IMG/VR virus record: IMGVR_UViG_3300034198_009848
Coordinates: 1 to 29,263 of that record
Strand: one strand, 5' to 3'
DNA: 29,263 nt
Origin: a virus
The notes beneath the pieces were generated by a model. It did not search any database and was not told the origin of the DNA. It saw only the letters and a list, made by a program, of their open reading frames with translations. Positions 1-29,263 of the stretch are shown piece after piece. The stretch's first letter is position 1. Each line of letters opens with the position of its first letter. The translations under genes and the position numbers were made by a program.

Positions 1-1
1 C

Positions 2-1057
2 ACAAACAATGGCCCAGGTGGTGCAGACGGTAGTGGCGTAGGTAACGTATTCGTTCCTCCCACAACCATTCAAGAAGCATTGGAACAGCGAGATACTACA
101 GTTCGTAATGCTCCACCCGGTCAAGGTAGTGCTCAAAGTCTCGGCGGTATTCCAGATAACATTATTGAGATCATGGAATCCATTGAGAATGACATCTACA
201 ACCGTAAGGATGTGCAGCAAGATATCAAAATCAAGCAGCGCGTCATTATTGGTGGCGATGGTAAGCACGAAGATGCAGTACGCCAAGGTAAGTATGACAA
301 TGTAGAAGTCCCAAGCAATGTGCTGTTAGCAGCACGTCGTTTTGCTCGTGAACTCGAACGCCTCAAGCAGGATTGCGAGCCAACATGGCAACGGGAAATG
401 TCATCTGGTCGTGTCAATGTCCAACGCGTAATTCGTGGATGTGAGATTGACAACGCGTTTGATCGATGGGAAGAAGGCAGCGATGGTACTGATATCGAAG
501 CTGTCATGCTTATCGATCGATCAGGTTCTATGGGTGGAGATAATAACGACATGCGTGCATCAGAAGCAGGCTGGGTTATTAAACGCGCTCTAGAACAAAT
601 ATCTGCCAGTACAACAATCTATGCGTTTGACGATAAAACCGAAGTAGTGTTTGATCGTAATCAACGTGCTAATAAGACATCATTACCGTTTGTATACGGT
701 TCTGGTGGCACAAATCCACATAACGCATTGGTTGCTACTGAGAGGTTGCTAAAGACCAGTCGTCGTAAAACTAAGATGATGTTCTTAATTACCGATGGCG
801 AGTTCGATCATAACAAGAATGACGATATGATCAAGCGCATGAATGCAATGGGAGTCATTACAGTTATGGTTCTTATTGCTAACCCAAAGCAGTTGGAGTA
901 CTTAGAGCGCCAGTACACAGAGGACGGATACAGTAAGCAAGGGTTGGACATGTTCCACTCTTGTACTATTCGTGGCTCTGTTACTACAGCGGCTGATTTA
1001 CTTCCGTTTGCTAAGCAAGTTGTGACTACGACCATCAGGTCAGCTATTCACGCATAA
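2..1057 (+). CDS. VWA (von Willebrand factor A) domain protein, 5' end outside window
   Basis: The reading frame is open to the left edge, so the N-terminus lies outside the window; an internal TTG at 80 is probably not the start. The C-terminal half is a VWA domain with a complete metal-ion-dependent adhesion site: DRSGSMGG (D codon at 515-517), the GGTNPH threonine loop, and ITDGE. The N-terminal part is charged and helical. In bacteria and phages such soluble VWA proteins usually pair with an AAA+ ATPase of the MoxR/CobS type, with the VWA partner resembling CobT and recruiting or remodelling a target. I therefore expect an ATPase gene just upstream, but that is inference. A strong terminator follows the stop codon, so this is the last gene of its unit. 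The domain call is firm; the function is unknown. Confidence 0.88.
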   Translation, partial: TNNGPGGADGSGVGNVFVPPTTIQEALEQRDTTVRNAPPGQGSAQSLGGIPDNIIEIMESIENDIYNRKDVQQDIKIKQRVIIGGDGKHEDAVRQGKYDNVEVPSNVLLAARRFARELERLKQDCEPTWQREMSSGRVNVQRVIRGCEIDNAFDRWEEGSDGTDIEAVMLIDRSGSMGGDNNDMRASEAGWVIKRALEQISASTTIYAFDDKTEVVFDRNQRANKTSLPFVYGSGGTNPHNALVATERLLKTSRRKTKMMFLITDGEFDHNKNDDMIKRMNAMGVITVMVLIANPKQLEYLERQYTEDGYSKQGLDMFHSCTIRGSVTTAADLLPFAKQVVTTTIRSAIHA

Positions 1058-1063
1058 CACAAC

Positions 1064-1091
1064 TGAGTGGGCGCAGAAATGCGCCCACTCA
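1064..1091 (+). terminator. Intrinsic terminator after the VWA gene
   Basis: A perfect 12-bp inverted repeat (1064-1075 with 1080-1091) closes a GAAA tetraloop, seven bases after the VWA stop codon. It is followed by TTATTAA, only a weak U-tract. The next gene starts just 25 nt downstream, so that gene needs read-through, or the hairpin may act partly as a processing or stability element. Confidence 0.8.
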
Positions 1092-1116
1092 TTATTAACA
1101 TAAAGAGAGGAGCAAC

Positions 1117-1833
1117 ATGAACCGGTCAGGTGTTAAAGACTATGCATCGGCAGAAGCATGGCTACAAGGAGCACGCTCTGTTTTCAAAACAGAACGAACT
1201 CTTAAAGAACCAGGTGTAAAGCTAGTAAGAATAAACCCAAACGCCATTGCGGTACGTATTACAGGGTGGCATGGTGGAGATTACATCGTATATAAATCAG
1301 ATGGGTCTATCATCTTGCATAGACCAAGGTTTGGATACCAATCCATTAGACGTATCTACATGGAGTACGTTCCTAACTTAAAAATGGTCGTACGCAAAGG
1401 TCACTTAGTAATTAGCCTTCCCGTTGACGGCACAACGCCAAGTAAGTTACAGAATTGTAGAAAATGTAGCGGTGTTGGTACAGTGCCTGGAACTTGTTGG
1501 GGTCCAAATGGCTGCAGTGATGAAAACTGTGAACAATACCAAGCAGTTCTAGCAGCAGCAAAAGTTGTACAAAGCTTTGACTTCATCAACGAGAGAGATA
1601 ATTGGGATAAAGCACAAGATGCTATGTGGGAAGCACGAACTCAACACAAACATCGAACGTGCATACATGGCTATACGCAATACCATCAAACACCTAAAGA
1701 ACGTGCTAAGTGTTGGAACTGTAACGGCGTAGGAAAGAAAGAATACGGTAACAAACTCAAGGGGCGTGTTTGGGATAGCCATTCACCCATTGGTATTGAT
1801 GCCAACGGTAATTACTTTGAAGTAAGTAACTAA
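1117..1833 (+). CDS. Putative zinc-binding protein with two CxxCxGxG modules
   Basis: This 238-aa protein has a strong ribosome site (GAGAGGAG) before ATG. Residues 1-105 form an apparently folded N-terminal part with no motif I recognise. The C-terminal half is rich in Cys: C114-x2-C117 within CRKCSGVG, then C127, C133, C138, C182, H184, and C199-x2-C202 within CWNCNGVG. CxxCxGxG is the repeat of the DnaJ cysteine-rich zinc domain, but here only two such modules occur, about 80 residues apart, and no J domain is visible. A structural zinc site built from the paired modules is the likely reading. It may bind protein or nucleic acid; the role is not known. Confidence 0.8.
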   Translation: MNRSGVKDYASAEAWLQGARSVFKTERTLKEPGVKLVRINPNAIAVRITGWHGGDYIVYKSDGSIILHRPRFGYQSIRRIYMEYVPNLKMVVRKGHLVISLPVDGTTPSKLQNCRKCSGVGTVPGTCWGPNGCSDENCEQYQAVLAAAKVVQSFDFINERDNWDKAQDAMWEARTQHKHRTCIHGYTQYHQTPKERAKCWNCNGVGKKEYGNKLKGRVWDSHSPIGIDANGNYFEVSN

Positions 1834-1842
1834 GGAGGAACT

Positions 1843-2037
1843 ATGTTCATAGTTAGTGACCCAGATACCCAATCAATGATTGGTGGGTTTAACACAAGTG
1901 AGGATGCGAGTAGTTTTATCGCAAAAGTAGAAGAAATGTCTAACCACAACATATTTTCCCTGGAAGTGTATGAAGTGGTTGACTCAGATGAGTGGTTGTT
2001 TGATAACATGGACAACCTAATAATGTCTAGTTGCTAG
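1843..2037 (+). CDS. Small hypothetical protein, 64 aa
   Basis: An acidic 64-aa protein with a near-ideal Shine-Dalgarno (AAGGAGGA) five bases before ATG. It begins nine bases after the previous stop and is followed closely by the next gene, whose ribosome site overlaps its stop codon. The sequence suggests a small alpha/beta fold (MFIVSDPDTQ, then a helix around SSFIAKVEEM, then a strand with LEVYEVV). I do not recognise a family. Confidence 0.75.
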   Translation: MFIVSDPDTQSMIGGFNTSEDASSFIAKVEEMSNHNIFSLEVYEVVDSDEWLFDNMDNLIMSSC

Positions 2038-2045
2038 GAGGGCAA

Positions 2046-2582
2046 ATGACAACTAATAATAGAACGAAAGAAGAGTTAGAAGGTTTTCTTACTTTTCTTA
2101 AAGAACACCCAGATGCACGTGTAAATCATTTTAAACTGTTGCGTGACACCATAAGCGTGTACAACGCGCCACAATTAGTGAAGGTAGCCGACGTGGCTGA
2201 CGTAATTAAGTGTTTATCAATACGTGACGCCATGTTGTATGTCTTTAATGAGTCAAAACCTGCTAGGGATGCTTTCTTTACGTGGTGGAACTCTAAAACC
2301 ACAGATATACAAAACTTGTCACCTTCTGACAAAGCGCCCCTGCTTTGTTTAGTGTCTGGAGTATTGTTGTTAGATAAGCAATACGAACTTGCTAAAGAAG
2401 CTGCTGAGAAAGCAATTAATTACGACGAAGAGTATACAAATTTATCAAACCTAATTCTTACAGCAATACAGATGGATGATAAATTCATGAGCACTCATGG
2501 TGCAGCTATATTCTCTGGATCTATAACTTCTACGTCTTTTAAAGAAGTACTAGGGGTAGAGAAAGAAGAAGTCGATCTATAA
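2046..2582 (+). CDS. DUF4192-like protein
   Basis: I chose the ATG at 2046 (178 aa) over a TTG at 2031 because AGGAGGG sits four nt upstream of that ATG. Two stretches resemble the actinobacterial DUF4192 family: LSIRDAMLYVF near residues 57-67, like the family's RDALL helix, and residues 98-142, which have the shape of its conserved C-terminal helices (hydrophobic LVSGVLLL, then AKEAAEKAINYDEEY, then LSNLILTAIQMD). DUF4192 proteins are common in actinobacteria and their phages and have no established biochemical role. The match is from memory of the family pattern, so it is moderately supported; the coding call is firm. Confidence 0.78.
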   Translation: MTTNNRTKEELEGFLTFLKEHPDARVNHFKLLRDTISVYNAPQLVKVADVADVIKCLSIRDAMLYVFNESKPARDAFFTWWNSKTTDIQNLSPSDKAPLLCLVSGVLLLDKQYELAKEAAEKAINYDEEYTNLSNLILTAIQMDDKFMSTHGAAIFSGSITSTSFKEVLGVEKEEVDL

Positions 2583-2601
2583 CTAAATAAGAAAGGCACA
2601 T

Positions 2602-2781
2602 ATGATCAAAAAAGTACGTGTCAGTATTCTCATAGAAGTTGATGACAGTCGCGGTATAGACCTTTTAAATCCTAGTAGTTACAATCTAACAATGCTAAGT
2701 AGCGACGGTCTCATTTTTGATATTGATTTAGATCGTAAAGGTGAAGAAGCTTTTCGACCTAAAGTTCGTATAGAGAATTAA
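2602..2781 (+). CDS. Small hypothetical protein, 59 aa
   Basis: An ATG at 2602 with GAAAGG upstream opens a 59-codon frame that runs to TAA at 2779-2781, directly before a terminator. The product begins MIKKVRVSILIEVDD and ends FRPKVRIEN, with alternating hydrophobic residues that suggest a small beta-rich fold. Position between a gene and a terminator, ribosome site and regular composition support it as real. No family is recognised. Confidence 0.68.
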   Translation: MIKKVRVSILIEVDDSRGIDLLNPSSYNLTMLSSDGLIFDIDLDRKGEEAFRPKVRIEN

Positions 2782-2785
2782 AGCA

Positions 2786-2824
2786 GAGAGGCTCTAAGGT
2801 TGCACAGTAGCCTTAGAGCCTCTC
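2786..2824 (+). terminator. Intrinsic terminator, 14-bp stem
   Basis: A perfect 14-bp inverted repeat (2786-2799 with 2811-2824) encloses an 11-nt loop, four bases after the 59-aa gene. The downstream flank ATTAGTTA is only weakly T-rich. It closes the 1117-2781 gene group. The strength of the stem makes a transcription stop or a stable 3' end likely. Confidence 0.78.
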
Positions 2825-2849
2825 ATTAGTTACGGGAATAACTACGACC

Positions 2850-2878
2850 TTGAGGAGGTACATAACTAAGTCTATCTG
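2850..2878 (+). promoter_or_regulatory. Candidate promoter for the 2952 gene group
   Basis: The 127-nt gap after the terminator (2825-2951) is the likely place for a new promoter. TTGAGG at 2850-2855 and TATCTG at 2873-2878 are separated by 17 nt and resemble sigma-70-type -35 and -10 boxes, though the -10 is poor. The call rests on spacing and context only. Confidence 0.25.
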
Positions 2879-2951
2879 ACTTAATGTGTGACTCCCTCAA
2901 AACAATACAAATACCTTCCAAATTGGCGGGAACAGTGACTGAGGAGCACTA

Positions 2952-3212
2952 ATGAAAATACACGATACTTTGCTAGCAACAGTTATGTATCTAGAGACCT
3001 ATGAATTTCCAGAAGAAGTCTGGCTAGACTTTAAAGACACAGTTAGAGACGAAGATGGTTTTCCAGAACATGAGGAAGACATTCGTTTTGAGTACGCTGA
3101 AGAATTCTATGAGTGGTTGAATGAAAACTTTGAGAATGACTCAAGGATTATTAAAACTTCCAGTGATAAAATTCTTAATGGAGAAGCCGGAGACATTGAA
3201 TGGGAGCTATGA
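2952..3212 (+). CDS. Small acidic hypothetical protein, 86 aa
   Basis: ATG at 2952 is preceded by GAGGAG. The 86-aa product is strongly acidic, with many Asp and Glu residues and aromatic residues between them (EYAEEFYEWLNENF), predicting helices. Acidic phage proteins of this size often bind host proteins or mimic DNA, but nothing specific supports that here. The next gene starts inside its stop codon (ATGA), indicating translational coupling. Confidence 0.72.
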   Translation: MKIHDTLLATVMYLETYEFPEEVWLDFKDTVRDEDGFPEHEEDIRFEYAEEFYEWLNENFENDSRIIKTSSDKILNGEAGDIEWEL

Positions 3213-3400
3213 CAAAAAGTAAGCCCAACACAAACAAACCGTCAACCTTTACATTCGGTTGGTGTGGAGGATGGCCTAATGAGGTAGACCATGAAAGTTG
3301 CCCAAAATCTTATGTAACTGCTACAGAAAGCGCGAACCATAAACCAGGGGATACGGTTACTTGTGGTTGCGATTGCCATAAAAAGTCTGTGGTAAAATAA
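3209..3400 (+). CDS. Small Cys-rich hypothetical protein, 63 aa
   Basis: The ATG at 3209 overlaps the previous stop as ATGA; an in-frame ATG at 3200 is the alternative. The 63-aa product has a Lys/Thr-rich start, then two spaced cysteines (GWCGGW and ESCPKS) and a C-terminal CGCDCHKK. The four or five Cys plus His could bind one zinc ion. I recognise no family. A 15-bp hairpin begins three bases after its stop. Confidence 0.66.
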   Translation: MTKSKPNTNKPSTFTFGWCGGWPNEVDHESCPKSYVTATESANHKPGDTVTCGCDCHKKSVVK

Positions 3401-3402
3401 AC

Positions 3403-3448
3403 AGATATTGGCTGAAGACGTTATCTCCTTTCACTTCAGCCAATATCT
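3403..3448 (+). other. Hairpin immediately upstream of the tRNA
   Basis: A perfect 15-bp inverted repeat (3403-3417 with 3434-3448) with a 16-nt loop lies between the stop at 3400 and the tRNA, which begins two bases later. There is no U-tract. It could be a terminator, or a processing or stability element at the 5' side of the tRNA precursor. The structure is certain on sequence; the role is inferred. Confidence 0.6.
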
Positions 3449-3449
3449 A

Positions 3450-3522
3450 ACCCCCATAGCTCAGTGGATAGAGCGAAACACTTCTAATGTTAAGGTCGCT
3501 GGTTCGAATCCAGCTGGGGGTA
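3450..3522 (+). tRNA. tRNA-Arg (anticodon UCU)
   Basis: A full cloverleaf can be drawn by hand. The acceptor stem is ACCCCCA (3450-3456) with TGGGGGT (3515-3521), the D stem GCTC/GAGC (3459-3462 with 3471-3474) and the T stem GCTGG/CCAGC (3498-3502 with 3510-3514) with loop TTCGAAT. The anticodon loop is CTTCTAA with TCT at 3483-3485, reading AGA and probably AGG. The anticodon stem has four pairs plus an A-A mismatch at its outer pair. The discriminator base is A at 3522 and CCA is not encoded. The tRNA may supplement a codon used more by the phage than by its host. Confidence 0.93.
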
Positions 3523-3523
3523 C

Positions 3524-3618
3524 AAATAGGTGAGGCAGCTGAAGGTGCAAGAAATCTAAGTCGGTTATTCGCAAAAGTACTGTACTGTCCTTCTGCCGCC
3601 TATTTTCAATAGGAGGCA
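3524..3618 (+). promoter_or_regulatory. Leader RNA with two mutually exclusive hairpins over the HicA-like gene's SD
   Basis: Proximal fold: TGCC (3594-3597) pairs GGCA (3615-3618) and CCTATT (3599-3604) pairs AATAGG (3608-3613), with a 3-nt loop. This buries the AGGAGG ribosome site of the gene starting at 3621. Distal fold: AAATAGG (3524-3530), GGCAG (3534-3538) and AAGG (3542-3545) pair CCTATTT (3599-3605), CTGCC (3593-3597) and CCTT (3589-3592), which frees the ribosome site. The same pyrimidine strand is used in both, so only one can form. This is the layout of a translational switch. The distal 5' arm starts right after the tRNA, so tRNA processing might influence it. Ligand and family are unknown. 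Confidence 0.6.
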
Positions 3619-3620
3619 CT

Positions 3621-3911
3621 ATGAAAAATAATAAACCAGGGGTATTTGCGCTTGCAATGATCTCCCCTAATAAAGAAATAAGAAGAGTTGTGCGTGAGTT
3701 AGATCGCGCAGGTTTTGAATGCACTAAAAAAGGTAACAAGCACATAAAGATTAAGAACCTAAAGACGGGGCAACAAGCAACCATTCCATCTACACCAGCT
3801 GGTAATGGTCGTCAACGGGAAAACATGTACATGACTCTACGTCAAATAGGGTTTGACGTGTCTATATTTAAGGGCACGTCTACAAAGAAAAAGGAGCAAT
3901 CAAATGGGTGA
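3621..3911 (+). CDS. HicA-like (YcfA/DUF1874-type fold) protein
   Basis: The 96-aa protein starts at ATG 3621 behind AGGAGG. Its core matches the HicA mRNA-interferase pattern: an N-terminal helix EIRRVVRELDRAGFE, a basic strand KKGNKHIKIKN carrying the His expected at the catalytic position, a TIPSTP strand, and a C-terminal helix ENMYMTLRQIGFDV. HicA toxins are small dsRBD-fold RNases normally paired with HicB. The following 60-aa protein does not look like HicB, so this copy is orphan or serves another role. It is about 25 residues longer than a minimal HicA, with N- and C-terminal extensions. Translation may be controlled by the leader RNA upstream. Confidence 0.7.
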   Translation: MKNNKPGVFALAMISPNKEIRRVVRELDRAGFECTKKGNKHIKIKNLKTGQQATIPSTPAGNGRQRENMYMTLRQIGFDVSIFKGTSTKKKEQSNG

Positions 3912-4086
3912 AAAATATCCAACAGTAGAAACAATAATTAATCACACCAATGATTTAATTGCAAGTATTTGTGATTTAATTATGGCTGAAGCGCGTAAAG
4001 ACGCTGTACCTCAGCATATGTACGTAGGTATCAGCCGTCTGCAAGAAATAATTGATCAAGTTAAATCAAATAAAATTGAGGTTTAA
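3904..4086 (+). CDS. Small helical hypothetical protein, 60 aa
   Basis: The ATG at 3904 lies eight nt after AGGAG and overlaps the HicA-like gene by eight bases, so translation is probably coupled. The 60-aa product is mainly helical (TVETIINHTNDLIASICDLI, then ISRLQEIIDQVK). It lacks the HicB RNase H-like strand pattern and any ribbon-helix-helix signature I can see, so I do not call it an antitoxin, although its position would allow that. Confidence 0.65.
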   Translation: MGEKYPTVETIINHTNDLIASICDLIMAEARKDAVPQHMYVGISRLQEIIDQVKSNKIEV

Positions 4087-4574
4087 TGGTTAACACTTTT
4101 TTACCTGATGAGAATTTTTATGTTTCAGCTACAATTCTTGACTACAAACGTCTAGGAAAACAACGGGTAGAGGCAATACAAATTCTTAAAGCCAACCTAG
4201 GCTACACCGTAGGTTGGGTCAACCACCCAGCTGCAAAAATGTGGAAAGGCTACGAAACAGCTTTATGTATGTATGGGTTAGAAATGTGCTATGAATGGAA
4301 AAATAGAGGTTACAAAGACACCTGTAAAGATAAATTTATGGACTTTTTAACGGAAGCATTAAAACTTAGTAACGGGGAAGTTATATATCCAGATTGGATT
4401 AAAAACCAAGATGTAATTGACTCTCATAGATCTAACTTGCTTCGTAAAGACCCTGAGTACTACGGTAAATTTGGTTGGGATGTTGAAGATAACCTTCCCT
4501 ATCTGTGGCCTACCGATTTAAAACAACAACCAGCGTTAGTTATAGAACGCTCAATAGTAAAGGAAATAGGTTAA
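4086..4574 (+). CDS. Pyr_excise / MSMEG_6728-family protein
   Basis: The 162-aa protein begins MVNTFLPDENF and continues with DYKRLGKQRVEAIQIL, GWVNHPAAKMWKGYE and CMYGLEMCYEWKNRGYKDT. These are the conserved blocks of the family seen in actinobacteria as MSMEG_6728-like, related to the Pfam group that contains T4 endonuclease V (pyrimidine dimer DNA glycosylase). In T4 the N-terminal Thr exposed after Met removal is the nucleophile; here Thr is at position 4, so glycosylase activity cannot be assumed. The start ATG overlaps the previous stop (TAATG). A role in DNA repair or nucleic acid processing is inferred from the family. Confidence 0.8.
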   Translation: MVNTFLPDENFYVSATILDYKRLGKQRVEAIQILKANLGYTVGWVNHPAAKMWKGYETALCMYGLEMCYEWKNRGYKDTCKDKFMDFLTEALKLSNGEVIYPDWIKNQDVIDSHRSNLLRKDPEYYGKFGWDVEDNLPYLWPTDLKQQPALVIERSIVKEIG

Positions 4575-4575
4575 A

Positions 4576-4869
4576 ATGGCAAAAGTAACATTAAGTAGTA
4601 TGACAAGCATACAAGTAACTTATGACATGCAAGAACCAACATTAGCTGACGTACGTAAGTTTGTAGAACTTGCAGATAAATTGGGAGTTCCCGATGATAC
4701 CTATCTTTTAGACTGTGTATTGTCGTTAGATGTTCCTACAGTATCCGTTGAGTTAATATCGTGTGGAGAACACGTACCTGGTCACGATGACGTTAATGAT
4801 ATCCTCGTGTATACACATAATTGTAAATCAGAATTAGAAGAACGTCAGTTAGCTGAAGACACCCTTTAA
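4576..4869 (+). CDS. Hypothetical protein, 97 aa
   Basis: The ATG at 4576 follows the previous stop by one base, with AAAGGAAA about ten nt upstream. The 97-aa acidic product starts with a beta-like segment (VTLSSMTSIQVTYDM), then a helix (LADVRKFVELADKLG), then strands ending near VELISCGEH. It is the last plus-strand gene before the convergent terminator. No family is recognised. Confidence 0.75.
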   Translation: MAKVTLSSMTSIQVTYDMQEPTLADVRKFVELADKLGVPDDTYLLDCVLSLDVPTVSVELISCGEHVPGHDDVNDILVYTHNCKSELEERQLAEDTL

Positions 4870-4877
4870 CAAATAAC

Positions 4878-4909
4878 AATAGCCCCCGGCCTTATGGTCG
4901 GGGGCTATT
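4878..4909. terminator. Bidirectional terminator between convergent gene blocks
   Basis: A 14-bp stem (4878-4891 with 4896-4909, one G-T wobble) with a TTAT loop and a run of C/G pairs. The plus side runs into TTTGTTTG and the minus side into TTGTTATTTG. It sits nine bases after the last plus-strand stop and faces the minus-strand genes, so it can stop both transcripts. Confidence 0.88.
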
Positions 4910-4919
4910 TGTTTGTGTT

Positions 4920-4942
4920 GGGCCATACTTGGGCCCTTTTTT
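4920..4942 (+). terminator. Second, tandem terminator
   Basis: GGGCC (4920-4924) pairs GGCCC (4932-4936) around a 7-nt loop, followed directly by six T residues. This short hairpin backs up the larger terminator for plus-strand transcripts and touches the 3' end of the first minus-strand gene. Confidence 0.55.
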
Positions 4943-5153
4943 ACTTGTATGCAGGCTGGTAGTTGCCGTGCTTGTTATATTCACCATTTATATTTGACGT
5001 AGGTACACTTGACGGAGTGCGTGTGCCTCTAATGGAACCTACAAGTCCGGATAGAAAATCAAGTTTTTTCTCTATAGTAATTAAACGAAGAGATACATCC
5101 AGCATTCCTTCTAATGCTGAAAGACGTTCATCCATATCATCATAACTAACCAT
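4941..5153 (-). CDS. Small coiled-coil-like hypothetical protein, 70 aa
   Basis: The last minus-strand gene before the convergent terminator. Its first half is a heptad-like helix (MDERLSALEGMLDVSLRL, then ITIEKKLDFLSGLVG). The tail is rich in Asn, Thr, Pro and Tyr and probably disordered. GAGG lies about nine nt before ATG. It probably forms an oligomeric helix; no family is recognised. Confidence 0.62.
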   Translation of the reverse strand: MVSYDDMDERLSALEGMLDVSLRLITIEKKLDFLSGLVGSIRGTRTPSSVPTSNINGEYNKHGNYQPAYK

Positions 5154-5155
5154 TT

Positions 5156-5221
5156 TTAATCCTCGTCATCTTCATACATAGGTGTACTCATTGGTTGATT
5201 CCACCAGGGGTCACGTTCCAT
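5156..5221 (-). CDS. Possible 21-aa micro-ORF
   Basis: Between the ribonucleotide reductase and the next gene, an ATG at 5221 has AGAGGAAG about eight nt upstream, overlapping the reductase stop codon. The frame gives 21 residues starting MERDPWWNQPM and ending with a run of Asp and Glu. Spacing fits a gene slot in this compact block, but the short length makes it uncertain. Confidence 0.35.
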   Translation of the reverse strand: MERDPWWNQPMSTPMYEDDED

Positions 5222-5234
5222 AATGCACTTCCTC

Positions 5235-7256
5235 TTATGCGCTAGGGATCTCGCAGGCATCAGTGGTGCAGTAGGCTTCTCCCACAGCGTCTAATGCCTT
5301 GCTCTTATAGATAGTTTTTAGGCTAATCTTCTTTAGCTTACCAATGTAAGACTTGTAGTCTTCTTCTGAGATCTCAGTGTAAGGCTGCTGTGGGTACACG
5401 TCTTTACCCTGTGGCAAGAACGATACCGTCTTTAACCGGCCTTCGTACATGTGAAGGATTGTGCCTACGTGCTTTGCCTCTGTTTCTTTATCAAAACTGA
5501 GAGTTACTGATACTGAGTTATCTGACCAGTATTGCTGCGCAAACGCCGCCAAGTTAGCCTTCTCAAACAAAGATACTTCACCTTCAGGGCGTACAGCTAC
5601 AGACTTAACTGGGAAGTACACGACAACGGTATTATCAGGATCGGTTACTGAATCCTCAATGAGATACCCAGCCTTTTCAAATAAAGGAACCATAGGGTCA
5701 ATCTTTGAAAAACGAATTGAACGCAGTACGTACTCTCCACCTACTGGCCAGTGAACTCCAGGAGTCTCACCCGCAAGGATTGATACAGTGCCGGACGGCT
5801 TTACAGTTGTAGTCTTAATTGACTCACGTACACACAACCACTCAGAATACATAGTGTCCCACTTTTGTACTTCGTCATAGCCGTTGTCCAGCCAGTCACG
5901 TAGTACCGGAAGACCCTTAACATCAGCAAATGCTGCTAGTCCTGAAACTGAACAGCCAATGCGGCGGTTACGCTGCATGATTGCGTTGGTCTGCTCCCAG
6001 TGTGTTGGGATGAGAGTTACAGTCTTGGCATAAAGATATGCAAACTTAAGAGTACGCATAAAATCTTTTAGATCTTCGTGACGATTGATGTAGGTTTCTA
6101 CAAGCGTGCAGCATTCATATGATTCAAGAGACTGTTCTGCGCAAGGATTGTACCCAGCAACCCGGTAATCTTTGTTATTAATTGGGTCACCAATACGGCC
6201 ATACTTGCGAGAAGTATCCAGCCAGATAAATCCAGGCTCACCATTAAGAGCAATGTTCTCTACAAACGGAGAGTAATCCATTCCAACAGTTGCTTCTAGA
6301 GAGTTATTGGACATCCAACCCCAACCCTGAGCTTTAGGATCGTACGAGTTGCGATCTGGAAATTTCTCTGGATTCTTAGCATTAATAAAATCAATGTCAT
6401 CTGGCTGACCTAAAGCTAACTCAGCTGAGCGGCGGACGTTGCCGGACACAACGCAGACACCAATGAGATTAGAAATATCAGTAATGAGAATTGAATCAAG
6501 TGACTTGTTAGTTGCCTTAGAAAGTACTGTAGTTAGCGCATCAAGTAACTTAATGAGCGGTGCTGGTCCTGACGAAGTTCCGCCAAATCCTTTGATTGGT
6601 TCTCCCGCTGGGCGAATTTCACTAAAGTCAAACTTTGGAAGTTTTTGTCCTGGCTTTAAGAAACTATTTACAACCATAGCCATAGCCTCTACCCAACCTT
6701 CGCGGGTATCTGGAATGACGTGAATATCATCAGTACGTTCTGGGCTGTATATTTCAAAACCCTTGTCTTTACCCTTGGTGTCGAAACCTACCCCGATTCC
6801 GAGCATAGATGCCTCCATTAGGAAACGAAAAGGTGCAGCCGGATCAGCCTTAGTCATATCGTTAGTTGATACAAATGCGCAGTTCTGAAGTGCTGCAGAA
6901 TTACGCTTAGACATTACATACTCGGTGCCCATCATCCAAAGTCCACGACCTGGAGGAGTCCACTTCAGATTAAACAGGCGGTCAAAAGCTTCTTGGGCAG
7001 ATGCCTGAGCTTGATGGCCGTTCCATGGGAGACGGTTATCTTTACAATGATCTTTCTGAATTGAGTACATTCCCTCAATGACCCGGCGGCATACCTCTAC
7101 CCAAGTCTCTTTAGACCCGTCTTCTTTAAGACGAGAGTATGTACGCATAAAGGTAATTTCACCTACTGAATTGCCTCCGGCATCGGTATAACCCCATGGA
7201 ACTTGGCGGTCTACATATGTATTTACAAATTCTTCATTTAAGTGAAATGAGAACAC
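5235..7256 (-). CDS. nrdJ: Adenosylcobalamin-dependent (class II) ribonucleoside-triphosphate reductase
   Basis: The enzyme reduces ribonucleotides to deoxyribonucleotides using a cobalamin-generated thiyl radical, supplying dNTPs in the cytoplasm. Motifs fit the monomeric RTPR type known from Lactobacillus leichmannii. The first reducible cysteine is in LQNCAFVS (C126). The active-site loop is NPCAEQ, with radical Cys C372 and E374. The partner cysteine is in ECCTLVE (C383), and a C-terminal C663-x4-C668 pair would be re-reduced by thioredoxin or a like partner. It is 673 aa against about 739 for the type enzyme, so somewhat compact. The start is GTG behind AAGGAG. A TTGACA promoter box and a palindrome lie upstream. 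No small subunit, activase or thioredoxin gene is visible here. Confidence 0.93.
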   Translation of the reverse strand: MFSFHLNEEFVNTYVDRQVPWGYTDAGGNSVGEITFMRTYSRLKEDGSKETWVEVCRRVIEGMYSIQKDHCKDNRLPWNGHQAQASAQEAFDRLFNLKWTPPGRGLWMMGTEYVMSKRNSAALQNCAFVSTNDMTKADPAAPFRFLMEASMLGIGVGFDTKGKDKGFEIYSPERTDDIHVIPDTREGWVEAMAMVVNSFLKPGQKLPKFDFSEIRPAGEPIKGFGGTSSGPAPLIKLLDALTTVLSKATNKSLDSILITDISNLIGVCVVSGNVRRSAELALGQPDDIDFINAKNPEKFPDRNSYDPKAQGWGWMSNNSLEATVGMDYSPFVENIALNGEPGFIWLDTSRKYGRIGDPINNKDYRVAGYNPCAEQSLESYECCTLVETYINRHEDLKDFMRTLKFAYLYAKTVTLIPTHWEQTNAIMQRNRRIGCSVSGLAAFADVKGLPVLRDWLDNGYDEVQKWDTMYSEWLCVRESIKTTTVKPSGTVSILAGETPGVHWPVGGEYVLRSIRFSKIDPMVPLFEKAGYLIEDSVTDPDNTVVVYFPVKSVAVRPEGEVSLFEKANLAAFAQQYWSDNSVSVTLSFDKETEAKHVGTILHMYEGRLKTVSFLPQGKDVYPQQPYTEISEEDYKSYIGKLKKISLKTIYKSKALDAVGEAYCTTDACEIPSA

Positions 7257-7283
7257 TTAGTCTCCTTTTTAGGTGTTTATGGC

Positions 7284-7314
7284 ATAACAGTATCAACATA
7301 TTTTTATATGTCAA
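7284..7314 (-). promoter_or_regulatory. Candidate promoter of the ribonucleotide reductase gene
   Basis: On the minus strand a perfect TTGACA (7314-7309) is followed after 16 nt by TACTGT (7292-7287), or after 19 nt by TGTTAT (7289-7284). The -35 is consensus and the -10 ambiguous. It lies in the 110-nt gap before the reductase start and next to an operator-like palindrome. Confidence 0.5.
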
Positions 7315-7325
7315 TTTCACAAGTC

Positions 7326-7342
7326 TATTTCACGGTGAAATA
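7326..7342. promoter_or_regulatory. Operator-like palindrome upstream of the reductase promoter
   Basis: TATTTCAC and GTGAAATA form a perfect 8-bp inverted repeat around one base. Read on the minus strand, a further GTGAAAT copy overlaps the start of the TTGACA -35 box (about 7320-7314). Two direct copies plus one inverted copy next to a promoter suggest a regulator binding site. It does not look like the NrdR box I know. Confidence 0.5.
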
Positions 7343-7366
7343 CGCTTGTTATCAGGGTAGTACTTT

Positions 7367-8842
7367 TTAGCCCTCTATTTGATCAATGATGATCTCAGTG
7401 ACGGATTCTTCAGACAATCCATCGTTTGGAAGTTGGTTCAAAACACTTGCTTTATCCCCAAATAAGTTACTTAAAATACCGCCAGAAGTTTGACGCTCTA
7501 CGGTCATTCTAACAAACTCATTATTAGATTCTAGCTTCTTTAATTGCTCTACAATCTTAAACAGTCGGTCGATTTCTTGGCCGGTATTTGGGTCAGGATA
7601 GCCGCCGTTTAATTCTTCAGAAAACCTTGCAAATGCTACTCTTCCGGCCTGCATTTCAATAATTGCATTAAGCAATGAACGCAGTTGATCCTTAGTCTTT
7701 ACTTCCACTGGAAGGTTAAATGCACAAGCACTTTGTGGGGTAAAAGCAGGGCAGTTTGCAGCCACAAAACAGGTGTCACATTGACGTAAAGATTGTGAGT
7801 TTGAGGACAATACAGGAGCGTCTCTGAGAACGTCTCTACCGGACGCATCTTTGTCCATAATGGTGCGTTGTTCGACCCCAAATACAGGCAGTGTACGTGT
7901 CTCTGAGGGCTCCCTAGGGGCTAATTCTTTCCGCACATGGACCACTCTATTATCAGGGTTTGCACCCCCTGTTTCCGCAGAACCTGGGTCATCCATGTCA
8001 TCACTGTTATCAGATAACATAGGGCGATTTTTATCCAAGGTTTTCTCCAATTGCAAGTAGGACCAAATTGCAAGGCGGGTTACCTCGTTAGGGTCATCAT
8101 CCATTATCTTACTAAAATCAAGTCCGGCACTCTCAATGATTCTCTTATACCGTGGGCGGGCTTGAGACTTCATTTTTTTAGGGTACCGGACAAGCTTGTT
8201 ACCATCCCATACGATGGTTTCTCCGCGCATCATGGGACTTAGCCACGACATAGTGCTGGCGGTGGTAAAAGGTATTTGCCTTAGGTTATCTGGTTTAGCG
8301 CAAGCAATGCCGTGTATGTCTACGTCATATTGGCTCTTTATAGCCCTTACGCGGGACGCTAAGGTTAGTTCAGTCTCTATGGCTGCTCCAGGTATAGCAA
8401 CGTGTCCATACTCTGTAGCAAGGTTTAGAAGCTCTACAGGTCCTTGCTCTACACTCCACAAAGGCCAGAATATTCCTGGGGTTGTGTAGCTCCAAAAGCT
8501 TTCTCTTTGGTTTTCAATCCAGTCTTCTCCAAGAATAGGATGAGAAAACTCAGTTGCCCCAGAAAGTCTTTCCTCATTAATAGATATCCACTCTTGATAT
8601 TCCTCGCAGTACGCCTCGAGCTCCATAAGTGACAAATTTGACTTTAAGCTGCTAGAAACGCCACTATCTGCGTAAATCTTTGTTTCTTCAGGATATCTTT
8701 CTGAAAGTAAATAGTCTTTAGTTTTAGGTAAACCGCGTCTTTTTAAGGCCCAATAATTAATGCCAATAGATGAAGCACCTGTAGCAATAAGTAGATTTCT
8801 GTGAGAGGGAACTTCACCGCCCAAAAAGATTAGCTCACTCAT
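7367..8842 (-). CDS. Putative TGT/DpdA-like barrel protein with C-terminal Cys cluster
   Basis: The 491-aa protein has two segments that recall tRNA-guanine transglycosylase-like (TGT, DpdA) barrels: YADSG near residue 57, like the family's DSG, and VDIHGIACAKPDNLRQIPF followed by TASTMSWL, like the HGxGxT...SVDSTSW ending of DpdA-type proteins. The Asp expected in that last motif is not evident, so catalysis is uncertain. After about residue 275 comes a low-complexity linker and a Cys cluster C-x2-C-x5-C-x8-C that could hold zinc or an iron-sulfur cluster. The start ATG overlaps the HAD-like gene's stop as ATGA. TGT-type enzymes exchange a guanine base for a 7-deazaguanine in RNA or DNA; no deazaguanine synthesis gene is in the window. 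The family call is tentative; the coding call is firm. Confidence 0.6.
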   Translation of the reverse strand: MSELIFLGGEVPSHRNLLIATGASSIGINYWALKRRGLPKTKDYLLSERYPEETKIYADSGVSSSLKSNLSLMELEAYCEEYQEWISINEERLSGATEFSHPILGEDWIENQRESFWSYTTPGIFWPLWSVEQGPVELLNLATEYGHVAIPGAAIETELTLASRVRAIKSQYDVDIHGIACAKPDNLRQIPFTTASTMSWLSPMMRGETIVWDGNKLVRYPKKMKSQARPRYKRIIESAGLDFSKIMDDDPNEVTRLAIWSYLQLEKTLDKNRPMLSDNSDDMDDPGSAETGGANPDNRVVHVRKELAPREPSETRTLPVFGVEQRTIMDKDASGRDVLRDAPVLSSNSQSLRQCDTCFVAANCPAFTPQSACAFNLPVEVKTKDQLRSLLNAIIEMQAGRVAFARFSEELNGGYPDPNTGQEIDRLFKIVEQLKKLESNNEFVRMTVERQTSGGILSNLFGDKASVLNQLPNDGLSEESVTEIIIDQIEG

Positions 8843-9315
8843 TCAAATCGGAAGCCTTCGCTATCATTGCTGTTTAATTTTGCATATTTTTCAGCAATTA
8901 ATTGCTTCTGTCTTTCTTGTTCTTTTGTAATTGTGTCCCAAGGACGTATTTCACGAGAAGACGGGAAATACTTAGGGCTAGAGAATAAAAGAGTAGGTAT
9001 GCCTTGTGCTAAAGCTGCTGCACAGGCGTCTGGATCAGCATCTACATAAATCTCTACTTTACCCTGGGTGCGGGCAAGCTCTAAATGTCTAGCTTTATAA
9101 TCTTGACCTGCATAGAAATGTGAACTATCCATTACATCTGAGTAATCAAATAAATAGTTAGTTTTTAACCAGTGGTTTATTTCTGCTTCATTGCTGTCAG
9201 TAGACAAAACTACTCGATAAGAAACAACCAAAGTTCTAAGAAGTTTAAATCCTTCAGGTATTGGATCTTTATTGGGCTTTCTTAAAACACCTTCAATTGA
9301 AATAAGTGCTGTCAT
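8839..9315 (-). CDS. HAD-like protein lacking the catalytic aspartate
   Basis: The 158-aa protein has the order of a haloacid dehalogenase fold. An N-terminal strand ALISIEGVL replaces the usual DxDGT; motif II is VVLSTDSN; a Lys follows in DYKARHLEL; and motif IV is EIYVDADPDACAAALAQGI, with the typical Gly-Ile-Thr after it. The nucleophile Asp is Ser6 and the second Asp is Glu8, so phosphatase activity would be lost or altered. Its start and stop both overlap the neighbours by four bases (ATGA), placing it in one translational unit with the NTase-like and TGT-like genes. A binding or regulatory role is possible. Confidence 0.66.
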   Translation of the reverse strand: MTALISIEGVLRKPNKDPIPEGFKLLRTLVVSYRVVLSTDSNEAEINHWLKTNYLFDYSDVMDSSHFYAGQDYKARHLELARTQGKVEIYVDADPDACAAALAQGIPTLLFSSPKYFPSSREIRPWDTITKEQERQKQLIAEKYAKLNSNDSEGFRFE

Positions 9316-10250
9316 TGTAAAGGACTCTTATGCGATATTGTGCGCCTAATTAAAGTGTCTGGGGTTGGCAGCTCAATTCCGTAAGTTTCTAGCTCGTCGC
9401 TTTTACGAGCAGCATCTCTATAATCTTTAATCATTTTAAGAGCCTGCACAATTCCAGACTGCTTACCAGCTTGCCAACGATAATTGTGATAATCTTCGTA
9501 ACCTGCACCAGTCTTACTAAAAGCTATCTTGCGTCCATGGTGTATGTTTTCGTACATATCAGCTGCTTGATCAATAGCTAGTTGTAATTTACGTTCAGCG
9601 TTCACTCTATTAGCAGAGCTGGTTGACCCTCTAAATTCTGCAAGGGCCTGTCCATATCTGTTTACAAGCTCTATGGCAGTATTGTAATCGCGTTCAACAC
9701 TTTGTCCCCAAACACGGGAATATGGAGGACTAGTGTCCTGTGAAGGTTTTACAGTCCAACCATCATTGATTAAATCGTAAGCGGCGTAAGGGTTAATATC
9801 AACTATGTTTGATTGTGGATTTACATAGTAAGTTAGCTCAAACCCTTCCCAATTAGAAGTCTTAGGCATAACTTGATTTGCAAACTCTTCGTTAAACATG
9901 CCTGCAATTTCTTCATTAGACATGCCCGTAAAATCAGAGTTTGTTCGTCTGAACTTTACGTAATCAATACCTACTAAGCAATCTAAATCGCCGGGCTGTC
10001 GTGCACTTTCCCACTGGTAAGACACACCAGAGCCAGCCAACCAAGCTGATACCCAAAGGTTAGGCTCTTGGTACATTACTGCTAAATGATCAAAGAGAAT
10101 TCTTAAAACGCTATTACGGACCCAAGACCGTAGGTGCATTCCTTCAAACAATTTTGGATCAAGACCAGAAGAAGGCTCACTGAAGTATGATGTAGAACTT
10201 GGCTGAACGTCTACATCGCTAAAGGAATTAAAATCATTAATCATCCTCAT
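9312..10250 (-). CDS. Nucleotidyltransferase-fold protein
   Basis: The 312-aa protein carries the pol-beta-type nucleotidyltransferase signature: GSG at residues 73-75, then GDLDCLVGID with D88 and D90 as metal ligands, and a later strand FELTYYV with E138 as a candidate third carboxylate. The rest is helical, with conserved-looking basic and aromatic residues near YENIHHGRKIAFSKTG. Members of this superfamily transfer a nucleotide to RNA, proteins or small molecules, including in toxin-antitoxin and RNA-processing systems. Which substrate applies here cannot be read from sequence. It leads a coupled series with the HAD-like and TGT-like genes. The start was taken at the ATG overlapping the previous gene's end; ATG two codons later is an alternative. 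Confidence 0.7.
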   Translation of the reverse strand: MRMINDFNSFSDVDVQPSSTSYFSEPSSGLDPKLFEGMHLRSWVRNSVLRILFDHLAVMYQEPNLWVSAWLAGSGVSYQWESARQPGDLDCLVGIDYVKFRRTNSDFTGMSNEEIAGMFNEEFANQVMPKTSNWEGFELTYYVNPQSNIVDINPYAAYDLINDGWTVKPSQDTSPPYSRVWGQSVERDYNTAIELVNRYGQALAEFRGSTSSANRVNAERKLQLAIDQAADMYENIHHGRKIAFSKTGAGYEDYHNYRWQAGKQSGIVQALKMIKDYRDAARKSDELETYGIELPTPDTLIRRTISHKSPLQ

Positions 10251-10461
10251 CCTCTTCTTCCTCGACTAGTTTTTTGGCTTTAAGACCACGTTTTTTATAA
10301 ATTTCGTTATCTTCTTCAGCAGGTTTGCTAGGAGAGATAAACCCACATTCTACATGTGCGTTGGAAAAACGCCAGGTCAAAGCCCAAACAGTTTCATTTG
10401 CGTCGCCATCTGAGTCAATGCTTAAGGATGCCTCACATGAGCAAACCAATTCTACATACAT
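10237..10461 (-). CDS. Small hypothetical protein, 74 aa, acidic tail
   Basis: The ATG at 10461 (MYVELVCSC) is preferred over one at 10503, because GGAG lies ten nt before it and the longer form would overlap the upstream gene with a basic, unlikely N-terminus. The product has a beta-like first half with Cys residues at CSC and ECGF, then a charged tail ending in a run of Glu and Asp. No family is recognised. It overlaps the NTase-like gene by 14 bases. Confidence 0.65.
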   Translation of the reverse strand: MYVELVCSCEASLSIDSDGDANETVWALTWRFSNAHVECGFISPSKPAEEDNEIYKKRGLKAKKLVEEEEDEDD

Positions 10462-10474
10462 TGACCCAATACTC

Positions 10475-10756
10475 CTACGCCTGGTCAGGCGCTTGTGGCG
10501 CACGAACTTGTGATAATGCTGTCAAAGTATATTCTGCAGCAGCTTGTGCCTGAAGATCCATAAGGATTTCAGAAAGGTAGCGGCGAATTTCAATCATAGA
10601 TGCTTCACGCTCTACTGGAATAGTTATAGCCTGAGTGTTGCGCTCTAAAAACACGGAGCCATCTTCTCCAATTGCAATTACAAAAGCTGCTTTAATTTTT
10701 GGTGCTTCAGGCAATTCTGGTGCTTCTGTTGAATTTGTTTCTACTGTGTTTTCCAT
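10475..10756 (-). CDS. Hypothetical protein, 93 aa
   Basis: AAGGAG sits seven nt before ATG, overlapping the previous stop. The 93-aa product has a Pro/Glu/Thr-rich N-terminus, a strand pair KAAFVIAIGEDGSVFLER, and a helix EIRRYLSEILMDLQAQAAAEY, followed by an Ala/Gln/Pro tail. Compact beta-beta-alpha proteins of this sort are frequent in actinophages without known function. Confidence 0.75.
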   Translation of the reverse strand: MENTVETNSTEAPELPEAPKIKAAFVIAIGEDGSVFLERNTQAITIPVEREASMIEIRRYLSEILMDLQAQAAAEYTLTALSQVRAPQAPDQA

Positions 10757-10759
10757 ATT

Positions 10760-11347
10760 TTACTCCTTGTACATACCTGCAGCACGGCGCTGCTTAGTCA
10801 TTACGTTTGATTTAACTGGGCAGAAATCGCATAAGTATACGCGAGTTCCTTGTGATTTATCTGGGGCTACAAGCCCGGCTTCTTTACGTAATTCCGCTGT
10901 TTTTGGAATTAACCGCTTGCTTTCATTTTGCCAATCAGGGCAACTATCTTGTGGTCGTAGATGCTTTGAGTAGCAAGACATGGCATCTTCATAAAAAGTC
11001 GCACGAGTTTCGTAGTAGCCCTTATCAAGATTATCTAAACCGCCGCCAACTTTATCGCGCATCTGCTCAATTATTTCTTTGCGGTATTTTTCTTGAGCCC
11101 AGAGTTTAACTCCAATTTTAAATAAACTACCTGCGTGAGGTACGCCAGCGGATTCGTGACGCTCAATGAGAACAGCTAAAAGAACGTCGTCATCAGGGTT
11201 ACCCTCAAAATCGGGAAGTTCTTCGATAGACTTACAGTTCCAGCAGTAAAGAATTCTAATTTTAGGACCTTCGTCCTTAATTTCTGTTACCTTGCCCTGG
11301 CCAGCAGAAGGCGTGTTATTGCCTTGTCCAATTATTGGAATGCCCAC
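10760..11347 (-). CDS. Hypothetical Cys-motif protein, 195 aa
   Basis: The protein starts at GTG behind TAGGAG. It has CWNC near residue 35, a helical middle (FKIGVKLWAQEKYRKEIIEQM), single Cys at MSCYS and DSCPDW, and a C-terminal CDFCPVKSN. The two CxxC pairs far apart in sequence could form one zinc site. A role with nucleic acids is possible but not shown. A 76-nt gap upstream contains a short 6-bp inverted repeat (11361-11366 with 11373-11378). Confidence 0.75.
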   Translation of the reverse strand: MGIPIIGQGNNTPSAGQGKVTEIKDEGPKIRILYCWNCKSIEELPDFEGNPDDDVLLAVLIERHESAGVPHAGSLFKIGVKLWAQEKYRKEIIEQMRDKVGGGLDNLDKGYYETRATFYEDAMSCYSKHLRPQDSCPDWQNESKRLIPKTAELRKEAGLVAPDKSQGTRVYLCDFCPVKSNVMTKQRRAAGMYKE

Positions 11348-11423
11348 AAATGCTCCTAATAGTAGTTACAGGACTACTTTACAGGCACTTTTGAAGTTTA
11401 TCCGCAGTTACAGAATACTAATT

Positions 11424-12098
11424 TTAATTTTTGTATTCTTTATGCCAATCTTGAGGCTCCTCAGCCCAAAAAGCGGCTTCATTCATGAAAGAATTGCCAG
11501 TTTTATTATCATTATTGTTGTAAGCAGTTTCGGCCCTATCAACGTGAAAATCATAGTGTTCATCAGCAGTCATAGGGCGGCTGGTGACATCTCCGCCAGA
11601 ACCCGTAACCTCTACGTAGTGCACTCTATGGCCTTTATGCTGAAGAATTCGAGGTTTTGCAACTTCTTCAAAAGCTTTAGCATTAGTAGTTTTAGACGGG
11701 CTATACGGGCTCTGTGGTGGATTTTGCTTAGCTGCTTCTAATTTAGCTTGTGCTTTTGCATACTCCTCGTCAGTCATATAGCGAGTTTCAGGTTCTTCAG
11801 TTGCTTTAGGAGCAGAAGGTCTAGGCGCTGTTCCAGCACCTTGACCGGCTCTACTGGGGCGTACACGAGTTTTGTTTCTAGCTTCCTCGTATTCTTTGCG
11901 CCTTTGTTTAGCAGCTTCAACACGTGCTTCACGCTCTTTTTCAGCTTCAGCTAATTTATCTATGTTGTAAGTAGGGTTGGGCGGTCTAGGAACATGGTTA
12001 CCTAGCCTTGTTGGGAACTCATATTTACGCCCTTGCCACATAACGTCATTTTCAGACCCCTCTTTGTTATAAGGAACAAAACGTTTTTCGTCATCCAT
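11424..12098 (-). CDS. Low-complexity hypothetical protein, 224 aa
   Basis: Residues about 45-85 are a charged helix rich in Glu, Arg, Ala and Lys (EAEKEREARVEAAKQRRKEY), followed by a Pro/Ala/Thr-rich linker and a C-terminal part with several His and Trp residues (HYDFHVDRAE, WAEEPQDWHKE). It overlaps the upstream gene by eight bases. It looks partly disordered, with no recognised family. It is the last gene of the cysteine-motif cluster. Confidence 0.72.
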   Translation of the reverse strand: MDDEKRFVPYNKEGSENDVMWQGRKYEFPTRLGNHVPRPPNPTYNIDKLAEAEKEREARVEAAKQRRKEYEEARNKTRVRPSRAGQGAGTAPRPSAPKATEEPETRYMTDEEYAKAQAKLEAAKQNPPQSPYSPSKTTNAKAFEEVAKPRILQHKGHRVHYVEVTGSGGDVTSRPMTADEHYDFHVDRAETAYNNNDNKTGNSFMNEAAFWAEEPQDWHKEYKN

Positions 12099-13527
12099 TT
12101 ATTTGCCCTTGAGATCTTGCTGATGAGATAGCTTCGTCAAGGATGCTTTGACGTTCAGAAGTTGTAAATTTTCTAGCTGCTGTTTGATGAGCGCGGTATA
12201 ATTCCGAGCGTTCAACTTCATCTTTTGACATTGGTTGACCTTGTTTGTTTTTTGCTACAACTGTTGTTGGTACCCAATGATATTGTGGATTTCCGTACCT
12301 GTTTTTAACATGGTTTCCACTCTCATCATAGTGAGGAACAGCAGCTACCATTACAGCTTTGTCATCATGCCAAGCCATAGGATGGCCAGTATGATGCATT
12401 TTTACTGCTAATTCATAGGGCTTGCCAGTTGCAATCTTTGGAGCTCTCTCTTTAATTGCTTGCATACCAGACTCATCAGAGCCTTCTTTAGAAACTTCTG
12501 CGCCTAATTTACCTAATTCTCTTGCCTTTAAAGCTGAAACCATTTCTGGCTCTGCTTCAGCGACGTCGCTTCTTTGTGCTCCAAGAAGATTAAGTTGATA
12601 TGCTCTAGCTTCGTCTTCTTGAGTAATAACGTTATCTTGTGGGGATACATCTACTGGAGAAACTCTTCCACGTAAACGAGCTTGATTTGGAATTGCTGGG
12701 GCATCAGCGGATGGTGGAAAAATGTCTGTAAGTGATTCGTTTGGACGTTCGGTTCGTAAACCTGGCTCTTGAGCCCCAGTTAAACCTCGTCCTTTTTGAA
12801 TTTTTCTAAGACTATACATAGTTACGCCAACTTGTCCGGCGTTATCAACAGGAAGAGGGCGACCTGGCCTGCGAATAGGCGGAGCATCTGGTTCCCCTGC
12901 TGCACGTGCTCTTGACCTTAGTGAAGCGTCTGTTCCAGCAGCTCTACGGGCTTGTTCTTCTTCAGAAACTAATCTATTAAAATGCTTTACGGGATCAGAT
13001 TCTCTTAAAAACTCTTTTGTTGGAAGCTCTTCTAAACCAGTACTTGGAGCCGGCGTTGGAAAAAAACTCTCATCTTCTCCAAGACTGCTGGCAAACATTT
13101 TTGAATGTTCGTAAGCGGCTTCTTCAGCAGTTAAAGGTTGTGCACCGGGGGCTACACCGTAATCTTCTTCTTCAAATGGGGATTTATTTTTTGTGGTCTC
13201 TAACAAATAATTTCTGCGAAGTGCTTTTTTAATATGTTCGGCAAATTCATTTGGAAAATCTTTTTCACCCTCTGCTAAAAAAGTAGTTGAGTTTCTTTGA
13301 AGACCTTTACCGGCTAAATGTGCAAAATTTAAATTTTGCTGCATTTCTTTTCCGTGTTCTTTACAAGCTTGGTGAACACTAAACTTATCTACAGAAGACT
13401 TTTCGTTACCTGGTTCATCAATAGTGTAGACAACATGAGTAGCCGGTTTAGAGCAATAAACAGTTTCTCCATTAGGTCCGCTGTTGGGGTAGTTACACGG
13501 GACGCTAATACTAGAGCTATTGTCCAT
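12091..13527 (-). CDS. Large hypothetical protein with N-terminal Cys/His motif, 478 aa
   Basis: The N-terminus has Cys11, Cys25, a Cys near 55 and a His three residues later (VPCNYP, VYCSKP, QACKEHG), which fits a small zinc knuckle. The long middle is polar and low in hydrophobics (about 100-330). The C-terminal 110 residues look folded, with several His and Trp (MHHTGHPMAWHD, YHWVPTTVV), followed by a helix FTTSERQSILDEAISSARSQ. The stop overlaps the next gene and the start overlaps the 48-aa gene upstream. I recognise no family. Confidence 0.75.
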   Translation of the reverse strand: MDNSSSISVPCNYPNSGPNGETVYCSKPATHVVYTIDEPGNEKSSVDKFSVHQACKEHGKEMQQNLNFAHLAGKGLQRNSTTFLAEGEKDFPNEFAEHIKKALRRNYLLETTKNKSPFEEEDYGVAPGAQPLTAEEAAYEHSKMFASSLGEDESFFPTPAPSTGLEELPTKEFLRESDPVKHFNRLVSEEEQARRAAGTDASLRSRARAAGEPDAPPIRRPGRPLPVDNAGQVGVTMYSLRKIQKGRGLTGAQEPGLRTERPNESLTDIFPPSADAPAIPNQARLRGRVSPVDVSPQDNVITQEDEARAYQLNLLGAQRSDVAEAEPEMVSALKARELGKLGAEVSKEGSDESGMQAIKERAPKIATGKPYELAVKMHHTGHPMAWHDDKAVMVAAVPHYDESGNHVKNRYGNPQYHWVPTTVVAKNKQGQPMSKDEVERSELYRAHQTAARKFTTSERQSILDEAISSARSQGQING

Positions 13528-13663
13528 CTCTCTCTAAATCCTGTCGTTTTAACGCTTCATCTAACAAAGCGTATAGTTCATCTTCACTACGTCTAAGGTG
13601 AAGCTCTTTGAGCATTCTTTGTTGATGAGATAGGCCCTCATCTAACTCATCTTCGTAAAGCAT
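13517..13663 (-). CDS. Small helical protein, 48 aa
   Basis: The start ATG overlaps the upstream stop as TAATG, and the stop lies inside the next gene, overlapping it by 11 bases. The product is acidic and helical, with two amphipathic segments (EGLSHQQRMLKELHLRR and ELYALLDEALKRQDL). Coupling at both ends and helix periodicity support a real gene. It might be an adaptor; no family is recognised. Confidence 0.7.
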   Translation of the reverse strand: MLYEDELDEGLSHQQRMLKELHLRRSEDELYALLDEALKRQDLERDGQ

Positions 13664-13956
13664 TACTGATCTTGATCGTTTGTCATGTAATTTCTCATGT
13701 AAGCAGTCGCAGATGCATACGCACGAGCGGTGCTATTACCTTTGACTTTGGTACTTCCAGGAGATACCTTGTCTTTTTCTTCAACATCAATAAAACCATA
13801 GTTGTTGAATGGGTGTAGATCATTACGGTTAGCACGAACTATTTCGTCGCCAAGACCTGGTGCAACAGTTGTATTTGGGCGAACCTTGCGGTACTTACCA
13901 TCTGTTGCGCCTTCATTCATAGACTCATTTTGAGATCTAGAGTTGTTAACTGTCAT
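13663..13956 (-). CDS. Small polar hypothetical protein, 97 aa
   Basis: The ATG at 13956 (MTVNNSRSQ) has AGAAGGA eight nt upstream; the longer frame to 14106 would overlap the previous gene by about 150 bases and is unlikely. The product is rich in Asn, Ser, Gly and Lys, with a central GLGDEIVRANRNDLHPFNN and a C-terminal SATAYMRNYM helix. It is probably largely disordered. Confidence 0.72.
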   Translation of the reverse strand: MTVNNSRSQNESMNEGATDGKYRKVRPNTTVAPGLGDEIVRANRNDLHPFNNYGFIDVEEKDKVSPGSTKVKGNSTARAYASATAYMRNYMTNDQDQ

Positions 13957-13957
13957 T

Positions 13958-15109
13958 TTATATATCCTTCTTTTGATAGGGTAGGGGGTCGGTTGTAAAC
14001 CAAAGTTTTTCTGGCTGTGTAGGAATGTACCCACTGTAACCACTAGATGTTCTTTGTTTAATAAGAGAATCATACGCTGCAAGATGTTCGTCTTTAAGGC
14101 CTGCACGTTGTGCTCTTACTTCAAGAGTTGGAGAATTTATATCAGGCTGAGGAATGCTTATTCCATGGAGTTTAGCCGCTTCATAAATTCTATTAATGTG
14201 AGCAGCTTTTCCTTCAGCTTCTGCCGCTCCTTCTTCTCCAAGTTTATCTACCAAAGCAGATTTTTCTTTTGCTCGTTGTGAGGCTCTTGAAGCGTCCTCA
14301 ACGCGCCTAGAAACAATATCTGGTTTACGGTTTTCAAGTTTTTGCGTTGCTTCTAATTCGTAAGAAAGTCTATCTTTAACTGATTGCTCAGACTTGTCGT
14401 ACCATTCCCTTTGTTCATCAAGAGACATGTCTTCTTGTCCGTTTGCCGTTGTTTTCTTAGGAGCTCCAGCGTCTTTTACATAATCAACACTATGTACTTT
14501 GTCATCTGGGTAGAACGTCCCGTTTACATGGATGCCTGATACTCCATCTTGACTACCTGGTTCTACAGCACCAATGTGGAATCTTCCTAAAGCTCTAGGA
14601 ATAATGCGGCTGCTTTGTTCTCCCCCACCAATGACAGATGCAGTAGGAACTTGACTATGGTCTTTAAGAGTTACATGGACTTTGTGAAAAGCTGCGTAAG
14701 CTGGATGACTTTTAAGTGAGGATCCCAGGCCTGCAACATGAGCTGAGGCACTTGTGCTCATGCCGCCGTTAAATGTTCCGCCTCTAAGCTCACGCAAACC
14801 ACTAGCTAATGTTGATCTACCTGTTCTTGGGTCGTACCCAGTTTTTTGTGAAGTAGATTCAGTTTGAGCAATTCTTCCAAGAGTTCTAGCTGCTTCTGCT
14901 GGATCTGCAGTTTGTTCAAGCATTCGTTCTCTAGCGTAATCTACAGGATTTGCAGTTGAAACCTCTGGATTTACTGGACGTGTTGCAGTAACTCGCGCAT
15001 ATCTTTTTTGTTGAGCAGGGCTATCAAACTCATGAGTATGGTCAGGAGACTTTACCTTGCCGCAAAGTTCGCACTTTGATTCTTCAAATTGATCTTCACT
15101 ATTAATCAT
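13958..15109 (-). CDS. Hypothetical protein with N-terminal CxxC motif, 383 aa
   Basis: The N-terminus has CELCGKVKSPDHTHEF, a likely zinc site with two Cys and two His. Residues about 115-225 look folded (YAAFHKVHVTLKDH, GRFHIGAVEPGSQDG, HVNGTFYPDDKVHSVDYV). A long charged helical stretch follows (about 235-310). The gene starts inside the upstream stop codon (ATGA). Family and function unknown. Confidence 0.75.
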   Translation of the reverse strand: MINSEDQFEESKCELCGKVKSPDHTHEFDSPAQQKRYARVTATRPVNPEVSTANPVDYARERMLEQTADPAEAARTLGRIAQTESTSQKTGYDPRTGRSTLASGLRELRGGTFNGGMSTSASAHVAGLGSSLKSHPAYAAFHKVHVTLKDHSQVPTASVIGGGEQSSRIIPRALGRFHIGAVEPGSQDGVSGIHVNGTFYPDDKVHSVDYVKDAGAPKKTTANGQEDMSLDEQREWYDKSEQSVKDRLSYELEATQKLENRKPDIVSRRVEDASRASQRAKEKSALVDKLGEEGAAEAEGKAAHINRIYEAAKLHGISIPQPDINSPTLEVRAQRAGLKDEHLAAYDSLIKQRTSSGYSGYIPTQPEKLWFTTDPLPYQKKDI

Positions 15110-15264
15110 GCCATTGCTCTCTTAACTCTTTTTCCAGCCTCTACATGTCTGCAGTCTGGGCATAGATTATCGTCTATTGCAAATAATTTTTCCACAGGGT
15201 TTACTAATGATCCGCATAGCTTGCAGTCATCAGAACTATTGTAAATTGTCTCATTACTCATCAT
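15106..15264 (-). CDS. Zinc-ribbon microprotein, 52 aa
   Basis: The ATG at 15264 overlaps the previous stop as ATGA, and its own stop overlaps the next start as ATGA. The 52-aa product has CKLC at residues 14-17 and CPDC at 35-38, a four-Cys arrangement typical of a zinc ribbon, plus a basic tail EAGKRVKRAMA. It could bind nucleic acid or protein. A second ATG directly follows the first. Confidence 0.78.
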   Translation of the reverse strand: MMSNETIYNSSDDCKLCGSLVNPVEKLFAIDDNLCPDCRHVEAGKRVKRAMA

Positions 15265-15743
15265 AGTGGCGTCTGAGTTTCTTCTCTAATGTTATCTGAT
15301 GAGCGGAAAATACCGGAAGAACGATGAGTTCTTACCATAAGCTTTGGAGAAAAACGACGATGACTTGGGTTTTTTTGCTCAGGGTCTCTTGCATCCCAAT
15401 GAACTATTACACGGTCTTTGTGATCAATTTTTTCTGGGCTGCAAATACTCCAAGGACAAGTCTTATCTTGTGCATGTATAACTCCATCGTTAAATGAAGC
15501 AAAATGACGAAAATCACCAAGAGTAGAGTTAGGTCCAAGACGTCCAGTAGCTGCGTAATCACTACTTACATTAAAATTTGACCTAGTGCTGCTGATATTA
15601 TTAAGGTTAGTCCCATGAATTGGGCAATCTCCCTCTCGCCCTAGTTGAGCATTACAACTTGGGCAATTTCCTGCTGCCCGTCTGCTAGCAACTTCTTCAT
15701 TAACATGAGCTTCAAGGTTTGTGTTTTTGTCTGCGTTAGCCAT
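15261..15743 (-). CDS. Cys-motif hypothetical protein, 160 aa
   Basis: Residues about 27-43 contain CPSCNAQLGREGDCPIHG, a compact C-x2-C-x9-C-x2-H zinc-finger-like site. The middle is rich in Ser, Asn and Thr, and the last third has a beta-like strand series (DRVIVHWDARDPEQ, SPKLMVRTHRSSG). The stop overlaps the next gene start. Family unknown. Confidence 0.75.
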   Translation of the reverse strand: MANADKNTNLEAHVNEEVASRRAAGNCPSCNAQLGREGDCPIHGTNLNNISSTRSNFNVSSDYAATGRLGPNSTLGDFRHFASFNDGVIHAQDKTCPWSICSPEKIDHKDRVIVHWDARDPEQKNPSHRRFSPKLMVRTHRSSGIFRSSDNIREETQTPL

Positions 15744-15758
15744 TATTAATCCTCTTAG

Positions 15759-16100
15759 TTACCACGCGGCGTTGCCGGAGGTATTTCTGCTAGTTCCGGA
15801 GAATCCGGCAGCTCCGCCTAATTCTGTGCGCGGCTCTGCGTAGATATCATCTACATCCATGATGTCAGAAATACCTAATTCTCGTGTTCTATACCCAAAA
15901 CGAGACCTAAATAATTGTATTTGTGGCAGGGGTGGTCTAACTATGTCCGCTAAGAACTCTCCAGGCACAGTGTTAGCTGCTAGAGCTTGTGATGTGAGTT
16001 GCTCTTGCTTGTCTGAATAAGGCCCCATGTAGTCATATCGAGGACCTCTGTTGTCTTCATTCCAGGGTCTCCGGTTATACCGGCTATCTGCTGAATTCAT
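15759..16100 (-). CDS. Hypothetical protein, 113 aa
   Basis: The first 30 residues are rich in Arg, Asn, Tyr and Asp and probably disordered. A central helical-to-strand part follows (SQALAANTVPGEFLADIV, IQLFRSRFGYRTRELGI), and the end is Gly/Ser/Asn-rich. It lies between two short intergenic gaps in a colinear gene run. No family is recognised. Confidence 0.72.
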   Translation of the reverse strand: MNSADSRYNRRPWNEDNRGPRYDYMGPYSDKQEQLTSQALAANTVPGEFLADIVRPPLPQIQLFRSRFGYRTRELGISDIMDVDDIYAEPRTELGGAAGFSGTSRNTSGNAAW

Positions 16101-16103
16101 GAT

Positions 16104-16634
16104 TTACCACGTAGGCTTTAGATGTTGTAGGGATTGAGCCCTGTACTTATTTACTTCAGCTGGATCATTGGCACGAATGTTTGCCTTACCATCATTAACA
16201 AGGTGAGGTGCTGGCGCTAGCTGTGTTTGTGGGGCGTAGCGAGTAACCATCAAGTTAATAGCTCCATCATTATCGATAGCTTTGGCTTTAACCTTTAATC
16301 TTCTGTCAGGATTCATACCTTCAGGCCAGTAATATTCGCCCGGATCAATACGCTCACCTTTGTGCACACCTCGTTGATAAGCTCTTTGATTTTGGCGATT
16401 TTTAAGAGAATCTACAACAGTGTCAGTTCCGTTACCTCGGTCATCACGACGAGAACGAATAGTTCCTAGGTATCCATCTGGGTACTCAGCGGAAGGAGTC
16501 TTACCTACACCTAAACGAGCAAAGTCCATTTCACTTCGACCAGTTACAGGCGTGCCACCGCCACCTGTGGTGGTGTAAGAGCCAATAAAACCGTTACCAC
16601 CCAGGTATTGCCAGTTTTGATGTGTACCAGGCAT
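16104..16634 (-). CDS. Glycine-rich hypothetical protein, 176 aa
   Basis: It begins MPGTHQNWQYLGGNGFIG, continues through a Gly/Thr-rich stretch, and has Arg- and Asp-rich polar segments later. Trp and Tyr residues are scattered. The composition suggests an extended, perhaps virion-associated protein, but no motif supports that. The start overlaps the previous stop by one base. Confidence 0.72.
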   Translation of the reverse strand: MPGTHQNWQYLGGNGFIGSYTTTGGGGTPVTGRSEMDFARLGVGKTPSAEYPDGYLGTIRSRRDDRGNGTDTVVDSLKNRQNQRAYQRGVHKGERIDPGEYYWPEGMNPDRRLKVKAKAIDNDGAINLMVTRYAPQTQLAPAPHLVNDGKANIRANDPAEVNKYRAQSLQHLKPTW

Positions 16635-16870
16635 TACTTATCTCCCGCAATTGTATGCTTATTGCACAAGTTACAGAACCCCATGTCATCTACCGCAGGT
16701 TCTCCGGTTCTTCCTGTAATAAACTCTTCAGCTTTTGATGGCGTGTAGCCTGACCCTGTTTTAGCCCCATGCATGATTTTGTGCATCTGAGACAATGACT
16801 CTACGGAAGCAATCTCGTTTTCTGGAGATCTGCCGTATTTTGCAACTGGGCCAAAAGTATTGTCACTCAT
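16634..16870 (-). CDS. Small hypothetical protein with CxxC near the C-terminus, 78 aa
   Basis: The product has a polar N-terminus, a helix with VESLSQMHKIMHGAK, and ends with GFCNLCNKHTIAGDK. One CxxC pair with a following His could contribute to a zinc site, perhaps in a dimer. It is the first gene after the terminator at 16911-16936, so it opens the cysteine-motif cluster. Confidence 0.72.
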   Translation of the reverse strand: MSDNTFGPVAKYGRSPENEIASVESLSQMHKIMHGAKTGSGYTPSKAEEFITGRTGEPAVDDMGFCNLCNKHTIAGDK

Positions 16871-16910
16871 TTTCTCATTTTCCTTTATTTATTTGTAGAT
16901 GTAATGCCAA

Positions 16911-16936
16911 AGGGCCCACCATTTCTGGTGAGCCCT
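16911..16936 (-). terminator. Terminator after the metallophosphoesterase gene
   Basis: AGGGC (16911-16915) pairs GCCCT (16932-16936) and CACCA (16917-16921) pairs TGGTG (16926-16930), with one C-A mismatch between the two stems and a 4-nt loop. On the minus strand it is followed by TTTGGCATT, a weak U-rich flank. Its place just after the stop at 16953 supports a transcript end. Confidence 0.6.
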
Positions 16937-16952
16937 CTGGTATTCGGTGCAA

Positions 16953-17960
16953 CTAAGCTTTAAATTCTTGACCTTTATAAAGCGTCTTACCATCATCAAT
17001 GTGAACTAGATCTACATGGAATGAGCCTTCATCTTTGTAGCGAATGACTGCAATACCTTGCTGCCAATTTTCCCAATAAGTAACTGGAACGCCTTTTGAG
17101 TCTACAGATCCTTTAACGCTAGGAACGTGGCCATCTATACGGCAAAGGCATCCTGGACTAATAGCCATAGCTTTAATCTTGCCTTCGCGGTCAAATGTAG
17201 TCTTTGATTGAATTTCTTGACGGTGTATGTGACCAAACACTGTGGAAATATGAGGCATCTCATTGGTATATTTCATAGCCGTTGATCCGCCTGAATTAAC
17301 TTTATCTCCGTGGATCGCACGAAGTTTGTCGTTAATCCACCACATTCCTGCCGGATAAGCATCAATGTAGTCAACATTAAAGTCTTCTAGCCGAAGAAGG
17401 TAAGGCATAGACATTACCGGCCAAGAAGTTGGGGTATTGGCACGACGTAAACCAAAAGCAGAAAGTGCGTTAGCTTGCACAAACTTTTGCATACGGCGGT
17501 CGTGATTACCCTCAAGAATAATAATTTTTGCATCTGGCGCTGCAGCACGTTGTTCAGCGGCAAACAAACTGCCACGGTCAATAGCATGTTGAGTAGTAAA
17601 CGCAAACGACGCTTCCTGCTCATACTTTCCTTGCGCTGGAAGATCAATGTAATCGCCAAGGTTTACTACTTGGTGTACTCCACCGTCATGCTGTTCAGCA
17701 TTGACAATTTGTAAAGCCACAGACATAGCGTCTTCATCATGAAAAGGATCTAAACCCGTGTCCTCTAACTGGCGAAAACCAATCTGTGGGTCTGGCAAAA
17801 TTATTGCCGTTTTCCAACCGCTAATTAATGAAGGTGTTTTCTTTGGCTTAACAGGTTGTTTAATAACTATAGGTTTTGCAGGCTGTACTACAGGCCATTC
17901 AGGGCCGTCATACTGTAACTGCTGGCGAAGTTTATTTAACTCGCTACCTAAACTAGACAT
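16953..17960 (-). CDS. Calcineurin-like metallophosphoesterase
   Basis: The 335-aa enzyme has the ordered motifs of the family: LPDPQIG near residue 57, GDYID near 102, GNHDRR near 151, HGD near 217 and GHIH near 243. These bind two metal ions that cleave phosphomonoesters, phosphodiesters or nucleic acid. The first motif is D-x-Q instead of the usual D-x-H, which may change one metal site. A Lys/Pro-rich N-terminal 45 residues precede the catalytic domain. I chose ATG 17960 over GTG 17966 because AGGAG lies five nt before that ATG. The start overlaps the upstream gene. Substrate unknown; a nuclease or phosphatase role in phage DNA metabolism is likely. Confidence 0.88.
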   Translation of the reverse strand: MSSLGSELNKLRQQLQYDGPEWPVVQPAKPIVIKQPVKPKKTPSLISGWKTAIILPDPQIGFRQLEDTGLDPFHDEDAMSVALQIVNAEQHDGGVHQVVNLGDYIDLPAQGKYEQEASFAFTTQHAIDRGSLFAAEQRAAAPDAKIIILEGNHDRRMQKFVQANALSAFGLRRANTPTSWPVMSMPYLLRLEDFNVDYIDAYPAGMWWINDKLRAIHGDKVNSGGSTAMKYTNEMPHISTVFGHIHRQEIQSKTTFDREGKIKAMAISPGCLCRIDGHVPSVKGSVDSKGVPVTYWENWQQGIAVIRYKDEGSFHVDLVHIDDGKTLYKGQEFKA

Positions 17961-18187
17961 GGGCACTCCTGGTTACGGTGCTTACGAATAGCTTCAAGAC
18001 TATATGAAGCCCCAGCATCACGTAAGATTTTAAGAAGCTGACGATTAGAAATCGTGTAATCTGCTAAAGCTTCTACTAGCAATCCTTGGTCTTCTTCGCT
18101 AAGGGTAGTAGACCAATCACCAACTATACAACGCCTTATGGCGGAATCGCGTGTTTGTTTAAAATTATTTAAGGCGTCAGCCAACAT
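17948..18187 (-). CDS. Small helix-turn-helix-like protein, 79 aa
   Basis: The all-helical 79-aa product has the pattern seen in a common actinophage family: LSEEDQGLLVEAL, then ADYTISNRQLLKILRDAG, then YSLEAIRKHRNQEC at the end. The second part fits a helix-turn-helix with a final recognition helix (SLEAIRKHR). This family pattern is from memory, and the role, perhaps DNA binding, is not certain. Confidence 0.65.
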   Translation of the reverse strand: MLADALNNFKQTRDSAIRRCIVGDWSTTLSEEDQGLLVEALADYTISNRQLLKILRDAGASYSLEAIRKHRNQECPCLV

Positions 18188-18219
18188 ACTTATTCTCCAA
18201 TTAGTTATCCCGAATTGTA

Positions 18220-18241
18220 GAGTGGCCCCGAAGGGCCACTC
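18220..18241 (-). terminator. Terminator with UUCG tetraloop
   Basis: A perfect 9-bp stem (18220-18228 with 18233-18241) closes a loop that reads TTCG on the minus strand, making the extra-stable C(UUCG)G tetraloop. It lies between the stop at 18271 and the start at 18187. A T-tract is lacking. Confidence 0.7.
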
Positions 18242-18270
18242 GCTATATTAAGTTGTTATTTAGTTATGAC

Positions 18271-18657
18271 TTAAATATACGACGAACCCATGCCGTCGTC
18301 AAATACCTTGCGGCTACGATTAACCGAAGGCTTTACGATACGACCACTAGACTGGGTTGCTCCCGCTTCAGGAGCCGTTGGAATTACAGTATTAACTGCA
18401 ACCGCATAACGTGCGCCATTGCGTTCTGGTCCTGTGCCTACACTTGGCGACAGTACGTTAGCAGGCCTATTAGTAGGTCCAGCGTATGGATCTCCTGCTT
18501 GTGTGTTTTTGCGGGGCATTAGCGTTGCACGGCCGGTTTCAGTAGCTGAAGGGTAATTTGCACCCTCAATTGCCGATGTACCCATAGGAACGCGTGGTGC
18601 GCCTGTCTTGGCCATGCCAGCCAAAGCTTCGTCTACATTCTCGGAAGAATTAGCCAC
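18271..18657 (-). CDS. Polar low-complexity hypothetical protein, 128 aa
   Basis: The start is GTG with GAGG about seven nt upstream. The product is rich in Ala, Gly, Thr, Pro, Asn and Arg, with few hydrophobic clusters (PANVLSPSVGTGPERNGARY, AVAVNTVIP) and an SRKVFDDGMGSSYI end. It is probably disordered. It is flanked by a promoter-like site upstream and a terminator downstream, so it may be transcribed alone. Confidence 0.68.
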   Translation of the reverse strand: MANSSENVDEALAGMAKTGAPRVPMGTSAIEGANYPSATETGRATLMPRKNTQAGDPYAGPTNRPANVLSPSVGTGPERNGARYAVAVNTVIPTAPEAGATQSSGRIVKPSVNRSRKVFDDGMGSSYI

Positions 18658-18682
18658 TTTTTACCTCATTCTAAAATAGAGT

Positions 18683-18710
18683 TCTATAGAAAACGGTACG
18701 CTTTCTACAA
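18683..18710 (-). promoter_or_regulatory. Candidate promoter of the 128-aa gene
   Basis: On the minus strand TTGTAG (18710-18705) and TATAGA (18688-18683) are 16 nt apart in the 66-nt gap before the GTG start. The -10 overlaps a perfect TTCTATAGAA palindrome (18682-18691). The support is weak and rests on position. Confidence 0.25.
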
Positions 18711-18723
18711 GAATTAATCAGCA

Positions 18724-19002
18724 TTAACTCGCAGTAATAGTGAATACAATAGCTGAAATTGTACCTTCTCTGGACTCCACGCTGGTAAAGCCTGGCTTAC
18801 AGACAAGATCTAGCCCTCTTGGGGCCACATACCCTCTAGCAATAGCGATAGCTTTTACAGCCTGATTTACGGCTGATGCACCTACCGCACGTATTTTTAC
18901 CGTAGGATTTTCGTATAGTGCATGGGCAATTGCTGAACCTACGGCTTGGGCGTTTGAACCCCCACTTACCCGAAGGTACTTATCTTCTGTTATTTCGCTC
19001 AC
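18724..19002 (-). CDS. SpoVS-family protein
   Basis: The 92-aa product matches Bacillus SpoVS along nearly its whole length: YLRVSGGSNAQAVGSAI, VKIRAVGASAVNQAVKAIAI, ARGYVAPRGLDLVCKPGF and a final beta strand AIVFTITAS. SpoVS is a small Alba-like fold protein that promotes sporulation septation and coat assembly in Bacillus. Homologues elsewhere are thought to bind nucleic acid or act in regulation. This one starts at GTG behind AAAGGA and has a short charged extension before the core. It stands between unrelated genes. In a phage it may bind DNA or RNA or interfere with a host SpoVS protein; that is inference. Confidence 0.92.
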   Translation of the reverse strand: MSEITEDKYLRVSGGSNAQAVGSAIAHALYENPTVKIRAVGASAVNQAVKAIAIARGYVAPRGLDLVCKPGFTSVESREGTISAIVFTITAS

Positions 19003-19079
19003 GATTAGTGTTCCTTTTGTTCGATGTTATATGAGCGCCCTCAAGAAGACTCTATATCAATATGTAAGTATAAAGTGCT

Positions 19080-19631
19080 CTAACTATCCCTAAATTTAGG
19101 GTCTTTTAACTTTTCTAATATTTCTATTTCGTATGCTAATACATCAGTTCCACGGGCAATGCGAGCAAGACCATAAGAATCTGCTCCATTGTCGTCATTA
19201 AACTCAACTCCCCATTTTTTATAAACTTGTAGTAACATTTGGTTTTTTTGTACCCCTGTTCCCTTACTTGTTACATATTTTTTTAACATTGTTGGGGGTA
19301 CTTGTAAAGGAAATAAAGGACCTTGGTCGTATAAGCAAAGACGAACAAGACCAAATAGTTCACCTGAAATTATTGCGGAATGAGACATTTTAACCGGAGC
19401 TTCCATTGCTACGTCTAAAACTTTGTACTTATATATAGTCGTACTTAGCCACACATAAATATCTACAAGGCGTTTAATACCTGTTCCTTCTCCTTTGTAG
19501 ACAAGAGTAAGGTACTTATCGTCTAACCCTAAAAAAGTTACGGCAAAACCTGTTAATGATTGATCAATACCTACAAAGCATTCAGATCCTTCTTTAAGGC
19601 CGCCATTAAATACTTTAGGATTTGCTGCCAC
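19080..19631 (-). CDS. RuvC-like Holliday junction resolvase
   Basis: The 183-aa protein has the RNase H-fold catalytic residues of RuvC-like resolvases: D23 in GIDQSLTGFA, E77 in AMEAP, and D147 and D151 in DDNGADSYGLA. The conserved block PPTMLKKYVTSKGTG near residue 113 is typical. It would cut four-way junctions late in replication to allow packaging. It begins at GTG within the DUF6378-like gene, overlapping it by 17 bases. It is the second resolvase-type nuclease in this window, with a PD-(D/E)XK protein at 21472. Confidence 0.85.
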   Translation of the reverse strand: MAANPKVFNGGLKEGSECFVGIDQSLTGFAVTFLGLDDKYLTLVYKGEGTGIKRLVDIYVWLSTTIYKYKVLDVAMEAPVKMSHSAIISGELFGLVRLCLYDQGPLFPLQVPPTMLKKYVTSKGTGVQKNQMLLQVYKKWGVEFNDDNGADSYGLARIARGTDVLAYEIEILEKLKDPKFRDS

Positions 19632-19890
19632 GACGCTCTGCTTCTTCCATAGCTAACTCTATGGTGTAAAAGTATCCGGCCCCATCTACAAGGTTATCCC
19701 TTTTATGCGTAAAGGCTTCGCGTGCAACTTTCATTCCAACCATGCATAAACCAACTTGTTCTGGGGTAATCTCTTTATCTAAAATTACTGACCATATTTT
19801 TGCAATACGGGTGAAGTTATCTAAAGGATGATCGTAATAGTCCTGACGTGCACCGTTAACTAAAGAATTTGCTTCTTCTAAAATGCTCAT
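19615..19890 (-). CDS. DUF6378-like protein
   Basis: The 91-aa protein carries the family pattern I know from actinophages: LVNGARQDYYDHPLDNF, IAKIWSVIL, ITPEQVGLCMVGMKVAREAF and HKRDNLVDGAGY. It is all helical. The arrangement recalls MazG-like or phage nucleotide-metabolism proteins, but activity is not established. It overlaps both neighbours (4 bases upstream, 17 downstream), which suggests coupling with the resolvase. Confidence 0.8.
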   Translation of the reverse strand: MSILEEANSLVNGARQDYYDHPLDNFTRIAKIWSVILDKEITPEQVGLCMVGMKVAREAFTHKRDNLVDGAGYFYTIELAMEEAERRGSKS

Positions 19891-20366
19891 GCTGTGTACT
19901 TCCTTGCACGAGCAGTAACACCACTGTTAGAAGTGCGACGGGTAAGCTCACGAGATACCAATGCAGTATCCCTTTCTAAGTTTTGTAGCAAAGTCTCAAT
20001 AAGTTTACGGTAAGCATATTTAGAATCTAACTCTTCTTTTGCTTCAATTACTTTTGGATCTATAACAATATTTGCTTTGGCAATGGTAACACGTTCTCCC
20101 GAAGCGCCTTTCCAATGGTTGACCATAGCCGTAGCTTCTAGCACAGATACGTAGCGGTCAGCCTCACGCTCGTCAATAGCTGCTACCGCAAGTTGTGGAG
20201 CTACGTAATCATTCCAACTGGTTAACTCTACAAATAGTTCCATAAGATCATCGTCATTTAAATCTGTGATGTCCCTAGGAAGTGCTGGAATTTCATATGT
20301 TGGTTTAGACGGGATAATAAATCCTTTTGTGCTTAATGCATCAATAGCTTTTAAACTATTAGACAT
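19887..20366 (-). CDS. Hypothetical protein of the recombination operon, 159 aa
   Basis: The product is mostly helical: NDDDLMELFVELTSW, VAPQLAVAAIDEREADRY, then a long helix DPKVIEAKEELDSKYAYRKL continuing with IETLLQNLERDTALVSRELTR, ending in a basic tail. It sits directly after the Cas4-like exonuclease with an 8-base overlap, so it may act in the same process. It resembles accessory proteins often found beside such nucleases in actinophages, without a known activity. Confidence 0.75.
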   Translation of the reverse strand: MSNSLKAIDALSTKGFIIPSKPTYEIPALPRDITDLNDDDLMELFVELTSWNDYVAPQLAVAAIDEREADRYVSVLEATAMVNHWKGASGERVTIAKANIVIDPKVIEAKEELDSKYAYRKLIETLLQNLERDTALVSRELTRRTSNSGVTARARKYTA

Positions 20367-21222
20367 TTGTAACCTCCCTTAATGTTGAGCAACGCTTACA
20401 ACCGTTTACTGGATCTATATTACATGCAGGTGGGCGTTGGTTCTCTACAGCCCATACAACGTCAAGAGCATTCTCAAATATTTCTGTGACATACTCTGGG
20501 TCGTATTTAACGCAGAACTCTTTATAATCTTGGTTAGCCTTTAACTCATAGATAAAAACAATTTCATCTGGAGCTGATTCAAACAGGCCTTCTTCAACCA
20601 TTAAATGAGACAAATGCAAATACATTTGCCCCTGAAGCATGTGTGACCTGAAAGGCTGTTTGATTGCCCTCCAAGCAGTTTCCAGGTCACCATTGGCACC
20701 GACAAGAAGACTTGGAGCCTCCATGCGAATTGTGCCAGCCCCCATTGATTTTATTTCAATGAGGAAATCTTCATCAAGACCCTTTACCCAGCCATCTGCA
20801 TGGCCGCGGATCATGTGCTTTTTGCTCTCTAACGGAACTTCACGATACTTAGCGTTGGAAATGCTTATGCCCCAAGAACGTTCATCATTTTTTTCCCATA
20901 CGCCGTATAGGTTGCCCATGTCTGCAATCCAGTTTTGCCACTTAGCATGGATGGCATGGCCTTCATCAAAAATAGATTGCATACGTAAAGTTGGTTTATC
21001 TTGAGTAGCAACATAATTACCAGTTAAAGCATGGTAAGCGTGCAACGCACACCATTCAGACTTAATAAGGTCACTAGGATGCAAATAAGATTGATCTCTA
21101 AACTCTAATGGCCTAGTCAATATATGACGTTCTAATGGCCCCGTTAAACGAGTTATCCGCTTATTAGCGTCCAGAAAAGCCTTTAGGTTTTTGCTGGATA
21201 TTTTTTGTGGTTTTGAAGGCAT
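20359..21222 (-). CDS. Cas4-like PD-(D/E)XK exonuclease with Fe-S cluster
   Basis: The 287-aa protein has the nuclease core: GHAIH near residue 88, GHADGW with D143, EIK at 156-158, and QGQMYLH near 197. Four cysteines match the Cas4/AddB [4Fe-4S] pattern: C58 in SEWC, then C267, C275 and C278 at the C-terminus (CNIDPVNGCKRC). Such enzymes resect DNA ends for recombination. No CRISPR array or other cas genes are seen, so a phage recombination role is meant. The start ATG has no clear ribosome site and lies inside the WhiB gene, with a 59-base overlap. Confidence 0.86.
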   Translation of the reverse strand: MPSKPQKISSKNLKAFLDANKRITRLTGPLERHILTRPLEFRDQSYLHPSDLIKSEWCALHAYHALTGNYVATQDKPTLRMQSIFDEGHAIHAKWQNWIADMGNLYGVWEKNDERSWGISISNAKYREVPLESKKHMIRGHADGWVKGLDEDFLIEIKSMGAGTIRMEAPSLLVGANGDLETAWRAIKQPFRSHMLQGQMYLHLSHLMVEEGLFESAPDEIVFIYELKANQDYKEFCVKYDPEYVTEIFENALDVVWAVENQRPPACNIDPVNGCKRCSTLREVTNV

Positions 21223-21532
21223 TTGATTTATCTAACCATTCATCTAGTGTCAGTCCGGCATTGGTATATTTACGAACCATAGCATTTCTTTCACGATGTG
21301 ACAACCCGCCCCAAATGCCGTGAAGTTCTTCACGTTCTATGGCGTCAACAAGACATTCTCGTCTTACTGGACAAGCTGGTGCTCCATCAGTGCCAAGGCA
21401 TATAGCTTTAGCTTTATCTGCTATTGGTGCGTATAGGTCTTTATCCCTGGGTGGAAAAAAGATCTCTGTATCTACCCCTCGGCATTTGGCGTCGTATCGC
21501 CAAGTCCACTCGGGGTCGTCGTCGTATCGCAT
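21164..21532 (-). CDS. WhiB-family iron-sulfur transcription factor
   Basis: The 122-aa protein has four Cys: C17, C45, C54 and C60, the GIWGG turn at 72-76, and a basic LSHRERNAMVRKY tail. This is the WhiB family, confined to actinobacteria and their phages, which binds a [4Fe-4S] cluster and usually partners with the housekeeping sigma factor. The spacing between the second and third Cys is eight residues (C45-x8-C54) where most members have CxxC, so an insertion of six residues is present. Both ends overlap the neighbours, by 61 and 59 bases. It could steer host or phage promoters. Confidence 0.94.
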   Translation of the reverse strand: MRYDDDPEWTWRYDAKCRGVDTEIFFPPRDKDLYAPIADKAKAICLGTDGAPACPVRRECLVDAIEREELHGIWGGLSHRERNAMVRKYTNAGLTLDEWLDKSNAFKTTKNIQQKPKGFSGR

Positions 21533-21852
21533 TCATGCTCAATTCTATAGTTACGGAGTTCGATAAAATCGTATTCCGTCAAGAGCACGTAGTCTTCCCC
21601 GTTGAGGTGTACGCCAAGAACTGGAGTACGTCCATCTAAGATAGCCTCAGTAACAATCTTTTCAAGTACATCTGACTTAACTGAAAAGGATTTTTTTCCT
21701 GTCCATTTATGTTCAATCAAAAGATCATTAGTCCTTACATCTCCCTTACGTGACCAAAAAGCACCAGAAGCGGCTGTGCGTTTGCCGCCTAAAGCTTTCT
21801 CTAAACGTTTTTCATGTTTTTGAGATTGTATTTGGCCTTCTGACCTAGCCAC
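21472..21852 (-). CDS. PD-(D/E)XK Holliday junction resolvase-like protein
   Basis: The 126-aa protein has GGKRTAASGAFWSRKGDVRT, NDLLIEHKWTGKKSFSVK, ILDGRTPVLGVHL and EDYVLLTEYDFIEL. The D...ExK signature (Asp in TNDLL, then Glu-His-Lys) is that of phage resolvases with the restriction-endonuclease fold. The start is GTG overlapping the upstream stop by one base. The last 20 residues are Thr/Gly/Pro-rich and coincide with the WhiB start, so this tail is probably dispensable. Confidence 0.8.
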   Translation of the reverse strand: MARSEGQIQSQKHEKRLEKALGGKRTAASGAFWSRKGDVRTNDLLIEHKWTGKKSFSVKSDVLEKIVTEAILDGRTPVLGVHLNGEDYVLLTEYDFIELRNYRIEHECDTTTTPSGLGDTTPNAEG

Positions 21853-21998
21853 TATTGTTCACCATTTATTGCTGTAATTGTTTTACAAGGGTAAGGAACT
21901 TTACATTCCGAGCATACTTCATTAGTGCTGTGAGTAGCCCAACTCATTGGGTAGTGCAGTTTACGTACCCGTTTAATTGCTTTCTTATTTTTTTTCAT
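21852..21998 (-). CDS. Small basic Cys-motif protein, 48 aa
   Basis: The ATG at 21998 overlaps the upstream stop as ATGA, GGAGAA lies seven nt before, and the stop overlaps the next GTG. The product is basic (MKKNKKAIKRVRKLHYP), then has THSTNEVCSECKVPYPCKT, with Cys at 29, 32 and 38 plus a nearby His, a likely zinc knuckle. Found by reading overlaps. A nucleic-acid-binding role is likely given charge and context. Confidence 0.78.
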   Translation of the reverse strand: MKKNKKAIKRVRKLHYPMSWATHSTNEVCSECKVPYPCKTITAINGEQ

Positions 21999-22207
21999 AA
22001 TTGTTCTCCATTTAGTGCTTTAAGTAAGTCATGACCTGCAGAAATAAGGCATGTACTTTCTGTAGTCATCCAGAGTTCTGCAAGATTACGAACACGTTTA
22101 AGTGAATCATTTTGGTGGCTAATCATAGATTCAGCAGTCGCTAATGCTCTATTCATATCCTGAGCAAAATCCCTAATCATATAAGGGTCCATGTTATTCA
22201 TTTTCAT
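21995..22207 (-). CDS. Small helical hypothetical protein, 70 aa
   Basis: The frame begins inside the RecA-like gene's end. Several starts are possible: TTG at 22210, ATG at 22207, 22201 or 22192. None has a clear ribosome site, so reinitiation after the RecA-like stop is likely. The product is a run of helices (DFAQDMNRALATAESMI, SLKRVRNLAELWM). No family is recognised. Confidence 0.65.
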   Translation of the reverse strand: MKMNNMDPYMIRDFAQDMNRALATAESMISHQNDSLKRVRNLAELWMTTESTCLISAGHDLLKALNGEQL

Positions 22208-23249
22208 CAATATTCAAGATTGGAGGAATACCTTTAAGAGTATCCATAACTGCTAAGGACAGTTCATCACGAAGATCAATCTCTTCACGAATAGACTCTA
22301 CTAAATTTGCAGCTCCCTGCCACTTGCGGTCTCCGTAGTACAACCAACCACCACGGCGGTCTACTATCCCATTGATGATAGATAAAGAGATAATCTCCTT
22401 GGCAGTGTCGTAAGATCCAGCATCAATAACCCCACCATCAGCAAAAGCAAAATCTAGGTAGGCGGTCTGCTGTGGAGGAAATGTCTTATTCTTAATAGTT
22501 CTTATACGAATAGTTTGACCTACACGGCGTTTCTCTACACCAGTACCTACCTCTAGCCAATCGTCACGCTTTACTTCACAACGAATAGCCATAGCATAAT
22601 CTTTACCTAAACCTCCTGGAGTAGTGCGAGGGTCTCCGTGCATTACTCCAATTTTCATGCGGTATTGATTAATGAGAATTCCAGTAACGCCACGTTCTTC
22701 TTCTACTAAAGAACGCTTCGTTGCTTTAGAAACTTTGCGAAAAAACTTATTAGTCATAAGGGCTCCACGACCTACGGTCATTTCATCCATATTCTTTTCG
22801 TCTTCGCTAACTGGAACTAGAGCAGGAAGGGAATCAATAATAATAAGATCAACAGATTTAGACTCACAAAATTTAATGGCTGCTTCATAAGCTTCTTCCA
22901 TAATATTTGTTTCTACAATAAGTACACGATCTGTGTCTACGCCGCACATCTCTGCGTATTGAACATCAAAAGGTTCTGCAGCAACCCAAACTGTTGTAAA
23001 ATCTGGATCTTTGGCTTGGTTGGCTGCAACGGTCTTAAGAGCAATTGCTGTCTTGCCATTAGACGCCTCACCAATAATTTCTGTCCATTTATTAATAGGC
23101 CAGCCACCGCCGAGAACAACGTCTAGTGTTAAAGAGCCTGTTGTAATACGTTTTGGTATAAGCGCATCGCTAGCGCGTACAACCATGTCTGCTCCATGTT
23201 TTTTATTAAGAAGAGCAGCTATTTTAAGTACTTCAGCATTTAAAGCCAT
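22194..23249 (-). CDS. RecA/UvsX-like recombinase ATPase
   Basis: The 351-aa protein has Walker A GEASNGKT at 60-67, catalytic Glu E91 in AAEPFD, Walker B LIIIDSLPAL with D138, and a downstream segment ILINQYRMKIGVMHGDPRTT that matches RecA's QxR region and L2-loop site. It would catalyse strand exchange on single-stranded DNA. In RecA the P-loop is usually GPESSGKT, so here a Pro and a Ser are replaced by Ala/Asn forms. The start overlaps the zinc-ribbon gene stop as TAATG. It sits among SSB, exonuclease and resolvase genes. Confidence 0.9.
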   Translation of the reverse strand: MALNAEVLKIAALLNKKHGADMVVRASDALIPKRITTGSLTLDVVLGGGWPINKWTEIIGEASNGKTAIALKTVAANQAKDPDFTTVWVAAEPFDVQYAEMCGVDTDRVLIVETNIMEEAYEAAIKFCESKSVDLIIIDSLPALVPVSEDEKNMDEMTVGRGALMTNKFFRKVSKATKRSLVEEERGVTGILINQYRMKIGVMHGDPRTTPGGLGKDYAMAIRCEVKRDDWLEVGTGVEKRRVGQTIRIRTIKNKTFPPQQTAYLDFAFADGGVIDAGSYDTAKEIISLSIINGIVDRRGGWLYYGDRKWQGAANLVESIREEIDLRDELSLAVMDTLKGIPPILNIDENE

Positions 23250-23638
23250 TATTCAATACGTCCTATAATCTGTTGTGGATTAAAGTTATTTCCCGTTGAT
23301 ATTTGTTTAGAAGGTGTAGCAGGCGACGAACTGTCTGACGGCATTCCTCCCCCACTACCTGATTGTAGCAGTGGATATCCACAATCGTAACACCGCTTAA
23401 GGTTGGTACCTTGAGGTGCCATATAGTTACCAGAAAAACATCCAGGACATTTATCTACTTGACGAGAACTTTGTGCTTTAACTACTAAAGCATCCTGATC
23501 TGAGTCGTACCTAACAGGGGTGCTAGAAACGTTGCCTTCCGGAACGTACCTAACGTTAGGTAAAGGAGAAGTAGGCGCACTTGGTCGAAATTCCCTTGGA
23601 ACATCTCCGTTTAATTTTTTAGACCACCAATCAGACAT
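23249..23638 (-). CDS. Zinc-ribbon protein, 129 aa
   Basis: The N-terminal half is polar and rich in Pro, Ser and Arg. Near residues 79-100 lies CPGCFSGNY followed by LKRCYDCGYPLL, a four-Cys zinc ribbon, followed by a Gly/Ser-rich tail. It begins within the upstream gene stop (8-base overlap) and directly precedes the RecA-like gene. It may be a DNA-binding accessory factor, as inferred from context. Confidence 0.8.
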   Translation of the reverse strand: MSDWWSKKLNGDVPREFRPSAPTSPLPNVRYVPEGNVSSTPVRYDSDQDALVVKAQSSRQVDKCPGCFSGNYMAPQGTNLKRCYDCGYPLLQSGSGGGMPSDSSSPATPSKQISTGNNFNPQQIIGRIE

Positions 23639-24053
23639 TTTCGTAACCTTCCTTTATTAACCCTAAATCAAATAAAGCTGCTAAACAAGATACCGCTGAG
23701 GAAAAAGAAACAAAGTTAAACATTTGAGTTAAAGCATTTATAAGTTCTTTTTCAGGCATCTCTTCTCCATCTTCCATAGCGCTGTGGAAATAAGACATAG
23801 CGCTAACTTGTGCTGAAACCATAGCATGGCTTTCAACAACTGGAAATATTGGAAGAACCCTGTTTACACGAAGTTCGCTAGCGTTTAATTCCATCTCAGC
23901 AACGTCAGTAGATAGGTTAGTAAGACCCATTAGTACTGCTACTTGTTCAGGGTTTTTACATCCAGTATCGTAAATAATTTTACGTATTTGCGCAGTAGGT
24001 GACAAATTTGTTGTATCGATAGTTGGTTCACGTTTTTTACGAAAAAACTTCAC
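23631..24053 (-). CDS. Hypothetical protein of the replication operon, 140 aa
   Basis: The GTG at 24053 is preferred over the ATG at 24068, because it overlaps the polymerase stop as GTGA and GGAGAGG lies four nt upstream. The product has a basic start (KFFRKKREP), a helix around AQIRKIIYDTGCKNPEQVAVL, and a hydrophobic C-terminal part (FNFVSFSSAVSCLAALFDLGL). Its Cys are dispersed, and no membrane segment is certain. No family is recognised. Confidence 0.72.
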   Translation of the reverse strand: MKFFRKKREPTIDTTNLSPTAQIRKIIYDTGCKNPEQVAVLMGLTNLSTDVAEMELNASELRVNRVLPIFPVVESHAMVSAQVSAMSYFHSAMEDGEEMPEKELINALTQMFNFVSFSSAVSCLAALFDLGLIKEGYENV

Positions 24054-26026
24054 TTGGCCTCTCCCCACCTTGTCACAGTTTTAACATCCGCAAGTAACGG
24101 TATGTTTAGTACCTGGATACCTTCCATAGCACCACGAATTGCTTCGGCAGTTTCCTCTACTAAATGATTAGGGGTTACAGTAACCAATTCATCATGAACT
24201 GTGAGAATTAAACTTGCCTCTTCTGGAATCATACTATAAGCCCTGACCATTGCAACTTTGATAATATCTGCTGCTGATCCCTGGATAACCGTATTAAAAG
24301 CTTGACGTTCGGCCCTGGAGCGCTTCCACATCTCCCGTGAACGTAAATCTGGTAGGTACCGGCGACGTTTTAACAGAGTTGTTGCATAAGGTACGGGGGC
24401 TTTACTACGACTTTCAGAAATTACTGAACGTTTGTACCTGTCTATAGACGGGAACTTGGCTGAGAACCCAGCCAATAGTTCTTTAGCCTCTGTTACAGAG
24501 CACCCGATTTGATCTGCAATTTTGTCTGGTCCTACGCCATATGCCATAGCCAAAACCAATACTTTTCCAGCTTTGCGGTCTACTCCCATGGTATTACCTA
24601 CAGTCGTGTAGATATCTCCACCTTCTAAATAAGAACTAGTCATAATGCGGTCTTTAGAAAAAGATGCAATAACACGAGGTTCAATCTGGCTATAGTCAGC
24701 AACAATCAGTGAATGGTTTTCTGGAGCTATAAACAAGTTACGTATAGCTTTACCGTTTGAGGTGTGAGGAGCAGGAACGTTTTGAAGGTTAGGGTTACGG
24801 CTTGAGAACCGCCCTGTTTCAGCACCATATTGAACAAAATCGGTGTGCACACGTCCGTCTAATAATAGGGCCTTCTTAGCAACAATCTTACTTTTACCGC
24901 CAGTTGTGCGAGTAATGTCTCCGCCCAAATATGGAATTACATAAGTAGTAAGAAGTTTATTTAAATCTGAATACTTAATAAGTCCGTCTACCAAAGGGTC
25001 TTTACCTGCCAGAGCGTTTAAAGCTTGTTCTGATACTGAGAAATCAGTTACAAAAGTTTCTTCTCCGCTTTCAAGTTTCTTTTTACCGTTTGTAGTAGGT
25101 ATTTTAGGTTTCAAACCACGTCCACCTGCTTTTTTAGGTGAGTAAAGAAGTTTTTGTTTTTCTTGAACACTGTTTAAGTTAAAAGATTTACCAGCAACTT
25201 TATAGATCTCTGCTTTGCATTCTTCAAGTTGCTCTTCAAGACTTTCCTTTAGGACCTTTAAGGAAGAAACATCTATGTCTGCTCCACGTAATTCCATGCT
25301 GCAGATAACTTCAAGAACGTCCATTTCTAATGCAAATAATTTGGTAAGTTTATCTTCATTGAGGCGATTTGAATATCGCTTCCAAAGTTTCCAAGTCCAT
25401 TCAGCATCAAGACCGGCATAAGTAGCTACTTCATCAAAACTGTGTGCTTCAATTTCTTTACCTACTCCTTTGACCATATCGTAATTAAACTCACGCTTAA
25501 GACAATCATCCAAGCCCAAGCCGTTACGAGATTGATTGTCCAGTACAAACGAGGCGTTGAGCGTGCACGCGTAAGGACGGTTTGGCAACCCTCCAACGTA
25601 TTTTGCAATACTTTGAAGATCGAACTTAACATTGTGACCTACCTTAACTTGATCGCTAAAAAATAAAGGCTTTAAAGCTTTAAATACTTCCCCAGGAGTT
25701 AATTGTTCAGGGGCTTCTGTAAATATCTTAGTGGCTTTACGCCCGTCTTTACTGTAATCCTGAGGACGTATTTGTAAACCTTTTGATTCACGAAGTACCG
25801 CTGAAGGTAGCAATGGGTACTCGGTGCGAATGTAGTCACCATTTGGGTGACCCATAGGTATAACATCTACGCGGCCTTCTGTAGCCAATGCAATCCATAC
25901 AACAGCATTTTGGCGTGGGTCTCCACGGTGCGGGCCTGACGTTTCTACGTCAAAAACAAATTCATCTACTTGTGAGTAGGCATCAACAACTTCTTTAAGT
26001 TGATTGGTATTCATAACAATATTCAT
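24050..26026 (-). CDS. polA: Family A DNA polymerase with 3'-5' exonuclease
   Basis: The 658-aa protein has an exonuclease domain with Exo I FDVETSG (D26, E28), Exo II GHNVKFDLQ (D136) and Exo III YAGLD (Y203, D207). The polymerase domain has TGRFSSRNPNLQN near 404, motif A VADYSQIEPR (D444, E449), motif B R484-x3-K488-x7-Y496, and motif C TVHDEL (H611, D612, E613). No 5'-3' exonuclease domain is present, as usual for phages. The residue equivalent to E. coli Phe762 is Leu492. GGAG lies before ATG. It follows the SSB-type gene, from which it is separated by a terminator. Confidence 0.97.
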   Translation of the reverse strand: MNIVMNTNQLKEVVDAYSQVDEFVFDVETSGPHRGDPRQNAVVWIALATEGRVDVIPMGHPNGDYIRTEYPLLPSAVLRESKGLQIRPQDYSKDGRKATKIFTEAPEQLTPGEVFKALKPLFFSDQVKVGHNVKFDLQSIAKYVGGLPNRPYACTLNASFVLDNQSRNGLGLDDCLKREFNYDMVKGVGKEIEAHSFDEVATYAGLDAEWTWKLWKRYSNRLNEDKLTKLFALEMDVLEVICSMELRGADIDVSSLKVLKESLEEQLEECKAEIYKVAGKSFNLNSVQEKQKLLYSPKKAGGRGLKPKIPTTNGKKKLESGEETFVTDFSVSEQALNALAGKDPLVDGLIKYSDLNKLLTTYVIPYLGGDITRTTGGKSKIVAKKALLLDGRVHTDFVQYGAETGRFSSRNPNLQNVPAPHTSNGKAIRNLFIAPENHSLIVADYSQIEPRVIASFSKDRIMTSSYLEGGDIYTTVGNTMGVDRKAGKVLVLAMAYGVGPDKIADQIGCSVTEAKELLAGFSAKFPSIDRYKRSVISESRSKAPVPYATTLLKRRRYLPDLRSREMWKRSRAERQAFNTVIQGSAADIIKVAMVRAYSMIPEEASLILTVHDELVTVTPNHLVEETAEAIRGAMEGIQVLNIPLLADVKTVTRWGEAK

Positions 26027-26045
26027 AAACTCTCCATATAAAAAT

Positions 26046-26086
26046 GTAGGGTGCTAAGCCAAGGAGGGGTAGACCTAGCACCCTAC
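26046..26086 (-). terminator. Intrinsic terminator after the SSB-like gene
   Basis: An 11-bp perfect stem (26046-26056 with 26076-26086) and a 19-nt loop, followed on the minus strand by ATTTTTATAT, a good U-tract. It lies 14 bases after the SSB-like stop and only 20 bases before the polA start, so polA needs read-through or its own start signal. Confidence 0.85.
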
Positions 26087-26099
26087 GGGGTGGGATTTC

Positions 26100-26795
26100 T
26101 TAGTCTTCAGGTATTTCGCGTGCAATCTCGGCAAGCTCAGTCTTGGTAGACATACGCAGTGCTTCAGGTCCAAGTGGCGTTAAGCCGGACATTGCTTCCG
26201 CGACCTCTGCTACATCGAGATCCCAGTCTTCGGGTAAATCGCGTTCCTTAACAGGCATGATCGAGTAAGTGGTCTTTGGACCTACTCCCGACTTGCTAAC
26301 CGCCCAGAACATTCGATCTAGGGGTCCTGTCTTTGGATCGCTATTTAGCTTTTCCAATTGACCGCACAGGCGAAGTCCTACAGTCATCATCTGAACTGCT
26401 GGTTCTTCTTCCATCAAGTTAACAATGGAGAATGCAAACTTGTTTTCTGGCTTGTTACCTGCACGACATAAAGGACACTGTGAAGTGCCAAGGCAAACGA
26501 ATGACTTTTTGCCCTGACGCTGTACCCAGTGCTGTGAGAAACTCATTGGTTCTGGAGAGAGAAACTTAATGAGTTGAACATCTTCTTCAAACTTGAAATC
26601 AGATGCGTATGACTTGCTGACTTTAGCTGCAACTTTCTTTGCTGCTGCCCAGCCAACCTGAATTACTGACGAACGTTCTGCTGATTCGTCTTCGTCTTCG
26701 TCTTCAAAAACATCTGCTGCTTCTTTAGCAGTTGCTTCTAAATCGTCATCCTCTAAGTAAGAGTCGACGTCTGTTACATTGCGGCGTGTTGCCAT
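26100..26795 (-). CDS. Putative single-stranded DNA-binding protein with zinc motif
   Basis: The 231-aa protein has a very acidic N-terminus, a middle domain with SFSQHWVQRQGKKSFVCL followed by C101-x5-C107-x2-C110 (SQCPLCRAGNK), and a beta-strand core (FAFSIVNLMEE, MTVGLRLCGQLEKL, YSIMPVKERDL). This layout matches actinophage proteins annotated as gp32-like ssDNA-binding proteins with a zinc site; His89 may be the fourth ligand. It would coat single strands during replication. The family match is from memory. A strong terminator follows. Confidence 0.68.
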   Translation of the reverse strand: MATRRNVTDVDSYLEDDDLEATAKEAADVFEDEDEDESAERSSVIQVGWAAAKKVAAKVSKSYASDFKFEEDVQLIKFLSPEPMSFSQHWVQRQGKKSFVCLGTSQCPLCRAGNKPENKFAFSIVNLMEEEPAVQMMTVGLRLCGQLEKLNSDPKTGPLDRMFWAVSKSGVGPKTTYSIMPVKERDLPEDWDLDVAEVAEAMSGLTPLGPEALRMSTKTELAEIAREIPED

Positions 26796-26833
26796 GGTAG
26801 TACTTCCTTTGTTATGGCCATATGGCGTTTTGG

Positions 26834-27310
26834 TTATTCGGTTTCTTGGTTATGAATCTTAACCCAGTTCTCGTAAATTTCCAACGAGAGATCTGGATGT
26901 CGATCCCAGTCAATCCGAGGGGCCTCTAAGAGACCTCTGGACTGAAAGCTTTCTATTGCACTTTCAATCATAGCACGACTATACATGCGCCACCCCGGTT
27001 TTTTCTTTTCACCTACGATAATGGACTTTAGCCGGTACGGTGCGCGAGGAATATACCCTTTACGTTCCCATAAACGAATAGTAACTAAAGGCCTACCAAG
27101 TGCGTTTCCAAATGTGCCAGCACTAAATAGTTCTACTTTATTTCCACTACCCAAGGTTTTTATTTGAGGTTTTGCATCCCACGCTTCTAAGTCTTTTGCT
27201 TGCCTTTTTTTACGCTCTACCTCAGGATTTATTGGGCGACGTTTTTTCTTAGAACCGGGATAAAACTCATCAAGAGATCTAAACAATTCCTCAATTGAAT
27301 CATCTGACAT
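26834..27310 (-). CDS. MerR-like helix-turn-helix protein
   Basis: The N-terminal 45 residues are basic and polar. A winged-helix pattern follows: LFSAGTFGNALGRPLVTIRL, WERKGYIPRAPYR, then PGWRMYSRAMIESAI, as in MerR/excisionase DNA-binding domains (strand, helix-turn-helix, W..KGYIP.A, R.Y). The C-terminus has no clear effector domain. It probably binds DNA; it could control phage transcription or act with a recombinase. Confidence 0.72.
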   Translation of the reverse strand: MSDDSIEELFRSLDEFYPGSKKKRRPINPEVERKKRQAKDLEAWDAKPQIKTLGSGNKVELFSAGTFGNALGRPLVTIRLWERKGYIPRAPYRLKSIIVGEKKKPGWRMYSRAMIESAIESFQSRGLLEAPRIDWDRHPDLSLEIYENWVKIHNQETE

Positions 27311-27313
27311 ATA

Positions 27314-27463
27314 TTACTGTGCCCCCATCACACGCTTAAACGTATCAATAGCAATAAACGCTGCGCCCATACTATCGTCTTTGCGTTTAAAAAGAATTGG
27401 ATCCCACACTTCTAAAGCTTGAGCAACTAATGCAAGTAACTTTTCTTCTGTTAGCTCTTCCAT
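27314..27463 (-). CDS. Small hypothetical protein, 49 aa
   Basis: ATG at 27463 with AAAGGA about ten nt upstream. The product is helical (MEELTEEKLLALVAQALEVW) with a C-terminal FIAIDTFKRVMGAQ. It overlaps the zinc-finger microprotein gene by 13 bases in another frame. No family recognised. Confidence 0.62.
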   Translation of the reverse strand: MEELTEEKLLALVAQALEVWDPILFKRKDDSMGAAFIAIDTFKRVMGAQ

Positions 27464-27573
27464 TTATGCTTATCCTTTAAGTGCGCAAGTAAATCTAATA
27501 CTTCGTCAAATGCCGATTCACAATATGAACATAAGTGCAAATTGTTAAGATATTCTTCTTTCATCCTAGCCAT
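27451..27573 (-). CDS. C2H2 zinc-finger microprotein, 40 aa
   Basis: The ATG at 27573 starts two bases after the upstream stop, and the frame ends at 27451, 13 bases inside the next gene. The product has C15-x2-C18-x12-H31-x4-H36, the exact classical C2H2 spacing, with FxxxLDLL hydrophobics between. An in-frame ATG at 27564 would give 37 aa. GAAGAAG is a weak ribosome site. The motif makes this small frame convincing. Confidence 0.7.
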   Translation of the reverse strand: MARMKEEYLNNLHLCSYCESAFDEVLDLLAHLKDKHKWKS

Positions 27574-27575
27574 AG

Positions 27576-28025
27576 TTACTTCTTCATTAGTACAAAAGCT
27601 GATGTTACAGACTTAGGGAATATGGTGTCAAGTTCATCTTCATTGATAAGCCCTTCGTACATACACTTAAGTACTTGTTCTTGATCAAGCACAGGCTTAG
27701 TTTCAAAGCAGCGCTCTGCTAAACCTTTATCTGTAAGAATGGAAAGGGCTGCTTCTTCGTCAATTTTTTGTGTTACACGACGCTGACGCTGCATACCTAC
27801 GTATCCATTATATTCAGGCATGTCGTACCACATGTGGCCTTTATCGTCTTCTAGACCGTTTGCTTCAACAAAAGATGAAAGTTCTTTTTTAATCTCATTT
27901 TGACGAGCAGTTAAATCATCAATGTTACGTTTTAAAAGTACATACTCTTTGTACATATTATCTAAACTTGATTGACTGTAATCGTCAGGCGTAGGTAAAT
28001 TAGTTTTACCAATTACTTCAGGCAT
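27576..28025 (-). CDS. Hypothetical coiled-coil protein, 149 aa
   Basis: GGAGA lies six nt before ATG. An N-terminal coiled coil (NMYKEYVLLKRNIDDLTARQ, then NEIKKELSSFVEANG) is followed by DDKGHMWYDMPEYNGY, a second helical stretch, and EEALSIL-like segments near the end. Similar proteins with this coil plus a small beta part occur in actinophages beside replication genes. No activity is known. Confidence 0.75.
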   Translation of the reverse strand: MPEVIGKTNLPTPDDYSQSSLDNMYKEYVLLKRNIDDLTARQNEIKKELSSFVEANGLEDDKGHMWYDMPEYNGYVGMQRQRRVTQKIDEEAALSILTDKGLAERCFETKPVLDQEQVLKCMYEGLINEDELDTIFPKSVTSAFVLMKK

Positions 28026-28039
28026 ATTTTCTCCATTAG

Positions 28040-29263
28040 TTATATCGTGTGTAGGAACTTGCGAAGGGATCCAACTGTAAGCTTTAGGCCACCAGCGTCG
28101 TCTAACCCCTCACCGTCAATAATAGCATTAGCTACTGACATTTTTTGTTGAAGCATAGCATATTGCCGTTCTTCAATAGAACCTTTTATTAATATGTCTT
28201 GAATTACTACGTGTTTCCAGGTGCTGGAAGCTCGTCGTATGCGTCCGTTTCGCTGTAGTGCCAAACCGGCGTTCCACGGTAAATCGTAGTTAATAAGAAG
28301 ATTAGCTTGCGGCAAATCAACACCATAGCCGCCAGCATCAGAACTAACAAGGATGCGAGTAGCAGGATTAGTTTGAAAATCAACTTTAGCCTCCTCTTTT
28401 TCTTTTGCGTTCATTTTACCAGTATAAGTCTGTACTCCAAACATTGCCAAATCTTTAGCAATTAAGTCAGTCATAGCTACAAAACTGGTAAAAATTACAA
28501 GTTTGTTTTTTGGGTCTGAGGTTAAGAATTCAATAACAGTTTCTTTAAGAATCTCTAGCTTAGGGGTTTTTAGTACGCGGTCTAAACGTCCATCTAAAAG
28601 TAACTCTCCAGCATACTTAGACCCTTGTATGCCTAAAGGATTAGAGTTGTACGTCGTACCACTAGTGCGAACTAACGATGGATGGTCACAAAGCATACGT
28701 AAGGCCGTAAGTTTAGACATAATTCGCCCTTTAATCTCGTTAATAGTTGGGTCATATACAGACTCTGAAAAAATATTAAAGTCCGTAAAACTGTCTACAG
28801 CCTCATCTAAGTCTGTAATAAGTTCGTCAACGATACTGTTGTATACAGACTGCGTGGCTTTATCAAAAGGAACAATAATTGGAGAAGCAGTAATTGTTTC
28901 AGGAAGGTACGGGGCTACATCTTCGTCGCTTTGGCGTTTACGTACACATGCCACAGACATGCGTTGAGTCAATGCCGGAAGGTTTTTATACCTCTCTACT
29001 CCTCCAAAGTAATTACGAACAATATAATTTTGATCAAATGTTCCAAAGCTGCCCAATACTTTAGGGTCTACAAATTGCATAATGCTAAATAGTTCTTCTG
29101 GTTTTCCGTTTTCTACTGGAGTTCCAGTTAATGCAAACGTGTAAGGAGACTTTAATTTTTTTACTTCTTTTGACCTTTTAGACTTAAAACTCTTTAAAGC
29201 AGTAGCTTCGTCAGCTACAATAAATGACCGAGGAAGTTTTTGTACTTCTTTATAATCATTAAC
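28040..29263 (-). CDS. SNF2-type helicase/ATPase, N-terminus outside window
   Basis: The frame stays open to the right edge, giving 407 residues of the C-terminal part. Motif II is VADEATALKSF (DEAT in place of DEAH), motif III ALTGTPVENG, then the SNF2 helical region, motif IV KLVIFTSFVAMTDL, motif V SSDAGGYGVDLP followed by NLLINYDLPWN, and motif VI QRNGRIRR. SNF2 proteins use ATP to translocate along duplex DNA and displace bound proteins. A phage copy probably helps replication or recombination. The P-loop and N-terminal domains lie beyond 29263. Confidence 0.93.
   Translation of the reverse strand, partial: VNDYKEVQKLPRSFIVADEATALKSFKSKRSKEVKKLKSPYTFALTGTPVENGKPEELFSIMQFVDPKVLGSFGTFDQNYIVRNYFGGVERYKNLPALTQRMSVACVRKRQSDEDVAPYLPETITASPIIVPFDKATQSVYNSIVDELITDLDEAVDSFTDFNIFSESVYDPTINEIKGRIMSKLTALRMLCDHPSLVRTSGTTYNSNPLGIQGSKYAGELLLDGRLDRVLKTPKLEILKETVIEFLTSDPKNKLVIFTSFVAMTDLIAKDLAMFGVQTYTGKMNAKEKEEAKVDFQTNPATRILVSSDAGGYGVDLPQANLLINYDLPWNAGLALQRNGRIRRASSTWKHVVIQDILIKGSIEERQYAMLQQKMSVANAIIDGEGLDDAGGLKLTVGSLRKFLHTI

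Follow-up and report, generated by a model that had tools for sequence, protein, structure and literature searches.

A structured RNA element 3' of an actinophage tRNA-Arg gene, with a predicted bistable leader in one phage

In an actinophage fragment, a structured RNA element directly follows a tRNA-Arg gene and is closed by an outer stem, P1, that covaries among five phages. We give an even chance to the explanation that this conserved element caps the 5' end that tRNA excision leaves behind while holding the Shine-Dalgarno (SD) sequence open, and that in this phage it is bistable and plausibly serves as a translational switch. In this model the element would be part of a polycistronic transcript, and excision of the tRNA would put P1 at the very start of the mRNA that lies downstream, where it would cap the new end and hold its pyrimidine strand off the ribosome-binding site; a second hairpin, at 3403-3448, would cap the 3' end left upstream of the excised tRNA. 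Only in this phage would the 3' strand of P1 match the SD of the next gene nearly as well as its own partner, and because the two pairings are nearly as good as one another the leader is predicted to be bistable, so that the HicA-like gene would no longer be translated if P1 were lost or opened. Computed directly were both folds and the closeness of their energies, the covariation of P1, the shared core and the absence of the second fold from relatives.

Results

The window, i.e., the whole stretch of 29,263 nucleotides that was analyzed, is a 29-kb actinophage fragment encoding a WhiB protein, a B12-dependent ribonucleotide reductase, RecA and DNA polymerase A; WhiB served as an actinophage marker in earlier work (PMC6802176). 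The tRNA-Arg gene is flanked by small open reading frames (ORFs), with the leader of a 96-aa HicA-like gene directly 3' of it (Table 1). The three strands on which an earlier note had based a proposed switch were found exactly where that note placed them, and the structured leader abuts the tRNA 3' end, as it had described.

Table 1. Features of the tRNA-Arg region (window coordinates).
Feature	Position	Strand	Basis or description
5' bookend hairpin, directly 5' of tRNA	3403..3448	+	15-bp perfect stem, 16-nt loop ACGTTATCTCCTTTCA; covariation, loop end kept
tRNA-Arg, anticodon TCT	3450..3523	+	ARAGORN; Rfam RF00005, 71.1 bits
Structured RNA element	3524..3605	+	P1, 3524-3530 with 3599-3605; P2, GGCAG 3534-3538 with CTGCC 3593-3597
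Conserved core, match to covariance model R1	3533..3597	+	65.7 bits in the window, 80.7 in G008, 78.6 in G046
Alternative SD-hiding hairpin, exclusive with P1	3594..3618	+	Folding computation; TGCC.CCTATT, loop TTC, AATAGG.GGCA
Shine-Dalgarno AGGAGG	3611..3616	+	Sequence; 4 bases 5' of ATG 3621
HicA-like ORF (96 aa), in this phage the first gene past the element	3621..3911	+	Pfam, PHROGs, fold match

The downstream gene was called HicA-like in the earlier note. The Pfam HicA_toxin model gives 16.8 bits, below its curated cut-off of 27, and the ORF matches phrog_2089 (E=1.4e-8), a family with no assigned function. An AlphaFold2 model (pLDDT 74) has its highest TM-scores among the matches listed with the HicA structure 6g26_E (0.44/0.63), a weak match (E=0.92), and neither Pfam nor PHROGs gives a HicB match for the ORF that follows (3904-4086). 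Judged from these profile and model comparisons, the HicA-like label appears fair but weak.

Relatives were collected through a DNA polymerase search that yielded 65 related loci, whose contigs were then searched with the HicA-like protein. Close homologs occur in the phages G039, G008 and G002 (67-78 % identity) and a more distant one in G020 (47 %); a homolog in G046 (locus L223, 64 %) was added by alignment search. A single-sequence search with the HicA-like protein found no match in viral contigs or INPHARED, and the DNA search of INPHARED matched only the tRNA body and gave no match to the element of G046. In all of these phages except G020, the HicA-like gene is preceded, a few hundred bases away, by a tRNA-Arg(TCT) gene in the same orientation. 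The comparison set consists of metagenomic fragments, with five leaders (window, G039, G008, G046, and G002) and three core sequences. At least one other small ORF separates the element from the HicA-like gene in G039, G008, G046, and G002, so the element goes with the tRNA rather than with HicA, contrary to the original proposal of a switch tied to the HicA-like gene.

The 5' strand of P1 begins no more than about 2 bases after the tRNA end in all five phages. The stem reads AAATAGG/CCTATTT in the window, GAAGAGTA/TACTCTTC in G002 and, for the inner 8 bp, GAGTAGGG/CCCTACTC in G008, AAAGGAGG/CCTCCTTT in G046 and TAGCCGGG/CCCGGCTA in G039, with compensatory changes on both sides at seven of eight positions across the five phages, window included. 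For each of the five tRNA-Arg genes the helix at the tRNA 3' end exceeded that of shuffled sequences (p from 0 to 0.027). Within the stem, the window, G008 and G046 have a core of ~63 nt in common; between G008 and G046 the core is identical at 58 of 63 positions and the tRNAs at 62 of 72, while the P1 stems differ. Fold z-scores are -4.5 for G008, -4.7 for G046 and -3.8 for G002a, and weak (-1.2) for the window element alone. In G002, two stem-closed elements stand in tandem. The junction CTATTgTCAtATAGGAGG is kept in G039, whose element is no more than a plain 10-bp hairpin; this fits the expectation that the stem itself would matter. Taken together, the comparison identifies the upstream hairpin as the outer stem, P1, that closes a conserved structured RNA.

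A conserved core inside a covarying outer stem is a trait of riboswitches, present here in few sequences (P1 in five phages, the core in three). The earlier note could not name a riboswitch class, and Rfam agrees: at the gathering score only the tRNA is reached in the window, and at E values up to 10 the element remains without a match in the window, G039, G008, and G002. The covariance model R1 was built from the window, G008 and G046, so that the high scores of these three are by construction; among 48 records it recovered its three training sequences and nothing convincing beyond them. Past the known members G008 and G046, the listed matches of a core-motif scan look like chance, and R1 accepts none of the 27 matches of a tRNA-plus-core scan besides the known members. 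Locus L252 (G033), at 21.7 bits with R1, was rejected since 18 core positions are absent, and L286, L299 and L305 were rejected as core relatives since their likeness to the core was forced by the search pattern. As an observation of its own, these last three loci, on other viral contigs, have two tRNAs with a conserved spacer between them, closed by ACCGATG/CGTCGGT.

In the window, the two mutually exclusive hairpins sharing 3593-3605 that the earlier note had described were confirmed. They are formed from the strands AATAGGTGAGGCA (3525-3537), CTGCCGCCTATT (3593-3604) and AATAGGAGGCA (3608-3618). Fold A pairs 3525-3538 with 3593-3604 (AATAGG/CCTATT and GGCAG/CTGCC), and fold B pairs 3594-3604 with 3608-3618 over the AGGAGG (TGCC/GGCA and CCTATT/AATAGG around one G.A mismatch, -11.9 kcal/mol); as one strand is common to both, they cannot coexist. 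The partition function over 3523-3623 gives probabilities of 0.62 for fold A and 0.22 for fold B at 37 C (0.61 and 0.30 at 10 C), making the folds nearly isoenergetic. Adding 27 nt of coding sequence shifts the minimum to fold B, which then leads by 4.6 kcal/mol. Which fold prevails thus varies with the stretch that is folded, and the leader of this phage is predicted to be bistable conditional on that stretch.

In dinucleotide shuffles of the window sequence, the SD hairpin reached p=0.05 when the SD was kept fixed, and the shared strand reached p=0.034 in pairing with the SD and p=0.12 with the upstream arm; the work was exploratory, with several pattern scans and hairpin screens, and p-values are nominal across them. 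By itself, the window sequence barely lifts either helix above chance, and the support for fold A comes mainly from the relatives. A more hidden SD was computed at three of the 29 other gene starts with a recognizable SD in the window, and SD hiding at the HicA-like gene is not unusual for this sequence. These values bear on a simpler account, which we find possible though rather doubtful, that ATAGGAGG is an ordinary SD context with which any P1 ending in CCTATT would pair, leaving the SD hairpin, if perhaps not P1, without function. Such an account is in line with shuffle p-values of just 0.03-0.05 for the SD hairpin, with the occurrence of its motif in 51 viral contigs, close to the estimated chance number (AATAGG lies within 150 nt upstream in two of the 51), and with its absence from relatives. 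It would nevertheless demand a tight coincidence of ten pairs with near-equal energies, and the shared strand, though constrained by P1, matches the SD on both sides of the one mismatch.

The relatives speak against the switch as a conserved device. In G039, G008, G046, and G002 the probability of P1 is at least 0.98 and that of the SD-hiding hairpin at most 1e-4, compared with 0.22 in the window; a conserved SD-hiding alternative fold, another riboswitch trait, is thus absent from these four. When P1 and the SD hairpin were forced in turn and their energies compared, P1 had an advantage of 0.7 kcal/mol in the window, against 5.8-7.9 kcal/mol in the four relatives. Against the refuting condition set by the earlier note, loss of both pairings, the outcome is mixed: homologous leaders keep the pairing of one fold and lose that of the other. 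Strong fold B is specific to this phage among those compared, and it may be a form of control particular to this lineage or a coincidence to which the SD context contributes; that context also occurs in G039.

The overlap between the 3' strand of P1 and the SD-pairing strand is found in all five leaders, and the P1 strand matches its own SD marginally better than the SDs of other phages (reached by 8 of 120 permutations). This overlap, a core conserved between G008 and G046 far more than their P1, and the near-isoenergetic folds of the window would also suit a ligand- or protein-sensing switch, in which the core between the P2 strands would be an aptamer or protein site whose binding locks P1 and frees the SD, the unbound RNA forming the SD hairpin and turning the next gene off. 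We consider such a switch unlikely, as in the relatives there is thermodynamically nothing to switch, the downstream genes differ, Rfam offers no match and the core is represented by three sequences.

For the reading as a cap, the edges of the tRNA are informative. The hairpin 5' of the tRNA recurs in the same arrangement in G039, G046, and G020 with different stems, showing compensatory changes at 12 of 14 positions in four phages and a conserved loop end, CTCCTT(T)CA. A closing helix at the tRNA 3' edge was found for nine of 13 tRNAs of this phage group versus five of 36 of other phages (counted from the shuffle-test table). The covarying 5' hairpin and the higher frequency of 3'-edge helices in this group favor the cap. 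Several points count against it: the ~63-nt conserved core is more than a simple cap requires, G020 has the same tRNA with the 5' hairpin and without the 3' stem, the fold z-score of the window element alone is weak, and the three core sequences all went into R1.

The loop of the 5' hairpin resembles the 16S rRNA 3' tail (CTCCTTTCA) and is thus anti-SD-like. This loop could also pair with the SD on the far side of the tRNA (AGGAG/CTCCT), a possibility that was set aside since its support is generic anti-SD complementarity only. A hairpin with an invariant loop ACCGCCCTCC, a varying stem of 13-14 bp and in most cases a T-rich tail, was observed in G008, G002, G015, G022, and G001 (L257, L263, L273, L278, and L280).

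Discussion

If the cap explanation is correct, phages with operon-embedded tRNA genes use dedicated stems to shield both mRNA ends that excision creates; this simple rule could be checked in RNA-seq data. In the phage studied here, the stem could also link the expression of a toxin-like gene to tRNA maturation. A broader reading, which we hold to be quite improbable, would make the element an undescribed class of phage leader RNA (the literature was checked by keyword only): tRNA excision would place it at the mRNA 5' end, and its outer stem would report tRNA maturation, or a ligand bound by the core, and set the translation of the gene that follows, which in this phage encodes a toxin-like HicA protein.

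Leaders that sequester the SD are well known from translational riboswitches, such as those of the preQ1 type, and from attenuator-like leaders. The element resembles SD-sequestering riboswitches in its two exclusive folds, one of them over the SD, and in an outer stem around a conserved core, whereas it has no Rfam class or known ligand and its second fold is not kept in relatives. Stem-loops at the 5' end also stabilize bacterial mRNAs, as in the ompA and aprE leaders. The position of P1 at or near an mRNA 5' end would be similar; in contrast to these leaders, the 5' end would here result from tRNA excision, and the stem holds a conserved core. Among phage RNAs, the T4 gene 32 leader pseudoknot and the gene 43 operator hairpin likewise lie beside a ribosome-binding site and control translation (PMC3014915), but they bind their own gene product, whereas the window element lies 3' of a tRNA and has no known binding protein.

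A different leader of the same phage group invites comparison with the T4 pseudoknot, which as of 2010 was perhaps the sole viral RNA pseudoknot in translational autoregulation (reviewed in PMC3014915). At 26046-26086 on the minus strand, and in most relatives (loci L002-L055), a long hairpin whose loop complements the SD lies 5' of the DNA polymerase gene: five phages with the SD AAGGGG(G) have a CCCC(C)T loop, and a CTCC loop accompanies GGAG SDs. Loop-SD energies were better for matched than for permuted pairs (p=0.006 for 29 related leaders, p=0.0375 for 16 representatives). These data are suggestive of an SD-pairing pseudoknot in the polymerase leader, and the hairpin may be a regulatory device shared widely within this actinophage group.

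Two further non-coding stretches of the window are conserved. The region 2786-2917, ~80 % identical to G039 and G008 over 2814-2917, contains a terminator-like hairpin with TTAGTTACGGGAATAACTA and ACTAAGTCTATCTGACTTAA 3' of it, and is possibly a promoter or an RNA element. In G039 and G008 the region 4872-4935 has 95-97 % identity, greatly exceeding the coding background, and a terminator-like inverted repeat lies within it.
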